Shown here: piece by piece, positions 1 through 64,000 of the stretch
Layout: each line of letters opens with the position of its first letter
Position numbering within the stretch: position 1 is the stretch's first letter
From: Streptomyces sp. NBC_01267
Lineage (GTDB): Bacteria > Actinomycetota > Actinomycetes > Streptomycetales > Streptomycetaceae
Direction: 5' to 3'
Length of the DNA: 64,000 nucleotides
Assembly (NCBI RefSeq): GCF_036241575.1
Contig: NZ_CP108455.1
Coordinates: forward strand, 1,198,501 to 1,262,500
Made by a program: the position numbers and the translations under genes
Notes under the pieces: generated by a model
Seen by the model: only the letters and a program-made list of their open reading frames with translations
Told to the model about the DNA's origin: nothing
The model's database searches: none

Positions 1-1016
1 CGTTCGGCAGGCACCAGCACCCGGTGCGTGAGTGCATCGCGGGGGATCTCGTCTGTGTGGCCAGGCTGACCCGCGCCGAGACCGGTGACACCCTGTCGGC
101 GAAGGACGACCCGCTCGTGATGGAGCCCTGGGTCATGCCGGACCCGCTGCTTCCGCTTGCCGTCGCCGCGCACGGCAAGGCGGACGAGGACAAGCTCTCG
201 CAGGGGCTGGCCCGGCTGGTCGCCGAGGACCCGACCATGCGCCTGGAACAGAATCCGGACACCCGTCAGCTGGTGCTGTGGTGTCTGGGAGAGGCCCAGC
301 GGGAGGTGGCGCTGGAGCGGCTGCAGAGCCGGTACGGGGTCCGGGTGGACGCCGTGCCGTACCGGGTGTCCCTGCGGGAGACCTTCGGCGAGCGGGCCGT
401 CGGGCGCGGCAGGCACGTCAAGCAGTCCGGGGGCCACGGCCAGTTCGCGATCTGCGAGATCGAGGTCGACCCGCTGCCGCCCGGGGCGGGGATCGAGTTC
501 GTCGACGAGGTGGTGGGCGGCTCGGTTCCGCGCCCGTTCATCCCCTCCGTGGAGAAGGGGGTGCGCGCCCAGGCCGCGCGGGGTGTCGTGGCGGGCCATC
601 CGCTCGTGGACATCCGTATCACCCTGCGGGACGGCAAGGCCCACTCCGTGGACTCCTCGGACGCGGCTTTTCAGACAGCGGGCGCACTGGCCCTGCGGGA
701 GGCGGCGCGGGAGGCCGTGATCCATCTGCTGGAGCCGGTGGTCACGGTGCGGGTGCTGGTCCCTGACGACTTCGTGGGCCCGGTGATGAGCGATCTGTCC
801 GGACGGCGCGGCCGGGTGGTCGGCACCGAGCAGGCGGCCCCCGGACGCACGCTGGTACGGGCCGAGGTGCCCGAGATCGAGATCGGGCGGTACGCGGTCG
901 ACCTGCGGTCCCTCTCGCACGGCGCCGGGCAGTTCAGCCGGTCGTACGCCCGGCACGAACCGATGCCGCAGCGGGTCGCCGACCGGATGCGCGAACAGTC
1001 GCAGAACGGCTTGTAG
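1..1016 (+). CDS. EF-G-like translation factor (EF-G2 type), 3' end only
   Basis: The reading frame is already open at base 3, so the gene begins upstream of the window; about 338 residues are present. The visible part corresponds to EF-G domains III-V: QSGGHGQFAICEIEV matches the EF-G domain IV start, FVDEVVGGSVPRPFIPSVEKG and VDSSDAAFQTAGALALREA match domain IV, and LLEPVVTVRVLVPDDF with DLSGRRGRV matches domain V. EF-G drives ribosomal translocation. Many actinobacteria carry a second, divergent EF-G-like protein, and the divergence from canonical motifs suggests this copy is that paralogue. The GTPase domain is outside the window, so activity cannot be judged. A tetracycline-resistance-type ribosome protection protein is the alternative. 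Confidence 0.85.
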   Translation, partial: FGRHQHPVRECIAGDLVCVARLTRAETGDTLSAKDDPLVMEPWVMPDPLLPLAVAAHGKADEDKLSQGLARLVAEDPTMRLEQNPDTRQLVLWCLGEAQREVALERLQSRYGVRVDAVPYRVSLRETFGERAVGRGRHVKQSGGHGQFAICEIEVDPLPPGAGIEFVDEVVGGSVPRPFIPSVEKGVRAQAARGVVAGHPLVDIRITLRDGKAHSVDSSDAAFQTAGALALREAAREAVIHLLEPVVTVRVLVPDDFVGPVMSDLSGRRGRVVGTEQAAPGRTLVRAEVPEIEIGRYAVDLRSLSHGAGQFSRSYARHEPMPQRVADRMREQSQNGL

Positions 1017-1217
1017 TTGACGGTGACAGGCACTCAATCACCTTGCGGTGGTGGGTATTCCGTTGTCCCATGACGGACGGGGAGCGTCCCCGATACGCTG
1101 TGGTCCCAGCTCAGCAGGTGTACCGGGCCCACCAGGTGGACAGGGTCCGGGAGGTGTGCGGGGCCCGGCAGTGGGGAACAGCCGCAGCAGCGGTTGCGTG
1201 CGGCGATGGGGGCAGCG

Positions 1218-2873
1218 GTGGCGAACGACGGATTCGATTTCATTCCGGGAGCACAGGTCCCGCTCCAGGGGGCAGCGGGTCAGACCGCTGCGACCCATGC
1301 CCTCGCCTCGGCTGCGTACCGTGACAGCCCGGTCGAGGACATACTCAAAGCCAACAGCGAGTGGCACAAGACGGATGTGAAGAAGGGCAAGTTCTCGCTC
1401 TTCGAGCCGAATCTGGGCGAGTCCTTCTCCCGCGCCGTGCAGGTACGGATGCTCGGCGGCACCCGCAAGGCGCTCATCCAGTCCTTCGGGACCGAGCCCC
1501 AGACGGTGGTGGAGCACTGCCTGGCGGCCACCCGGATCCGTAAGGAACGCGACACCAAACTCACTGTGGTGATGGCCGTGTTCGGCCTGGTCTTCCTGCC
1601 GGGGCTGCTGCTCTGGCTGGGCGTCTTCCAGCTGCGGCGGACCCTTGCCGGGGCCCAGAACCGCCGCGCGGGCGCGCTGGGCACCACCCTGCTGGTGGCT
1701 GTCGGCGGGGTCGTGGTCATCTTCCTGGTGAAACTGCCGTTCGGCGGCATCGGGGCGCTGTACCTCAGGGCGATGTTCGTCGCTCCGGTCATCGGCTGGG
1801 TATGTGCCCGGCGGATCTGTGAGACGACGGCCAAGGACCTGCGGGCGCGCTGGGACAATCTGCTCTCCGGCGGCGGCGTCGGCGCGAAGATCCCCGAGGC
1901 CGTACCGCGCAACCCCACCGAGACGGCGGCCGAGCAGCTGCGCCAGTCGCTGGCCAAGCTGACCGCCGAGCAGCAGTCCAACTCGGTCTTCTACGCGGGG
2001 CCCAAGGGGATACTCGGCATGGGCACCCGCTGGGGCAGTTGGCAGCTCGCCGAGGAGCTCGTGCCCCGCGAGGCCGGCACCGAGATCCACGGATTCCGCA
2101 GCTGGGACGTCATCCGGGCGATCCACGACCGGCTGCGGATGCTGGAGCGCGGCCCGCTGCACACCGGCGGCTTCCCGGCCCCCTCCGTCAAGCACTGGAT
2201 CGTGGCCCCCGTCGGGGAGAACGCCGGTGAGGTGAGCAGGCCCGACGGCGAGGACGTCGAGGCCTTCCAGATCAAGGGCCACGAGATACAGCGGATCTGC
2301 AACGAGCAGCAGTTCGGCAGCGGTGACCGCCACTATCTGGGCGTGCAGTTCACGCTCTGGGACGGCCAGTTGGTGATCACGATGATGATCACCGTCACGG
2401 TGCTCCACGAGACCCTGCGCATCGAGGTCACCGGCCACGCGCTCGGCCCGGTGCACTCGCTGTTCACCACCAAGCCCGCGGCCAAGACCAAGCAGGTCAA
2501 CAAGGCGGTCAAGTTCTGGGAGACGCGGGAGGTGAACCTGCCGCTGGTCGAGACCCGTGAGGTGGTCCGCCTCGCCGCCCGCGCCCCGCTGACCTGGTTC
2601 CCGCCCGTCCTCGACTTCTGCGGCGGGAAGATCACCCTGCCCGAGCCGTTCGGTATGCGGCACGCCTGGGCCGACAAGCCCTGGCGGCACCGCTTCATGG
2701 CCGACGACGCGATGCGCGCGGCCACGCCCGTACTGCGCGCGGTGCACACGGCGGCGATGCGCGTCCTGGACGAGCACGGCGTGAACACCGACGCCTTCAC
2801 CAACCGGTCGATGGTCCTCAGCGGACTGGTCCAGGACCCGACACCGCGCAAGGCCGACGTCTACGACGCCTGA
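1218..2873 (+). CDS. Conserved actinobacterial membrane protein, unknown function
   Basis: About 551 residues if started at the GTG at 1218 (VANDGFDF), which has a GGGGG stretch five bases upstream; ATG 1206 and TTG 1194 are in-frame alternatives. Two to three hydrophobic segments lie near residues 110-200 (LTVVMAVFGLVFLPGLLLWL; LLVAVGGVVVIFLV; LRAMFVAPVIGWVCA). A long C-terminal part (about 350 residues) is soluble, with no motif I recognise. No signal peptide is seen. It follows the EF-G-like gene by 200 bp on the same strand and converges on the HIT gene. The function is unknown; it looks like a real conserved Streptomyces gene because coding bias is sustained throughout. Confidence 0.75.
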   Translation: MANDGFDFIPGAQVPLQGAAGQTAATHALASAAYRDSPVEDILKANSEWHKTDVKKGKFSLFEPNLGESFSRAVQVRMLGGTRKALIQSFGTEPQTVVEHCLAATRIRKERDTKLTVVMAVFGLVFLPGLLLWLGVFQLRRTLAGAQNRRAGALGTTLLVAVGGVVVIFLVKLPFGGIGALYLRAMFVAPVIGWVCARRICETTAKDLRARWDNLLSGGGVGAKIPEAVPRNPTETAAEQLRQSLAKLTAEQQSNSVFYAGPKGILGMGTRWGSWQLAEELVPREAGTEIHGFRSWDVIRAIHDRLRMLERGPLHTGGFPAPSVKHWIVAPVGENAGEVSRPDGEDVEAFQIKGHEIQRICNEQQFGSGDRHYLGVQFTLWDGQLVITMMITVTVLHETLRIEVTGHALGPVHSLFTTKPAAKTKQVNKAVKFWETREVNLPLVETREVVRLAARAPLTWFPPVLDFCGGKITLPEPFGMRHAWADKPWRHRFMADDAMRAATPVLRAVHTAAMRVLDEHGVNTDAFTNRSMVLSGLVQDPTPRKADVYDA

Positions 2874-2932
2874 CACCGCGCCGCCGGAGCGCTGCGGCAC
2901 CCCGGGGCTTCCTCAGCGGCCCCGGGGCCCGC

Positions 2933-3475
2933 TCACTCCGGCCAGGCGGCGGCGAGCATCGCCCGGGTGTCGGCCAGCAGCTGCGGCAGCACCTTGGTGT
3001 GCCCGACGACCGGCATGAAGTTGGTGTCGCCACCCCAGCGGGGCACGACGTGCTGATGCAAGTGCGCGGCGATGCCCGCCCCTGCGGACTCCCCCTGGTT
3101 CATACCGATGTTGAACCCGTGCGCACCGGAAGCCGTGCGCAGCGCGGTCATCGCCCGCTTGGTCAGCTCGGCCAGCTCGGCGGTCTCCGCGGCGTCCAGG
3201 TCCGTGTAGTCGGCGACGTGGCGGAACGGCACGACCATGAGGTGCCCGCCGTTGTACGGGTAGAGGTTGAGCACCGCGTACACATGCTGCCCGCGCGCGA
3301 CGACGAGCCCGTCCTCGTCCGACTTCGACGGGATCGAGCAGAACGGACAGTCGCCCGAGTCCGACCCGCTCGGCTTGTTCTCCCCCTGGATGTACGCCAT
3401 CCGGTGGGGCGTCCACAGGCGCTGGAACGCGTCCTGCGTCCCCACTCCGATCTGCTGCTCCGGCTCACTCGTCAT
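2933..3475 (-). CDS. HIT-family nucleotide hydrolase/transferase
   Basis: 180 residues from ATG 3475 (MTSEPEQQ). The histidine-triad motif HLHQHVV lies near residue 140, preceded by the HIT signatures CPFC, NLYPYNGGHLMVVP and NIGMNQG. HIT proteins act on dinucleoside polyphosphates or nucleotidyl adducts; the CPFC element resembles the actinobacterial AP4A phosphorylase-like branch. A TATGCT hexamer (3483-3488, read on this strand) lies 7 bases before the ATG, so the mRNA may be leaderless; an upstream in-frame ATG at 3487 is possible but would overlap that hexamer. The gene is divergent from the K+ channel gene with about 80 bp between. Confidence 0.88.
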   Translation of the reverse strand: MTSEPEQQIGVGTQDAFQRLWTPHRMAYIQGENKPSGSDSGDCPFCSIPSKSDEDGLVVARGQHVYAVLNLYPYNGGHLMVVPFRHVADYTDLDAAETAELAELTKRAMTALRTASGAHGFNIGMNQGESAGAGIAAHLHQHVVPRWGGDTNFMPVVGHTKVLPQLLADTRAMLAAAWPE

Positions 3476-3554
3476 GCAGTGCAGCATATGGCTTCCCCCG
3501 TTCGGAACGTGTCGCCGGGGCACCGGGGGCAGACACTGCGGCGATGCTGTGCCG

Positions 3555-4223
3555 ATGGACCTCCCGGAGCCCGACAGGCGGCTGCCCCGCTGGGAACAGC
3601 GCACGGAAGGGCCGCTGTTCGCGGCCTCGCTGCTCTTTCTCGCCTGCTACGCGGTCCGCGTACTGGCGCGGGGAGCCGACCCGGTCTGGCGGGACCTCGC
3701 CCTCGCCCTGACCCTGGCGACCTGGCTGGTCTTCGCGGCGGACTACGCGGTGCGGCTGGTACTGAGCCGCCAGGGCGTGCGCTTCGTGCGGTCGCACTGG
3801 CTGGACACGGTGGTGCTGATCCTGCCCTTGCTGCGGCCCCTGCGTCTGGTGAAGATCTACACCGCCGTACAGCAGAGGCGGGAGGAGCCGCGGCTGAGCC
3901 TCCAGGGCCGGGTGATCTCCTATGCGGGCCTGTCGGCCCTGCTGCTCGGTTTCGCCGGCGCCCTCGCCGTCTACAACTGCGAGCACTCCGCACCCGGCGC
4001 CACCATCCGTACCTTCGGGGACTCCGTGTGGTGGGCCGCCGCCACTCTCTCGACGGTCGGATACGGCGACGTGACCCCGGTGACGCCATGGGGACGCGTG
4101 ATCGCCGTGGCCATGATGGGGTGCGGTATCGCGCTGCTGGGAGCGGTGACCGGTTCGTTCTCCTCGTGGCTGCTGCAGGTGTTCGCACGGGAGGACGAGA
4201 AGAGGCCTCCGGAGAGCCAGTAG
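3555..4223 (+). CDS. Two-pore-helix type K+ channel (ion channel family)
   Basis: 222 residues from ATG 3555; GTG 3549 is a possible alternative. The selectivity filter TVGYGD is near residue 170, flanked by a pore helix (FGDSVWWAAATLS) and a final membrane helix (VIAVAMMGCGIALLGAVTG). Upstream hydrophobic segments (LFAASLLFLACYAVRV; LALALTLATWLVFAADYAV; VVLILPLLRPLRLVKIY; LLLGFAGALAVY) give a Kv-like layout, but the fourth segment has few positive charges, so strong voltage sensing is doubtful. There is no RCK domain. The last codons form the left arm of a strong stem-loop and the stop codon lies in its loop. Confidence 0.87.
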   Translation: MDLPEPDRRLPRWEQRTEGPLFAASLLFLACYAVRVLARGADPVWRDLALALTLATWLVFAADYAVRLVLSRQGVRFVRSHWLDTVVLILPLLRPLRLVKIYTAVQQRREEPRLSLQGRVISYAGLSALLLGFAGALAVYNCEHSAPGATIRTFGDSVWWAAATLSTVGYGDVTPVTPWGRVIAVAMMGCGIALLGAVTGSFSSWLLQVFAREDEKRPPESQ

Positions 4224-4238
4224 CTCTCCGGAGGCCTC
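4202..4238. terminator. Bidirectional stem-loop between K+ channel and thrS
   Basis: Perfect 15-bp stem (4202-4216 with 4224-4238) with a 7-base loop holding the TAG stop of the K+ channel gene. It sits between two convergent genes and should terminate both transcripts. No U-tract follows, as is usual in Streptomyces. Confidence 0.85.
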
Positions 4239-4263
4239 CCGCACGGCGCGGATCGGACGCGGA

Positions 4264-6249
4264 TCAGACCTGGACGCGGTCCTCCACGGCCTTCTGGATC
4301 TTGGCGATGGCGTCCTCGACCGGGATGCCGTTCTCCTGCGATCCGTCGCGGTAGCGGAACGACACGGCGCCGTTGGCCATGTCCTCATCACCCGCGATGA
4401 TCATGAAGGGCACCTTGGCCCGCTGCTGGTTGCGGATCTTCTTCTGCATCCGGTCCGACGAGGCGTCCACGTCGACCCGCAGCCCCTTGGCCTTCGCCTT
4501 GGCGGCGAACTCCTGGAGGTACGGGATGTGTGCGTCGCCGATCGGGATACCGACCGCCTGGACCGGGGCCAGCCAGACCGGGAAGGCGCCCGCGTAGTGC
4601 TCCAGGAGCACCGCGAAGAAGCGCTCGATGGAACCGAACAGGGCACGGTGGATCATGACCGGGCGCTGCTTGGTGCCGTCCGGGCCGGTGTACTCCAGGT
4701 CGAAGCGCTCCGGCAGGTTGAAGTCGAGCTGCACGGTCGACATCTGCCAGGTGCGGCCGATGGCGTCCTTGCACTGCACCGAGATCTTCGGGCCGTAGAA
4801 CGCGGCGCCGCCCGGGTCCGGGACCAGCGGCAGGCCCTGCTTCTCGGCGACCTGGCGCAGCGTCTCGGTGGCCTCGTCCCACGCCTCGTCCGAGCCGACG
4901 AACTTCTCCGGGTCCTTGGTGGAGAGCTCCAGGTAGAAGTCGGTCAGGCCGTAGTCGCGCAGCAGGTTCAGGACGAAGGTGAGCGTCCTGTCCAGCTCCT
5001 CCGCCATCTGCTCCCTGGTGCAGTAGATGTGCGCGTCGTCCTGGGTGAAGCCGCGCGAGCGGGTCAGGCCGTGGACGACACCCGACTTCTCGTACCGGTA
5101 CACCGTGCCGAACTCGAAGAGGCGCAGCGGCAGTTCACGGTAGGAACGTCCGCGCGCGTCGAAGATCAGGTTGTGCATCGGGCAGTTCATCGGCTTGAGG
5201 TAGTAGTCCACCCCGTCGTCGAGCTGCATGGGCGGGTACATGCCGTCGGCGTACCAGTCCAGGTGGCCGGACTTCTCGAAGAGCTTGCCCTTGGTCGCGT
5301 GCGGGCTGTAGACGAACTCGTAGCCCTCCTCCTCGTGGCGCCGCCGCGAGTAGTCCTCCATGGCCCGGCGGATGATGCCGCCCTTGGGGTGGAAGACCGC
5401 GAGACCGGGGCCGATCTCGTCGGGGAAGGAGAAGAGGTCCAGCTCGTTGCCGAGCTTGCGGTGGTCGCGCTTGGCGGCCTCCTCCAGGAACTCCAGGTGC
5501 GCCTTCAGCTCGTCCTTGGTCGGCCACGCGGTGCCGTAGATGCGCTGGAGCATCGGGTTCTTCTCGCTGCCGCGCCAGTAGGCGGCGGCGTTGCGCATCA
5601 GCTTGAACGCCGGGATGTTCCGGGTGGTCGGCAGGTGCGGCCCCCGGCAGAGGTCCTTCCAGCACAGTTCGCCGGTCTTCGGGTCGAGGTTGTCGTAGAT
5701 GGTCAGCTCGCCGCCGCCCACCTCGACATTCGCGCCGTCGTCGGCGTTCTCGACCGCGCCGGAGCCCTTGAGGCCGATGAGTTCCAGCTTGTACGGCTCG
5801 GAGGCCAGCTCCTCGCGGGCGGCCTCGTCCGTGGTGACCCGGCGCGAGAAGCGCTGGCCGCGCTTCTGGATCTCCTGCATCTTCTTCTCGATGACCTTGA
5901 GGTCCTCGGGGGTGAACGGCCGCTCGACGTCGAAGTCGTAGTAGAAGCCGTCCTTGATCGGCGGGCCGATGCCGAGCTTCGCGTCGGGGAAGAGCTCCTG
6001 CACGGCCTGGGCCATGACGTGCGCGGTGGAGTGGCGCAGGATGGCCAGGCCGTCCTCGGAGGAGATCTCGACGGGCTCGACCTCGTCGCCGTCGGCCACG
6101 GCGTACGACAGGTCCTTCAGCTCACCGGCCACCCGGGCCGCCACGATGCTGCGCTCACCGGTGAAGAGCTCGGCTGCCGTAGTGCCCGTCGTCACCACGC
6201 GCTCTTCCCGCTCGGAATCGCGATGGATGACCACACGGACGTCTGACAC
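4264..6249 (-). CDS. thrS: Threonyl-tRNA synthetase
   Basis: 661 residues from GTG 6249, with an AGGAGA ribosome-binding site six bases upstream. It has an N-terminal TGS domain ([14 protein letters not shown]), the second additional domain with [11 protein letters not shown], a class II catalytic core (LKPMNCPMH with the zinc cysteine; [25 protein letters not shown]) and the C-terminal anticodon-binding domain ending near [13 protein letters not shown]. It charges tRNA-Thr in the cytoplasm, with editing by the N-terminal domain. The length is normal for the family. The gene converges on the K+ channel gene. No T-box is visible upstream. Confidence 0.98.
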
Positions 6250-6539
6250 CGGTCTCTCCTGACTCAGGGGGTGCGCCAGCGGAACGCTGCGCGTCTGAAT
6301 CGTACCGAGCCCGGGGCGCGGTTTGCGAAACGGTTGTGCGTCCCCACCCGCGCGCGCCGGTGCGATCCGCAGCCGGATGTGAGCTGCGCCACGATCGCGG
6401 CTTCGCCGTCCGCGCGATCCCGGGGCGGGCGCGGCCCACCCGGGTCGTCCCGGGCGGGCGTATGCGGCAAACAGCCGGGTATCACCGAATCGTGCAGCTG
6501 TCGCACGCCATCTGCCGAGTGAGCGCGAGGAGTTGGGAC
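6250..6539. other. Divergent intergenic region thrS / exonuclease
   Basis: 290 bp without a convincing gene. It contains the thrS ribosome-binding site next to 6249 and an AGGAG site at about 6528-6532 for the exonuclease gene. I see no T-box, riboswitch or clear -10/-35 pair. Confidence 0.5.
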
Positions 6540-7265
6540 ATGCCGTGCTGGTTCGAAGGACCTCTGGCCGCTTTTGACACCGAGACGACGGGCGTGGACG
6601 TCGAGAGGGACCGCATCGTCTCTGCCGCGCTGATCCTCCAGGACGCCCCGGGAGGGCGGCCCCGCATCACCCGCTGGCTGGTGAACCCGGGGGTCCCGGT
6701 GCCCGCGGGCGCCACCGGGATACACGGGCTGACCGATCTCCATCTGCAGCGCAACGGCCGCTGGCCGTCGCCCGTGGTCGCGGAGATAGCCAAGGGGATA
6801 GCCGAGCAGTGCGCCGCGGGACGCCCCCTGGTCGTCATGGACGCCCCCTTCGATCTCACCCTGCTGGACCGGGAGTTGAGGCGCCACCGCGCCTCGTCGC
6901 TGGACCGGTACCTGGGTGAGTCACCGCTGCGCGTCCTGGACCCGAGCGTCCTCGACACGCACCTGGACCGCTACCGCAAGGGCCACCGCGCCCTGACCGA
7001 TCTGTGCGAGCAGTACGAGATCCCGCTGGACGGCGCCCACGACGCGGCGGTGGACGCGACGGCCTCGCTGGAGCTGGTACGGGCGATAGGGCGCCGGTTC
7101 GCCGCCCGTCTGGAGCGGCTGACGCCGGGTGAACTGCACGCGCTCCAGACGAGCTGGCACGCGGCCCAGGCCCGTGGTCTCCAGGCCTGGTTCACCCGCC
7201 AGGGAACCCCGGAGGCCGTGGATCCCGGGTGGCCGCTGCGGACCGAACTGTCCGTGGTGGCCTGA
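6540..7265 (+). CDS. DnaQ-fold 3'-5' exonuclease
   Basis: 241 residues from ATG 6540 with GAGGAG eight bases upstream. DEDDh-family motifs are present: Exo [10 protein letters not shown] (catalytic Asp and Glu), Exo II region [16 protein letters not shown] and Exo [12 protein letters not shown] (His and Asp four residues apart). The fold is that of DNA polymerase III epsilon and related RNA/DNA exonucleases. There is no fused helicase or BRCT domain. The substrate cannot be told from sequence; a stand-alone proofreading or RNA-trimming role is possible. It is divergent from thrS. Confidence 0.88.
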
Positions 7266-7287
7266 CCCCGTGCGACCCGGGGTGGCG

Positions 7288-7464
7288 TCAGCGGGCCCTG
7301 TGCCGGACGACGAGCCCGGCGATCGCCCCCAGGGCGCACACCCCGCAGAGCGCGCCCAGCACGATCTGCAGCGGGCCGTCCTCCACGGCGAAGTTCAGGA
7401 AGACGTTGCCCGCGAGGCCGGCGATCAGGAGCAGCCACAGCAGGGACTTGGACACGGAGGTCAT
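7288..7464 (-). CDS. 58-residue small membrane protein
   Basis: Starts MTSVSKSLLWLLLIAG at ATG 7464 with an AAGGAG site seven bases upstream. The product is two hydrophobic helices (residues about 8-24 and 34-53) separated by a short acidic turn (VEDGP), ending in an arginine-rich tail VVRHRAR. The ribosome-binding site, GC3 pattern and clean two-helix design support a real gene. Function unknown. It converges on the exonuclease gene with 22 bp between stop codons and lies downstream of a tRNA-Val terminator, so it must have its own promoter. Confidence 0.75.
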   Translation of the reverse strand: MTSVSKSLLWLLLIAGLAGNVFLNFAVEDGPLQIVLGALCGVCALGAIAGLVVRHRAR

Positions 7465-7590
7465 AGGAGGACTCCTTCGTGAGGGTCGGAATACCCCTCA
7501 CGCTAGGCAGCCGGATCCGGCCGGACCATGGTGCGCGCACCCGGACCGGGGTACAGCCCGCTCCACCACGTCCGGCCGCCGCGGCATACA

Positions 7591-7623
7591 AAAGGCCGGT
7601 CCGTCGATGACGGACCGGCCTTT
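7591..7623 (-). terminator. Terminator of the first tRNA-Val(CAC) gene
   Basis: 14-15-bp perfect stem (7591-7605 with 7609-7623) with a 3-5-base loop, directly downstream of the minus-strand tRNA gene. The arm begins AAAGGCCGG, so the transcript ends in a short U run after the stem. Confidence 0.85.
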
Positions 7624-7628
7624 CCCGG

Positions 7629-7700
7629 TGGGCGATACTGGGTTCGAACCAGTGACCTCTTCGGTGTGAACGAAGCGCTCTCCCACTGAGCTAATCGCCC
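7629..7700 (-). tRNA. tRNA-Val, anticodon CAC
   Basis: 72 bases including the discriminator A. Acceptor arms GGGCGAT/ATCGCCC, anticodon stem CTTCG/CGAAG with loop TTCACAC (anticodon CAC, reading GTG), and T-arm with GGTTCGAACCC. CCA is not encoded. It is identical in sequence to the tRNA at 10398-10469. Confidence 0.97.
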
Positions 7701-7713
7701 GGGAACGGACTGA

Positions 7714-7743
7714 ACCATACAGGGCCCGCCGGGCTTCCTTCAA
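7714..7743 (-). promoter_or_regulatory. Promoter of the first tRNA-Val(CAC) gene
   Basis: Read on the minus strand: -35 TTGAAG (7738-7743), 18-base spacer, -10 TATGGT (7714-7719), which places the start a few bases before the mature 5' end. It fits the housekeeping sigma consensus. Inference from sequence only. Confidence 0.6.
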
Positions 7744-7863
7744 ACTCCTGCGGACCGCCGGGCGGCAGCGTCCCCGCCCGTCGCGGGAGTACGTACCTAC
7801 TCAGCGCGGCCTGAGTATTCGGGCGCATACGTGCCGGGTGTTCCCGGACCACACTCCTGGACC

Positions 7864-10257
7864 ATGGAGAACGTTCCGCCACCGGCCGAGGAGTTGGCGT
7901 TCCTTGACCACGAGCTGGCGCAACTCGACGCACGCAGAGCCCAGTTGCTGGCCCGCAGGGCGTGGCTGATCAGCCTCCTGCACTCGCGGGTCCCCCGGCC
8001 GCAGGCCCCGCCGAGCCCCGCGGTCCCCCGGTCCGCCTGGGCGGCGCCGCGCCCCGAGACCTCGCCGCCGGGCGTGCAGAATCTGCTGCTGGCGCTCGGC
8101 GGGCTGCTGCTCACGATCGCGGCGATCGCGTTCACCGTGGTCAGTTGGGGCCATCTGGGCATCGGAGGCCGGGCCGGCGTCCTGGGCGTGCTGACCTCCC
8201 TGGCCCTGGTGTCCCCGGTCCCGCTGCTGCGCCGCGGTCTCGCCTCGACGGCCGAAGCGCTGGCCGGGCTCGGTCTGGCGCTGACGGTCCTCGACGCGTA
8301 CGCGTGGCACCGGGTCGCCGCCGCGGACACCGGCGGGGCCGCTTTCGCCGCGGGCGCCGCGGCCGTACTGGCCCTCCTCTGGGCCGGGTACGGCTCAGTC
8401 CTCGGCCGCCTCGGGCTGCCGCTGCCCGCCGCGGCGGTCGCCGCCCAGTTGCCGCTGCCGCTGTGGTCGGTCGCGGTCGGCGCAGGTGCGCTGACGACGA
8501 GCTGGGCGCTGCTGCTGACAGCTGTCGTGGGCGGAGCGATCGCCTGGTGGGGCAAGGGCGCCGCGGTGCGCCTCTGCGGCTGCGCCGGCGCCGGACTGAC
8601 GGGCGCCGGGGCCCTGCTGACCGCCGGGCTGCTGTCCTTCGACGCGGACACGGCGGCCGACGCGGCGGCTCCGGGGGCGCTGCTGCTGGCGGCTGCCGTC
8701 CTCACACTGTTCGCCGCCCGGCGGATGTCCTCGCCCCTTCCCGCCGCGGTCGCCGGGCTGGCCGCCGTCGCGGCGGTCGGCGGGGTGGCGCGGACCGTCT
8801 GCCCGGATACCTGGGAGCCGGTCGTCCATCTGCTGTGCGCCGTTGCCCTGTTGGCGGCCGTACGCACCCGGCTCCCGCGACCCGTGGTGCGGGGGCTGAC
8901 CGGCGCTTCGGCCGGGGTGCAGGCCGCGGTGACCGTCTGGGTACTGCCGCCGGTCCTGCTCGCGGTGGTGACACCGCTCTCCTGGGCGGGCAGATCCTGG
9001 ACCGGGGCTCCCCGGTCCGCGGAGCTGTCCGGGGCCTGGCCCTGGCTGACGGCGACGCCGGTGGCCCTGCTGACCGTCGCCGCGGTCCTCGCCCTCGCCC
9101 GCCGCAGGTCGGGACCGGAGCGGACATGGCGCACCGGGGCCGCCTGTTCCGCGCTCGTCCTGGGCTGGGCGGCGCTCCTCGTCCTGCCGGTCGCCTTCGC
9201 GCTGCCCTATACGGCGACCGTCCTGCTGTACACGGCGCTGACCGCGGCGTGCCTCGCGCTCGCGGGCCGTCCGGGACCTGGTGGGCCCGAGGGCGCCGCG
9301 TTCACCGCCTCGGCACTCGCCTGCGCGCTGACGGGGGCACTCACCGTCACCTTCCTGGCACTCGCCGCCCGGCCCGCCACGTTCACCGTGCTCGGCATAC
9401 TTCTCGCCCTCTTCGCCGTCGCTGCGGCGGTGGCCACCGGACGGCTCGTCAGGACCGTCGCTGCTTGTGCGGCCGTGGCGTACGCGACCGGGCTGGCCGG
9501 TGCGGCGGGCGCGGCCCTCGAACTTCCCCTGCACCGGACGTCGTTGCTCGTCCTGGTGGTTCCTGCCGCGGCTGCCCTGCTCGCCGCCCGGCTGCGCCAC
9601 CACCCGCTCGCGCTGCCCGTGGAGATCACCGGGGCCGCCGCGGGCCTCCTGGCGATCGCGCTGTCCCTGGGCGACGCCGGGACCGCCGCGTCGGTCCTGG
9701 CACTGTGCGCCGTGATCGTCGCGGGCACCGCGGTACGCCCGGAGCGCCGCACCGTGGGCCCGGCGGCGCCCGTCCTGTTCGTCCTGGCCACCTGGATCCG
9801 GCTCTCGGCGTCCGGGGTCGCCGTACCGGAGGCGTACACCCTGCCCGTCGCCGTGCCCGCGCTGGCGATCGGCCTGCTGCGCCGTCGCCGCGATCCGCAG
9901 GCTTCGTCCTGGACCGCCTACGGGCCGGGCCTGGTGGCGATGTTCGCGCCCAGCCTCTTCGCCGTCCAGGACGACCCGTACTGGCCGCGTCCGCTCCTGC
10001 TGGGGGTGTCCGCGCTGGCCGTCACCCTGACCGGTGCGCGGCTGAGACTGCAGGCCTTGCTCGTGCTCGGCGGCGCGGTGCTGGCGCTGGACGCCCTGCA
10101 CGAGCTGGCGCCGTACATCGGCCAGGTCCTCGGCGCACTCCCCCGCTGGCTGGCACCGGCCCTGGCGGGGCTTCTGCTGCTGGGGGTGGGCGCGACGTAC
10201 GAACAGCGGCTGCGCGACGCGCGCCGGCTGCGGGACCGGCTGGCGCGCATGCGCTGA
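7864..10257 (+). CDS. Large polytopic membrane protein, unknown function
   Basis: About 797 residues from ATG 7864; GTG 7831 is an in-frame alternative and neither has a strong ribosome-binding site. The N-terminus (residues 1-45) is a charged alpha-helical segment (FLDHELAQLDARRAQLLARR), followed by a Pro-rich linker and then about 20 hydrophobic segments up to residue 780, with a short Arg-rich tail (RLRDARRLRDRLARMR). The Ala/Leu-rich repeated membrane layout resembles actinobacterial DUF2157-like or SCO-family integral membrane proteins. I cannot assign a transport substrate or enzyme motif. It is flanked by identical tRNA-Val(CAC) genes on the opposite strand. Confidence 0.8.
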   Translation: MENVPPPAEELAFLDHELAQLDARRAQLLARRAWLISLLHSRVPRPQAPPSPAVPRSAWAAPRPETSPPGVQNLLLALGGLLLTIAAIAFTVVSWGHLGIGGRAGVLGVLTSLALVSPVPLLRRGLASTAEALAGLGLALTVLDAYAWHRVAAADTGGAAFAAGAAAVLALLWAGYGSVLGRLGLPLPAAAVAAQLPLPLWSVAVGAGALTTSWALLLTAVVGGAIAWWGKGAAVRLCGCAGAGLTGAGALLTAGLLSFDADTAADAAAPGALLLAAAVLTLFAARRMSSPLPAAVAGLAAVAAVGGVARTVCPDTWEPVVHLLCAVALLAAVRTRLPRPVVRGLTGASAGVQAAVTVWVLPPVLLAVVTPLSWAGRSWTGAPRSAELSGAWPWLTATPVALLTVAAVLALARRRSGPERTWRTGAACSALVLGWAALLVLPVAFALPYTATVLLYTALTAACLALAGRPGPGGPEGAAFTASALACALTGALTVTFLALAARPATFTVLGILLALFAVAAAVATGRLVRTVAACAAVAYATGLAGAAGAALELPLHRTSLLVLVVPAAAALLAARLRHHPLALPVEITGAAAGLLAIALSLGDAGTAASVLALCAVIVAGTAVRPERRTVGPAAPVLFVLATWIRLSASGVAVPEAYTLPVAVPALAIGLLRRRRDPQASSWTAYGPGLVAMFAPSLFAVQDDPYWPRPLLLGVSALAVTLTGARLRLQALLVLGGAVLALDALHELAPYIGQVLGALPRWLAPALAGLLLLGVGATYEQRLRDARRLRDRLARMR

Positions 10258-10351
10258 GCGGCGGCCCACGGGCCGGGCTCGCATCATCCGGCGGGTGTTG
10301 AAACGTTCAGAGAAGGCCCGCACCGGACGACGGAGAAGGTCACGGGAAACG

Positions 10352-10388
10352 CCGCTGGCCCGGAGGTGGAAAACCTCCGGGCCAGCGG
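10352..10388 (-). terminator. Terminator of the second tRNA-Val(CAC) gene
   Basis: Perfect 16-bp stem (10352-10367 with 10373-10388) with loop GGAAA, just downstream of the minus-strand tRNA. It can also stop read-through from the convergent membrane protein gene. Confidence 0.85.
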
Positions 10389-10397
10389 TCCGGGTGG

Positions 10398-10469
10398 TGG
10401 GCGATACTGGGTTCGAACCAGTGACCTCTTCGGTGTGAACGAAGCGCTCTCCCACTGAGCTAATCGCCC
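10398..10469 (-). tRNA. tRNA-Val, anticodon CAC (second copy)
   Basis: Identical across all 72 bases to the tRNA at 7629-7700: loop TTCACAC, anticodon CAC, same acceptor and T-arms. The flanking terminators differ in sequence, so the copies are not one recent block duplication. A weak -10 (TAATGT) lies upstream on the minus strand, but no matching -35 is clear. Confidence 0.97.
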
Positions 10470-10870
10470 GGGTGCAGGGAAAACATTACCGCATGGCCAC
10501 ACCCCGTCGGACCACCCGGTCGTCGCCGGTCAGCTCGCCGCACCCGGTCGGTCGCGGCGCCGGCCGCACCCCGTGACAGACCCCCGGAATCTCCCGCCGC
10601 GAGGACGCGGCGAACGGCGAGCCGCGCGACTCCCACCGCTCACCACTCTCCGCAGTCATACGAATCCACCCCGTGGAGCAGTCCGGACCGGTACCGGATC
10701 ACGCGTCGTCACTGCAATGGAGTAACGGGATAAATCCACACTCCGCCATACAGGCGACCTCAAGAGCCACAAAACGGTCAGAGGGGTTTACAACGGCACC
10801 GTAGGTGGCATGTCGATTTCGCCGACGTGCGAATCCCCGAGCGCACACTGAGCGAAAGGCCCTGGCGCTT
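10470..10870 (+). promoter_or_regulatory. Upstream region of ssgB
   Basis: 400 bp without a convincing gene. The AT content rises locally at 10715-10830, as expected for a regulated promoter. A GTTTAC element at 10786-10791 could be the -35 of a stress-type (SigH-like) sigma factor; ssgB in S. coelicolor is reported to depend on SigH. The matching -10 is uncertain. An AAAGG about 11 bases before 10871 may be the ribosome-binding site. Confidence 0.4.
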
Positions 10871-11284
10871 ATGAACACCACGGTCAGCTGCGAGCTGCAC
10901 CTGCGCCTCGTTGTGTCGAGCGAGTCATCACTGCCTGTACCCGCGGGCCTGCGGTATGACACGGCCGATCCTTATGCCGTGCATGCCACCTTCCACACCG
11001 GAGCCGAAGAGACCGTGGAGTGGGTCTTCGCCCGCGATCTCCTCGCAGAGGGTCTGCACAGGCCCACCGGCACCGGCGACGTCCGAGTCTGGCCGTCGCG
11101 CAGCCACGGTCAGGGCGTCGTCTGCATCGCCCTGAGCTCTCCGGAAGGAGAAGCCCTGCTCGAAGCCCCAGCGAGGGCCCTGGAGTCGTTCCTGAAGCGG
11201 ACCGACGCCGCCGTGCCACCCGGCACGGAACACCGCCATTTCGATCTCGACACGGAGCTCTCGCACATCCTGGCCGAAAGCTGA
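10871..11284 (+). CDS. ssgB: Sporulation-specific cell division protein SsgB
   Basis: 137 residues from ATG 10871. The sequence (MNTTVSCELHLRLVVSSESS at the N-terminus, PAGLRYDTADPYAVHATFH, VEWVFARDLL, ending DTELSHILAES) is essentially the canonical Streptomyces SsgB, which I recognise as nearly invariant across the genus. SsgB is a SsgA-like protein that forms foci with SsgA in aerial hyphae and recruits FtsZ to future septum sites, so it acts at the membrane-associated division plane. The gene stands alone, with its own upstream region. Its presence shows that the host is a sporulating streptomycete. Confidence 0.98.
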   Translation: MNTTVSCELHLRLVVSSESSLPVPAGLRYDTADPYAVHATFHTGAEETVEWVFARDLLAEGLHRPTGTGDVRVWPSRSHGQGVVCIALSSPEGEALLEAPARALESFLKRTDAAVPPGTEHRHFDLDTELSHILAES

Positions 11285-11476
11285 GCCAGGCTGCGAGACG
11301 CCCGGTGCTGTCCGACTCGGGGCGACGGCACCGCGCAGACAACCACATACGGCAGGCACCGAGCGCCGCTCCCGCGGAATCCACCGCGGGGCGGCGCTCG
11401 ATGCGCTCCTGACCCGAGCGGCTAGAGTCGGCCAGCATCGGCGGGCGCCGGCCCGCCGCCGGCCAGGGAGTGCATC

Positions 11477-12034
11477 GTGCTGATCCCCCACGACACCCGG
11501 ATCGCCCTCGACGTGGTGGTCGCTCTGGTGAACACCGCACCGGAGGGCGCCGAGACCGACCCGCTCGCGGCCATCGAGGGACTGTACGCATTCGTGCAGC
11601 AGTACGACCTGAGCGGCGTGGGAAGCCTCTGCGAGGAGGACCGGAAGGCCGTGATCGGCGTTCGGCAGCGGTTCGCCGATGTGTTCGCCGCACCCGGCCC
11701 GCACATCGCTGCCGCACTCGTCAACCAGCTCGTCGCCGCCGCCGGCACCACCCCGCAGCTCACCGATCACGACGGCTACGAGTGGCATGTCCACTACTTC
11801 GCGCCCGGCGCGTCCGTCGCCGACCACCTGGCGGCCGACGGCGGTATGGCCCTGGCCTTCATCGTCGTCGCGGGCGAGCAGGAGCGGCTGCGGCGCTGCG
11901 AGGCGCCGGACTGCGGGCACGCCTTCGTCGACCTCTCACGCAATCGCTCGCGCCGCTACTGCGACAGCCGTACCTGCGGCAACCGGCTACATGTCGCCGC
12001 CTACCGCGCGAGGCGCAAGGCCGCCGCGGGCTGA
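11477..12034 (+). CDS. CGNR zinc-finger, ABATE-domain transcriptional regulator
   Basis: 185 residues from GTG 11477 with AGGGAG about nine bases upstream. The N-terminal two-thirds matches the ABATE-type ligand-like domain, beginning ALDVVVALVNTAP. The C-terminal zinc finger is C-x4-C (CEAPDCGHAFVDLSRN), then RRYCDSRTCGNRLHVAAYRAR, which contains the CGNR motif, near residues 137-180. Proteins of this family are thought to be stress- or metabolite-responsive regulators, with DNA binding inferred from the zinc finger. The target is unknown. The gene has no operon partner here. Confidence 0.88.
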   Translation: MLIPHDTRIALDVVVALVNTAPEGAETDPLAAIEGLYAFVQQYDLSGVGSLCEEDRKAVIGVRQRFADVFAAPGPHIAAALVNQLVAAAGTTPQLTDHDGYEWHVHYFAPGASVADHLAADGGMALAFIVVAGEQERLRRCEAPDCGHAFVDLSRNRSRRYCDSRTCGNRLHVAAYRARRKAAAG

Positions 12035-12043
12035 CGTTCGCCC

Positions 12044-12112
12044 TCACAGCAGGAACAGATCGTGCACGGCCGCCATCAGCAGCAGACAGCCGATCACCCC
12101 GAGGAAGATCAT
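12044..12112 (-). CDS. 22-residue hydrophobic small protein (candidate)
   Basis: From ATG 12112 the frame reads MIFLGVIGCLLLMAAVHDLF and ends LL, one clean transmembrane helix with a His-Asp pair near the C-terminus. It ends ten bases from the stop of the CGNR gene, on the opposite strand. No good ribosome-binding site is visible, and no in-frame ATG or GTG lies just upstream. It could be a genuine single-helix membrane peptide or the tail of a decayed gene. Low confidence. Confidence 0.35.
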   Translation of the reverse strand: MIFLGVIGCLLLMAAVHDLFLL

Positions 12113-12357
12113 CAGGGGTGGTTGAGAGAGCGCGAAAAGACAGCCACGCGGCTCAGGGGCAGGGGTGGGGACGGTGACATCGTCCCGGGAGGTATCCAGC
12201 ATCTCGGGCCGATGATCGCGCAACCAAGGTCATTTCGCTGGCCAACACGCATACCCTGCTGGGCAGTTCGCCGGATTCCGTGACATCCCGGCCAATTGTG
12301 TGCCGACCGGATATCAGTACGGCAGGATGCTGGACGCCCGTACGACCCGTTCCGGCG

Positions 12358-12636
12358 CTGAGCACGGTGTACGAACGGCTCGGTGCCGACCAGCGCATGC
12401 TGCTGGAGTACAAGCTGTTCGAGCCCGCCTTCTACTCCACCGACGTCCCCGACCGGGGCACCGCGTACCCCCACTGTTTCAAGTTGGGCGTCAGGGTGCG
12501 CAACGGCGGCTTGGAGCCCGCGGCCCGGGTCAGCTTCATGCTCGACCAGTGCCACACCATCGAGGCCGAGATCCCGGCCGTCATCCGGTCCGTGATGAAC
12601 GTCCAGGAGGCCACGGCCAAGGCGCTCACCGTCGAC
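12358..12636 (+). pseudogene. L-rhamnose isomerase relic, N-truncated and internally deleted
   Basis: Translated in the frame of 12358, residues YERLGADQRMLLEYKLFEPA and FYSTDVPDRGTAYPHCFKLG match RhaI, then at about 12490 the frame jumps directly to VRNGGLEPAARVSFMLDQCH and IRSVMNVQEATAKALTVD, which match RhaI about 65 residues further on. The missing segment holds the DTGHHAPGTN and FNSRFYADDDL active-site region, so no enzyme can be made. About two-thirds of the N-terminus and the last 50-60 residues are also absent. The usual DVPDWGT is DVPDRGT here. No other rhamnose genes lie nearby, so this is a relic of a lost or transposed copy. Confidence 0.8.
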
Positions 12637-12725
12637 ACCGGAACTGGCCACGGCCCGCGGCGTCAGGAGACGGCCGCGCCCGTACGGCCCGGTCCGGGCC
12701 CCCGCCCCGCAGGACGGGCGCCGCG

Positions 12726-13208
12726 TCAGATGCCGTGCTTCTTGAGGATCGCCTCGATGTCGGAGAAGTCCTCCTTGGGGGCCGCCGACCGGGGCTGAGC
12801 CGCGGGCTGCGGGCTCGGCTCCGTCGCGGGCCGCGCCGTGGACCGGGACGGCGCCGCCACCTCGCGCCCCGGCAGCGAGGGCGCCGAAGCCGCCGGGGCG
12901 ACCGCCTCGCGCTGCGCCTCCCTGGCCGCCTTGCGTTCCTTGCGCGTACCGCCGGAGCGCCGCTCGACCGCCCTGGTGGTCGCGAAGAGCAGCCAGGCGA
13001 CCCCGAGCAGGCCGAAGCCCAGCCAGACCGACGGCTTGAACACCATGTCGGAGACCCAGCCGACGACACCTGTGAGGACCAGCCCCACCGGGACCAGGGA
13101 GTACGCGGCGATACGCGTCGCCGACAGGAAACGCTTGCGGTACGCCGTGATCGCAGCGATACCCAGCCCTGCCGCGGACACCGCGGAACAGACGGTCTCG
13201 GCAATCAT
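12726..13208 (-). CDS. Conserved membrane protein with cytoplasmic tail
   Basis: 160 residues from ATG 13208, preceded by GGAGGAGA, a strong ribosome-binding site. Three hydrophobic segments span residues 5-75 (VCSAVSAAGLGIAAITAY; IAAYSLVPVGLVLTGVVGW; SVWLGFGLLGVAWLLFAT). They are followed by a basic stretch (RKERKAAREAQRE), a Pro/Ala-rich linker and a conserved-looking C-terminal motif, EDFSDIEAILKKHGI. Such proteins are widespread in Streptomyces, often mis-annotated as cellulose synthase. The terminal helix may be a protein-interaction tag. Function unknown. It is divergent from the DsbA-like gene. Confidence 0.78.
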   Translation of the reverse strand: MIAETVCSAVSAAGLGIAAITAYRKRFLSATRIAAYSLVPVGLVLTGVVGWVSDMVFKPSVWLGFGLLGVAWLLFATTRAVERRSGGTRKERKAAREAQREAVAPAASAPSLPGREVAAPSRSTARPATEPSPQPAAQPRSAAPKEDFSDIEAILKKHGI

Positions 13209-13366
13209 CCGGTCTCCTCCAGCCGTGCGGGTGCTCTCTCCCCTCCATCCTGCACCGGAGTGCGGTGCAGAAGCCACGCCCGGGGGCGACCTCAGGGACA
13301 TCTCGGGGGCGCATCCTCCTCAGGTCCCGGTTCGGCGGGCCGCCACGGGGCTGGGAGACTGTACGC

Positions 13367-13885
13367 ATGAGCGACTCCTCCCCCGCCCGCCCCGTCGTCC
13401 TGGACGTCTGGTGCGAGCTCCAGTGCCCCGACTGCCGCAGCGCCCTGGAAGACGTACGCGCCCTGCGGGCCCGCTACGGCGACCGGCTGGACGTGCGGCT
13501 GCGCCACTTCCCCCTCGAAAAGCACCAGCACGCCTACGCCGCCGCCCAGGCCGCTGAGGAGGCGTACGAGCAGGGGCAGGGCTGGCCGTACACGGAAGCC
13601 GTGCTCGCCCGCACCGAGGAGCTCGCAGCGCAGGGCGAGCCCCTCCTGCTGGAGATCGCCGGTGAACTGGGCCTGGACGCCGACGAGTTCGACACCGTAC
13701 TGATCGACGGCCGGCACATGCTGACCGTGGACGCCGACCAGGCGGAGGGCAAGGCCATCGGCGTCACGGGCACCCCGACCTATGTCATCGGCGGCGAGCG
13801 CCTGGACGGCGGCAAGAGCCAGCAGGGGCTGCGCGAGCGGATCGAGGAGATCGCGGACCGGCTGCTCGCGGCGGGCGGTGAGTAG
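13367..13885 (+). CDS. DsbA-family thioredoxin-fold protein
   Basis: 172 residues from ATG 13367. The redox motif CPDC is near residue 18 (VWCELQCPDCRSALEDVRAL), and the cis-proline loop is GVTGTPTYVIGGERLDG near residues 130-146. There is no signal peptide, so it is a cytoplasmic DsbA-like (FrnE-type) oxidoreductase rather than an exported thiol oxidase. The C-terminal RERIEEIADRL helix completes the fold. The active-site dipeptide Pro-Asp is unusual; DsbA itself has Pro-His. The substrate is unknown. Confidence 0.85.
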   Translation: MSDSSPARPVVLDVWCELQCPDCRSALEDVRALRARYGDRLDVRLRHFPLEKHQHAYAAAQAAEEAYEQGQGWPYTEAVLARTEELAAQGEPLLLEIAGELGLDADEFDTVLIDGRHMLTVDADQAEGKAIGVTGTPTYVIGGERLDGGKSQQGLRERIEEIADRLLAAGGE

Positions 13886-13910
13886 TTCCGCTCCACACAG
13901 GTGCTGGATG

Positions 13911-14750
13911 CTAGACGAGTTGTTTGAAGTAGTGGCGCCGGACCGTCTCGTAGCCCAGTGACTCGTAGAGCCGGACAGCCGGGGTGTTGCCCGCGAAGAC
14001 GTTGAGTTTGATCAGCGGCATCCCGGCCGCCATCGCCTCGCGCTCGGCGAGCAGCATGAGTGAACGGCCGTGCCCGCGGCCCCGGTACGCCTCTTCGACC
14101 TCGACGTCGAAGATGAAGCTCCCCCGTCGGCCGGGGTCCACTTCCCTCTCCGCGATCCAGATGGACCCGACCACCACTGCCTCGTGGAGCAGCACGTCGA
14201 TGATCGTTCCCGGGGTGGCAAGGCCGTCGGGCAACAGCTTGCGGTGGTCGGCCTCGGACTTGGCGCGGGCCTGCTCCACGGAGACGCCCCGGTCTGTCCA
14301 GGATCGTGCGTAGCCCTCGATGGCCTGGGCCAGCCAGCCCCGGAACTCGTCCTCGCTCATCCGGCGGACCTCGACATCCGAAGGGAGCGCGGGCGGCTGT
14401 TCCGGCAGCTTCTTGATCATGTTGCTGTTGCGTTCGGTGTATCCGAGCGAGGCGGCCATCCGGACAGCCGCGGTGTCGTCGGCCGGCGCCGAGGCCTCTA
14501 CCTGGGTGCAGCCCCAGCCCCGCAGTACCTCCTCGGCGGCGAGCGCGGCCACGGTGGCCCGGCCCCGCCCGCGGTCGGCCTCGTCGATCCGCAGTCCGCC
14601 GATGACGGCGCAGGTGGGGCCGAAGTCCGCGTCCGTACGGAGGTCGACGGCGCCCACCGGGCGACTGTTCACGCATACCTGGTAGGAGCGGGACTTGGCG
14701 CCGTCGGCGCCCTGCTGGAGCGGCCCGGTCGGCCGCAGGGTGGTGGTCAT
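13911..14750 (-). CDS. GNAT acetyltransferase with two GNAT-like domains
   Basis: 279 residues from ATG 14750 (a GTG is one codon upstream). The N-terminal half is GNAT-like (VIGGLRIDEADRGRGRATVA; AVRMAASLGYTERN) and the C-terminal half is a second, better conserved GNAT domain (FIFDVEVEEAYRGRGHGRSL; LNVFAGNTPAVRLYESLGYE). The second domain carries the acetyl-CoA pyrophosphate loop R-G-R-G-H-G. It is likely a small-molecule or protein N-acetyltransferase; the substrate is unknown. No ribosome-binding site stands out. It converges on the DsbA-like gene. Confidence 0.85.
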   Translation of the reverse strand: MTTTLRPTGPLQQGADGAKSRSYQVCVNSRPVGAVDLRTDADFGPTCAVIGGLRIDEADRGRGRATVAALAAEEVLRGWGCTQVEASAPADDTAAVRMAASLGYTERNSNMIKKLPEQPPALPSDVEVRRMSEDEFRGWLAQAIEGYARSWTDRGVSVEQARAKSEADHRKLLPDGLATPGTIIDVLLHEAVVVGSIWIAEREVDPGRRGSFIFDVEVEEAYRGRGHGRSLMLLAEREAMAAGMPLIKLNVFAGNTPAVRLYESLGYETVRRHYFKQLV

Positions 14751-14825
14751 CACGGGGTTTCTACCCGCCTCGGGGTCGCCATGTCACCCGGTTTGACGGC
14801 ATGGACCGGCCGGCGAGCGGGGCCG

Positions 14826-15647
14826 CTACGGATCCAGCTGGTCCGCGGCGCGCTCGTCCCAGATCCGCATGGCCTTCGTGGTCACCGGGCCCGGCACCTC
14901 GGTCAGTTCGCGCCCGTCGATCCGGTGGACGGCCTGCACGTCACGGAGGGTCGAGGTCAGGAAGATCTCCTCGGCCCGCTCCAGCACGTCGAACGGCAGA
15001 TCGCTCTCGTGCGCCCCGGTCCACTCGACCGCCAGGGCCCGGGTGATCCCCGCCAGACAGCCGGAGGCCAGGCGCGGTGTGTGCAGTTCGCCGTCGACGA
15101 CGACGAAGACGTTGGAGCCGGTGCCCTCGCAGAGCGCGCCGACGGTGTTGGCGAACAGCGCCTCGGTCGCGCCGTGTTCGTGCGCGCGGGCGAGCGCGAC
15201 GACGTTCTCCGCGTACGAGGTGGTCTTGAGCCCGGCCAGCGCGCTGCGCTCGTTGCGCGTCCAGGGGACGGTGACGGCGGCGGTGGTGTCGGGGCGGCGT
15301 TTCGTCTCGCCGAGGGCGACGACCAGGGTGGGTCCGGCGTCACCACGGTCGGAGCCGAGCGGGGAGAGACCTCCCGTGTAGGTGATCCGCAGCCTGCCGA
15401 GCGGCATCGGATTGGCCTCCAGTACGGCCGCACAGGCGCGGCGCACCTCGTCGAGGTCCGGGTCGGGCAGTCCCAGGCCGCGCGCGGAGCGGGTCAGCCG
15501 GTCGAGGTGGCGGGTGAGCGCGAAGGTGCCTCCCCCCGTCGCCTTGACCGTCTCGAAGATGCCGTCACCCACGGTCAGGCCGTGGTCGAGCACGGACACC
15601 AGAGCGGTGCCGGAGTCCTGGAGCCCGCCATTGACCCAGATCTTCAT
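14826..15647 (-). CDS. pabC: Aminodeoxychorismate lyase (class IV aminotransferase fold)
   Basis: 273 residues from ATG 15647. It is a fold-type IV PLP enzyme: MKIWVNGGLQDSG start, DHGLTVGDGIFETVKATGGG, R-L-x-R-S helix, the putative PLP lysine in LKTTSYAENV, then ATEALFANTVGALCEGTGSN and the SGCLAGITR phosphate-binding turn. Alone it could be a branched-chain or D-amino acid transaminase, but its start codon overlaps the pabB stop (ATGA), which strongly favours conversion of aminodeoxychorismate to p-aminobenzoate for folate. Translation is probably coupled to pabB. Confidence 0.87.
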   Translation of the reverse strand: MKIWVNGGLQDSGTALVSVLDHGLTVGDGIFETVKATGGGTFALTRHLDRLTRSARGLGLPDPDLDEVRRACAAVLEANPMPLGRLRITYTGGLSPLGSDRGDAGPTLVVALGETKRRPDTTAAVTVPWTRNERSALAGLKTTSYAENVVALARAHEHGATEALFANTVGALCEGTGSNVFVVVDGELHTPRLASGCLAGITRALAVEWTGAHESDLPFDVLERAEEIFLTSTLRDVQAVHRIDGRELTEVPGPVTTKAMRIWDERAADQLDP

Positions 15648-16702
15648 GGAGTGGTCCTTCCGATCGCCTCGTTCGCCCCCGACGCTATCGCGAGCAGCCG
15701 GGAGGCCTTCAGCTCGGTCTCGTCCCACTCCCGCTCGGGGTCCGAGCCCCAGGTGATCCCGGCGCCCGTACCGAAGCGCAGGACCGGCGTGCCGGTACCG
15801 GTGCGGTCGATCCAGAACGTACGGATCCCGACGGCCAGCTCGCCCGTGCCACGGTCGGCGTCGACCCAGCCGATACCCCCGCAGTACGGTCCGCGGCGTG
15901 CGGTCTCCAGCGCCTCGATGATGTCCAGGGCACTCGACTTGGGCGCTCCGGTCACCGATCCGGGCGGGAAGGTGGCCGCGAGGAGTTCCGCCCAGCCGGT
16001 TCCGCCGCCGAGTTCGCCGCGGACCGTGGAGACCAGGTGGACGAGGCCGGGGTGGGGCTCGACGGCGCAGAGCTGCGGCACGGTGACGGAGCCGGTGGCG
16101 CAGACCCGGCCGAGATCGTTGCGCACGAGGTCCACGATCATCACGTTCTCCGCGTGGTCCTTCTCCAGGAGGTCCCCCGCGGTGCGGCCCGTGCCCTTGA
16201 TCGGCCCGGACTCGACGCTCCGGCCGGTGCGCCGCAGATAGAGCTCGGGTGACGCGGTGGCTATCTCCACCCCGTGCGCGGGCAGCCGGATCGTCCCGGC
16301 GTACGGCGCGGGGTTGCCCCGGGCGAGCAGCGAGGTCAGCGCGTCGATGTCCGCGGTGTCCGGGTCGGGCAGCGGCGCGGTCAGTACCCGGCAGAGATTG
16401 GCCTGGTAGACGTCACCGGCGGCGATGTGCTCGCGGATGCGCCGGACCCCTGAGGTGTATGCGTCGTGATCGAGCGAGGACGTCCAGTCACCGGCAGCCG
16501 GCCCGCGCCACCGGCCGGGGACCGCTGCGGGCACCGGCTCCGTACGCACGTCCCCGAAGCGGGCACAGCGCAGGCGCCCCTCGAAGTCGGCGGCCACCGC
16601 CCAGAAGCCTGTGGAGTCCAGCGCTGCGGGGTCGCTGGTGACATCGCGCAGGTCACAGGCGACACGGCCGCCGAAGCGGGCCATCGGGAAGAGGCGGTGC
16701 AC
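15644..16702 (-). CDS. pabB: Aminodeoxychorismate synthase component I
   Basis: About 352 residues from GTG 16702; ATG 16684 is an alternative. It is a chorismate-utilising enzyme with SPELYLRRTGRSVESGPIKG, where the PIKGT lysine is typical of PabB and absent from TrpE, then DLVRNDLGRVC and FPPGSVTGAPK. It aminates chorismate using ammonia from a glutaminase subunit; no pabA lies in this window. The N-terminal lysozyme-like tryptophan-binding domain is short. It forms an operon with pabC through a 4-base ATGA overlap and is divergent from the tRNA cluster. Confidence 0.9.
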   Translation of the reverse strand: MHRLFPMARFGGRVACDLRDVTSDPAALDSTGFWAVAADFEGRLRCARFGDVRTEPVPAAVPGRWRGPAAGDWTSSLDHDAYTSGVRRIREHIAAGDVYQANLCRVLTAPLPDPDTADIDALTSLLARGNPAPYAGTIRLPAHGVEIATASPELYLRRTGRSVESGPIKGTGRTAGDLLEKDHAENVMIVDLVRNDLGRVCATGSVTVPQLCAVEPHPGLVHLVSTVRGELGGGTGWAELLAATFPPGSVTGAPKSSALDIIEALETARRGPYCGGIGWVDADRGTGELAVGIRTFWIDRTGTGTPVLRFGTGAGITWGSDPEREWDETELKASRLLAIASGANEAIGRTTP

Positions 16703-16778
16703 ACCAGCGAGTCTAGGACGGGCCACCGGCGAGCCGCTCCGGAGCAAACGCACCGCAGCACGCTGCGCAAACGCGTTT

Positions 16779-16806
16779 TTGTGCTGGCCCGGGAATCCGC
16801 TAGAGT
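16779..16806 (+). promoter_or_regulatory. Promoter of the five-tRNA cluster
   Basis: TTGTGC (16779-16784), 16-base spacer, TAGAGT (16801-16806), 42 bases before the mature tRNA-Gly. It is close to the housekeeping (HrdB) consensus and the only good promoter upstream of the cluster. Confidence 0.7.
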
Positions 16807-16848
16807 TCAACACGTCACCGGGACGCACAAGCGCCCCGGAACAGACAA

Positions 16849-16921
16849 GCGGACGTAGCTCAGTTGGTAGAGCGCAACCTTGCCAAGGTTGAGGTCGCCA
16901 GTTCGAACCTGGTCGTCCGCT
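16849..16921 (+). tRNA. tRNA-Gly, anticodon GCC
   Basis: 73 bases: acceptor GCGGACG/CGTCCGC, anticodon loop TTGCCAA (GCC), T-arm with GTTCGAACC, discriminator T. First gene of a five-tRNA cluster; CCA is not encoded. Confidence 0.97.
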
Positions 16922-16960
16922 CGTAGGAACCGGGGGATCTTCCCGAACCCCCGCACTCCT

Positions 16961-17031
16961 GGTGGAGTGGCCGAGAGGCGAGGCAACGGCCTGCAAAGCC
17001 GTCTACACGGGTTCAAATCCCGTCTCCACCT
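16961..17031 (+). tRNA. tRNA-Cys, anticodon GCA
   Basis: 71 bases: acceptor GGTGGAG/CTCCACC, anticodon loop CTGCAAA (GCA), T-arm GGTTCAAATCC, discriminator T (U73 is an identity element of tRNA-Cys). Only four bases separate it from the next tRNA, so they share a precursor. Confidence 0.97.
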
Positions 17032-17035
17032 CCAA

Positions 17036-17107
17036 GGACGATTAGCTCAGCGGGAGAGCGCTTCCCTGACACGGAAGAGGTCACTGGTTCAATCCCAGTA
17101 TCGTCCA
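17036..17107 (+). tRNA. tRNA-Val, anticodon GAC (copy 1, variant acceptor stem)
   Basis: 72 bases, loop CTGACAC (GAC, reading GTC/GTT), acceptor GGACGAT/ATCGTCC, discriminator A. It differs from the two copies downstream only by compensated changes in the acceptor stem. Confidence 0.97.
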
Positions 17108-17141
17108 CTGGATCTCCCACTACGGTGGGATGTCCGTACCC

Positions 17142-17213
17142 GCGCGATTAGCTCAGCGGGAGAGCGCTTCCCTGACACGGAAGAGGTCACTGGTTCAATC
17201 CCAGTATCGCGCA
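17142..17213 (+). tRNA. tRNA-Val, anticodon GAC (copy 2)
   Basis: 72 bases, loop CTGACAC, acceptor GCGCGAT/ATCGCGC, T-arm with the atypical GGTTCAATCCC, discriminator A. Identical to copy 3. Confidence 0.97.
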
Positions 17214-17264
17214 CGCAGTAAGGTGTGAAAGCACCGGCAGCACGCAGTACTCGCAGATTGTCCC

Positions 17265-17336
17265 GCGCGATTAGCTCAGCGGGAGAGCGCTTCCCTGACA
17301 CGGAAGAGGTCACTGGTTCAATCCCAGTATCGCGCA
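17265..17336 (+). tRNA. tRNA-Val, anticodon GAC (copy 3)
   Basis: 72 bases, identical to copy 2 (17142-17213). It is the last gene of the cluster and is followed within ten bases by a stem-loop terminator. Confidence 0.97.
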
Positions 17337-17344
17337 CCGGATCG

Positions 17345-17375
17345 GAACCCCCGGCTGTTCATCGGCCGGGGGTTC
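17345..17375 (+). terminator. Terminator of the tRNA cluster
   Basis: 11-bp stem GAACCCCCGGC (17345-17355) with its complement at 17365-17375, 9-base loop, followed by a mixed T-rich stretch. It also separates the cluster from the convergent zinc-ribbon gene. Confidence 0.8.
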
Positions 17376-17398
17376 TGTCGTTCTCGCTCTTCTGCTGG

Positions 17399-17698
17399 TC
17401 AGGAAGAGAAGAGCATGTGGCCGAAGCCCCTGTTCCGGTGGCCGTGATGACCGCCGTGATGTCCCTCGTAGTGGCCGCCGCCGTGCTGCGGCGCTCCCCA
17501 GACGGGCGCCTGCGGCGGGGGGTACGCCTGCGGGGCAGGGGGCGGGGGCGGCTGCTGGCCCCACTGGGACTCCAGCTGGGTCAGCGACTCCAGTTCGCCG
17601 TAGTCGAGGAATATCCCCCGGCAGCCACTGCACTGTTCTATCTGCACGCCATTGCGGTTGTACGTGTGCATCGGGGCACGGCACTTGGGACACTGCAT
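17399..17698 (-). CDS. TFIIB-type zinc-ribbon protein
   Basis: 99 residues from ATG 17698. The N-terminus is a zinc ribbon: CPKC (residues 3-6) paired with CSGC (about 27-30), followed by RGIFLDYGELESL, the typical zf-TFIIB family tail. The rest is a Pro-rich stretch (QQPPPPPAPQAYPPPQ) and a Gly/His-rich C-terminus (HYEGHHGGHHGHRNRG) that could bind metal. It is a conserved small cytoplasmic protein of unknown role. A GGAG lies upstream of the ATG. Confidence 0.82.
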   Translation of the reverse strand: MQCPKCRAPMHTYNRNGVQIEQCSGCRGIFLDYGELESLTQLESQWGQQPPPPPAPQAYPPPQAPVWGAPQHGGGHYEGHHGGHHGHRNRGFGHMLFSS

Positions 17699-17738
17699 GC
17701 TCGGCTCCACTCCTCGGTCTTGATCAAGTGCCCTCACC

Positions 17739-18713
17739 CTACGACGGCTCCCCCACCGCCAACTCCTGGGGGAGCGCGGCGATTCGGGCACAGGAATCGA
17801 GCATCAGCCGCTCCGCCTCGTCGAGGGACCGGGATTCCGCGGCCGACTTCGCCAGTGCCAGTGCGGCGGTCTGCGCCGTCAGCGCCCGTGCGGGAACGTC
17901 GAGTTCGGTCCAGGGATCGCCCTCGGGGCGTACGGCGGGGCCACCGGCCGACCGGTAGGCGGCCAGGAACCGCCCCCAGGCCTCGGGCGCCAGCAGACCC
18001 GCGGCGTACCAGGCCGCAGGACGGGCCAGGTCCCAGGCGGGGTCACCCAGCCCCAGGTCGTCGATGTCGATCAGCTGCCAGGACCCGTGGGCCACGGGAT
18101 GTCTGACGAGCTGCCCCAGGTGCAGATCGCCGTGGCAGAGATGGGTGTTCCGGGGCGCGGGGGCTTCGCCGCGGGCCCAGGCCGGCAGGTTGCGCCACAC
18201 CTTCAGGACGGGCTCGGCGGCCGGGCCGGGAGGGACCGCCCGCAGCCTCGCCAGGGCGCGGGACGCCTTCGCGGGGCCGCGCATCGGGGGCAGCGGGCCG
18301 GGAAGCGCGTGGGGAGGCACCGTGTGCAGCCGGGCGAGCAGCTCTGCGGCCTCCTCCCAGGGCGCCGCGTCGGGGGCCGTCGGGTCGACGGGGGCGCCGT
18401 AGGGCCAGACCGTGAGGGGACCGGCGTCGGCGTGGACGGCGGGGGGCGCGAGCGGGGGCAGCAGGATGCCGGCGAGGAGGGGGTGGGCGGCGGCCGCCAC
18501 CCGTACCGCGAGTGCGGCTGTGTCCGTGTCAGGGGCGTGGGCCTTGGCCACGGCCCTGCCGTGCCGGACGACCGTGCCGTCCGGCCGGTCCGCGAGAAGG
18601 GTGGCGTTCCGGCCGCAGTCGGGGCACGGGACATGCGGCGAGGACCGATGGCGGGGGTGGGCGGCGCCCTCGGCGGCGGCGCCCAGCGCGCGTACGAGAG
18701 CGGGTGCGGTCAC
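17739..18713 (-). CDS. Aminoglycoside phosphotransferase (APH)-family kinase
   Basis: 324 residues from GTG 18713 with GGGGGAG just upstream. The Brenner motif HLCHGDLHLGQL (near residue 192) and the metal-binding LIDIDDLGLGDPAWDLARP (near residue 212) define the APH/choline kinase fold. The substrate is likely a small molecule; an antibiotic-resistance role cannot be assumed. An unusual N-terminal CPDCGRN pair of cysteines precedes the kinase fold. There is a 40-bp gap to the zinc-ribbon gene downstream on the same strand, so the two are probably co-transcribed. Confidence 0.85.
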   Translation of the reverse strand: MTAPALVRALGAAAEGAAHPRHRSSPHVPCPDCGRNATLLADRPDGTVVRHGRAVAKAHAPDTDTAALAVRVAAAAHPLLAGILLPPLAPPAVHADAGPLTVWPYGAPVDPTAPDAAPWEEAAELLARLHTVPPHALPGPLPPMRGPAKASRALARLRAVPPGPAAEPVLKVWRNLPAWARGEAPAPRNTHLCHGDLHLGQLVRHPVAHGSWQLIDIDDLGLGDPAWDLARPAAWYAAGLLAPEAWGRFLAAYRSAGGPAVRPEGDPWTELDVPARALTAQTAALALAKSAAESRSLDEAERLMLDSCARIAALPQELAVGEPS

Positions 18714-18936
18714 GTTCTCCCCCAGGTCAGGACGGGCCCCTCGCCGGGGAGCCTACGTGCCGCCCGGCCGGGTACGGGGCCGGGAGTCCGGACGGGGCGT
18801 GGGGCCGGACAGCGCGATGTCCGGTCAGCTCCCCAGCTGACCGGACAAACGCTGCCGTCCGCCGCACCCCCGTCCCCACGGGGTTGTTGGCCGGATGTCC
18901 CTGGCCCGGACCGCTCTCCCGGGCCCGGGGCGCCGC

Positions 18937-19143
18937 TCAGCGCCCCAGCATCACGCCCACGGACGACGCCTGTGTGACCACTGCTTGCCAGCCGCCGAAG
19001 GCGAACATGAGCAGGGCCGCGAGGGGAAGGACCATGGCGGTCGCCACCAGCGGGTGGCGGGTGCCGGACCGGCGGACACCGAACGCGGCGTACGCCCTGC
19101 GCCCCTGCGTGCGGAGAACCGTCCGCGTTGCCGTGTCCGCCAT
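18937..19143 (-). CDS. 68-residue single-helix membrane protein
   Basis: From ATG 19143, preceded by AGGAGAG about eight bases upstream. The N-terminal 30 residues are basic (RTQGRRAYAAFGVRRSGTRH), followed by one strong transmembrane segment (LVATAMVLPLAALLMFAFGG) and a short outer tail. The positive-inside rule gives N-in, C-out. Function unknown. It is a stand-alone gene upstream of the APH gene. Confidence 0.7.
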   Translation of the reverse strand: MADTATRTVLRTQGRRAYAAFGVRRSGTRHPLVATAMVLPLAALLMFAFGGWQAVVTQASSVGVMLGR

Positions 19144-19751
19144 GATCCCTCTCCTGTCGACTTGGCAAGCGGCGAGTGACCGACCTCGGGGGACGAGTGC
19201 TGCACCCGCCGCTTGACCTCAAATCTAGGGGTGGGAAGCGGGCCGGGCGTCATGCCCGCGTATCGAATCCCGGGCCTACAGGAGGATGAGCCGCCCCGCG
19301 TGCTCCTACTCCCCTGGGTGGAGACCCGGGCCGACGCCTGCGGGTCATCCCGGAGGGGACCCGGTATGGGGGTTCCGGCAGCAACAGGGGTGCCCGAGTC
19401 GGCTCCGGGCGGTGGGAGCGGGTGACTTCACTCACTTCCGCCCCCGTCGAACGGCCCGCCGTGGCCCTCCGGCGGGCTGCCCGGTCTGCGGTCTCGTCGG
19501 CGGTGCGGGTGGGGGTCGCCGATGGTCCCGTTCTCGTGTGCGGAACACCCTGTGATCGCCCAATCCCCTTTCCCCGAGAGAGCTTTGAGATCCGGCCCCG
19601 GCCAAGGCGGCGCGAGCGGCGCCGTCCTGAGCACGCTTCACGATTTCGGCCCCCGTGGCGACAATCGATCGGATCGTGAGGGCGCGGCCTATGAGCGCAC
19701 CGCCCCACAGGTACGTAAGCTGTGCCTCGTCAGACGGACCGGGCAGCGGGG
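19144..19751. other. Long divergent intergenic region upstream of the Ser/Thr kinase
   Basis: About 600 bp between the 68-residue membrane protein and the kinase. Open frames here are short, lack ribosome-binding sites and show no recognisable protein, so I call no gene. A TAAGCT hexamer at about 19717-19722 could be the kinase -10. No repeat, riboswitch or terminator of note is visible. Confidence 0.4.
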
Positions 19752-20945
19752 ATGGACATGGCGATGATGCGGCTCCGGCGCGAGGATCCGCGTGTCGTCG
19801 GCTCGTTCAGGCTTCACCGGCGGCTGGGCGCGGGCGGTATGGGGGTGGTCTACCTCGGCTCCGACCGGCGCGGGCAGCGGGTGGCGCTGAAGGTGATCCG
19901 GCCGGACCTGGCGGAGGATCAGGAGTTCCGGTCGAGGTTCGCCCGTGAGGTCTCCGCGGCGCGGCGGATCAGGGGCGGGTGCACGGCCCGGCTGGTGGCC
20001 GCCGATCTGGAGGCCGACCGCCCGTGGTTCGCGACGCAGTACGTCCCGGGGCCTTCGCTGCACGACAAGGTGGCCGAGGAAGGTCCGCTGTCGGCGGCCG
20101 AAGTGGCCTCCATCGGCGCGGCTCTCTCCGAGGGCCTGGTGGCGGTGCACGAGGCCGGTGTCGTACACCGTGACCTGAAGCCCTCGAACATCCTGCTCTC
20201 GCCCAAGGGCCCCAGGATCATCGACTTCGGCATCGCCTGGGCGACCGGGGCGAGCACGCTCACCCATGTCGGTACGGCGGTCGGCTCACCCGGCTTCCTC
20301 GCTCCCGAGCAGGTGCGCGGCGCGGCGGTCACCCCCGCGACGGACGTCTTCGCGCTGGGGGCCACGCTCGCGTACGCGGCGACCGCCGACTCGCCCTTCG
20401 GGCACGGCAGTTCCGAGGTGATGCTGTACCGGGTGGTGCACGAGGAGCCGCATCTGTACGACGTGCACGACGCCCTCGCCCCGCTGGTCCGGGCCTGCCT
20501 CGCCAAGGATCCCGAGGACCGGCCCTCCACCCTCCAACTCTCCATGCGCCTCAAGGAGATCGCGGCCCGTGAGGCCCAGGGTCTCTCGGAGGGGCGGACG
20601 CCCGCACAGCGGCGGGAGTCGGAGGCCGACCGGCCGACGGGGCGGCTCGCCGCGCCGCAGACCGAGCTGCAGCCCCAGCGGCGCGCGGACGGCCCGCCAC
20701 CGTCCCGGCCGCAGGCTTCGCGCCCCTCGTCGGCCCGGGGCGGCGCCCGGCCCGTACCGTCGTCGCGCAACACCACCCGGTCCGGGGCGGGTGCGGGCAG
20801 CCGTCCCGGCAAGTCCGGTGCCCGTCCGACCTCGTCGGGGCGGCGGACCGGGCCCAGCCCCCGGATGATGCGGCAGCGGCTGATCGTCTTCGTCGTGGTG
20901 ACGCTGATCGTGCTGCTGGGGATCGCCGCCGCGCAGCAGTTCTGA
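19752..20945 (+). CDS. Membrane-anchored PASTA-less Ser/Thr protein kinase (Hanks type)
   Basis: 397 residues from ATG 19752 (ATG 19758 has better spacing to the GGGG). The kinase core is complete: glycine loop GAGGMGVVYLG, Lys in VALKVIRP, catalytic HRDLKPSNIL, DFGIAW, and activation-segment SPGFLAPEQV. After about residue 275 comes a long Pro/Arg/Ser-rich linker, then one transmembrane helix (LIVFVVVTLIVLLGIAAA) at the extreme C-terminus with only four residues beyond it. It therefore has no extracellular sensor domain; any signal must come through partners or the linker. Substrates are unknown. Confidence 0.93.
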   Translation: MDMAMMRLRREDPRVVGSFRLHRRLGAGGMGVVYLGSDRRGQRVALKVIRPDLAEDQEFRSRFAREVSAARRIRGGCTARLVAADLEADRPWFATQYVPGPSLHDKVAEEGPLSAAEVASIGAALSEGLVAVHEAGVVHRDLKPSNILLSPKGPRIIDFGIAWATGASTLTHVGTAVGSPGFLAPEQVRGAAVTPATDVFALGATLAYAATADSPFGHGSSEVMLYRVVHEEPHLYDVHDALAPLVRACLAKDPEDRPSTLQLSMRLKEIAAREAQGLSEGRTPAQRRESEADRPTGRLAAPQTELQPQRRADGPPPSRPQASRPSSARGGARPVPSSRNTTRSGAGAGSRPGKSGARPTSSGRRTGPSPRMMRQRLIVFVVVTLIVLLGIAAAQQF

Positions 20946-20969
20946 CCGGGGCCGCCGCGGTCCGCCGGG

Positions 20970-21788
20970 TCAGCTCTGCGGACGGCCCGTCGCCACCGCG
21001 TAGAACGCCACCGCGGCGGCGGCTCCGACGTTCAGCGAGTCCACGCCGTGCGCCATGGGGATGCGCACCCATTCGTCGGCGGCGACCAGCGCCTGGGTGG
21101 AGAGACCGTCGCCCTCCGCGCCGAGCATCAGTGCCACCCGGTCGAGGCGGTGCGGGGCGGCCTCGTCGATGACCGACGCCTTCTCGTCCGGGGTGAGCGC
21201 GAGCAGCTTGAACCCCGCTTCCCGCACCGACTCCAGCCCTCGGGGCCAGGTGTCGAGCCGGGCGTAGGGAACGGCGAAGACGGAGCCCATCGAGACCTTG
21301 ACGGAGCGGCGGTACAGCGGGTCCGCGCAGTCCGGCGAGAGCAGCACCGCGTCCATGCCGAGGGCCGCCGCGCTGCGGAAGATCGCACCGATGTTGGTGT
21401 GGTCGTTGACCGACTCCATGACGACGATCCGGCGGGCCGTCCCGAGCAGCTCGTCCGAGGACGGCAGCGGCTTGCGCTGCATGGAGGCCAGTGCGCCGCG
21501 GTGCACGTGGTAGCCGGTCACCTGCTCGGCGAGGTCGGGGCTGACGGCGTACACCGGGGCCGGGACCTCGTCGATGACGTCGCGCATGACGTCGACCCAC
21601 TTCGCCGACAGCAGCATGGACCGCATTTCGTACCCGGCGAGCCTGGCCCGCCGGATGACCTTTTCGCCTTCCGCGATGAACAGGCCCTCGGCGGGCTCAC
21701 GCCTGCGCCGGAGTTCGACGTCGGTCAGGCCCGTGTAGTCGCGCAGCCGCGGGTCCTCGGGGTCATCGACGGTGATGAGATCAGCCAC
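20970..21788 (-). CDS. SpoU/TrmH-family rRNA/tRNA 2'-O-methyltransferase
   Basis: 272 residues from GTG 21788. The SPOUT trefoil-knot motifs are present: NIGAIFRSAAALGMDAVLL, LMLGAEGDGLS and the SAM-binding IPMAHGVDSLNVGAAAAVAF. An N-terminal substrate-binding domain (residues 1-100) includes GLFIAEGEKVIRRA. It methylates ribose 2'-OH of rRNA or tRNA in the cytoplasm; the target nucleotide cannot be deduced. It converges on the kinase gene with 24 bp between. Confidence 0.92.
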   Translation of the reverse strand: MADLITVDDPEDPRLRDYTGLTDVELRRRREPAEGLFIAEGEKVIRRARLAGYEMRSMLLSAKWVDVMRDVIDEVPAPVYAVSPDLAEQVTGYHVHRGALASMQRKPLPSSDELLGTARRIVVMESVNDHTNIGAIFRSAAALGMDAVLLSPDCADPLYRRSVKVSMGSVFAVPYARLDTWPRGLESVREAGFKLLALTPDEKASVIDEAAPHRLDRVALMLGAEGDGLSTQALVAADEWVRIPMAHGVDSLNVGAAAAVAFYAVATGRPQS

Positions 21789-21842
21789 AGGGAGATACTG
21801 CCTTGTCCTGGGTGGGGTGCCAACGGGTGGGCACGGAACGGG

Positions 21843-23075
21843 TCACGGACGGTCGTGGTGCGGTCCGACGGCGACAACGGCGCCGATGACGATGACGGCG
21901 GGCGGCCGTACGCCTTCGGACCTGGCCGTCTCCCCCACGGTCGCGAGTGTCGCGTCGACCCGCCGCTGGGTGGCCGTGGTCCCTTCCTGGACCAGTGCCA
22001 CCGGGGTGTCCGGGGCCTTTCCGTGGGCGATCAGGGTGTCGGCGATGGCGCCGATCTTGTCGACGCCCATCAGGACGACCAGCGTGCCGCGGAGCTTGGC
22101 GAGCGCCGGCCAGTCGACCAGGGAGCGCGCGTCGTCGGGCGCCACATGGCCGCTGACCACGGTGAACTCATGGGCGACGGCACGGTGGGTGACCGGGATT
22201 CCGGCGGCGCCGGGGACGCTGATGGAGCTGGAGATGCCGGGCACCACGGTGCACGGGATGCCTGCCTCGGCGAGGGCCTGGGCCTCTTCCATGCCGCGCC
22301 CGAAGACGAAGGGGTCGCCGCCCTTGAGCCGTACGACGGCCTTGCCCGCCCTGGCGTGTTCGACGAGGGCGTTGTTGATGGCCTCCTGGGCCATGAACCG
22401 GCCGTACGGGATCTTCGCGGCATCGATCACCTCGACGTGCGGCGGCAGTTCGTCGAGGAGGTCGCGCGGTCCGAGCCGGTCGGCGATGACGACGTCGGCC
22501 TCGGCGAGGAGGCGCCGGCCGCGGACCGTGATCAGGTCCGGGTCGCCGGGGCCGCCGCCGACCAGGGCGACGCCCGCGGCGCGGTCGCGGTTGCGGGGGG
22601 CGGCGAGCGTACCGTCACGCAGGCCTTCCACGACGGCGTCGCGTACGGCCGCCGAGCGGCGCGGGTCGCGGCCGGTGAGGACGGCCACGGTGACGCCCTC
22701 GCTGCGGCCGGTGGCCGGGGTCCAGGCGGTGGCCGCTCCGGCGTCGTCGCTCCGTACGCACCAGGTCCTGTTCCGCTCGGCCTCGGCGGACGCGCGGTCG
22801 TTGGCCGCCTTGTCACCGGTCGCGATCAGGGCGTACCAGGCGCCGTCCAGGTCACCGTCCTCGTACGGGCGCCGCTGCCAGCTGATCTCGCCGGTGGTGG
22901 CCATCGCCTCGACGGAGGGGGTCGCCGACGGGGCGACGAGAAGGATGTCGGCTCCGGCCGCGATGAGCGCGGGGAGGCGCCGTTGGGCGACCTGTCCGCC
23001 ACCGATGACGACGACGCGCCTGCCGGAGAGACGGAGTCCTACGGGGTAGGCGGGGTTCTCGGCGTGTTCGGCCAT
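21843..23075 (-). CDS. cobA: CysG-type bifunctional siroheme/corrin enzyme (SUMT plus precorrin-2 dehydrogenase)
   Basis: 410 residues from ATG 23075 with AGGAG upstream. The N-terminal domain (residues about 10-150) is a precorrin-2 dehydrogenase/ferrochelatase-like Rossmann fold (RRVVVIGGGQVAQRRLPALI). The C-terminal half is uroporphyrinogen-III C-methyltransferase (ALVGGGPGDPDLITVRGRR; KGGDPFVFGRGMEEA; VVPGISSSISVPGAAGIPVTH). It makes precorrin-2, the branch point to siroheme and cobalamin. It lies in a corrin cluster with cobT and cobL, all on the minus strand. Confidence 0.92.
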   Translation of the reverse strand: MAEHAENPAYPVGLRLSGRRVVVIGGGQVAQRRLPALIAAGADILLVAPSATPSVEAMATTGEISWQRRPYEDGDLDGAWYALIATGDKAANDRASAEAERNRTWCVRSDDAGAATAWTPATGRSEGVTVAVLTGRDPRRSAAVRDAVVEGLRDGTLAAPRNRDRAAGVALVGGGPGDPDLITVRGRRLLAEADVVIADRLGPRDLLDELPPHVEVIDAAKIPYGRFMAQEAINNALVEHARAGKAVVRLKGGDPFVFGRGMEEAQALAEAGIPCTVVPGISSSISVPGAAGIPVTHRAVAHEFTVVSGHVAPDDARSLVDWPALAKLRGTLVVLMGVDKIGAIADTLIAHGKAPDTPVALVQEGTTATQRRVDATLATVGETARSEGVRPPAVIVIGAVVAVGPHHDRP

Positions 23076-23196
23076 GGCGTGGCGGCTCCTCGCGCGGGGA
23101 GGTGGGGCGACGACGCCGCTACGACGGTGAAGCGGCTGGTGGAACGGGGTTTCGGCCCCTTGGACACCTTACGTTCCTGAGGCCTCGGGCGAAGGC

Positions 23197-23227
23197 GAGG
23201 GGCCGGGATCACTGACCCCGGCCCCTC
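23197..23227 (-). terminator. Stem-loop downstream of cobT
   Basis: 11-bp GC-rich stem (23197-23207 with 23217-23227), 9-base loop, located 15 bases after the cobT stop and before cobA. It probably ends the cobT transcript, so cobA has its own promoter. Confidence 0.65.
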
Positions 23228-23241
23228 CCGCGCGTGCTGCG

Positions 23242-26200
23242 CTACTTCTCCGTGACGCCCGCCGAGTCGAAGGTGGCCACTTCGTGCATCGCGCGGGCCG
23301 CGCTCTGGACGACGGGGAGGGCGAGCAGGGCGCCGGTGCCCTCGCCGAGCCGCAGGTCGAGGTCGACCAGCGGGCGCAGGCCCAGCTTGTTGAGGGCGGC
23401 GACATGGCCGGGCTCCGCGCTGCGGTGGCCGGCGATGCAGGCCGCCAGCGCCTCGGGGGCGATCGCGCGGGCGACCAGGGCAGCCGCCCCCGCGCTCACT
23501 CCGTCCAGGATCACCGGGGTGCGGAGCGAGGCGCCGCCGAGCAGGAAGCCGACCAGCGCGGCGTGTTCGAGGCCGCCGACCGCGGCGAGGACGCCGATCG
23601 GGTCGGCGGGGTCGGGCTGGTGGAGTTCCAGACCCCGGCGGACGACGTCGACCTTGCGGGCGTGCATCTCGTCGTTGATGCCGGTGCCGCGGCCGGTGAC
23701 CTCGGTCGGGTCCTGGCCGGTGTAGACGCAGATCAGGGCGGCCGACACGGTGGTGTTGGCGATGCCCATCTCGCCGGTGAGCAGCGCCTTGTTGCCTGCG
23801 GCCACCAGGTCACGGGCCGTCTCGATGCCGACCTCGATCGCGGCGAGCGCTTCTTCCCGTGTCATCGCGGGACCGGTGGTGAAGTCGGCGGTGCCGGCTC
23901 GGACCTTGCGGGGCAACAGGCCCGGGGTGGCCGGGAGTTCCCCGGCGACACCCACGTCGACGACGCAGACCTCGGCCCCGACCTGATTGGCGAAGGCGTT
24001 GCAGACCGCTCCGCCGCCCAGGAAGTTGGCGACCATCTGGCAGGTCACTTCCTGCGGCCAGGCGGTGACGCCCTGGGCGTACACCCCGTGGTCCCCGGCG
24101 AAGACCGCGACGGCCGCGGGCTCCGGGATCGGCGGCGGACACATCCGGGACAGCCCGCTCAGCTGCGCGGAGATGATCTCCAGCATCCCGAGTGCCCCGG
24201 CGGGCTTGGTCATCCGCTTCTGGCGGTCCCAGGCCTCGCCGAGCGCCTTGGCGTCCAGCGGCCGGATATTGGTGATCGTCTCCTGGAGCAGGTCGTGCGG
24301 CTCCGCACCGGGGAGGGCGCGGCGGCCGTACGTCTCCTCGTGGACGACCCAGGACAGCGGGCGGCGCTTCGACCAGCCCGCCTGCATCAGTTCGGGCTCC
24401 TCGGGGAACTCGTCGACGTATCCCACGCAGAGGTAGGCGACGACTTCGAGGTGCTCGGGCAGGCCCAGGGCGCGGACCATCTCCCGCTCGTCGAAGAAGC
24501 TGACCCAGCCGACGCCGAGGCCCTCGGCGCGGGCGGCGAGCCAGAGGTTCTCGACGGCGAGGGCCGAGGAGTACGGCGCCATCTGCGGCTGGGTGTGCCG
24601 TCCGAGGGTGTGGCGGCCACCGCGGGTCGGGTCGGCGGTGACGACGATGTTGACCGGGGTGTCGAGGATGGCCTCGATCTTCAGTTCCTTGAACTGCTTG
24701 GCGCGGCCCTTGGGAAGGGACTTGGCGTAGGCGTCGCGCTGGCGCTGCGCCAGTTCGTGCATGGAGCGCCGGGTCTCTGCGGAACGGATGACCACGAAGT
24801 CCCAGGGCTGGGAGTGGCCGACGCTCGGCGCGGTGTGCGCGGCTTCGAGGACGCGCAGCAGCACCTCGTGCGGGATGGGGTCGCTGCGGAAGCCGTTGCG
24901 GATGTCGCGGCGTTCACGCATGACGCGCAGTACGGCTTCGCGTTCGGCGTCGTCGTACCCGGAGGCGGCGGGGGTGACCGGCTCGGCGGGGTCTGCCGCG
25001 GCTTCCGGTGCCTCTGCCGTTTCCGCCGTGGGTCCGGTCTCTGCGACGGCCTCTGCGGACTCGGCCTCGACGGGCGCCTGCTGGGGCTCGGGGGCCGGTG
25101 TCGCTACGGACTCGGGCTGAGGCACGGACCCGGGCCGGGGCTCGGCCGCTGTGGGCGGCTCGGTGACAGCGGCGGGGGCCGTCGGGGGCGCGGCTTCCTG
25201 GACGGAAGCGGTCTCCTGCGGTGCCTCGGCCTCGGCCGGGACCGGCACGGTCAGCTCCTCGGCGGGCGTCTGCCCGGCCGGTCCACCGTGGCGGGGGGCG
25301 GGCACCGTCGCCGCGACCGGCTCGGGCTGCTGCTCCCCGGCATCTATGGGAACGGCGTCAGGAACGGGAGCGGCCTCGGGCGCCGGAACGGCTTCGGGTG
25401 CGGGGACGTTCTCGGGTGCGGGGACGTTCTCGGGTGCGGGGACGTTCTCGGGTGCGGGGACGTTCTCGGGTGCGGGTGCGGGGACGCTCTCGGGTGCCAC
25501 CGTCCGTGTACCGGCGGGCTCCGCGTCCACCTCCGCTTCCGCTGCGACTGCGGCCGGGTCGGGCCAGGTTTCGAGGACCGGCTCCGGCTGTGCCTCGGGT
25601 GCGGGCACCGTGACGGGCTCGGCCACGGCTTCCACGACCGGTTCGGCTGCGGGTTCCGGCGCGGGCGTGGCCGCCGGTTCCACTGCTGCCACGACGGCGT
25701 CCACTGCGGGCTCAGCAGCCTCAGCGGGCTGCGGGACCTCTGCGACCTGCGCCGCCTCGGTGGTCCGCGGCTCCGCAGGGGCCTGCTCGGGCTGCGCTGC
25801 CGCGGGCTGCTCGGCCGGGGCCGTCACCACTGCCACCGGCGTCGGAGCGAGATGGGGAGCGGACGGCAACGAACCCTCGACCGGGACGAACCGGCCAGGT
25901 GCGGGCTGTCCGGCGTCGACCGGACCGGGCGCCGGCGCGTACGGCGCGGCAGCGGCCTGCGCGGCGTCGACCGGTACGTCCACCGGTACATCGGCAGCTA
26001 CGTCGACCGGTGCGGCGGCCGGGGTCTCCGGCTGGGCGGCCACCGGCTCGGGGAAGGCCGGTGCCTCGGGCTGGGCCGGGGCGGCGGGAACGGAAGGTGT
26101 GGGGGACTGCACCGGCTGCGGCTGCGAGGTCCACGCCACCCCGGCCTGCGGCGGGATAGCGCCGAGCTGCGGTCCGGGCAGCGCCTCCGCCTCGTCGCGC

Positions 26201-26730
26201 GGGAAGTCCAGGTACTCGGGACCGAGAGTCTGCGGTCCGGCCTCACGTACCGGAACGGGGTTCGCCGGCGTCGCGGTGGGACCGCGGTCGGCCAGCGAGC
26301 GGACCACACCACCGGTGGCGTCGGGCACGGGCGGACCCATGTGCAGCGGCCTGCGCGGCGGCGGGGTCGCGGTGGCGGACGGCGCCGCGTGCGCGGCGGC
26401 CTGGGCCCTCACCGCACCGAGATCCACCGAGCCGGAGTCGCGCCCGCCTGCCTCGTGGGCGCCGGGTTCGGCGAGCGGCGCGGTGTCCGCCTGCGGGTGG
26501 AACTGCGGCTGGAACTGCCCGTCGGGCGGGAACTGCGCCTGCTGCTGGGGCTGCTGCGGCTCGCTCCACGCGCCCTGTGCGCCGGGCATCAGCAGCAGAT
26601 CGTCGTCCTCGGTGGGATTCTCGGAGGGGTCGAGGTAGGTGTAAGCACCGGGGGCGGGGAGGCCCGGCTGCTCCACCAAGCCTGCGTTCCCCGGCTGTCC
26701 CTCGCCCGGGACCTGGCCGGTGTCGGTCAT
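23242..26730 (-). CDS. cobT: BluB-CobT fusion with a long disordered N-terminal region
   Basis: About 1162 residues from ATG 26730 (MTDTGQVPG), preceded by GAGGGG; an ATG at 26751 is a weaker start. Residues 1 to about 590 are low-complexity Pro/Ala/Glu/Val sequence with no fold I can see. Residues about 590-805 are a nitroreductase-like BluB domain (RRDIRNGFRSDPIPHEVLLR; HSQPWDFVV; GLGVGWVSFFDEREM), the enzyme that converts FMN to dimethylbenzimidazole. Residues about 813-1160 are CobT (KPAGALGMLEIISAQL; FAGDHGVYAQGVTAWP; GEMGIANTT), with the catalytic Glu in SAEPGH near residue 1105. One protein would thus make DMB and activate it for vitamin B12. Confidence 0.9.
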   Translation of the reverse strand: MTDTGQVPGEGQPGNAGLVEQPGLPAPGAYTYLDPSENPTEDDDLLLMPGAQGAWSEPQQPQQQAQFPPDGQFQPQFHPQADTAPLAEPGAHEAGGRDSGSVDLGAVRAQAAAHAAPSATATPPPRRPLHMGPPVPDATGGVVRSLADRGPTATPANPVPVREAGPQTLGPEYLDFPRDEAEALPGPQLGAIPPQAGVAWTSQPQPVQSPTPSVPAAPAQPEAPAFPEPVAAQPETPAAAPVDVAADVPVDVPVDAAQAAAAPYAPAPGPVDAGQPAPGRFVPVEGSLPSAPHLAPTPVAVVTAPAEQPAAAQPEQAPAEPRTTEAAQVAEVPQPAEAAEPAVDAVVAAVEPAATPAPEPAAEPVVEAVAEPVTVPAPEAQPEPVLETWPDPAAVAAEAEVDAEPAGTRTVAPESVPAPAPENVPAPENVPAPENVPAPENVPAPEAVPAPEAAPVPDAVPIDAGEQQPEPVAATVPAPRHGGPAGQTPAEELTVPVPAEAEAPQETASVQEAAPPTAPAAVTEPPTAAEPRPGSVPQPESVATPAPEPQQAPVEAESAEAVAETGPTAETAEAPEAAADPAEPVTPAASGYDDAEREAVLRVMRERRDIRNGFRSDPIPHEVLLRVLEAAHTAPSVGHSQPWDFVVIRSAETRRSMHELAQRQRDAYAKSLPKGRAKQFKELKIEAILDTPVNIVVTADPTRGGRHTLGRHTQPQMAPYSSALAVENLWLAARAEGLGVGWVSFFDEREMVRALGLPEHLEVVAYLCVGYVDEFPEEPELMQAGWSKRRPLSWVVHEETYGRRALPGAEPHDLLQETITNIRPLDAKALGEAWDRQKRMTKPAGALGMLEIISAQLSGLSRMCPPPIPEPAAVAVFAGDHGVYAQGVTAWPQEVTCQMVANFLGGGAVCNAFANQVGAEVCVVDVGVAGELPATPGLLPRKVRAGTADFTTGPAMTREEALAAIEVGIETARDLVAAGNKALLTGEMGIANTTVSAALICVYTGQDPTEVTGRGTGINDEMHARKVDVVRRGLELHQPDPADPIGVLAAVGGLEHAALVGFLLGGASLRTPVILDGVSAGAAALVARAIAPEALAACIAGHRSAEPGHVAALNKLGLRPLVDLDLRLGEGTGALLALPVVQSAARAMHEVATFDSAGVTEK
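25396..25491 (-). repeat. 18-bp tandem repeat encoding VPAPEN units inside cobT
   Basis: Four perfect copies of an 18-bp unit (GGGTGCGGGGACGTTCTC on the + strand) at 25396-25467, then a 6-bp insertion and a fifth copy with one mismatch (25474-25491). It encodes (VPAPEN)n at about residues 413-445 of the fusion protein and flanking degenerate PAPEA units. Likely to vary in copy number between strains. Confidence 0.95.
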
Positions 26731-27041
26731 GCGTACCCCTCGCCCATCCATAGTGCTCCTTCAGCCCTTTACCGGGTCGCCCGTACTGAGAACAACGAGC
26801 GGGCACGCCGCGCGGTACGAAAGGCCTGCGGACACTCAGTATGGTCACGGCCGTTCGACGCCGTGCAGGGATTCCTGCCACGGTCCGCTGTGGGCTGCGC
26901 CACGTTGCGCGTCCCCGGTGCCGCCGTACCACACCAGGCCCCAAAACGGTTCCCTTTTCCGGACATTGGCGAACGAAGCGCCGAACCCCCAGCTGCGGTA
27001 CAACAGTCGGCCAGCCTACCCCGCGCCGTCCCGCAGCAGGG
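26731..27041. other. Region between cobL and cobT
   Basis: About 310 bp with no convincing gene. I looked for a cobalamin riboswitch B12-box core and did not find one on the minus strand. It probably carries the cobT promoter, but I cannot place it. Confidence 0.4.
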
Positions 27042-28220
27042 TCAGGGGCCACTTTCCGGACGGCGGCCGGACACCAGGAAGACCACCGACCGCGTGCGTT
27101 CCGCCCAGGACCGGGTGTCCAGATCCACGGACTGCAGCAACGCGCATTCGACGAGGTATCCGCCCTCGGCCAGAGCGGCTCCGAGCGCCTCGGCCTCGTC
27201 CCGGGTACCGGCGTGCGTCACGATGCGCTCGGGCCTGCGGTCGGCGCAGGCGGTGACAACTGCTGCCCCGCCGCCCCCGATCCGTACGACATCGGGCTCG
27301 GGAAGCCGCTCCAGGACATGGGGTGCGCGTCCGTGGATGATCTGGAGCCGCACGCCGAAGCGGCGGGCGGCGGCGTCGGTGCGCGCGCAGGCGGCGGGGT
27401 CGGCGTCGACGGCGATGACCGCGGCGCCGAAGCGGGCCGCCTCGACGGAGAGCGCCCCGCTGCCGGAGCCGATGTCCCAGACCAGGTCGCCGGTGCGCGG
27501 GCCGAGACGGGCCAGTTGGGCGGCGCGCAGCCCGGCGTGCTCGCCCTCGTTCAGGCCCTCTCCGTACTCCGCGGGCGGCAGCGCCCAGCCCCGTACGGCG
27601 GGGGCCTCGGCCGCTCCGTTGCCGCCGATGACGATGACGACATTCGGGTCGCGCCAGGTGTGGTCCGCCGCCTTGTCGGAGGTCAGCACGGTGACCTGCT
27701 CGCGCTCGGTGCCGAGTTCCTCGCAGATGACGAAGGTGCGGTGGACGCCTTCGAGGAGCAGGGCCAGCTCCGCGGGTCCGGCGCCGGGCGAGGTGAGCAC
27801 GGCGACCTTGCCGTGCGCCCGGCAGACATTGACCGCGCGCCGGAGCGTACGCGGGTGGGCGACGACGACCTCCGCGTCGTCCCACGGCATCCCGGCGCGG
27901 GCGAAAGCGGCGGCGACGGAGGAGACCGCGGGGACTACCTCGACCTCCAGGCCGTGTTCGGGCGCACGCAGGGTGCGTACGACGCCGTGGAAGCCCGGGT
28001 CTCCGTCGGCGAGGACAACGGCGCTGCCACGGTGCCCGGCGATCCGGCGGGCGGCGAGACTCACGCTGCCCAGGCGGATCCGCTCGGCGGAGGCGGGCAC
28101 TTCCGGAAGTGCGAGGTGGTGGGCGGCTCCGGCCACCAGGGTGGCCGCGGAGAGAGCGGACCTGGCGGCTGCGGTGAGGGGCGATCCGTCCCAGCCGATC
28201 ACCGTGACCCGGTCGGCCAT
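27042..28220 (-). CDS. cobL: Precorrin-6Y C5,15-methyltransferase (decarboxylating)
   Basis: 392 residues from ATG 28220 with AGGAG nine bases upstream. The N-terminal CbiE-type methyltransferase (VTVIGWDGSPL; LADGDPGFHGVVRTL) is fused to a C-terminal CbiT-type Rossmann methyltransferase (DLVWDIGSGSGALSVEAARF; VIAVDADPAACAR; VVRIGGGGAAVV). The fusion, as in aerobic CobL, carries out two methylations plus decarboxylation in corrin-ring synthesis. It is upstream of the cobT fusion on the same strand but 310 bp away. Confidence 0.93.
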   Translation of the reverse strand: MADRVTVIGWDGSPLTAAARSALSAATLVAGAAHHLALPEVPASAERIRLGSVSLAARRIAGHRGSAVVLADGDPGFHGVVRTLRAPEHGLEVEVVPAVSSVAAAFARAGMPWDDAEVVVAHPRTLRRAVNVCRAHGKVAVLTSPGAGPAELALLLEGVHRTFVICEELGTEREQVTVLTSDKAADHTWRDPNVVIVIGGNGAAEAPAVRGWALPPAEYGEGLNEGEHAGLRAAQLARLGPRTGDLVWDIGSGSGALSVEAARFGAAVIAVDADPAACARTDAAARRFGVRLQIIHGRAPHVLERLPEPDVVRIGGGGAAVVTACADRRPERIVTHAGTRDEAEALGAALAEGGYLVECALLQSVDLDTRSWAERTRSVVFLVSGRRPESGP

Positions 28221-28365
28221 CGTCGTCAGTCTCCTGGTGTTGTCACTCGAACCGGTGCGGGTGCGCTGCCCGTACCGGCGCAGGTGGGCAGGTGGGCAGG
28301 TGGAGTAGGGAGAGGGAGCACCGCGAGAGTACCCGCTGCGGCCGGCGGCCGACGAGAGGCGGGGG

Positions 28366-29013
28366 TCAGTTCCAGTCGTCGAAGGTGCCGTACCCGTTGG
28401 CCTCGGCCAGCTGGTCGGCGATCCCGTCCAGGTCCTCGGGCAGCAGGCTCCACACGATGAGGTCGGTGCGGATGTCGGTCCAGCCGCCGTCCGTGCCGTT
28501 CTCGGTCCGGGTCCGCGCTATCCAGGCGTTGCGCAGGACGCCCTCGCTGATGCAGCCGGCTTTCTGGGCGACCTGCTGGGCCGCCGTGTTGTCGGCGGGG
28601 GTGCGCAACTCGATGCGTTCGAACTTCTGGTCCCGGAAGAGCCACTGCGCGACGGCGAGCACCGCCTCGGTGGCGTACCCCTCGCCGCGCGCCCAGGGGG
28701 CGGTGACATAGCGGACCTCGGTGGCGAGGGTGCGCCAGTTGGTGGCGCGCAGATGGATCGTCCCGACGAGCCGCTGGGTGAGGAACTCGGTGACGGCGAG
28801 GACGATGCCGCGCCCGGTGGTGCGCTCGGCGGGCGCGATCCTGCGGACCCACCGTTCACCGTCGATGTGCTGGTACGGGTGGGGCGCCGAGGTCCACGCG
28901 GTGACCATCTCGTCGTTCATCATGTCGGCCAGCGGCGGGATGTCCGCCTCCTCGAAGGGGCGCAGCACCAGCCGGTCCGTGCTGATGGAGATGTCCGGGA
29001 AGGTGGTCGTCAT
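28366..29013 (-). CDS. RimJ/RimL-like GNAT N-acetyltransferase
   Basis: 215 residues from ATG 29013 (MTTTFPDIS), chosen over ATG 29025 because a GGAG sits six bases before it. GNAT features: TDRLVLRPFEEADIPPLADM at the N-terminus, RYVTAPWARGEGYATEAV (acetyl-CoA loop) and RIELRTPADNTAAQQVAQKA. The RLVLRP start and NxAAxxxxxKAG ending are typical of the RimJ/RimL group, which acetylates ribosomal protein N-termini or small molecules. The substrate is unknown. A terminator separates it from metQ. Confidence 0.87.
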   Translation of the reverse strand: MTTTFPDISISTDRLVLRPFEEADIPPLADMMNDEMVTAWTSAPHPYQHIDGERWVRRIAPAERTTGRGIVLAVTEFLTQRLVGTIHLRATNWRTLATEVRYVTAPWARGEGYATEAVLAVAQWLFRDQKFERIELRTPADNTAAQQVAQKAGCISEGVLRNAWIARTRTENGTDGGWTDIRTDLIVWSLLPEDLDGIADQLAEANGYGTFDDWN

Positions 29014-29095
29014 GCGCTGCTCCATGGCCGGGACCGACGTAAAGCCACAGCATGCAGCATGACGGCCGGGCGCCGCACGGCCGGGTGCGCGCGGA

Positions 29096-29130
29096 GAGGC
29101 CCCGCGTACCGGACGGGTACGCGGGGCCTC
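29096..29130. terminator. Terminator of the metNIQ operon
   Basis: Perfect 15-bp stem (29096-29110 with 29116-29130), 5-base loop, 18 bases downstream of the metQ stop. Strong on either strand. Confidence 0.85.
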
Positions 29131-29148
29131 GCAAGAACCGTGCGGGTG

Positions 29149-30009
29149 TCAGGGCTTGACGGCTCCGAAGGCGGGGATGACCGCGCCCTGGTACTTGTCG
29201 TCGATGAACTTCTTCACCTGCGGGGAGTTGAGGAGCTCGGCGAGCTTCACCACGCGCGGGTCCTTCTCGCTCCCCTTCTTGACCACGAGGATGTTGGCGT
29301 ACGGGTTGCCGTCGGCCTTCTCCAGGGCGAGCGCGTCCTTGGCGGGCGTGAGCTTCGCGTCGATCGCGTAGTTGCCGTTGATCACGGCGGCGTCGACGTC
29401 GTCCAGGGCGCGGGGCAGCGTGGCCGCCTCCAGCTCCTTGAACTTCAGGCCCTTGCTGTCCTTGATGTCCGAGAGCCCGGCGTCACTTCCCACGCCGGGC
29501 TTGAGGGTGATCAGCCCGTTGTCCGCGAGCAGCTTCAGCGCGCGGCCCTCGTTGGTCGTGTCGTTGGGGACGGCCACCGTCTTGCCCGAGGTGAGGGACT
29601 TCAGGTCCTTGGTCTTCTTCGAGTACAGCCCCAGCGGCTCCAGGTGCACGCCGACGACGGGCACGAGGTGGGTGCCGTTCTTCTTGTTGAAGTCGTCGAG
29701 GTAGGGCTTGTGCTGGAAGAAGTTCGCATCGACCTGGCCGGTCTCGGTGGCCTTGTTCGGCAGGACGTAGTCGGTGAACTCCTTGACCTGGAGCTTGAGT
29801 CCGGCCTTGGCCGCCAGATGGGTCTTGACGTAGTCGAGGATGTCGGCGTGCGGGACCGGGGAGGCCGCGACGATCAGCGGCTTGCTGGTGTCCGCCTTGG
29901 CGCCCTCGGGCTTGCTGGACGGGTCGGACGAGGTGCCGCAGGCGGTGAGACCGAAGGCCAGGGCGGCGACGGCGGCAGCGGACACGGAGATCTTGACTGA
30001 GTTACGCAC
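29149..30009 (-). CDS. metQ: Methionine-binding lipoprotein MetQ
   Basis: 286 residues from GTG 30009. Lipoprotein signal peptide with lipobox LTAC at about residue 24 (AALAFGLTACGTSSD). The mature protein matches the NlpA/MetQ family: PLIVAASPVPHADILDYVK, VDANFFQHKPYLDDFNKKNG, VPNDTTNEGRALKLL, AAVINGNYAIDAKL. It captures methionine (possibly D-Met or formyl-Met) outside the membrane and hands it to MetI. It is the last gene of metN-metI-metQ. Confidence 0.95.
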   Translation of the reverse strand: MRNSVKISVSAAAVAALAFGLTACGTSSDPSSKPEGAKADTSKPLIVAASPVPHADILDYVKTHLAAKAGLKLQVKEFTDYVLPNKATETGQVDANFFQHKPYLDDFNKKNGTHLVPVVGVHLEPLGLYSKKTKDLKSLTSGKTVAVPNDTTNEGRALKLLADNGLITLKPGVGSDAGLSDIKDSKGLKFKELEAATLPRALDDVDAAVINGNYAIDAKLTPAKDALALEKADGNPYANILVVKKGSEKDPRVVKLAELLNSPQVKKFIDDKYQGAVIPAFGAVKP

Positions 30010-30081
30010 GAAAAGTGCCTCTTTCTGGTGGTGCGGGATGTCGCCCGGACAAGGAGTGCGGGCTCTGTGCGGAGGAAAGTT

Positions 30082-30753
30082 CTACGAGGAGGTGCGCCCC
30101 CGGCGCGCCAGCAGACGTACGGCCGCGTCGCCGATCAGCTGGATCAGGGTGACGAGCACGACCAGCACGATCACTGTCGCGATCATGAAGTTGTTCTCGA
30201 AGCGCTGGTAGCCGTAGGTGATCGCCTTGGAGCCGAGCCCTTCGCCGCCGACCGCTCCGGCCATCGCGGAGTACCCGATGAGGACGATGACGGTGGTGGT
30301 GACTCCGGAGACCAGCGACGGCAGCGACTGCGGGAGCAGCACCTTGCGGACGATGGTGGGCACGCTGCCGCCCATCGACTGGACCGCTTCGACGAGGCCG
30401 TGGTCGACCTCGCGGACGGCGGTCTCGACGAGCCGGGCGAAGAAGGGGATGGCGCCGATCGCGAGGGGCACGATCATCGCCGTCGGGCCGATGAAGGTGC
30501 CGACGACGAAGGTGGTGAACGGGATCAGCGCGATCAGCAGGATGATGAACGGCAGGGAGCGCCCGATGTTCACGATCACGCCGACGATCTTGTTGACCGG
30601 GCGGTTCTGGAGCAGCCCGCCCTTGTCGGTGAGGACCAGGAGCACCCCGAGCGGCAGCCCGACGAGGACCGTGACGACCGTGGCCCACAGGACCATGTAG
30701 AGGGTGTCGGTGGTTCCCTGGGAGAGCAGCGGCTGCATTTCCGACCAGTTCAC
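30082..30753 (-). CDS. metI: Methionine ABC transporter permease MetI
   Basis: 223 residues from GTG 30753, which overlaps the metN stop (GTGA). Five to six transmembrane helices with the permease EAA loop (LVEAVQSMGGSVPTIVRKV). Start MNWSEMQPLLSQGTTDTLYM is typical of MetI. It forms the membrane channel of the MetNIQ importer; translation is probably coupled to metN. Confidence 0.95.
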   Translation of the reverse strand: MNWSEMQPLLSQGTTDTLYMVLWATVVTVLVGLPLGVLLVLTDKGGLLQNRPVNKIVGVIVNIGRSLPFIILLIALIPFTTFVVGTFIGPTAMIVPLAIGAIPFFARLVETAVREVDHGLVEAVQSMGGSVPTIVRKVLLPQSLPSLVSGVTTTVIVLIGYSAMAGAVGGEGLGSKAITYGYQRFENNFMIATVIVLVVLVTLIQLIGDAAVRLLARRGRTSS

Positions 30754-31787
30754 TTGACGCCCTCCTCGGTGAGCACGGGGATCTCGGCACCGGCCACTTC
30801 GACCTGGAGGCCCTGTTCGCGCAGGAACCCGATGGGCACGACGTTCTCCTCGAACGAGCCGGGCAGTTCGATGCGCATCCGGCCGATCTGGTGACCGCCG
30901 ACGGTGTCCATCGCTGCACCCAGGATCGATATGTCGATGTTGTAGGTACGGGAGAGCTGGGAGATGACCGGGCGGGCGGTGCTGTCCCCGTGGAAGGTGA
31001 TGTCGATGACCGTGCGGCCCGGTTCCGAGGGGTCGCCGCCCACCGGGAACAGCTCGTGGGCGAGTTCGGAGCCGGGGGTCGCGAGGAGTTCGCCGACGGT
31101 TCCCGACTCCACGATCCGGCCCCGCTTCATCAGCGCGGCCGAGTCGCAGACCGTCTTGACGACGTCCATCTCGTGCGTGATGAGCAGGACGGTCAGACCC
31201 AGCTGCCGGTTGAGATCGCGCAGCAGCTGAAGGATCGAGCGGGTGGTCTCCGGGTCGAGGGCGGACGTCGCCTCGTCGGACAGCAGGACCTTCGGGTCAC
31301 CCGCCAGCGCTCGGGCGATGCCGACGCGCTGCTTCTGCCCGCCGGAGAGCTGCCCGGGATAGGACTTCGCCCGGTCGGCGAGCCCGACCAGTTCCAGCAG
31401 TTCGAGCGCCTTGCGCGAGCGGGTCCTGCCGGTGACTCCGAGGATCTCCAGCGGCAGTTCGACGTTGTCCTGCACGGTGCGCGAGGACAGCAGGTTGAAG
31501 TGCTGGAAGACCATGCCGATGCGGCTGCGGGCGGCGCGCAGTTCACGGCCTGCGCGGGAGCCGCGTCCGGCGAGGGCGGTGAGGTCGACACCGTCCACGC
31601 TCACGGTGCCCGAGGTGGGCCGCTCGAGGAGGTTGACGCAGCGGATGAGCGAGGACTTCCCGGCGCCGCTCTGCCCTACGACGCCGAACACCTCGCCCTC
31701 CCGTACGTGCAGATCGACCCCGTCCAGGGCGGTGACCTCACGGCTGCGCGAGGCGTAGACCTTCGTCAGGCCGGTGGTGGTGATCAC
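30750..31787 (-). CDS. metN: Methionine ABC transporter ATPase MetN
   Basis: 345 residues from GTG 31787 (MITTTGLTKVY). Walker A GQSGAGKSS, Q-loop VFQHFNLL, signature LSGGQKQRV, Walker B KVLLSDEATSALD and H-loop LLITHEMDV are all present. A C-terminal NIL (ACT-like) domain follows (residues about 260-345, VIDITFHGDSTARPVISQLS), which in E. coli MetN binds methionine and inhibits transport (trans-inhibition). First gene of the metNIQ operon, about 210 bp after a putative Met/Cys leader peptide. Confidence 0.95.
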   Translation of the reverse strand: MITTTGLTKVYASRSREVTALDGVDLHVREGEVFGVVGQSGAGKSSLIRCVNLLERPTSGTVSVDGVDLTALAGRGSRAGRELRAARSRIGMVFQHFNLLSSRTVQDNVELPLEILGVTGRTRSRKALELLELVGLADRAKSYPGQLSGGQKQRVGIARALAGDPKVLLSDEATSALDPETTRSILQLLRDLNRQLGLTVLLITHEMDVVKTVCDSAALMKRGRIVESGTVGELLATPGSELAHELFPVGGDPSEPGRTVIDITFHGDSTARPVISQLSRTYNIDISILGAAMDTVGGHQIGRMRIELPGSFEENVVPIGFLREQGLQVEVAGAEIPVLTEEGVK

Positions 31788-32344
31788 AGAATTTCCGTCA
31801 CTGTCGAGTGCGCGGCGCGGTGTCCGCCGGCACGGGGCATTCGTCTGGATGCGCGGCACGGCCGTAACGGTGGTGACCGGAAGGCGCTGCGCGCGGGGCG
31901 AGTCCGCTGCCGTCCACGGTGGAACGTACGGACTCGAACGGCCGGACTCGAACGGTTCGGCTCTCGGTCCCGCTTCGGGGCGCGGGCAAGGACCCTCAGA
32001 AAGCGCGCATTCGACACATACAACGAGCACCGGGCGTCGTGATCGCCTCGGTCGCAAAGGTGCGGCTGCTCGTCGTGGTCATGCGGCAAGTAAAGCAGAC
32101 GTGAGGAGCGCCCCCTTCCGGCTGTCCGAATACCGGACGCCGGTGGATCGGTCGTCCCGAGCCTGCCGAAACCGCCGTCGAACCGCTTGTGACCTGCGTC
32201 GATGCCATGTCGGCCGGGACGGTCACGGCGTCGGGCGGCACCCGGCGGCACCCGTGCGCTGTGGCCAAGGCCACGATCTTGGTCCCGGCCCCGGAGCCGG
32301 GGGCGCGCGCGGCGGACCGTTCGCCCCGTAATACCCTCGGCTCC
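31788..32344. other. Divergent leader region upstream of metN
   Basis: 557 bp between metN and the membrane protein at 32345. It holds the leader-peptide frame (31996-32082), a GC-rich hairpin directly after its stop (GGTCCCGC at 31966-31973 pairing with 31982-31986 and 31992-31994) and a 13-bp direct repeat, CGGACTCGAACGG, at 31929-31941 and 31943-31955. A GTCCG-N5-CGGAC inverted repeat lies further upstream, at about 32123-32137. No SAM-I, SAM-II or SAM-IV core is recognisable. Confidence 0.5.
31996..32082 (-). CDS. Putative Met/Cys leader peptide of the metNIQ operon
   Basis: 28 codons from ATG 32082: MTTTSSRTFATEAITTPG, then ARCMCRMRAF and TGA. Residues 21-25 are Cys-Met-Cys-Arg-Met, coded TGT ATG TGT CGA ATG, using codons (TGT, CGA) that are rare in Streptomyces. 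A TTTACT hexamer (32089-32094) six bases before the ATG would give a leaderless mRNA, a common form for actinobacterial attenuator peptides. A GC-rich hairpin follows the stop at once, and metN begins about 210 bp on. Ribosome stalling at Cys/Met codons could switch the downstream structure. Inference; no direct evidence of translation. Confidence 0.55.
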   Translation of the reverse strand: MTTTSSRTFATEAITTPGARCMCRMRAF

Positions 32345-32704
32345 ATGCTTGTCGCCCTGACGGTCGTGGTCACAGTGGCCGCGCTCGCACTCGCCGCCTG
32401 GTGCGGCTACGCCGCCTACCGGGACCAGCCCACCAAGGACTGGCACTTCATCGGCATGGCCGTGGTGTCGGTCCTCGCACTGGCACAGCTGGTCGTCGGA
32501 ATCGTGCAACTGGGGCGGGGTGAGCAGCCGGAGCAGGGCAAGGCGATCTTCATCGCGTATCTGATCGGCGCGTTCGCCGCCGTGCCCGCGGCCGGGTTCC
32601 TCTCGCTGACCGAACGGACCCGCTGGGGGCCGGTGACGGTGGCCGCGGGCGCGGTGGTCCTGGCCGTGCTGGAAGTCCGGCTCTACGACATCTGGGGAAA
32701 CTGA
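32345..32704 (+). CDS. Small integral membrane protein (four helices)
   Basis: 119 residues from ATG 32345. Four hydrophobic segments (ALTVVVTVAALALAAWCGYA; FIGMAVVSVLALAQLVVGIV; IFIAYLIGAFAAVPAAGF; VTVAAGAVVLAVLEVRLYDI) with short loops. There is no enzymatic motif. It is two bases upstream of the next gene (TGACGATG), so the pair is one transcription unit. Function unknown; conserved pairs of this kind occur widely in Streptomyces. Confidence 0.8.
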   Translation: MLVALTVVVTVAALALAAWCGYAAYRDQPTKDWHFIGMAVVSVLALAQLVVGIVQLGRGEQPEQGKAIFIAYLIGAFAAVPAAGFLSLTERTRWGPVTVAAGAVVLAVLEVRLYDIWGN

Positions 32705-32706
32705 CG

Positions 32707-33117
32707 ATGACCACAGCCGAGGAGAAGCCCCGGTACGAGCTGGGCACGGGGCCGGGCCGGGTGCTCGTCTGGTTCTACGGAGTGTTCACGGTCGCCGCGG
32801 CGTCCCGCTCGATCGTCCAGATGATCATGGACTTCGGGAAGGCCCCGCTCGCCTACTCGCTGTCGGCCGTCGCCGCCGTGGTGTACGGCTTCATCACCTA
32901 CTCGCTGGTCCGCGGCGGGGAGAAGGCACGCCGGGCGGCGCTGGTCTGCTGCGCCGCCGAGCTGCTCTTCGTCCTCGTCGTCGGCACCTGGACACTGGCC
33001 GCGCCGGACGCGTTCCCGGACGCCACGGTCTGGTCGGACTACGGGATGGGCTACCTCTTCATCCCGGTGATCCTGCCGGTGCTGGGCATGCTGTGGCTGC
33101 GCAGGGCCAGGCGCTGA
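32707..33117 (+). CDS. Small integral membrane protein, paired with upstream gene
   Basis: 136 residues from ATG 32707, two bases after the preceding stop. Four hydrophobic helices (VLVWFYGVFTVAAASRSIVQ; LAYSLSAVAAVVYGFITYSL; ALVCCAAELLFVLVVGTWTL; YLFIPVILPVLGMLWLRRA). The short charged N-terminus is cytoplasmic. No motif links it to a known transporter. Co-transcription with its neighbour suggests a two-component membrane assembly; function unknown. Confidence 0.82.
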   Translation: MTTAEEKPRYELGTGPGRVLVWFYGVFTVAAASRSIVQMIMDFGKAPLAYSLSAVAAVVYGFITYSLVRGGEKARRAALVCCAAELLFVLVVGTWTLAAPDAFPDATVWSDYGMGYLFIPVILPVLGMLWLRRARR

Positions 33118-33142
33118 TCCGGCAGGATCTCCCCGGCAGGTC

Positions 33143-33646
33143 CTAGGCGCTCTGTACGTACGCCCGCGCCCCGGCCTCCTTCTCCAGCGTCACCACGGTG
33201 AGTGCGCGACCGACCCGCTCCGTGGACACCGGTACGTATCCATGGCTGCGGTACAGCCGCAGATTGCCCTCGCTGCGCTGTCCGGTGAACAGCTGGAAGC
33301 GCTTGGCGGCGGCCTCGGAGGCGAACTGCCTCTCGATGGCGGTGAGCAGCCGGCCACCGATGCCGTGCCGCTGCATCCTCGGGTGCACGATCAGTTTGGC
33401 GATCCGGACCGTGCCCGAGGCGTCGACCCCGCCGCGTACCGACGCCACCACTTCGTCTCCCAGGCGGGCCACCAGCCCGTACCCGTCGGCCAGTTCGGCC
33501 CGCAGGGCGTCCAGGGTCTGGGTGAGCGGTTCGATGGAGTAGTCGCCGTAGAGCTCGGCCTCGCCCTGGTAGCACAGATACTGCAGCTTGAGGATCTGCT
33601 CGGTGTCCTGCGCAGTTGCCCCCGAGATGGTCACGCTCATGCCCAT
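33143..33646 (-). CDS. GNAT N-acetyltransferase
   Basis: 167 residues from ATG 33646, preceded by GGGAGG nine bases upstream (ATG 33640 is an alternative). Single GNAT domain: AKLIVHPRMQRHGIGGRLL (acetyl-CoA loop) and FTGQRSEGNLRLYRSHGYVP. Substrate unknown. It is 36 bp downstream of the sigma-like gene on the same strand and probably co-transcribed with it. Confidence 0.85.
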   Translation of the reverse strand: MGMSVTISGATAQDTEQILKLQYLCYQGEAELYGDYSIEPLTQTLDALRAELADGYGLVARLGDEVVASVRGGVDASGTVRIAKLIVHPRMQRHGIGGRLLTAIERQFASEAAAKRFQLFTGQRSEGNLRLYRSHGYVPVSTERVGRALTVVTLEKEAGARAYVQSA

Positions 33647-33682
33647 GTGTGCATGCCTCCCGCTCACTTGTCCGCCCGATGT

Positions 33683-34177
33683 CTAACGCTCCTTTCCCCA
33701 CCGCACGGGCGCCGCAATCTCCGCCGTCAGCATTCTCCGCAGACATCCCAGACAACGGGAACGAACCGGCCCCAGACTGCCCTGTGACATACCCAACTCG
33801 CCTGCGATCTCCCGGTAGGTGGGGTCGGCGGGCGAGAGCATCGCGCCCAGCAGTTCGGGGCAGCGCCCCGGTGTCCGGCTGACGGCGGCCCGTACGGCGC
33901 GGCGCCGTTCGGCGGCCAGCGCCCGGTGTTCGGGGTGCGTCCCGGAGTCCGCGGTCGGCTCGATGCCGTACGGCGTCTCCCGCCGGGCCCGGCGCCGGGC
34001 GCGGCGCGCCTCCGCCCGTACGGCCGAGCGCATCCAGCGCCTGGGTTCGGCCGGGGACTGTTCCAGCAGGCGTACCCAGACGGCCTGTTCGAGATCGGCG
34101 GGGTCCACGCCGGCTGCGGCGGCTTCGGCCGCGGCCTCGGCCGCCAGCAGCGGGCTCAGTTCGGTGACGAGATCCAT
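33683..34177 (-). CDS. Short sigma-factor-like protein (region 2 remnant plus region 4)
   Basis: 164 residues from ATG 34177. Residues about 25-70 (DPADLEQAVWVRLLEQ; WMRSAVRAEARRARRRARRE) resemble the sigma region 2 helix pair, and residues about 120-155 (TYREIAGELGMSQGSLGPVR; CLGCLRRML) form a region 4-type helix-turn-helix. The linker is short. It could be a minimal ECF-like sigma factor or a DNA-binding protein derived from one. The Cys-Leu-Gly-Cys pair in the recognition helix neighbourhood is unusual. No anti-sigma gene is adjacent. Confidence 0.65.
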   Translation of the reverse strand: MDLVTELSPLLAAEAAAEAAAAGVDPADLEQAVWVRLLEQSPAEPRRWMRSAVRAEARRARRRARRETPYGIEPTADSGTHPEHRALAAERRRAVRAAVSRTPGRCPELLGAMLSPADPTYREIAGELGMSQGSLGPVRSRCLGCLRRMLTAEIAAPVRWGKER

Positions 34178-34249
34178 GCCGGGCGGGACGCGGCCGTCAC
34201 AGGGCGCGGTTGCCCTCGCGGCCGCATCTCACCCGTACGGGAAATCCGT

Positions 34250-35398
34250 TCAGCGCCGGTGGACGTCGGCGGCGGCCAGCAGCGCGGTGTCCGCGTTGTC
34301 GGTGAAGACCCCGTCGATGCCCGTCGCGAAGTACGTCCGGAACGCGCCGAAGGCGTCGCCGTAGGCGTTGGGGTCGGTGCCCCGCCGGAAGTCCGCGGGC
34401 AGGAAGGTGTTCTCGTTGCGCATCGTGTACGGGTGCAGCAGCAGGCCCCGCGCGTGGGCGTCCCGGACCAGGGTGGTCGGCTCGGTGAGCCTGCCTGCCG
34501 CGTCCTTCGGGATGACCGAGTCGAGGGTCGGGCCGATCCCCTGGGCGTAGGAGGCGATCCACTTCAGCCCCGCAGGGGTCTGGAGGTCGGCGACGGTCCG
34601 CCGGTCGCCCGACTCCACGAAGTCCCAGGGCCTGCTGTCCGGGGCCGAGAGCAGCACGATGCCCGGCGTGGTGACGAGCCGGGAGAGGCGCTGGATGGAG
34701 CTCGGTTCGAACGACTGGAGGAACTGCGGGGAGTCGCGGCGGTCACGGCCGTACGCGCGCAGGAGTGCGACGAGGCGCTCCTCCAGGCCGAGCCCGAGCT
34801 TGCGGAAGTAGGTGGGGTGCTTGGTCTCGGTGTAGAGCCAGACCGGCTTTCCGCGCCTGCGGCCCTCCTCCGCCGCCCACCGGAGCACCTCCTCGAAGGT
34901 GGGGACGTCCCAGCGGCCGTCGTAGAGGGTGTTGTGCTGGCGGTTGCCCGGGATGCGCTCCTTGGCGCGCAGCGTCTTGAGTTCGGCGAGCGTGAAGTCC
35001 TCGGTGAACCAGCCGTTGATGGCCGTGCCGTCGACGGTCTTGGTGGTCCGGCGTCCCGCGAACTCGGGGTGCGCGGAGACGTCCGTGGTCGCGGAGATGT
35101 CGTTCTCGTGGCGGCAGACGAGGTGCCCGTCCTTGGTGGGCACCACATCCTGCTCGACGATGTGCGCGCCCAGGTCGAGGGCGTGCTGGTAGGAGCCGAG
35201 GGTGTGCTCGGGGCGGTAACCGGCCGTGCCGCGGTGCCCGATGACCGTGGGCACCGGCAGGTCCTGGTACGAGGTGCCGTGTCCGGTGCCGCGTGCGTCG
35301 GCCCGCGCCGTACCGGACAGACCGAGAGCCGCCGTACCGAGCACCGCCGCGCCGAGCAGCGTCCGCCGTCCGGGTCCTGTCTCCGTGCTGTGACGCAT
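34250..35398 (-). CDS. Tat-secreted glycerophosphodiester phosphodiesterase
   Basis: 382 residues from ATG 35398 with AGGAG seven bases upstream. N-terminal Tat signal (GRRTLLGAAVLGTAALGLSG, cleavage near TARA-DA). GDPD motifs: VIGHRGTAGYRPEHTLGSYQ (HR...E), then the metal-binding IVEQDVVPTKDGHLVCRHE, and the TETKHP and IDGVFTDNAD strands. It hydrolyses glycerophosphodiesters outside the cell to give glycerol-3-phosphate, serving phosphate or carbon scavenging. I see no clear PhoP box. Divergent from plsC. Confidence 0.92.
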   Translation of the reverse strand: MRHSTETGPGRRTLLGAAVLGTAALGLSGTARADARGTGHGTSYQDLPVPTVIGHRGTAGYRPEHTLGSYQHALDLGAHIVEQDVVPTKDGHLVCRHENDISATTDVSAHPEFAGRRTTKTVDGTAINGWFTEDFTLAELKTLRAKERIPGNRQHNTLYDGRWDVPTFEEVLRWAAEEGRRRGKPVWLYTETKHPTYFRKLGLGLEERLVALLRAYGRDRRDSPQFLQSFEPSSIQRLSRLVTTPGIVLLSAPDSRPWDFVESGDRRTVADLQTPAGLKWIASYAQGIGPTLDSVIPKDAAGRLTEPTTLVRDAHARGLLLHPYTMRNENTFLPADFRRGTDPNAYGDAFGAFRTYFATGIDGVFTDNADTALLAAADVHRR

Positions 35399-35624
35399 GA
35401 GCACTCCTGACTGTGATGTCCCGCACCTGTCAACTCTGAAGTGCCTGATCGTAGGCATCCGGGGCCCGCACGGGGGTGGAACTCCGCGCAACACAGCGGG
35501 AACATACGTCAACACTGCGTATGTGTTCGATGAACCCGATGTGCGCGCGGACACAGCTCGCGAGTACCGTACTCACCTGCACATACTTCATAGCGGCTGC
35601 CCAGCCACGACTCCGGAGGAACCG

Positions 35625-36296
35625 TTGTCCCGACTCGCGCTCATCAAGGCAGTGCTCGGACCGATCATGCGTCTGATGTTCCGCCCGCGGGTGGAGGGCG
35701 TCGAGAACATCCCCGGTACGGGCCCGGTCATCCTCGCCGGCAACCATCTGACGTTCATCGACTCGATGATCATGCCGATCTGTCTGCAGCGTCAGGTGTT
35801 CTTCATCGGCAAGGACGAGTACGTCACGGGCAAGGGGCTGAAGGGCCGTCTGATGGCCTGGTTCTTCACCGGTGTCGGGATGATTCCGGTGGACCGCGAC
35901 GGTGGACGCGGCGGTGTCGCCGCGCTGATGACCGGCCGCCAGGTGCTGGAGGACGGCAAGGCGTTCTCCATCTACCCGGAGGGCACCCGCTCCCCCGACG
36001 GACGGCTGTACCGCGGCCGTACGGGCATCGCGCGTCTGACGCTGATGACGGGCGCGCCGGTGGTGCCGTTCGCGATGATCGGCACCGACAAGCTCCAGCC
36101 GAGCGGCTCGGGTCTGCCGCGGCCCGGGAAGGTCACGGTCCGCTTCGGTGAGCCGATGGAGTTCTCCCGCTACGACGGCATGGACCGCGACCGCTATGTA
36201 CTGCGCGCGGTGACGGACTCGGTGATGACCGAGGTCATGCGCCTGTCGGGCCAGGAGTACGTGGACATGTACGCGACGAAGGCCAAGGCCGCCTGA
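35625..36296 (+). CDS. 1-acylglycerol-3-phosphate acyltransferase
   Basis: 223 residues from TTG 35625, chosen because a perfect GGAGGA lies six bases before it and the PlsC fold begins at once (ALIKAVLGPIMRLMFRPRVE). Acyltransferase motifs: NHLTFID (HX4D), FFTGVGMIPVDRDG, YPEGTRSPDG and VVPFAMIGTDKLQP. It makes phosphatidic acid at the inner face of the membrane. The length is normal for PlsC. Divergent from the GDPD gene, another phospholipid-related gene. Confidence 0.9.
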   Translation: MSRLALIKAVLGPIMRLMFRPRVEGVENIPGTGPVILAGNHLTFIDSMIMPICLQRQVFFIGKDEYVTGKGLKGRLMAWFFTGVGMIPVDRDGGRGGVAALMTGRQVLEDGKAFSIYPEGTRSPDGRLYRGRTGIARLTLMTGAPVVPFAMIGTDKLQPSGSGLPRPGKVTVRFGEPMEFSRYDGMDRDRYVLRAVTDSVMTEVMRLSGQEYVDMYATKAKAA

Positions 36297-36312
36297 CCGT
36301 AGGAACTTTCGG

Positions 36313-36348
36313 CCGAGGGCCACCCGGGACGCTCCGGGTGGCCCTCGG
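36313..36348. terminator. Bidirectional terminator between plsC and the MFS gene
   Basis: Perfect 15-bp stem (36313-36327 with 36334-36348), 6-base loop, between convergent genes. Confidence 0.88.
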
Positions 36349-36369
36349 TCATGTGCGCGCCGGTACGCG

Positions 36370-37899
36370 TCAGATGTCGAGCTTCTGCCCCTTGAGCAGG
36401 AACCACGACGTCACCGCTGTGGCGAACAGGACGGCGGAGCCGACTCCGGCCGCCGCCTGGAAGCCATGGGTGAAGGCCTCCTGGGCGGAGGAGAGCAGGG
36501 CGGCGCCCTGGTCGTGCGGCAGTGTCTTCGCCGCCTCGACGGCGCCGCCGAGCGAATCGTGCGCCTCGGTGGCGGCACCGGACGGGACTCCGTGCGGGAT
36601 GGAGAAGCCCCGGTAGATCCCGGTGACCACCGAGCCGAGCAGGGCGATCCCGAGCGCCGCGCCCAGTTCGTACGCGGTCTCGGACACCGCGGACGCCGCC
36701 CCCGCCTGGTTCTTCGGGACGCTGGAGAGGATGACGTCGGAGGTCACGGTGAAGGCCAGACCCGCTCCGAGGCCGCCGAAGAACAGGGCCAGCCCCAGGG
36801 CCACGACCCCCGTCGACGCGCTGACCGCCACACAGCCCGCGAGGGCCACCGCCACCGCCGCCAGACCGCCGGCCACCGCGCTCCGTACCGATGCCCTGCG
36901 CGCCACGCGTCCGGCCATCAGGCCCGTGCCGACCGCTCCTACGGCGGCGGGGAGTTCGATGAGCCCGGCCTCCAGCGGGGAACGCCCCTGGACCAATTGG
37001 AGGAACTGCGAGAGGAAGAAGACCAGACCGGACAGTCCGAGAATGGTCAGCAGGTCGGCCAGCACGGCGCCGGAGAAGCCGCGGTGGTGGAACAGGCGCA
37101 TGTCGAGCAGCGGCGACTTCAGGGTCAGCTGGCGGCGCGCGAACCAGAGCAGGGCGAGTACTCCGACGATCGCGGACGCCAGGATGTCCCAGCGGAATCC
37201 GTTGGCAGCCGCCTCCTTCACCGCGTACACCACCGCCATCACGCCGACCAGTGAGAGGGCCACACTGACCAGGTCCCACGGGCCGGGGGCCGGGTCGCGC
37301 GACTCCGGCAGCAGCTTCATACCGACCAGGACGAGCACCAGCATCACCGGCAGGTTGATGAGGAAGACCGACCCCCACCAGAAGTTCTCCAGCAGGAACC
37401 CGCCGACCACCGGGCCGACGGCCGTACCCGCCGATGCGGCGGCGCCCCAGATCCCGACGGCCAGGCTGCGTTCCTTCGGGTCGTGGAAGATGTTGCGGAT
37501 CAGCGCGAGGGTGGAGGGCATCAGCGTCGCACCGGCGACGCCGAGCAGGGCCCTGGCGGCGATCATCATTTCCGGACTGCTCGCATAGGCGTTGAGCACG
37601 GAGACCCCGCCGAAGGCGACAGCGCCGGTGAGCAGCAGCTTCTTACGGCCGATCCGGTCGCCGAGGCTGCCCATCGAGACCAGCAGGCCGGCGATGACGA
37701 ACGAGTAGATGTCCCCGATCCACAGCAGTTGGGTGCCCGAGGGTTTGAGGTCCTCGCTCAGGAACGGTGTGGCGAGGCCGAGCACGGTGGCGTCGACGGC
37801 CACCAGCAGCACGGCGAGGACGAGAACGGCGAGGGCCAGCCAGCGGCTACGGCTGGGGGCGGCCCCGGAGTCCTTCGCGGGCCGGACGGTACTGGTCAT
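36370..37899 (-). CDS. DHA2-type MFS multidrug exporter (14 helices)
   Basis: 509 residues from ATG 37899. Motif A GSLGDRIGRKKLLL, antiporter motif C region IWGAAASAGTAVGPVVGGFL, and D-residue motif LVAVDATVLGLATPFL typical of QacA/SmvA-like H+-drug antiporters. About 14 transmembrane segments. Its start overlaps the stop of the upstream TetR gene (ATGA), so they form one operon and the pump is almost certainly TetR-controlled. The substrate is probably a cationic or antibiotic compound; not determined. Confidence 0.92.
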   Translation of the reverse strand: MTSTVRPAKDSGAAPSRSRWLALAVLVLAVLLVAVDATVLGLATPFLSEDLKPSGTQLLWIGDIYSFVIAGLLVSMGSLGDRIGRKKLLLTGAVAFGGVSVLNAYASSPEMMIAARALLGVAGATLMPSTLALIRNIFHDPKERSLAVGIWGAAASAGTAVGPVVGGFLLENFWWGSVFLINLPVMLVLVLVGMKLLPESRDPAPGPWDLVSVALSLVGVMAVVYAVKEAAANGFRWDILASAIVGVLALLWFARRQLTLKSPLLDMRLFHHRGFSGAVLADLLTILGLSGLVFFLSQFLQLVQGRSPLEAGLIELPAAVGAVGTGLMAGRVARRASVRSAVAGGLAAVAVALAGCVAVSASTGVVALGLALFFGGLGAGLAFTVTSDVILSSVPKNQAGAASAVSETAYELGAALGIALLGSVVTGIYRGFSIPHGVPSGAATEAHDSLGGAVEAAKTLPHDQGAALLSSAQEAFTHGFQAAAGVGSAVLFATAVTSWFLLKGQKLDI

Positions 37900-38447
37900 T
37901 TCTCCACACTCCGCTGTGCGCCGCCGAGCAGCAGCTCGGCGATCATGTACGAAAAGTCCTTGGCCGCGACCCGGCCGTCCTGCACGGCCCAGGCACCGCT
38001 GCCGATGAGCCCGTACAGCGCCTCGGTCAGCCAGGCGGGGGTGAGGTCGATCCGGAACTCACCGGCTTCCTGGCCCCGGCGGAACAGGGCGGAGACCCGG
38101 GCGTCGAGCCTGGCCCAGCCCTCGTTCAGCTCCTCGCCCTCGAAGAGCTCGTTCTCGGTGACGAGGAAGGCGAGCAGTCCGGCGGCCGACTCGACTTCCG
38201 TGATGAACCGGCGCAGCGCGGCGGCAGCCGGTCCCTCGTCTATCCTCGCCGCGTCGAGCGCCGACTCGAACTCCGCGATACCGAGCTCCTCCAGCGCTCT
38301 GACCAGCGCGTCCCGGCCGGCGAAGTGCCGGTGCAGGGTGGCCCGGCCGATCCCGGCGGCGCGCGCCACCTCATCCATCGTGGCGGTCGCCCTGCGGGTG
38401 AGGAGGGCGGCGGCGGTGCGCAGCACCTGGTCCCGGTCGACAGTCAT
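37896..38447 (-). CDS. TetR-family repressor of the adjacent MFS pump
   Basis: 183 residues from ATG 38447. The N-terminal helix-turn-helix is typical (TMDEVARAAGIGRATLHRHF) and the rest is a helical ligand domain. A TATGGT hexamer (38454-38459) six bases before the ATG suggests a leaderless mRNA; an upstream ATG at 38474 would lie inside the operator and is unlikely. A perfect palindrome 19 bp upstream overlaps the -35 region, so autorepression and pump repression are expected. Confidence 0.92.
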   Translation of the reverse strand: MTVDRDQVLRTAAALLTRRATATMDEVARAAGIGRATLHRHFAGRDALVRALEELGIAEFESALDAARIDEGPAAAALRRFITEVESAAGLLAFLVTENELFEGEELNEGWARLDARVSALFRRGQEAGEFRIDLTPAWLTEALYGLIGSGAWAVQDGRVAAKDFSYMIAELLLGGAQRSVEK

Positions 38448-38465
38448 GAGACGACCATACTCGAC

Positions 38466-38485
38466 ATGAGACATCAATGTCTCAT
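38466..38485. promoter_or_regulatory. Palindromic TetR operator
   Basis: ATGAGACAT CA ATGTCTCAT: 9-bp arms, 2-base centre. It lies between divergent tetR and the PRPP synthetase gene, overlapping the likely -35 of tetR. The size and symmetry are typical of TetR dimers. Confidence 0.8.
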
Positions 38486-38579
38486 CCGATACGACTGGGC
38501 GCGTCGCGCCTCGTCCTCGGCCACTACGATGTGACCGACATACCGGTTCGACGGAACTCGACGGAACGAGGAGCGGTAC

Positions 38580-39524
38580 GTGCGAGACATCGCTGTATTC
38601 AGCGGTAGCGCCCACCCCGAATTGGCAGCGGAGGTCACCACACATCTGGGGGTCCCGCTGAGCCCGGTGCGGATCAACCGGTTCGCCAACGACTGCCTGG
38701 AGGTCCAGCTCCAGGCCAACTGCCGCGAGCGGGACGTTTTCCTGATCCAGCCGCTGGTCACACCGGTGCAGGAGAACCTCGTCGAGCTTCTCCTGATGTG
38801 CGACGCGGCCCGCGGCGCCTCGGCGGGCCGGATCACCGTGGTGATGCCGCACTACGCCTATGCCCGTTCGGACAAGAAGGACGCGCCGCGGATCTCCATC
38901 GGCGGACGCCTGGTGGCCGATCTGCTGGTGAACTCCGGCGCGAGCCGGGTCCTGGCCCTGACCCTGCACTCCCCCCAGGTCCACGGATTCTTCTCCGTCC
39001 CCGTGGACCATCTGCACGCCCTGCGGGAACTGGCCGAGCACTTCAGCGGCTACGACCTGTCCCGCACCACCGTCGTCTCACCCGACCTCGGCAACGCCAA
39101 GGAGGCCGCGGCGTTCGCCCGGATGCTCGGGGTCCAGGTCGCCGCCGGTGCCAAGCAGCGGTTCGCGGACGACCGGGTGGCCATCAGTTCCGTCATCGGT
39201 GAGGTCGCCGGGCGCGATGTCATCGTGCTGGACGACGAGATCGCCAAGGGCAGCACGGTACTGGAACTCCTGGAGCGGCTGCGCGAGTTGGGGGCGCGTT
39301 CGATCCGGGTGGCCTGTACGCACGGACTCTTCGCCGCCGGGGCGCTCAAGCGGCTCTCGGACCAGCCCGACGTACTGGAGATCGTCTGCACGAACACCGT
39401 GCCGATACCGGTCGCGGAGCACACCGACAAGCTGACGGTCCTCTCCATCGCTCCGGCCCTGGCCGAGGCGATGCGGCGGATCCACAACGGGGAATCGGTC
39501 AGCGCCCTGTTCGACCCGTCCTGA
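38580..39524 (+). CDS. Ribose-phosphate pyrophosphokinase paralogue
   Basis: 314 residues from GTG 38580 with GAGGAG upstream. Two phosphoribosyltransferase-like domains: IAVFSGSAHPELAAEV start, PHYAYARSDKKDAPRISIGG (ATP-binding loop) and the PRPP loop VIVLDDEIAKGSTVLELL. The PRPP loop has DDEIAKGST where housekeeping Prs has DDxxDTGGT, so this is the divergent Streptomyces paralogue, not necessarily the main PRPP source. It is divergent from the tetR-MFS operon with the operator between. Confidence 0.85.
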   Translation: MRDIAVFSGSAHPELAAEVTTHLGVPLSPVRINRFANDCLEVQLQANCRERDVFLIQPLVTPVQENLVELLLMCDAARGASAGRITVVMPHYAYARSDKKDAPRISIGGRLVADLLVNSGASRVLALTLHSPQVHGFFSVPVDHLHALRELAEHFSGYDLSRTTVVSPDLGNAKEAAAFARMLGVQVAAGAKQRFADDRVAISSVIGEVAGRDVIVLDDEIAKGSTVLELLERLRELGARSIRVACTHGLFAAGALKRLSDQPDVLEIVCTNTVPIPVAEHTDKLTVLSIAPALAEAMRRIHNGESVSALFDPS

Positions 39525-39526
39525 GC

Positions 39527-39567
39527 CCGGCCGCCCGTACGCGCACGTCACACGTACGGGCGGCCGG
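39527..39567. terminator. Bidirectional terminator between prs paralogue and aldo/keto reductase
   Basis: Perfect 15-bp stem (39527-39541 with 39553-39567), 11-base loop, starting three bases after one stop codon and ending five bases before the other. Confidence 0.85.
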
Positions 39568-39571
39568 CCGC

Positions 39572-40543
39572 TCAGTTCCAGGGCAGTTTCGCGCGCTGCT
39601 GCCAGTACGCGGAGGGCTCCTCCCGCAGCCCGGCCAGCCGCTCCAGCTGCTCCTCGTCGAGGTCGACCACCGCGGCGTGCAGATTGGCCGACAGCTGGAG
39701 CGTGGTCGCGGCGCCGGAGAGCACCACGTCCACCCAGGGACGGCGCAGGATCGCGGCCAGGGCGACGGCGTCCGCGGTCGCGCCGGTCTCCTCCGCGATG
39801 TCGCGCAGCAGGGCGGGCGCCGCTGCTCCCGCGAGGCGCCCGTTGGCGACCGCTTCCTTGACGATCACACCCAGGCCCGCTTCATGAGCCTCCGCCAGGG
39901 CCTCGCCCACCGCGGTGTCCAGCAGGTTGTAGGTGCTCTGGACCGCCCGGAAGAGGGGCTCCCCGTCGACGGTGACAGCGAGCGCGGCCCGGACGGTGTC
40001 CGCCTGGTCCGGGCCGCTCGTGGAGAAGCCGACCGTCACGCCCTCCGCGGCGAGCGCCGCCAGCCGGGTGTGCAGCCCCGTGTCGGTGAGGGCCGGGCTG
40101 TCCGCGGTGAGCGAGTGCACCTGGTAGAGGTCGAGGCGCTCCCCCAGCAGCATGCCGGTCTCGGTGCGCTGCCGTTCGAAGGTGGTGAGGCCGTGGTCCT
40201 TGACCTCGTGGACGTCGGCGTCGGTGCGCCAGTCGGCGGTGTAGGTGTAGCCCCACTTGCTGCCGATCACCACGTCCTGGACGGCGGGGCGGGCCCGCAG
40301 CCATTCGGCGAGGAACGCTTCCGCGCGGCCGTAGGAACGCGCGACATCGAAGTAGCGGACGCCCTGCGCGTAGGCGGCGTCCAGAAGTTCATGCGTACGG
40401 GCGAGCAGGGTCTCGGGGGTGCGTTCGGCCGGCAGATCGCGGTCGCGACCGAGGTTGATGTACCCCGGTCTGCCTACGGCCGCGAGGCCGAGTCCGATGT
40501 GGGCCGTGGGGGTGGTCGCTGCCGTGAGGCGGGCGAAGGGCAT
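39572..40543 (-). CDS. Aldo/keto reductase
   Basis: 323 residues from ATG 40543, preceded by AGGGAG. AKR fold: IGLGLAAVGRPGYINLGRD, the catalytic Tyr region YFDVARSYGRAEAFLAEWL (Asp, Tyr), the lysine region VVIGSKWGYTYTADW and the LDLYQVHSL strand. The NADPH-binding C-terminal segment is VVLSGAATTLQLSANL. It reduces carbonyls with NAD(P)H; the substrate is unknown. Monocistronic, downstream of argH on the same strand but separated by about 130 bp. Confidence 0.9.
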   Translation of the reverse strand: MPFARLTAATTPTAHIGLGLAAVGRPGYINLGRDRDLPAERTPETLLARTHELLDAAYAQGVRYFDVARSYGRAEAFLAEWLRARPAVQDVVIGSKWGYTYTADWRTDADVHEVKDHGLTTFERQRTETGMLLGERLDLYQVHSLTADSPALTDTGLHTRLAALAAEGVTVGFSTSGPDQADTVRAALAVTVDGEPLFRAVQSTYNLLDTAVGEALAEAHEAGLGVIVKEAVANGRLAGAAAPALLRDIAEETGATADAVALAAILRRPWVDVVLSGAATTLQLSANLHAAVVDLDEEQLERLAGLREEPSAYWQQRAKLPWN

Positions 40544-40676
40544 CGGGGTCTCCCTGCGCGGGTCGGAGAGTGCGGTCCCTGACACCTGTACCCGCGATCA
40601 CGCACGACAGCGCCCGGCACCTGTGTGGAAAGGTGCCGGGCGCCGGTGGGGGCGGAGCCGGGGTCGGACGAGAGCC

Positions 40677-42192
<1,516 letters not shown>

Positions 42193-42275
42193 AGCCGTCG
42201 ATGAAGGGCGCGCAGGCGGGCAGCACCGCCGAAATGACGTTCCGCACGGAGCGGAGCGCGGCGATAATCGCCGCT

Positions 42276-42866
42276 ATGGGAAAGACGTACGAGCGCATAG
42301 ACGGACGGCTCAGGACCTTCATCGAGGAACAGCACATCTTCTTCACGGCGACCGCCCCCCTCGACGGCGACGGCACGATCAACCTCTCCCCCAAGGGTGT
42401 CAGCGGCTCGTTCGCCGTCGTCGACGAACACACCGTGGCCTACCTGGACTTCGCGGGCAGCAACGCGGAGACCGTCGCCCACCTCCGCGAGAACGGCCGC
42501 ATCACCCTGATGTGGTGCGCCTTCCAGGGGCCGCCCAACATCGTGCGGGTGCACGGCCGGGGCGAGCCCGTCTTCCGTGACGACCCGCGGTTCGCCGGGC
42601 TGCTGAGCCACTTCCCCGTCGACCACACCCCGCACGGCCTGCGCGCGATCGTCGTCGTGACGGCCGAGCTGATCCGGGACACCTGCGGTTACGCGGTGCC
42701 GTTCATGACGTACGACGAGGACCGCGACCTGCACGCCAAACGGTTCGCGCGCGAGGACGACACGTCACTGAGCCGGTACTTCGAGAAGAAGGAACACATC
42801 GCCCGGAGCATCGACGGCCTCCCGGGGCTGCCGCTGCCGTTGCCACCCCTGGCGGACGCGGGGTGA
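42276..42866 (+). CDS. Pyridoxamine-phosphate-oxidase-like flavin protein
   Basis: 196 residues from ATG 42276 (MGKTYERIDGRL). Split beta-barrel FMN-binding fold: IFFTATAPLDGDGTINLSPK, then VAYLDFAGSNAETVAHL and RITLMWCAFQGPPNIVRVHG. This branch (PPOX class, often fused or annotated pyridoxamine 5'-phosphate oxidase) may bind FMN or F420; the reaction is unknown. GATAAT (42263-42268) only seven bases before the ATG implies a leaderless mRNA, which supports this start. Divergent from argH. Confidence 0.85.
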   Translation: MGKTYERIDGRLRTFIEEQHIFFTATAPLDGDGTINLSPKGVSGSFAVVDEHTVAYLDFAGSNAETVAHLRENGRITLMWCAFQGPPNIVRVHGRGEPVFRDDPRFAGLLSHFPVDHTPHGLRAIVVVTAELIRDTCGYAVPFMTYDEDRDLHAKRFAREDDTSLSRYFEKKEHIARSIDGLPGLPLPLPPLADAG

Positions 42867-42895
42867 GAATCCCCTCCCGGATCCCCCCCCGTGGA

Positions 42896-42930
42896 TCCTC
42901 CGACTCCTCCGACTGCTCCGACTGCTCCGC
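42896..42930. repeat. Four tandem 9-bp units before the SDR promoter
   Basis: TCCTCCGAC twice (42896-42913) followed by TGCTCCGAC and TGCTCCGC (42914-42930). Short non-coding tandem repeat just upstream of the SDR operator. Confidence 0.9.
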
Positions 42931-42951
42931 GATATGTACGGCACACATTGC

Positions 42952-42964
42952 ATGTACGATACAT
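42952..42964. promoter_or_regulatory. Inverted repeat overlapping the SDR promoter
   Basis: ATGTA-CGA-TACAT, a perfect 5-3-5 palindrome that contains a -10-like TACGAT (42955-42960). A wider symmetric pair, ATATGTA...TACATAT, spans about 42932-42965. It looks like an operator for a TetR- or GntR-type repressor that is not encoded next to it. Confidence 0.5.
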
Positions 42965-43000
42965 ATCGGGGCCGGAATCCAGAGCCGAAGGAACAGGGCA

Positions 43001-43744
43001 ATGACACTTCAGAACAAGGTCGCGGTCGTCACGGGCGGAGCCTCCGGCATCGGCGAGGCCGTCACCCGGGTTTTCGTCGAACGCGGCGCGCGGGTCGTGA
43101 TGGTCGACCTCCAGCAGGCGGCGGGCGACGCCCTCGTGGCCGAACTGGGGGACTCGGTCGCCTTCCTCCGCGGCGACGTCTCGGACCGGGCCGTGGCCGA
43201 CCTGGCCGTGGAGACCGCCGTGAGCCGCTTCGGGAAGCTCGACGTCCTGGTCAACAACGCCAGCGCCTCACGGGTGCGGCCCTTCATCCAGCAGACCGAC
43301 GACGACTGGAAGCTCGCACTGGACACCGGTCTCTTCGCCACCCGTAACTTCATGCTCGCCGCGTACCCCGAGCTGAGGAAGGCACAGGGCTCGGTGGTCA
43401 ACTTCGCCTCGGGAGCCGGACTGGACGGGCAGCCGAACCAGGCGTCGTACGCGGCGGCGAAGGAGGCCATCCGCGGCCTCAGCCGGGTGGTGGCCAACGA
43501 GTGGGCCGCCGACGCGATCCGGGTCAATGTCGTCGCGCCGATGGCGCTGACGGCCGGGGTCGAGCAGTGGGCCGAGGCCAACCCCGAGCAGTACGCGACC
43601 TCCGCCGCCAAGGTCCCGCTCGGCCGCTTCGGCGACCCGCGGCAGGACGTCGCCCCGGTGATCGCGTTCCTGGCGAGCGACGACTCCCGCTACATGACCG
43701 GCCAGACGCTGATGGCCGACGGCGGGGCGATCAAGCTCCGCTGA
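43001..43744 (+). CDS. SDR-family NAD(P)-dependent oxidoreductase
   Basis: 247 residues from ATG 43001 with AAGGA upstream. Classical SDR: cofactor motif VTGGASGIGEAV, NNA motif VLVNNASA, catalytic region VVNFASGAGLDGQPNQASYA with YAAAK, and C-terminal GQTLMADGG. The serine of the catalytic triad sits in FASGAG. Substrate unknown. It has its own regulated-looking promoter with palindromes. Confidence 0.9.
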   Translation: MTLQNKVAVVTGGASGIGEAVTRVFVERGARVVMVDLQQAAGDALVAELGDSVAFLRGDVSDRAVADLAVETAVSRFGKLDVLVNNASASRVRPFIQQTDDDWKLALDTGLFATRNFMLAAYPELRKAQGSVVNFASGAGLDGQPNQASYAAAKEAIRGLSRVVANEWAADAIRVNVVAPMALTAGVEQWAEANPEQYATSAAKVPLGRFGDPRQDVAPVIAFLASDDSRYMTGQTLMADGGAIKLR

Positions 43745-43820
43745 GCACGACGGGCGGTCACGGGGCCGTACGGAGCAGTGGCCCGGGTGGCACCCGTTGT
43801 CCCGGCGTACGGTCCGAAAT

Positions 43821-44528
43821 ATGCGCGGATCACTGGTGACCGGTTCGGTTCTGCTCGCCCTGACGGGCTCGCTCGCCCCTCGGCCGTCCCTCGCACCCCC
43901 GCCGCTCCCGGCGGCGGCCCTCGCGGATCCCGGTGACGGCACCCAGCTGATCACCGCCGAGGCCATGGGTACCAGTTCCACCACGGGCACCCTCACCTGG
44001 TGGGACCTGCGGTCCGGGACCTGGCGGGCGAGCGGGTCCGCCCCCGCCCGGTTCGGCGCGGGGGGACTGGTCGAGGGGGCACGGCGCAAGCAGGGCACCG
44101 ACACCACGCCCACCGGCCTGTACGACCTGCCGTACGCCTTCGGGATCAAGGCCGCCCCGAAGGGCAGCCGCTACCCCTACCGGCGGGTCAACTCCCGTTC
44201 GTGGTGGTGCGAGGACAACGCGGCCCGCGCCTACAACCGCTGGGTGGAGCCGCTGCCCGCCGACTGCCGTGCAGCGGACGCGGAGCGGCTCGACGCGTAC
44301 CCCACGCAGTACGCCCACACCTTCGTCGTCGGCTTCAACTACGCGCGGCCGGTGCGGGGCCGGGGCGCCGGGATCTTCCTGCACGTCGACGGGCAGGGCG
44401 CGACCGCCGGCTGTGTGTCCGTGCCGGCAGCCGCGATGGACCGGATCATGGCCTGGGCCGACCCGGCACGCCGTCCACACCTCGCGATCGGGACCCGTTC
44501 GGGTCCGACCGCGCTCGTCCGCTACTGA
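43821..44528 (+). CDS. Secreted L,D-transpeptidase-like (YkuD) protein
   Basis: 235 residues from ATG 43821. N-terminal signal peptide (RGSLVTGSVLLALTGSLAPR). The catalytic motif is HVDGQGATAGCVSVP near residue 195 (His, then SxGC-like A-G-C), which fits the YkuD/L,D-transpeptidase core, though the usual Ser/Thr before Gly-Cys is replaced by Ala (TAGC). The preceding part (TPTGLYDLPYAFGIKAAPKG) also matches YkuD-type substrates. It probably acts on cell-wall peptides outside the membrane. Confidence 0.85.
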   Translation: MRGSLVTGSVLLALTGSLAPRPSLAPPPLPAAALADPGDGTQLITAEAMGTSSTTGTLTWWDLRSGTWRASGSAPARFGAGGLVEGARRKQGTDTTPTGLYDLPYAFGIKAAPKGSRYPYRRVNSRSWWCEDNAARAYNRWVEPLPADCRAADAERLDAYPTQYAHTFVVGFNYARPVRGRGAGIFLHVDGQGATAGCVSVPAAAMDRIMAWADPARRPHLAIGTRSGPTALVRY

Positions 44529-44547
44529 CCGCGGGCGTACCGGCGGT

Positions 44548-45960
44548 TCAGGCCGCGTCGGGGCCGACATCGGCCGGGGTCAGCGGCCGGTACACCGGCG
44601 CCTCGGTCGTGTACTCGTCACAGCCGATGTCCGGGGCCTTGCCGCGCGTGTTGCCCTCGATGTCGTAGGTGACGACCGTCTGCTGCAGGGTGGCCGCGTC
44701 GATCGCGGGGCTGCCCGCCGACAGCCGGGAGATGCCGTCCGAGCCGGCCACCAGCTTCGGGTCGACACGGGTGAAGCCCGTGGCAGGGATGTTGCCGTCG
44801 GCCGCGGCGCCGAACAGGATGTTGCTCTGCCAGGTGAACCGGACGGTCTTCGCCATCGCCACCAGCTTCCCGGCCCCGCCCACCAGTAGGTTGTCCGCCA
44901 CGACGACGTCCCTGGGCTCCTCGGGGCGCTGGCTCTCGCCCGAGATCCCGTCGGCGTTGTCCAGCAGCGTGTTGTACACGATGACCACGCGGTCCGGAGC
45001 GTCGTTCCCGCGCCGGGAGTCGGCGGGTTCACCGGGCAGATGGTCGCGTTCCGTGCCGCTGCCGATCACCAGCGCCCGGCCGGTGAGACCGGACAGGTAG
45101 TTGTTCACGATCAGGTGGTCGTTGCCGTAGATGCGTACGCCCTCCTGGCCGCCGAGGAGCCAGTTGCTGTCCACCTGGGTGCCGTTGCCGTGGCGCAGGA
45201 CGATGCCGCCCCGGCTGTCGCGGAGGGTGTTGTGCCGTACGACGTTGTCCGACGACTTGACCGAGATGGCCTCGGGATCGCCGTTGGTCCGCTCGAACAG
45301 GTTCTGCTCGATGACCGCGTGGGCGCTGCTGAGCGCGCGCGGGCTGACGCCGAGGCGGATCGGCTCGCCGCCGTTGTCCCCGGCGTAGGAGTGGTCGGAG
45401 AAGTAGTTCTTCAGGACCTGGACGTGCTGGGCCATCCCGTCCGTGCCGGCCCCCTCGATGCCGAGGAAGATGCCAAGCGTGGACTTGCCGTGGAAGTGGT
45501 TGCGGTCGACCTTGCTGTAGTCGGCCCGCACCATGACCCAGTGCACGCCCTCGATGTCGGCGAGCTGGAAGTCGTTACGGGTCAGCCGGATCCGGGTGCA
45601 GTCCGGGGGCACGTCCAGCGTCTCGCTCTGCCGGAACGAGAAGCCGCTGAGGGTGATGTTGTCGGAGTTCTGGAAGGCGAAGCTCTGCTTCCCCTTGAGG
45701 ACCGCGCCGCCCCGGGACTGCGCGACGACGGTGATGGGCGCGGCCTCGGTGCCGTGCTTGTCCTTGAACGTGACCGGCTGACCGCTCGGCACCGTGTAGG
45801 TGCCGTCGGCCAGCGTGATCACCGCGCCGGGTGCGGCAGCGTCGATCGCGGTCTGCAGGGCGGCCAGCGACGTGACGGGCGTCGCCGCCCGCGCGGTCGA
45901 CGGCAGGGCGGTCAGGGCTGCTCCGAGTGCGGTCCCCGTGAGGAACGTGCGGCGGTGCAT
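44548..45960 (-). CDS. Tat-secreted PL6-family polysaccharide lyase (chondroitinase B/alginate lyase-like)
   Basis: 470 residues from ATG 45960 with GGAGG upstream. Tat signal MHRRTFLTGTALGAALTALP. The right-handed beta-helix of PL6 follows: ITLADGTYTVPSGQPVTFKD, RIRLTRNDFQLADIEGVHW, then the catalytic region DRNHFHGKSTLGIFLGIEG, YFSDHSYAGDNGGEPIRLG, DPEAISVKSSDNVVRHNTL and RHGNGTQVDSNWLLGG (Lys and Arg of the active site). It cleaves uronic-acid polysaccharides by beta-elimination outside the cell. Confidence 0.88.
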   Translation of the reverse strand: MHRRTFLTGTALGAALTALPSTARAATPVTSLAALQTAIDAAAPGAVITLADGTYTVPSGQPVTFKDKHGTEAAPITVVAQSRGGAVLKGKQSFAFQNSDNITLSGFSFRQSETLDVPPDCTRIRLTRNDFQLADIEGVHWVMVRADYSKVDRNHFHGKSTLGIFLGIEGAGTDGMAQHVQVLKNYFSDHSYAGDNGGEPIRLGVSPRALSSAHAVIEQNLFERTNGDPEAISVKSSDNVVRHNTLRDSRGGIVLRHGNGTQVDSNWLLGGQEGVRIYGNDHLIVNNYLSGLTGRALVIGSGTERDHLPGEPADSRRGNDAPDRVVIVYNTLLDNADGISGESQRPEEPRDVVVADNLLVGGAGKLVAMAKTVRFTWQSNILFGAAADGNIPATGFTRVDPKLVAGSDGISRLSAGSPAIDAATLQQTVVTYDIEGNTRGKAPDIGCDEYTTEAPVYRPLTPADVGPDAA

Positions 45961-46071
45961 GGCGCCTCCAGAGTGCTGAGCGGACGGACGTGCCGATGAT
46001 TGCGCTGATCTGCCGTTGTGTCTGCGAGTCGCTCTGCGGGTGTGTCGCTGTGCAGTTGTGCCGCCGTGCTG

Positions 46072-47370
46072 TTACGCGGACGGCATGAGGAAGAGCTCGA
46101 TGACCGGTACCAGGGCGTCGGGCCGCCGTACCGGCAGCTCCAGGGTCAGTGTGTCCGCGGGCTGGCCGCCCATCCGGGCGTTGTGGGCGGGCAGGTCGGG
46201 GTCCGTCCGGACCCGGACGATCTCGGACGCGTCGTTGAGCAGTTGGGCGTACCGGACCCGGCCTGCGAGTCCGGGCAGATGCACATGGCTCAGCGGCCAG
46301 GAGAACAGGTGCAGGTACAGCCGGTCCCCGCGCCGGGTGTACCTGCAGTCGGGCGGCGGGGTGTACGAAGCGGGCCCGCACCCACGGACGGACCGTTCGT
46401 GCAGGTCCATCCACCGCCCGATGTCGGCGAGTACGGCCCGCGCCCCCGGATCGATGTCGCCCCGCCCGGTCGGGCCCACGTTGAGCAGCAGATTGCCGTC
46501 CTTGGACACACCGTCGACCAGCATCCGTACGAGCAGGTCGGCGCTCTTGTCGTCCAGATTGTCCCGGTCGTAGCCCCAACTCCCGTTCAGCGTCTGGCAG
46601 GCCTCCCAGACCACCGGCCGGCCGCCCGCGCTCATCGGCCCCGCGGGCTGGTACTGCTCCGGAGTGACGAAGTCCCCCGGGAGTCCGGTCCGGTCGTTGA
46701 CGAGGATGCCGGGCTGGAGTTCCCGTACGAGGTCGAGCAGCGCGCGCGAGTCCCAGTCGTCGGGCCCCTTGCCGCCCCACCATTCGTCGCGGTCGGCGTA
46801 GGAGAAGTCGAAGAACAGGTAGTCGATGGTTCCGTAGGAGGTGAGCAACTCCCGTACCTGGCCGTGCAGGTACTCCTGGTACACCCGGATGTCCCGGTCG
46901 GCCGCGGCCTCGATGTAGGCGGCGTCGTCACGGCGCGGATGGGTGCCGTCGACGGGGAAGGAGGGGTGATGCCAGTCGATCAGCGAGTAGTAGAACCCGA
47001 CCTTCAGCCCCTCGGCACGGCAGGCGTCGACGAACGGGCCGAGCAGGTCACGGCCGTACGGGGTCCTGGTGACCTGGTAGTCGGTCAGCGCGCTGTCCCA
47101 GAGGCAGAAACCGTCGTGGTGCTTGGTGGTGAGGACGACGTACCGCATACCGGCGGCCCTGGCGGTTCTGGCCCACTCGGCCGGGTCGTAGCGGTCGGGG
47201 TCGAAGTGGTCGAAGTAGACCTGGTACTGCTCGTCGGTCAGCTTCTCCCGGTTCTTGACCCACTCGTGCCGGGCCGGGAGTGCGTACAGCCCCCAGTGGA
47301 CGAACATGCCGAACCGGTCGTGGGTGAACCAGGTGGTGTCCACGGGCGCGCTCACGGGTGGGGACTCCAT
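46072..47370 (-). CDS. GH29-family alpha-L-fucosidase
   Basis: 432 residues from ATG 47370. GH29 features: W-F-x-x-x-R-F-G-M-F-V-H-W-G-L-Y, YVVLTTKHHDGFCLWDS, GFYYSLIDWHHP and the nucleophile strand DYLFFDFSYADRDEWWG. There is no signal peptide, so it would act on fucosylated oligosaccharides inside the cell. It ends in TAA, uncommon in this window. It is 110 bp upstream of the PL6 lyase on the same strand; the two may serve the same polysaccharide. Confidence 0.92.
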   Translation of the reverse strand: MESPPVSAPVDTTWFTHDRFGMFVHWGLYALPARHEWVKNREKLTDEQYQVYFDHFDPDRYDPAEWARTARAAGMRYVVLTTKHHDGFCLWDSALTDYQVTRTPYGRDLLGPFVDACRAEGLKVGFYYSLIDWHHPSFPVDGTHPRRDDAAYIEAAADRDIRVYQEYLHGQVRELLTSYGTIDYLFFDFSYADRDEWWGGKGPDDWDSRALLDLVRELQPGILVNDRTGLPGDFVTPEQYQPAGPMSAGGRPVVWEACQTLNGSWGYDRDNLDDKSADLLVRMLVDGVSKDGNLLLNVGPTGRGDIDPGARAVLADIGRWMDLHERSVRGCGPASYTPPPDCRYTRRGDRLYLHLFSWPLSHVHLPGLAGRVRYAQLLNDASEIVRVRTDPDLPAHNARMGGQPADTLTLELPVRRPDALVPVIELFLMPSA

Positions 47371-47534
47371 TTCGTCGGGTACGAAGGAGCGCCGGGAGAA
47401 GCGGGCGACGACCGGGACGACAGCAGTGCCGTCCGGCGGCGCGCACGACTCCCCAGCCGCCCCTGTGAACGGCGTTCGCACATGCGGACAGCACTCGACG
47501 GGACGGTAGCCCGTCGGTCGAGCAGGGGTCAATA

Positions 47535-47569
47535 GTCCGATGACTGCGCAGGTTCCGCAGCCATCGGAC
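47535..47569. promoter_or_regulatory. Long imperfect inverted repeat upstream of the fucosidase
   Basis: 14-base arms (GTCCGATGACTGCG at 47535-47548 and its complement with one mismatch at 47556-47569) with a 7-base centre. A third GTCCGATG copy lies near 47612. It is 165 bp upstream of the fucosidase start and 90 bp after the argR stop, so it could be an operator or the argR terminator. Confidence 0.55.
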
Positions 47570-47658
47570 GGGGACCGGAACCGAACGGGGCCGCACCGGC
47601 AGCCGGTACAGGTCCGATGTATGGCCCGGATGTGCGCACGTGAAAGATCCGGGGGTCG

Positions 47659-48195
47659 CTACCGCGGGTTCTGCGCCAGCCGCAGCAGATGGTCCGCGAG
47701 CGCCTGCCCGCCCGCCGGGTCGCGGCTGATCAGCATCAGCGTGTCGTCACCGGCGATCGTGCCGAGGATGTCGTGCAGTTCGGCCTGGTCGATGGCCGAG
47801 GCGAGGAACTGGGCCGCGCCCGGAGGCGTCCGCAGCACCACCAGATTGGCCGAGGCCTCCGCCGAGATCAGCAGCTCGGAGGAGAGCCTGCGCATCCGCT
47901 CCTCCTTGGCGGACTCGCCGAGCGGGGCCTGCGGCGTGCGGTAACCGCCCTCGCTGGGCACCGCGTAGATCAGCTCGCCGCCGGTGTTGCGGATCTTCAC
48001 CGCGCCCAGCTCGTCGAGGTCCCGGGAGAGCGTCGCCTGCGTGACGCTCAGCCCGTCGTCGGCGAGCAGCTTGGCGAGCTGGCTCTGCGAGCGGACCGGC
48101 TGCCGGTTGAGGATGTCCACGATCCGGCGGTGGCGGGCCGTGCGGGTCTGCGGGACTGACGGCCCACCGTGCTCGGTTTCCTGCGCCTCGGTCAT
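47659..48195 (-). CDS. argR: Arginine repressor
   Basis: 178 residues from ATG 48195. The N-terminal winged helix-turn-helix ([40 protein letters not shown]) and the C-terminal oligomerisation/arginine-binding domain ([20 protein letters not shown]; the GDDT motif) are complete. As an arginine-bound hexamer it represses arginine biosynthesis at ARG boxes. Last gene of the argCJBDR operon, seven bases after argD, so its own level follows the operon. Confidence 0.97.
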
Positions 48196-48202
48196 CCTTG
48201 CC

Positions 48203-49399
48203 TCATTCTGCGGATCGCTCTTCCCCGTTGGCCTGGTCGAGAACGCCGGGCAGCGCCTGGAGGAACGCGTCCACCTCGTCGTCGCCGATGATCAGTGGGG
48301 GCATCAGTCGTACGACATCGGGACCGGTCACGTTCACCAGGAAGCCGGCGTCCTGAGCCGCCTTCTGCACCTGGTGCGCGCGGGACTCGGTGAGCACGAT
48401 ACCCAGCAGCAGTCCGGCACCACGGACCTGCCCGACCAACGGGTGTCCCAGGGCCTCGATTCCGCTCCGCAGCCGCTCCCCCATCCGCTTCACGTTGTCG
48501 AGGATTCCGTCGGCGGCGATCGTGTCGAGCACCGCGAGTCCGGCGGCGCAGGCGACGGGGTTGCCGCCGAACGTCGAACCGTGCTGCCCGGGGTGGAGCA
48601 GATCGGCCGCCGGGCCGAACGCCACAGCGGCGCCCAGCGGCAGCCCGCCGCCCAGTCCCTTGGCGAGCGTGACGACATCGGGGTCGACGCCGTCGTGCGC
48701 CTGGTGCTCGAACCAGCTGCCGGTGCGCCCGACCCCGGTCTGGACCTCGTCGAGCACCAGCAGGGTGCCGGTGGCGCGGGTGATCGCGCGGGCGGCCTGG
48801 AGATAGCCCTTGGGCGGGACGACGACGCCGTTCTCCCCCTGGACCGGCTCGATGATCACGAAGGCGGTGTTCTCGGTGACGACCGCGCGCAGCGCTTCCA
48901 CGTCACCGTACGGAACATGGGTGACCACGCCGGGCAGCGGCTCGAAGCCGTTCTGCTTGCCGGGCTGGCCGGTCAGCGAGAGCGCGCCCATGGTGCGGCC
49001 GTGGAAGGCGCCCTGGGTGGCGACCATGTGGGTACGCCCGGTGAGCCGGCCGATCTTGAAGGCGGCTTCGTTGGCCTCGGCGCCCGAGTTGGCGAAGTAC
49101 ACGCGGCCGGGGCGGCCGAAGAGCTGGAGCAGCCGCTCCGCGAGGGCGACCGGCGGTTCGGCGATGTAGAGGTTGGAGACATGGCCGAGCGAGGCGATCT
49201 GCCGGGAGACCGCGTCGACGACCGCGGGGTGGGCGTGGCCGAGCGCGTTGACCGCGATGCCGCCGACGAAGTCGGTGTACGCCGTGCCGTCGGCATCCCA
49301 GACCCTGGCACCCGCGCCGCGCACCAGGGAGAGTTTCGGGGTGCCGTAGTTGTCCATCAGAGCGCCCTGCCAGCGCTGCGCGAGATCCTGGTTGCTCAT
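48203..49399 (-). CDS. argD: Acetylornithine aminotransferase
   Basis: 398 residues from ATG 49399, whose ATG overlaps the argB stop (ATGA). Class III PLP aminotransferase: [52 protein letters not shown] and the PLP lysine in [17 protein letters not shown]. It converts N-acetylglutamate semialdehyde to N-acetylornithine. Confidence 0.97.
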
Positions 49400-50333
49400 G
49401 ACTCCCCCTCGGTGACGGTGCGTTCGGTGACTTTTGCGGCTTCTGCGCCTTCTGCGTCCGGCACGACCATCGTGCCGATGCCCTCGTCGGTGAAGATCTC
49501 CAGCAGGATCGAGTGCTGGACCCGTCCGTCGATCACCCGGGCGGTGGTGACGCCGTTGCGCACGGCGAACAGGCAGCCCTGCATCTTGGGGACCATGCCG
49601 CTGGCCAGCTCGGGCAGCAGCTTCTCCAGCTCCTTCGCCGTGAGCCTGCTGATCACCTCGTCGCTGTTCGGCCAGTCCTCGTACAGCCCCTCGACATCGG
49701 TGAGCACCATCAGCGTCTCCGCGTTCAGCGCGGCGGCCAGTGCGGCGGCGGCGGTGTCGGCGTTCACGTTGAAGACGTGGTTGTCGTCGGCGCTGCGCGC
49801 GATGGAGGAGACGACCGGGATCCGGCCGTCGTCGAGGAGGGCCTCGATCGCACCGATGTTGATCTCGGTGATCTCACCGACCCGGCCGATGTCCACGGGC
49901 TCCCCGTCGATCTGCGGGAAGTGCTGGACCGCGGTGATCGTGTTCGCGTCCTCGCCGGTCATCCCGACGGCGAGCGGGCCGTGCTGGTTGAGCAGCCCGA
50001 CGAGTTCGCGCTGGACCTGACCGGCGAGGACCATCCGTACGACGTCCATCGCCTCGGGGGTGGTCACCCGCAGTCCGGCCTTGAACTCGCTGACCAGGCC
50101 GTGCCGGTCGAGCTGCGCGCTGATCTGCGGACCGCCACCGTGCACGACGACCGGCTTGAGCCCGGCGTGCCGCAGGAAGACGACGTCCTGGGCGAAGGCG
50201 GACTTCAGCTCCTCGTCGACCATGGCGTTGCCGCCGAACTTGATGACGACGGTCTTGCCGTGGTGGCGGGTCAGCCAGGGCAGCGCCTCGATGAGGGTCT
50301 GGGCCTTGGGCAGCGCGGTGTGCTTACGGGTAC

Positions 50334-50337
<4 letters not shown>
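49396..50337 (-). CDS. argB: Acetylglutamate kinase
   Basis: 313 residues from ATG 50337, overlapping the argJ stop by four bases. Amino acid kinase fold: [45 protein letters not shown]-type loop ([20 protein letters not shown]), [20 protein letters not shown] and the C-terminal [16 protein letters not shown]. It phosphorylates N-acetylglutamate, the second step of arginine synthesis. Confidence 0.97.
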
Positions 50338-52564
<2,227 letters not shown>

Positions 52565-52850
52565 AGGTCGCGGCGGAGAAGGCGGCGTCGTGGTGACCGA
52601 GCGGCCGAGTCGGAGCGGGACGTCCTGGGCCGAGGAGACGATCCTTTCCCGACGAGTGCCTGACTGCGGTGCGCGGCTGACCGCAGCGACCCACCCGCCC
52701 GGACATCGTGGACGGAAACCGGGCACATCCGCCGCCACGGACGGGTGCGGATCCGGATCTCCCAGCTGACCACGGATCACGTGGGTCCCGGGACCGGGGC
52801 TCGGCGGATTTCGCTGGTACGCACGTCAGCTCCTGCCCCGGGGCGGCCCT
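52565..52850. other. Region between argC and the S74 gene
   Basis: About 290 bp upstream of argC and downstream of the S74-domain gene on the same strand. I see no gene, RNA or repeat here. Confidence 0.4.
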
Positions 52851-53288
52851 TCATCCCGGGTCGGCGGCTCCGGGACCGCTGGGGTGGTGTGCCGGTGGAC
52901 TCTGGGCTCGTAGGGCCGCGACCTCGTTTCGCAGCTCGGTCAGTTCCCGGTGCAGTGCCTGGATCGCGACGACGGCCACTCCGTTGGCATCGGTGCAGCA
53001 GATCGTCCGGTCGTTCTCACCGACTCCGAACGCTTTCCACCAGTCCTGCGCCATCGGGCCCAGATGGCGTACGTGTGGCGGGTCCCAGTGGTACCGCCAC
53101 GTGCTGACCGGCAGCCGCACCACCTGCTCCAGCACCTGGTAACCGTTGACCGGATCGCTACCGTGCACCGCACCGGACACGGCATCGGACGCCAGACCGG
53201 CCGCAGAGGCACCCTGCCGGGGGCGCATCCTGACCAGGGCCGGCATCCAGGCCCTGGCCACGTGCTCTTTCAACCGCCGGTAGCTCAT
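52851..53288 (-). CDS. S74-type (intramolecular chaperone) domain protein
   Basis: 145 residues from ATG 53288, overlapping the upstream stop by four bases (ATGA). Residues about 50-125 match the peptidase S74/endosialidase chaperone domain: VLEQVVRLPVSTWRYHWDPP, HVRHLGPMAQDWWKAFGVGE and DANGVAVVAIQALHREL, followed by a coiled-coil helix (LTELRNEVAALRAQ). S74 domains trimerise and fold phage tail fibres or secreted trimeric proteins, then cleave themselves off. Here the domain is encoded separately from its secreted partner. There is no signal peptide of its own. Confidence 0.75.
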   Translation of the reverse strand: MSYRRLKEHVARAWMPALVRMRPRQGASAAGLASDAVSGAVHGSDPVNGYQVLEQVVRLPVSTWRYHWDPPHVRHLGPMAQDWWKAFGVGENDRTICCTDANGVAVVAIQALHRELTELRNEVAALRAQSPPAHHPSGPGAADPG

Positions 53289-53599
53289 CGCTCCCAGACC
53301 ACTGCGGTGACCTCGGTCTTCAGCCCACGATCCGAGAAGAGCAGGCTGCCCCCACCACCGCGGTTCTCAGGGCTGTTCACCGGCAGTTGGACCAGGCCGT
53401 TGCCCACCCCGCTGCCGTGAGCCGTCACGCCGACCGCCGTGATGTCACGATCCTTGTTGATCATCGTGGTGTCGTGAGCGGCATTGCCGGCCGCCAGAAC
53501 GTTCGTGCTCGCGACCGCCGGAACGCTCAAGGCACCTGTACCGGCAGCCGCCGTGGCTGTCAGCACCAGCAGACGGCGGGCAACGCGCTTCGTGGGCAT
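53285..53599 (-). CDS. Small secreted protein ending in the start of an S74 domain
   Basis: 104 residues from ATG 53599, with GGAAGGA eight bases upstream. Signal peptide (KRVARRLLVLTATAAAGTGA, cleavage near VAST), then a Gly/Asn-rich body like many Streptomyces surface peptides (NVLAAGNAAHDTTMINKDRD; GVGNGLVQLPVNSPENRGGG). The C-terminus SLLFSDRGLKTEVTAVVWER matches the first strand of S74 domains (SDRxLK). It then stops and the next gene begins in the overlapping ATGA. A frameshift within one ancestral gene or a translationally coupled pair are both possible. Confidence 0.7.
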   Translation of the reverse strand: MPTKRVARRLLVLTATAAAGTGALSVPAVASTNVLAAGNAAHDTTMINKDRDITAVGVTAHGSGVGNGLVQLPVNSPENRGGGGSLLFSDRGLKTEVTAVVWER

Positions 53600-53818
53600 C
53601 GAGCATCCTTCCGGCCTGGACGCCGAGTGCGTCCGCGACACCCCTAACGGCACGTTGCCCCAAAAGGCACGTACGTACCTCGCGCGCCCCCGACTTGACC
53701 GGCTTCGGTCATGGTCAGCCGGGTCCCGGAGGGCCGACAACGGGCTCGGCGAGCACCCGACAAAGGCGGTGCGGAGAAAGTCGGGTGATCGGGACCGATG
53801 TCGCTGCACGATGGGGGC

Positions 53819-54631
53819 ATGGATGACACGACCTTGGTAACCCGCTTCCTCCGCGACGGCTTCGTGAAGTTGGAGGGCGCCGTCGCACCGCGCGTGGCCG
53901 CTGACTGCGCGCGGCTGCTGTGGCGGGAGACGGGCTGCGACCCGGACGATCCAGCGACATGGACGCAGCCCGTGCACTGGGTGGCCGGCATGGCGCAGGG
54001 GCCGTTCGCCGCCGCGCCCAACTCCCCGTTCCTGCAGCGCGCGTACGACCTGCTCGTCGGCGCGGGGCGCTGGGAACCGCGCTACTCACTGGGCACGTTC
54101 CCGCTGCGCTTCCCGCACGAGGAGGAGCCGGACGACGCGGGCTGGCACATCGAGGGGAGCTATCTGCCGGAGGGCGAGAGCTGGTACTTCACCAATCTGC
54201 GATCCCGGGGGCGGTCGCTGCTGATGCTGTTCCTGTTCAGCGAAGTCGGCGAGGAGGACGCTCCGACCCGGATCCGGGTCGGCTCACACCTCGACGTGCC
54301 GAAGGTGCTGGAGAAGTACGGGGAGGACGGGGCGAGCGGGCTGACCCTCGCGCCCGGTCTGGTGGCGGCGTCCGAGCACCGGCCGCTTACCCTCGCCACG
54401 GGGTCTCCTGGCGACGTCTTCCTGTGTCATCCGTTCCTGGTGCACGCGGCGCAACCGCACCACGGGGTGCGGCCCCGTTTCATGGCTCAGCCGCCGCTGA
54501 TGCCGGCCGCGCCGTACGAGCTGGAGCGGGCCGACAGCGCGTACTCCCCCGTGGAGATCGCGATCCGCCGGGGCCTGGGACAGGACACCCCGGGTCCGGA
54601 CGGGGACGGCGCGGGCTGCAGCGCCGGGTAG
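53819..54631 (+). CDS. Phytanoyl-CoA dioxygenase-like (PhyH) Fe(II)/2-oxoglutarate enzyme
   Basis: 270 residues from ATG 53819 (ATG 53798 is in frame upstream). PhyH-type motifs: FLRDGFVKLEGAVAPRVAAD at the N-terminus, iron ligands in GWHIEGSY (His-x-Glu, replacing the common His-x-Asp), the distal His in FLCHPFLVHAAQPHHG, and the 2-oxoglutarate-binding Arg in VRPRFMAQPP. It probably hydroxylates a small molecule; substrate unknown. The gene is followed by an AraC regulator on the same strand. Confidence 0.82.
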   Translation: MDDTTLVTRFLRDGFVKLEGAVAPRVAADCARLLWRETGCDPDDPATWTQPVHWVAGMAQGPFAAAPNSPFLQRAYDLLVGAGRWEPRYSLGTFPLRFPHEEEPDDAGWHIEGSYLPEGESWYFTNLRSRGRSLLMLFLFSEVGEEDAPTRIRVGSHLDVPKVLEKYGEDGASGLTLAPGLVAASEHRPLTLATGSPGDVFLCHPFLVHAAQPHHGVRPRFMAQPPLMPAAPYELERADSAYSPVEIAIRRGLGQDTPGPDGDGAGCSAG

Positions 54632-54691
54632 CCAGTGGACCTACGTCATCGCTGCCCAGCGAGGTGGCCGTCAGGAAGAAGGAGGCCGGGC

Positions 54692-55558
54692 ATGCTGGAG
54701 CGGCTGAACCAGGCCATGGAGCACATCGAGAGCCATCTCGACCAGGACATCGAGGTGAAGGAACTGGCACGCATCGCGGCCACCTCGGAGTACCACCTGC
54801 GTCGGATGTTCTCCGCGCTCGCGGGCATACCGCTGTCGGAGTACATCCGGCGCCGTCGGCTCACCCTCGCGGGCGCCGAAGTACTGGCGGGGCGCGAGAC
54901 GCTGCTGGAGATCGCGGTGCGCTACGGGTACAGCTCCGGCGAGGCGTTCGCGCGGGCGTTCCGTGCCATGCACGGCATCGGACCGGGCGAGGCCCGGCGT
55001 ACCGGCGCCGCGCTCAACTCCCGGTCCCGGATGTCCTTCCGCCTCACCATCGAAGGGAGCAGCACCCTGCGGTACCGCGTCGTGGACAAGGCGGACTTCG
55101 CCGTCGTCGGGCTCAAGACCCGGGTACCGCTGGTGCATGCGGGGCCGAACCAGGCGATCACGGACTTCGTCCGAGGGATCGAGCCGCAGACTCTGGAGCG
55201 CCTGGAGGAACTGTCGGACCAGGAGCCGCACGGCATCGTCGCGGTCTGCGACGACCTGGACCCCAGCCGCGCCGAGGGCACCGAACTCGACTACCACCAC
55301 GGTGTGATCACCTCCGCGGGCGCCCCGGAGGGCACGACCGCATCGGCCGTCCCGGCCGGCACCTGGGCGGTCTTCACCACCTCCGGGCCGGCGCCGCAGG
55401 CCATCCAGGAGCTGTGGCGGGACGTGTTCACCGAGTGGTTCCCGTCGAACCCGTACCGCACCCGTACCGGCCCTGAGATCCTGCGCACCCGCCTGTCGCC
55501 GGAAAAGACCCACGCCGACGCCGAACTGTGGCTGCCGGTGGAGCCCGAGCACGGCTGA
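54692..55558 (+). CDS. AraC-family regulator with GyrI-like effector domain
   Basis: 288 residues from ATG 54692, seven bases after GGAGG. Two helix-turn-helices at the N-terminus (IEVKELARIAATSEYHLRRM; LLEIAVRYGYSSGEAFARAF), then a GyrI/Rob-like ligand domain (residues 130-288; YRVVDKADFAVVGLKTRVPL; VPAGTWAVFTTSGPAPQAIQ). Proteins of this type bind drugs or metabolites and activate efflux or detoxification genes. It may control the adjacent PhyH gene. Confidence 0.9.
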   Translation: MLERLNQAMEHIESHLDQDIEVKELARIAATSEYHLRRMFSALAGIPLSEYIRRRRLTLAGAEVLAGRETLLEIAVRYGYSSGEAFARAFRAMHGIGPGEARRTGAALNSRSRMSFRLTIEGSSTLRYRVVDKADFAVVGLKTRVPLVHAGPNQAITDFVRGIEPQTLERLEELSDQEPHGIVAVCDDLDPSRAEGTELDYHHGVITSAGAPEGTTASAVPAGTWAVFTTSGPAPQAIQELWRDVFTEWFPSNPYRTRTGPEILRTRLSPEKTHADAELWLPVEPEHG

Positions 55559-55581
55559 CCAGAGCGGCAGAACCCTTCGCC

Positions 55582-55596
55582 ATAGGGGTTCCCTAT
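55582..55596. promoter_or_regulatory. ATAGGG-GTT-CCCTAT inverted repeat upstream of an SDR gene
   Basis: Perfect 6-3-6 palindrome, about 170 bp before the SDR start and 24 bp after the AraC stop. It has the size of a LysR-type or similar operator. A LysR gene lies beyond the SDR, so regulation of the SDR by that protein is plausible but unproven. Confidence 0.5.
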
Positions 55597-55767
55597 AGGA
55601 CCTGCTGACATTTCGTCTTTGCCTCTCGTTCTTTTCCGGACCTACCGTGAATCCCGTGAAACCGCTCGACGAAGTGCTCACCGCGAATTCTCCGAGGATT
55701 CGCGCGATGCGCACTTCGATCCTTCTTCCGTCGAGCGGGCAATGGCGCAATCGAGAGGACCGGTGGC

Positions 55768-56556
55768 ATGACCACGATCGAGAACGGATCGGGAACGCGC
55801 GAACTCGCGGGAAAGCGGGCCCTGGTCACAGGTGGTACACGCGGAATCGGAGCGGCCGTCGTGCGCCAGCTCCTGGACGCGGGTGCCGAGGTACTCACGA
55901 CCGCCAGGTCGGCGACGAGCTCGGCGCCGGAGGGGGCCGCCTTCGTGGAGGCCGACGTACGGACACGGGCCGGAGTGGAGGCGCTCGCCGCAGCCGCGCA
56001 GGAGGTGCTCGGCGGGGTGGACATCCTGGTCCACAACGCGGGCGGGGCCCGACCTCACGAAGGCGCCTCGGCCATCCCCGACGAGGAGTGGCAGGACGCG
56101 CTGGACCTGAACTTCCTGGCGTCGGTGCGGTTGGACTCGCTGCTGACACCGGGGATGCGGGAACGGCGTTCGGGGAGGATCGTGCACGTCTCCTCGGCCG
56201 CCGTCCTCACCCCGCTGGGACCGTTCCTGCACTACGTGGCGGCGAAGGCCGCACTGGAGACCTACAGCCAGGGACTGGCCCTGGAGCTGGCCCCGTTCGG
56301 AATCCGGGTCAACACCGTGTCTCCCGGCAGGACCGCCACCCCCGGAGGCGAAGCGACGCGGGAGCAGTGGGCGGAGGTGTCCGCGCGCACGGGCGGGGCG
56401 CCGGCCCGGACCAATGCCGACGACACCACGCCGCTGGGCCGCGACGGCCTGCCCGAGGACATTGCGCACGCGGTGCTGTTCCTCCTGTCCGACCGGGCGA
56501 GCTGGCTGACGGCGAGCAATCTCGTCGTGGACGGCGGTGAATTCCCCAGGGGCTGA
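55768..56556 (+). CDS. SDR-family oxidoreductase
   Basis: 262 residues from ATG 55768, with GAGGA about ten bases upstream. Classical SDR: VTGGTRGIGAAVVRQLLDAG, NAG motif LVHNAGGARP, catalytic HVSSAAVLTPLGPFLHYVAA-K (Ser, Tyr, Lys), and C-terminal LTASNLVVDGGEF. Substrate unknown; this type is often annotated 3-oxoacyl-ACP-reductase-like. It converges on a LysR gene, with a palindromic stretch between them. Confidence 0.9.
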   Translation: MTTIENGSGTRELAGKRALVTGGTRGIGAAVVRQLLDAGAEVLTTARSATSSAPEGAAFVEADVRTRAGVEALAAAAQEVLGGVDILVHNAGGARPHEGASAIPDEEWQDALDLNFLASVRLDSLLTPGMRERRSGRIVHVSSAAVLTPLGPFLHYVAAKAALETYSQGLALELAPFGIRVNTVSPGRTATPGGEATREQWAEVSARTGGAPARTNADDTTPLGRDGLPEDIAHAVLFLLSDRASWLTASNLVVDGGEFPRG

Positions 56557-56562
56557 CACGCA

Positions 56563-56596
56563 CGGTATTCCGGAATACCGGAATGCCGGAATTCCG
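56563..56596. terminator. Palindromic region between SDR and LysR genes
   Basis: CGGTATTCCGGAATACCG is a perfect 18-bp palindrome (56563-56580), overlapping three tandem CCGGAATN units (56570-56593) and a second palindrome CGGAATTCCG (56587-56596). It lies seven bases after the SDR stop and may end the transcript; a binding-site role is also possible. Confidence 0.6.
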
Positions 56597-56674
56597 TTCT
56601 CCTCACAGCCGGGAGAAAGAATGACGCGGGCGCCCGCGCGTCCGTCTGTCGTCCGTCGTCCGTCGTCGGCGCCG

Positions 56675-57571
56675 TCAGGAAACCGGTGAGGAGAAAGCGG
56701 ACTCGGACCAGCTCTCCTGACGAAGGAGTTCGAGCAGGGCCGTCTCCGCCGGGCCCGCGCCCTGCCGGACCACGGCGATGACGGGCTGGGCCACGACCGG
56801 GAGCACCGGGCGGGCGAGGTGCTCGTGGCCCTGGGGCACCGCGGAGGCCGGGACGAGCGTCGCCCCCAGCCCGTGGGCGGCCCAGCGCACGGCCGTCGCC
56901 GTCTGGGAGACGCGGGCGGCCGTGGTCGGGGTCGGATCGTTGTTCCGCAGCACGTTCAGCAGTACGCCGTCGAGCGCGCTGTCGCGGTCGAACCTCACCC
57001 ACGGCTCCCCCTCCAGCTCGCGCAGTGGGACCCGGTCCGCGGCGAGCAGCCGGTGCCCGGCGCCCAGCACCACGACGAATTCCTCGTCACCGAGGTGGTG
57101 GGCGTCGGCGGGGCTCCGCTCGCACGCCGCCATCAGGGCGAGGTCCAGCACGCCCCGGCGGCACAGCCGCTCCAGCTCGGCGGAGCTCGGCTCCTCGAAG
57201 ACCGTGACCTCCAGCCGCGGGAAGCGGCGGCGCAACGCGCTCAGCGCGCCCGGCAGTTGCCGCGTGCCGAAGCCCATCTGCACCGCGACCACCAGCTCGC
57301 CCACCACGTCATCGGCACCGGCCCGCGCCGTCGCCCTCGCCCGCCGCGACGCGCTCACCGCGACCTCAGCCTCCCGCAGGAACGCGCGGCCGACCACCGT
57401 GGGCACCAGCCCGGTCGGTGTGCGGGCGAACAGCTTCACGCCGAGTTCCCGCTCCAGGCCGCGGATCTGCTGGGACACCGACGGCTGGGCGACGTGCAGC
57501 CGCTCCGCCGCCGCGGTCACCGAACCCTCCTCGGCAATGGCCAGGGCGTACTCGTACTGACGAAGGCTCAT
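56675..57571 (-). CDS. LysR-family transcriptional regulator
   Basis: 298 residues from ATG 57571. N-terminal winged helix (YALAIAEEGSVTAAAERLHV; AQPSVSQQIRGLERELGVKL; FARTPTGL) and a LysR substrate-binding domain (residues 90-290). It probably regulates the neighbouring SDR gene, towards which it is transcribed, or an unlinked target; LysR genes are usually divergent from their targets, which is not the case here. Confidence 0.92.
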   Translation of the reverse strand: MSLRQYEYALAIAEEGSVTAAAERLHVAQPSVSQQIRGLERELGVKLFARTPTGLVPTVVGRAFLREAEVAVSASRRARATARAGADDVVGELVVAVQMGFGTRQLPGALSALRRRFPRLEVTVFEEPSSAELERLCRRGVLDLALMAACERSPADAHHLGDEEFVVVLGAGHRLLAADRVPLRELEGEPWVRFDRDSALDGVLLNVLRNNDPTPTTAARVSQTATAVRWAAHGLGATLVPASAVPQGHEHLARPVLPVVAQPVIAVVRQGAGPAETALLELLRQESWSESAFSSPVS

Positions 57572-57853
57572 CGGCTCCCGTCCCCTCCCTGCGGTGGACC
57601 GCGGGCCACCCCGCCGTCGTCGCCGTCACAACACGGGAGGCGGCGCGTTTACTCCACGTCCGGTCACAGCCGGTGCCGGTTGTACGGAGGTGGCGTGGTC
57701 GACGCGGGCGCGTGTGAAGAGACAGCGGTTGCGGGGGTCAGGCTCCCTCAGCATGACCTCGCGCATCTCCCTTGCCGACAGACGGAGTTCGCACCGGTGG
57801 AGGCGTTCGGTGGCACGGCCGGTGTACGTGGTCGTCCGTGGAAGGATGGCGGG

Positions 57854-58540
57854 GTGAACGATCCCATAGCGCCGCCCGCCCTGCGCCCTGTCCGGGGCGC
57901 CGCCCACTGTGCCGTCGCCGCCTTCGCCCTCTCGGGTGCCACCTGGCTGGTCCGAGCGCTGTGGCAGCTTCGGCTCGCCGCGTCCGGGGTGCCTGCCGCC
58001 GGGCCGCCGGACCAGGGCGACGGCCGACACCGCCCGCTGACCGCCCTGGAGGACAGTTACCACCTGGTCAGCCGCCTGGGAGACGCAGCCACGGCGCTCT
58101 GCGTGATCGCGTTCCTGGCCTGGCTGCTCAACGCCCGGGACAACGCCCGTACCCTCTCGGGGAAACCGCCGCGCTACGCCTTGCCGTGGGTGTACGCGGG
58201 CTGGATCGTGCCCGTCGCGAACCTGTGGGTGCCCCGCGGGATCGTCGCCGACATCCACCGCCGGTGCGCCCCGGGAGAGCGGCTGCCGCGCGCCGTGAAC
58301 TGGTGGTGGGGCCTGTGGCTCGCCGGGACGCTGAGCGGGGTGGGCCTGATGTACACGGGCTCCACGGACCAGGTCATCGCCCGCACCTACACGGACGTAC
58401 CCATGCTCCTGGTCGCCGACGCGGCTGTCATCGGCGCGGCGGCGGCAGGCATCTTCGTCGTCCGCGCGCTCACCGCGGCGCAGCAGCGCCACATCAACGG
58501 CTCCGCGGGGAACGACACCACCACCGGTACGACGGACTGA
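57854..58540 (+). CDS. DUF4328 membrane protein
   Basis: 228 residues from GTG 57854, preceded by GAAGGA. Four hydrophobic helices (CAVAAFALSGATWLVRALW; DAATALCVIAFLAWLLNARD; WWWGLWLAGTLSGVGLMYTG; LLVADAAVIGAAAAGIFVVR) with the family motif YALPWVYAGWIVPVANLWVP and DIHRRC. Function unknown; common in Streptomyces. The upstream 57572-57853 region holds its promoter, but nothing specific stands out. Confidence 0.82.
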   Translation: MNDPIAPPALRPVRGAAHCAVAAFALSGATWLVRALWQLRLAASGVPAAGPPDQGDGRHRPLTALEDSYHLVSRLGDAATALCVIAFLAWLLNARDNARTLSGKPPRYALPWVYAGWIVPVANLWVPRGIVADIHRRCAPGERLPRAVNWWWGLWLAGTLSGVGLMYTGSTDQVIARTYTDVPMLLVADAAVIGAAAAGIFVVRALTAAQQRHINGSAGNDTTTGTTD

Positions 58541-58643
58541 CCGGCCGCCGTCCGCCCCTCGGTCCTGAACACGCCCGTGGCACCGTACCCGCGCTCCGCC
58601 CGCAGTTCCTCGGACCGGCCCGTTCCGGGCAGTTGACCGCCGC

Positions 58644-59243
58644 TCAGAACTTCCCTGTCAGCTCCTCGATCCGGTGCCCCGTCTGCCGCTCGGCTTCCGC
58701 GACGAACTCCCGGCTGAGCCGGGGCCAGTTCCAGAAGTCGACGGCCAGACTGCCCAGCGCGAAGCCGGGGGCCCAGAGCCACTCCGTCATCGGGATCGGC
58801 TTCACGCAGGAGGGGCAGCTGACACCGGCGTGCCCGGTCGCCCGCCAGGCCTCGATGCCCTGGCAGAAGGGCCGCCAGGCGTCCTCGTCCACTGCGTGGA
58901 CGAGGCTCTGGTAGTCGATGAACCTGATCTCCCGCGCGCAGCGTGGACAGACGGCCGACACCGCCTCGGAGGCGCCCTGACCGCCGCAGTACTGGTTCCG
59001 GCCGACGATCACCGCCACCGGCCCCGGCGCGTCCGGCTCGTCCGACGCGTCGGAGACCGCTCGCGCCCAGTGCGGGCCCGGCAGATGGCCGACATCGGTG
59101 CCCATGCTGTACATGCCGTCGCGGGTGAGTTCGCGGGTGACGATGCCCTGTTCGACGAGCCAGTCGACCAGCCGGGGGGCGAGCCGTTCGGCTTCCTCCT
59201 GCGTCGCCTCGACATCGATGACCGTCTGGAAATGGTCGCCCAT
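58644..59243 (-). CDS. Conserved hypothetical protein with two zinc-ribbon cysteine pairs
   Basis: 199 residues from ATG 59243 with GGGGGAGA upstream. The N-terminal half (FQTVIDVEATQEEAERLAPR; LVDWLVEQGIVTRELTRDGM) is a compact alpha/beta domain. CPRC at about residue 100 and CPSC at about 145 probably form a zinc site. The C-terminus (WPRLSREFVAEAERQTGHRI) is helical. There are no transmembrane segments or signal peptide. I do not recognise a function. Confidence 0.72.
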   Translation of the reverse strand: MGDHFQTVIDVEATQEEAERLAPRLVDWLVEQGIVTRELTRDGMYSMGTDVGHLPGPHWARAVSDASDEPDAPGPVAVIVGRNQYCGGQGASEAVSAVCPRCAREIRFIDYQSLVHAVDEDAWRPFCQGIEAWRATGHAGVSCPSCVKPIPMTEWLWAPGFALGSLAVDFWNWPRLSREFVAEAERQTGHRIEELTGKF

Positions 59244-59379
59244 GGTCTCCCCCGCCTCGCAGCCCCGTACCGCACACCCGACTCGATGGGCCGGCGCTCG
59301 CCGATGAGTGACGGCCCCCACGCCCTTGATCCTGCACAATTCCGTCGGCCGCGTCGAGCTGTTCCGGCCCCTCGCGCTC

Positions 59380-59955
59380 TCAGCGAACGCCGGTCTCCAG
59401 CCGCAGACTCCAGCGGCCCGGCAGTCCGGTCAACGTCACGGTGGACAGCGGCCGGACATCGACGTTCCAGTACGTCGACGGCGGGGCCTTGAGCGCGTAG
59501 ACCAGGGCGGCCCGGACGACGGACGGCTCCGCGACCGCGACGATCGAACCGTCGCAGGCGGGCCTGGTCTCCAGCCAGCCCCCTATCCGCGAGATGAAGC
59601 GCAGCAGCGACTCGCCGCCGTGCGGGGCCGAGCGCGGGTCGGCGAGCCAGGCGTCGACCGCCGCCGGTTCGCGCGCCGCCACCTCCGCCAGGGTGAACCC
59701 CCGCCAGCGGCCCATGTCGCAGTCGCTCAGCGCGGGTTGCAGCAGCGGCGCGAACCCGAGCGCGTCGCCGGTGGCACGACTGCGGGCGGTGGGCGAGCAG
59801 TACCGCAGTTCGGCCGCCGCGAGCGGCACCAGGGCACTCGCGGAGAGCTGCACCTCGTGCCAGCCCGTCTGATCGAGTGGCCGGTCGTCGTCGAACCGCT
59901 CGGCGAGCCGGGAGGAACTGCGCGCAGCGGTGACCAGCGTGACGCGAACGCTCAT
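59380..59955 (-). CDS. Histidine-phosphatase-fold protein lacking the catalytic histidines
   Basis: 191 residues from ATG 59955 (MSVRVTLVTAARSSSRLAER). The fold is recognisable (DDDRPLDQTGWHEVQLSASAL, LRYCSPTARSRATGDALGF, CDMGRWRGFTLAEVAAREP, GGESLLRFISRIGGWLETRP), but the usual R-H-G at the N-terminus is A-A-R-S and the second catalytic His region reads VAVAEPSVVRAAL. Both His that form and stabilise phosphohistidine are therefore missing. It probably acts as a binding or regulatory pseudo-phosphatase. Partner unknown. Confidence 0.8.
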   Translation of the reverse strand: MSVRVTLVTAARSSSRLAERFDDDRPLDQTGWHEVQLSASALVPLAAAELRYCSPTARSRATGDALGFAPLLQPALSDCDMGRWRGFTLAEVAAREPAAVDAWLADPRSAPHGGESLLRFISRIGGWLETRPACDGSIVAVAEPSVVRAALVYALKAPPSTYWNVDVRPLSTVTLTGLPGRWSLRLETGVR

Positions 59956-60070
59956 GGCCGCGATCGTGCGACTGAAACCCGGGCAGGTCAAGAGTCCTGA
60001 CCCGAACCACCGGCCGGAGTCCGGGAGCGGGCGGACGGCGCCCGTCCCGTACCGCGGCCCCGGTGTGCCG

Positions 60071-61507
60071 TCAGCCGAGCGCCTCGTCGCAGGCCGTGCG
60101 CAACCGCCGTACCCCCTCGGTGATCTCACCCCGGCTCGCCACCCCGGCGAAGCTCAGCCGCAGGTGCGGGGCCGGCGGCTCGGCCGGGAAGTAGGGGCGG
60201 CCCGGTGCGACGGCGACGCCCGCGCGGAGAGCCGCGGAGACGACGGCGCCCTCGTCCGACCTGTCGGGCAGCCGCAGCCAGAGGTGGTAGCCGCCGGTGG
60301 GTACGTGCGGGAGTTCCAGTTCGGGGAGGCTGCCGCGGAGCGCCGCGGTGAGCGTGTCCCTCCGGTCCCTCAACTCCATGGCCACAGAGCGCAGATGACG
60401 GTTCCAGGCGGGCGAGCCGACCAGCTCGACGGTGGCCTCCTGGAGGGGGCGGGGGACGAAGAAGCTCTCGACGATCTGGATGGAGCGCAGCCGTTCCAGT
60501 ACGGGACCGCGAGCGGCGAGTGCGCCCACCCGCAGGCTGGGCGACGTGGCCTTGGTGAGTGAGCAGACGTGGACGACCACGCCGTCCTGGTCGTCGGTGG
60601 CCAGCGGTTTCGGCAGCGGCCCCGCGTCCTCGTGCACCAGCCGGCGGACGAAGTCGTCCTCGACGACGAACGCCCCCGCCTCGCGGGCGATGCGCAGTAC
60701 CTCGGGCCGGCGCTCGGCGCTGAGCACCGCGCCGGTCGGGTTCTGGAAGAGCGGCTGGCAGACGAAGACGCGGGCCCCGGTGGCCCGGAAGGCCGCGGCG
60801 AGCAGCTCCGGGCGTACGCCGTCGGGGTCCACCGGCACCGGGACCGGACGCAGCCCCGCCGCACGGGCGATGGCCAGCATGCCGGGATAGGTGGGTGACT
60901 CGACGAGGACGGGGGCGCCCGGCGGAGCGAGGGCGCGCAGTGCGGTGGTGAGCGCGCTCTGGCCGCCCGCGGTGACGAGCACCTCGGCCTCCGTGACCGG
61001 CCCGCCGATGCCACGGGCGAACCACTCGCGCAGTTCGGGGATGCCGTCCACGGGTGGTCGCCCCCACGCTCCCGGCCTGCGGCCCGCGCGTGCGAGGGCG
61101 GCGGCCATGGCCCGTTCCGGCCGGAGCGAGGAGTGCAGATAGCCGCTGTTGAACTCGATGACGCCCGAGGGCGGAGCCGCGAGTGTGACCAGCACGCCGG
61201 AGGCGTCGACCGCGCGGGGGGCCGCGTCCGTGGCCCCGTCCGCGCTGAGCGCGACCTCCTGCCAGGAGGTGTCGCCGGGGGCCTGGGTGTCGTTACGCGG
61301 CTGCGCGCGGAACACTCCCGCGCCCGGACGGGTCACGACGAGCCCTTCGGCTGCCAGCTGGGCAAGCGCGCGGGAGACCGTCACGGGACTCACCCGATGG
61401 GTCTCGACCATGGCCCGACTGGACGGCAGCTTTCCACCAATCGGATAGCGGTTCAGCTCCGCCTTCAACGATGCCACCAGTTCGGCCACACTGCTACGCT
61501 GATTCAT
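60071..61507 (-). CDS. MocR/PdxR-type regulator (GntR HTH fused to PLP aminotransferase fold)
   Basis: 478 residues from ATG 61507. The N-terminal GntR winged helix (LNRYPIGGKLPSSRAMVETH; VSPVTVSRALAQLAAEGLVV) is fused to an aminotransferase-I-like domain with the PLP lysine in CSLTKATSPSLRVG, plus VLVTAGGQSALTTALRALAP and PTYPGMLAIARAAG. Such regulators sense amines or PLP and usually control the divergent gene. Here that is an EamA exporter whose start codon overlaps this one. A TATCCT hexamer on the minus strand eight bases upstream suggests a leaderless mRNA. Confidence 0.93.
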   Translation of the reverse strand: MNQRSSVAELVASLKAELNRYPIGGKLPSSRAMVETHRVSPVTVSRALAQLAAEGLVVTRPGAGVFRAQPRNDTQAPGDTSWQEVALSADGATDAAPRAVDASGVLVTLAAPPSGVIEFNSGYLHSSLRPERAMAAALARAGRRPGAWGRPPVDGIPELREWFARGIGGPVTEAEVLVTAGGQSALTTALRALAPPGAPVLVESPTYPGMLAIARAAGLRPVPVPVDPDGVRPELLAAAFRATGARVFVCQPLFQNPTGAVLSAERRPEVLRIAREAGAFVVEDDFVRRLVHEDAGPLPKPLATDDQDGVVVHVCSLTKATSPSLRVGALAARGPVLERLRSIQIVESFFVPRPLQEATVELVGSPAWNRHLRSVAMELRDRRDTLTAALRGSLPELELPHVPTGGYHLWLRLPDRSDEGAVVSAALRAGVAVAPGRPYFPAEPPAPHLRLSFAGVASRGEITEGVRRLRTACDEALG

Positions 61508-62408
61508 GACAGCACAGGATAGCGCTACTCCCGAGACGTCGATAGCAGTCAGCAGAAGCGGAACGCTGCTCGGCGTGCTGGCCGTCGCCTCCTTCTCACT
61601 GACGTTCCCCGCGACGGCCTGGGGGCTCGAAGGCTTCGGGCCCTGGTCGCTCGTCTCCGTGCGCTGCGCGCTCGCCGCACTGATCGCGGGCGGTTGCCTG
61701 CTCGCACTGCGCGCCCCGCTGCCCGAGCGCCGCCAGTGGGCCGGTCTCGCCGTGGTGGCCAGCGGGGTGGTCGTGGGCTTCCCGCTGCTCACCACGCTGG
61801 CACTGCAGACCTCCACGACCTCCCACGCCGCCGTGGTGGTGGGGCTGCTGCCGCTCACCACAGCCACGTACTCCGCCGTACGGACCGGGGCCCGGCCCTC
61901 CCGCACCTTCTGGATCGCCGCGCTCGCCGGGGCCGCCGTGGTGATCGCCTTCACCGTGCAGCAGTCCGGCGGGGCACTGTCCACTGGTGACATGTATCTC
62001 TTCGGGGCCCTGCTGATCTGCGCCGCGGGCTACTCCGAGGGCGGCCGGCTGGCCAGGGAGATGCCGGGCTGGCGGGTGATCGGCTGGGCACTGGTGCTGT
62101 GCCTGCCCCTGGCCCTGCCCGTCGCGGCCGTGACGCTGGCCGTCGAGCCGGTCCGTCTCACCGGGCACAGCATCGCCGGACTGCTCTGGCTGGCGGCCGG
62201 ATCGCAGTTCCTGGGCCTGATCGTCTGGTACCGGGCGATGGCGGAGATCGGGGTCGCCAAGGCCAGCCAGCTCCAGCTCGCACAGCCGCTGCTGACCCTG
62301 GTCTCCTCGGTCCTCCTGCTCGGCGAACAGCTGCCGGTCGCCGCTCCGGTGGCGGCCGTCGCGGTCCTCGTGTGCATCGCGGTCACCCAGCGAGTAAAGA
62401 CCGGATAG
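61506..62408 (+). CDS. EamA-family (DMT) exporter
   Basis: 300 residues from ATG 61506, the same CATG that starts the MocR gene. Ten transmembrane helices in two EamA repeats (GTLLGVLAVASFSLTFPATA; ALSTGDMYLFGALLICAAGY; LLWLAAGSQFLGLIVWYRAM; LAQPLLTLVSSVLLLGEQLP). Likely exports an amino acid, amine or related metabolite. A TACGCT hexamer five bases before the ATG suggests a leaderless mRNA. Regulation by the divergent MocR protein is likely. Confidence 0.9.
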   Translation: MTAQDSATPETSIAVSRSGTLLGVLAVASFSLTFPATAWGLEGFGPWSLVSVRCALAALIAGGCLLALRAPLPERRQWAGLAVVASGVVVGFPLLTTLALQTSTTSHAAVVVGLLPLTTATYSAVRTGARPSRTFWIAALAGAAVVIAFTVQQSGGALSTGDMYLFGALLICAAGYSEGGRLAREMPGWRVIGWALVLCLPLALPVAAVTLAVEPVRLTGHSIAGLLWLAAGSQFLGLIVWYRAMAEIGVAKASQLQLAQPLLTLVSSVLLLGEQLPVAAPVAAVAVLVCIAVTQRVKTG

Positions 62409-62550
62409 ACCCTGATGTTGCGATTTGTCCAGTGAGCGACTGTTAACCCGGCCCCCAGACCACCCACCGGTCAGAGGTAACGTCTGGGGGCCGGGCGGGC
62501 GCCGGGAGCATACGGGGAACTCGCCCGCGACGATCTGCGAAAGGCTGGAT

Positions 62551-63411
62551 GTGACCGACATCGAACGCGTCGGAGTGGTGGGCTGCGGCCAGATGGGCGC
62601 GGGTATTGCAGAGGTCTGCGCCCGTAGCGGCCTGGAGGTGAAGGTCGCCGAGACCACCGGTGAGGCTCTGGAGATAGGCCGCACCCGGCTCCACAACTCC
62701 CTCTCGAAGGCCGCGGAGCGCGGCAAGATCACCGAGGAGGAGCGCGACGCGACGCTCGGCCGGCTGAGCTTCACCACCGACCTCGGGGAGTTCGCCGACC
62801 GCGATCTCGTCATCGAGGCCGTCGTGGAGAACGAGCAGGTCAAGACCGAGATCTTCCAGGTCCTCGACCAGGTCGTGACCAGCCAGGACGCCATCCTGGC
62901 CTCCAACACCTCCTCCATCCCGCTGGTGAAGCTGGCCGTCGCGACGTCCAGGCCGGACCAGGTCATGGGCATCCACTTCTTCAACCCGGCCCCCGTGCAG
63001 CAGCTCGTCGAGCTGATCCCGGCGCTGACCACCTCCGACGAGACCGTCCGGCGCTCCGAGGCGCTGGTGCAGGACGTGCTCGGCAAGCACGCGATCCGCG
63101 CCCAGGACCGCTCCGGTTTCGTGGTCAACGCGCTCCTCATCCCGTATCTGCTCTCCGCGATCCGGATGTTCGAGTCGGGCATCGCGAGCCGCGAGGACAT
63201 CGACAACGGCATGGAGATGGGCTGCGCCCATCCGATGGGTCCGCTGAAGCTCTCCGACCTGATCGGCCTGGACACGGTCGCTTCGGTCGCGGACTCGATG
63301 TACGCCGAGTACAAGGAGCCGCTGTACGCCGCTCCCCCGCTGCTCCAGCGGATGGTGGACGCCGGACGGCTCGGCCGTAAGACGGGGTCGGGCTTCTACC
63401 CGTACTCCTGA
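62551..63411 (+). CDS. hbd: 3-hydroxybutyryl-CoA dehydrogenase
   Basis: 286 residues from GTG 62551, seven bases after AAAGG. NAD-binding VGVVGCGQMGAGIAEVCARS, catalytic His-Glu pair (MGIHFFNPAPVQQLVELIPA) and the C-terminal 3-hydroxyacyl-CoA dehydrogenase domain (SGFVVNALLIPYLLSAIRMF; EMGCAHPMGPLKLSDLIGLD) are complete. It oxidises 3-hydroxyacyl-CoA in fatty-acid or butyrate metabolism, and can supply precursors for polyketides. Monocistronic with its own terminator. Confidence 0.93.
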   Translation: MTDIERVGVVGCGQMGAGIAEVCARSGLEVKVAETTGEALEIGRTRLHNSLSKAAERGKITEEERDATLGRLSFTTDLGEFADRDLVIEAVVENEQVKTEIFQVLDQVVTSQDAILASNTSSIPLVKLAVATSRPDQVMGIHFFNPAPVQQLVELIPALTTSDETVRRSEALVQDVLGKHAIRAQDRSGFVVNALLIPYLLSAIRMFESGIASREDIDNGMEMGCAHPMGPLKLSDLIGLDTVASVADSMYAEYKEPLYAAPPLLQRMVDAGRLGRKTGSGFYPYS

Positions 63412-63421
63412 CCCGGACGAG

Positions 63422-63457
63422 TGAGGGGCGTGTCCGGTGGTCCGGACACGCCCCTCA
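63422..63457. terminator. Bidirectional terminator between hbd and pheT
   Basis: 16-bp stem (63422-63437 with 63442-63457), 4-base loop, starting 11 bases after the hbd stop and lying between convergent genes. Confidence 0.88.
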
Positions 63458-63508
63458 GCAGATCGCTCTGCGCCACCTCCGCCGACCGGCACGGTGGCCC
63501 GGCAGGAC

Positions 63509-64000
63509 CTACGCCCCGCGCAGCACCGCCCCGGTCCGCTCCGTGGCGAGTGCGACAGCCGCGTCCCGCGCGGTCGTCGCCTCGTCCACGGTGAGCGTGC
63601 GGTCCGCCGCGCGGAAGCGCAGCGCGTACGCCAGGGACTTCTTGCCCGCACCGATCTGGTCACCGGTGAAGACGTCGAACAGCCGCAGCGACTCGAGGAG
63701 TTCACCCGCGCCCTCGCGCAGCGCCGCCTCGACGTCGGCGGCAGGCACACCCGCCGGGACGATCAGCGCGACGTCCTGGGTCGCCACCGGGAAGACGGAG
63801 ATCCGGGGCGCGACGAGCACGGTGGTCGCCCGCTCCAGCACATCCAGCTCGATCTCCATCGCGCAGGTGCGCTCCGGGAGATGGAACGCCTTGATGACGC
63901 GCGGGTGCAGTTCGCCCGCGTGACCGGCGAGTACGTCCTCGCCGTCCACGGTGACGTACAGCGCGGCGCAACGGCCGGGGTGCCACGGCTCGTTGCGGTC
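63509..64000 (-). CDS. pheT: Phenylalanyl-tRNA synthetase beta chain, 3' end only
   Basis: The frame is open to the window edge; the last 163 residues are visible. They include the end of the catalytic-like domain ([34 protein letters not shown]) and the C-terminal ferredoxin-fold anticodon-binding domain ([40 protein letters not shown]). PheT pairs with PheS to charge tRNA-Phe. It converges on hbd, separated by a strong terminator. Confidence 0.95.

Follow-up and report, generated by a model that had tools for sequence, protein, structure and literature searches.

A candidate Cys/Met attenuator ahead of the methionine importer operon metNIQ in Streptomyces: a metL-type leader with a conserved RNA fold inside its reading frame

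In the window (the whole stretch of 64,000 nucleotides that was analysed) the methionine importer operon metNIQ is preceded by a short reading frame, which we consider, with somewhat more confidence than doubt, to be a ribosome-mediated Cys/Met attenuator of that operon. Judged by its sequence, the leader is the orthologue of S. lividans metL. An earlier reading of the letters alone (hereafter the sequence-only reading) had proposed such a leader at this place. The features concerned are the following:

31996..32082, minus strand: leader ORF (metL orthologue), 28 codons plus TGA; from the frame test and S. lividans metL (PMC8079986, in excerpt)
32005..32022, minus strand: control codons 21-26, TGT ATG TGT CGA ATG CGC; from codon tables and the frame test
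32089..32097, minus strand: extended -10, TGC-TTTACT (TGCTTTACT), 6 nt ahead of the leader ATG
31969..31986, minus strand: post-stop hairpin CCCGC-GCCCCGAA-GCGGG; core in 155/200 leaders
31788..31995, minus strand: spacer of 208 nt between the leader stop and metN, richer in C than in G, no U-tract
30750..31787, minus strand: metN, starting with GTG and encoding an ABC ATPase with a NIL domain; 379.7 bits against MetN, its best NCBIfam model, which has a cut-off of 499.7
30082..30753, minus strand: metI, permease; best NCBIfam model MetI, 208.9 bits, below its cut-off of 212
29149..30009, minus strand: metQ, NlpA-type substrate-binding lipoprotein; PF03180, 309 bits, MetQ models below cut-off

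The leader ORF, read from 32082 to 31996, translates to MTTTSSRTFATEAITTPGARCMCRMRAF* and ends in Cys(TGT)-Met-Cys(TGT)-Arg(CGA)-Met-Arg-Ala-Phe; the 28-codon frame, with Cys-Met-Cys-Arg-Met near its end and a TGA stop, lies exactly where the sequence-only reading had placed it. The rare Arg codon CGA occupies 32013..32011, the fifth codon ahead of the stop. The GTG of metN (31787) follows 208 bp past this stop on the same strand, in agreement with an estimate of about 210 bp. A -10-like TTTACT, taken at that time as a sign of leaderless initiation, was found at 32094..32089 with a TG one base upstream, forming an extended -10. The same arrangement (TGnTT[TA]A[CA]T and a gap of 6-7 nt to the ATG) occurs in 188 of 200 leaders; the second-family leaders (n=6) have a different -10. 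No SAM riboswitch had been visible by eye, and no Rfam family reached gathering score in the leader stretch: the whole window returned only tRNAs at this score, and the search of 31700-32400 gave a single match, ASdes, below threshold (E 0.16) and inside metN. Concerning the operon, Pfam assigns ABC_tran and NIL to metN, BPD_transp_1 to metI and Lipoprotein_9 to metQ, and none of the top NCBIfam models MetN, MetI and MetQ attains its curated cut-off.

The basic finding is not new, because S. lividans metL is already in print. Droste et al. (2021) describe metL (SLIV_29928) of S. lividans TK24, MSTTSDRTPATEATTTPGARCMCRRMCAF, as a leaderless frame upstream of metNIQ with a mapped start (PMC8079986, in excerpt), and one of our loci, L291, encodes the published peptide letter for letter. 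The window leader resembles metL in its site before metNIQ, its leaderless-type promoter and its core (TEATTTPGARCMCR..MCAF in metL, TEAITTPGARCMCRMRAF in the window), and differs from it in having one Arg fewer after CMCR and an Arg in place of the last Cys. In the excerpted text termination at metL is listed as 'unclear' and the leader is called methionine-dependent, with Met and Thr named (PMC8079986), whereas conservation here indicates Cys, Met and CGA. A search of the literature on metNIQ/metL leaders gave no other paper on this leader among the matches listed, and metN is absent from the main texts of four Streptomyces transcript-boundary papers. For the clamp inside the ORF, the CGA at its fixed place and the candidate operator, all discussed below, we could find no earlier description in the metNIQ/metL leader literature.

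MetN loci were identified through the NIL domain in three overlapping draws, which gave loci in 117/121 genomes of the genus, 89/99 of the order and 86/101 of the family. We assembled 212 metN upstream regions, consisting of six Streptomyces records, one Actinoplanes record and 205 loci; 110 of the 117 genus genomes were covered, order and family rows were taken in part, and a few regions duplicate a genome. The string CMC was present in 117/212 regions, and a looser Cys/Met rule was satisfied by 203/212. Five of the nine rows missed by this rule nonetheless carry the leader (L141, L211, L212, L247, L288), L219 and L020 (Actinoplanes), also among the nine, have no leader, and the remaining two, L125 and L146, are truncated where their contigs end. 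The loose rule also passes L091 and L202, which look like false hits; L202 was dropped by spacer length and L091 was kept. Later counts refer to 200 distinct leader-plus-spacer sequences with a spacer of 90-400 nt, selected by the looser rule, which requires Cys/Met near the end. Alignment A1 contains 119 of 121 distinct leaders, L213 and L215 being excluded for their long N-terminal extensions.

Evidence of translation comes from a frame test in which the extended -10 with its ATG was located and then the nearest CGAATG was taken, no ORF being required. The promoter element plus ATG was present in 199/212 upstream regions, CGAATG followed in 196 of these 199, and the distance between ATG and CGAATG was divisible by three in 196/196 cases, over 11 different values from 63 to 135 nt. 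A frame kept so strictly over 11 spacings argues that the leader is translated, and comparison therefore shows an ORF apparently translated under selection. In 178 of the 196 the CGA is the fifth codon ahead of an in-frame stop. Insertions in the tail are whole codons, chiefly Cys, Met, Arg or Pro. The sequence-only reading had made its case depend on conservation of the frame across species and had suggested aligning metN upstream regions to follow the peptide C-terminus; both frame and peptide are conserved, and the last residues are so across genera.

Codon choice in the leaders is distinctive, and TGT and CGA, previously remarked upon as rare, are both enriched over metN of the same loci. 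In 200 leaders TGT makes up 414 of 643 Cys codons versus 3 of 199 in metN, and CGA makes up 203 of 769 Arg codons versus 88 of 3085. CGA is presumably a codon that is read slowly. Synonymous sites are nearly frozen among 112 distinct 28-residue leaders, with AGC-5, ACC-11 and GAG-12 constant in 112/112 and CGA-24 in 109/112. Cys/Met control codons near the ORF end are present according to codon counts: the final 12 residues contain 2-5 Cys in 200/200 leaders, a Cys number partly set by the selection rule, and a single leader has no Met there. The residue after Met-25 is Arg in the window and in 28 of the 112 28-residue leaders, a class in which the third Cys is replaced by Arg.

The RNA of the leader ORF folds as a three-way junction, in which P1 pairs codons 3-5 with codons 19-21 and encloses the hairpins P2 (codons 7-10) and P3 (codons 11-18):

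32068..32076, minus strand: P1 5' arm, ACGACGAGC, codons 3-5, pairing with 32028..32020; from folding, covariation and the recoding test
32020..32028, minus strand: P1 3' arm, GCTCGTTGT, codons 19-21, including the first control Cys codon; from folding, covariation and the recoding test
32053..32064, minus strand: P2 hairpin, CGCA/TGCG, codons 7-10; from folding and covariation
32029..32052, minus strand: P3 hairpin, ACCGAGGCG/CGCCCGGT, codons 11-18; from folding and covariation

In A1 96.3% of the cells of this junction are paired, compared with 25-45% for slid partners, and 26 cells carry a change on both sides, found at codons 5/19 (11 leaders), 13/16 (5), 8/9 (4), 7/10 (3) and 3/21 (3). 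None of 500 shuffles matched the pairing, the both-sided changes or the covariation score, tests that are inflated by relatedness among the leaders; weaker measures were the number of pairs with both-sided change (reached by 8/500 shuffles) and further pair types (119/500). We also evaluated whether pairing exceeds what the peptide imposes, keeping each peptide fixed, redrawing its codons 40 times from metN usage, and measuring the expected pairs between leader nucleotides 4-18 and the control-codon segment, with leaders grouped by peptide pattern. Real against recoded values were 10.5 and 1.5 pairs in 121 Streptomyces-type leaders (94% of them individually at p 0.05 or less), 10.7 and 1.8 in six second-family leaders, 10.0 and 2.1 in seven other leaders, 7.1 and 0.9 in seven TGAM-type and 7.0 and 1.3 in 16 PTG-type leaders. 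The excess of P1 was absent from the five MF-type leaders (1.6 and 1.9). P1-type pairing therefore exceeds its synonymous controls in five of the six groups, which span two families. Total fold energy lies clearly beyond the recoded control in the Streptomyces type only (mean z -1.6), and other peptide groups fold differently with different sequences.

Such conservation at the RNA level could mean that a structured, riboswitch-like RNA is the conserved element and the reading frame incidental, as the near-invariant synonymous sites and the compensating changes of the junction might suggest. We regard this as extremely improbable, given a frame held in all 196 cases over 11 lengths, the divergence of other groups in both fold and sequence, and the lack of an Rfam match above gathering score. 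Nor do we find it at all probable, though slightly less far-fetched, that the peptide itself acts, as a stable small protein or a nascent-chain arrest peptide: across genera no part of the peptide is as constant as its C-terminal residues ahead of the stop, but the N-terminal part is codon-fixed where P1-P3 pair and differs in other groups.

Downstream of the ORF, the GC-rich hairpin that had been noted after the frame begins 10 nt past the stop, with a stem of 5 bp in the window. In 155/200 leaders its core, CGC-GCCCCGAA-GCG, is found no further than 95 nt past the stop, flanked by CT/AG in 131 and by CC/GG, the window form, in 7. The loop GCCCCGAA (window 31974-31981) is nearly constant, and 152 of the 155 have GGG or GGT no more than 6 nt from the stop; the loop could conceivably form a pseudoknot with the stop region. 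As for the spacer, C exceeds G in 200/200 sequences with a mean skew of 0.224, against 0.029 and 120/200 in control upstream stretches; the first 188 nt of the window spacer, with 78 C and 61 G, are less skewed than the mean. The longest T-run is at most 3 in 184/200 spacers, and a terminator scan of the window spacer found no terminator-like site. Taken together, a C-rich spacer with few T-runs and no terminator-like site fits Rho better than an intrinsic terminator, a circumstantial argument for Rho as the terminating factor.

Alternatively, GC-rich hairpins lacking a U-tract ('I-shaped'), namely the post-stop hairpin and further ones in the spacer, could terminate transcription by themselves, with the stalled ribosome as the switch. 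Conservation of the hairpin core, with some compensating flanks, would fit, and highly structured 3' ends without U-tracts are reported in S. clavuligerus (PMC8269248, in excerpt); we nevertheless judge this quite unlikely in view of the 5 bp stem and the empty terminator scan, and because no alternative (antiterminator) pairing for the control codons or the P1 5' arm was found in the spacer, where that arm has no competitor. A mid-spacer partner of the control codons, CCCCGCGCAC, was rejected, since its pairing tracks leader class and is indistinguishable from phylogeny. The other alternative is translational: the leader end UGUCGA-AU-GUGCGC would pair with GCGCAC-UCGACA and close the metN ribosome-binding site, which a stalled ribosome would keep open. 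The consensus fold of 40 near relatives contains this pairing. TCGACA is found no more than 45 nt from metN in 131/154 Streptomyces-type leaders (elsewhere it occurs at 3 of 32069 positions in 200 spacers), and the genuine leader tail has its best binding site 8-12 nt upstream of metN, at about -17.4 versus -11 for shuffled tails. In mycobacteria, poly-Cys leaders are reported to affect translation of downstream genes (PMC9031893, in excerpt). However, one in four random 24-mers drawn from the same leader or spacer pairs just as well, one-observation shuffles give p 0.047-0.18, and TGTCGAATG is retained in lineages without TCGACA. With GCGCACTCGACA as the sequestering partner, own pairs (-18.7) were no better than swapped ones (-18.9), covariation was absent, and the candidate was rejected.

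Simulation of stalled, stop and free states in 200 leaders likewise showed access upstream of the metN start to be little changed. For the 154 Streptomyces-type leaders, stall minus stop averaged +0.023 (16 above +0.1, 6 below -0.1) and stall minus free +0.034 (26 above +0.1, 4 below -0.1), the latter asymmetry being in favour of the translational explanation; in the other 46 leaders the changes were -0.006 and +0.002. A translational switch at the metN start is weakly suggested by evidence that does not covary, and as an explanation of the whole leader we consider it unlikely. As an observation apart, CACTCGACAGTGACGGAA (window 31785-31810), directly ahead of metN, is strongly conserved in Streptomyces-type leaders.

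Of the attenuator proposed by the sequence-only reading, a translated leaderless-type leader with Cys/Met codons before metNIQ has stood up to comparison, the start of its orthologue being mapped (PMC8079986, in excerpt). The part according to which stalling alters downstream folding has fared less well: the hairpin is short, the spacer shows no terminator, the simulated effect of a stall is slight and the duplex between leader end and metN does not covary.

The attenuator that we favour would operate as follows. With an ample supply of charged Cys- and Met-tRNA, the ribosome would run through the leader and leave at its stop, and the naked C-rich spacer would allow premature termination before metN, most likely by Rho. 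When Cys or Met is scarce, the ribosome would stall on the Cys/Met codons, CGA providing a built-in slow step, and by covering the stop-proximal RNA it would let RNA polymerase reach metN. We infer the output step, through Rho or otherwise. Owing to P1, the leader would be used mainly by the first ribosome, the one that loads while the control codons have yet to be transcribed. A stricter form of this model, an attenuator for the first ribosome only, can be put forward tentatively and strikes us as possible rather than likely; it combines a clamp that would close after about 60 nt of transcription, timing by CGA, a Rho decision on the C-rich spacer, and recurrence of the clamp, with different sequences, in several peptide groups and the second family. 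Its argument is that, with a leaderless 5' end complementary to the control-codon segment, only an already loaded ribosome would report Cys/Met supply to the polymerase. It should be noted that mutating the control codons of the ilvB leader in S. coelicolor was without effect (cited in PMC1262725, in excerpt), so that leader codons need not act as expected in Streptomyces.

A protein-based layer beside the attenuator is suggested by a conserved palindrome upstream of the promoter:

32124..32138, no strand assigned: palindrome GTCCGGTATTCGGAC, candidate operator of IclR type, perhaps for NdgR; in 157/200 leaders

GTCC-N7-GGAC occurs between -75 and -35 of the leader ATG in 157/200 leaders and in 0/200 of each of two control stretches, with starts clustering near -57 and -67, about 10 bp apart. 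SCO1557-SCO1559 are presumably the gene numbers of metNIQ. The main text of PMC4340878 mentions neither 'metN' nor SCO1557-SCO1559, and several NdgR sites listed in that paper (in excerpt) share the GTCC-N7-GGAC frame, a form that matches IclR-type sites (PMC8222616, in excerpt). In its own genome the motif has 15 matches with at most two mismatches, and the places with one mismatch are the leader's own and G000:C1:1856244. A protein bound there, at the palindrome of the leader, probably determines how strong the promoter is.

Poly-Cys leaderless leaders of mycobacteria are said to have been described by Canestrari in 2020. These likewise are short leaderless ORFs upstream of sulphur genes, with Cys codons close to their stop, and differ from the present leader, in which Cys alternates with Met and Arg, the ORF contains a junction and the gene is metNIQ; a contiguous Cys run is absent, the window having TGT ATG TGT and the Cys codons of most relatives being interspersed with Met and Arg. 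In 2005 Seliverstov and colleagues proposed candidate leaders for cys operons in Mycobacterium and P. acnes and for cbs in B. longum (PMC1262725, in excerpt); they too have Cys codons near the stop and no terminator, and Rho was suggested by the authors, but genes and peptides are others. In the same excerpt they state that they saw no conserved regulatory RNA structure ahead of methionine operons. Classical trp-type attenuators share with our leader the control codons in an ORF before the cognate operon, whereas here no terminator/antiterminator pair with a U-tract was found and a strong fold lies inside the ORF. Through the analysis, a leader so far catalogued in S. lividans gains a defined anatomy, found across its family and in a second family of the order, and what is conserved through the peptide, through codon choice and through RNA structure can be told apart. 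Antibiotic-producing bacteria may, on this view, adjust methionine uptake through a sensor of both Cys and Met. For high-GC bacteria the leader is also a clean case in which to study attenuation that lacks an intrinsic terminator, a question left open for cys leaders in 2005 (PMC1262725, in excerpt).

The leader is present in Streptomyces, in further genera of its family and in one more family of the order. Beyond the order, no leader of metL type precedes metN at the 16 MetN loci that gave a metN match (one with only 49 nt upstream), and five further loci there have no metN match. At four loci of one other family of the class (L319, L322, L326, L327) metN is preceded by other short ORFs in which Cys, Met or Arg is frequent, for example ...RVMCRGTRMCGTARMCAMGGMPSMR at L319, possibly unrelated leaders of like kind. 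The genome of the window holds one convincing copy; in a model search for a second, the next match had an E of 0.03 and lay antisense to a long open frame.

The surroundings of the operon gave some minor observations. Downstream of metNIQ and a GNAT gene, a B12-synthesis gene for a CbiE/CbiT-type precorrin methyltransferase occupies 27042-28220 on the minus strand, with CbiE above cut-off and CbiT below. An 18-bp unit is repeated in tandem at 25394-25497, in about 4.6 perfect copies. A cluster of five tRNA genes lies at 16849-17336 on the plus strand, and two others are found at 7629 and 10398 on the minus strand.
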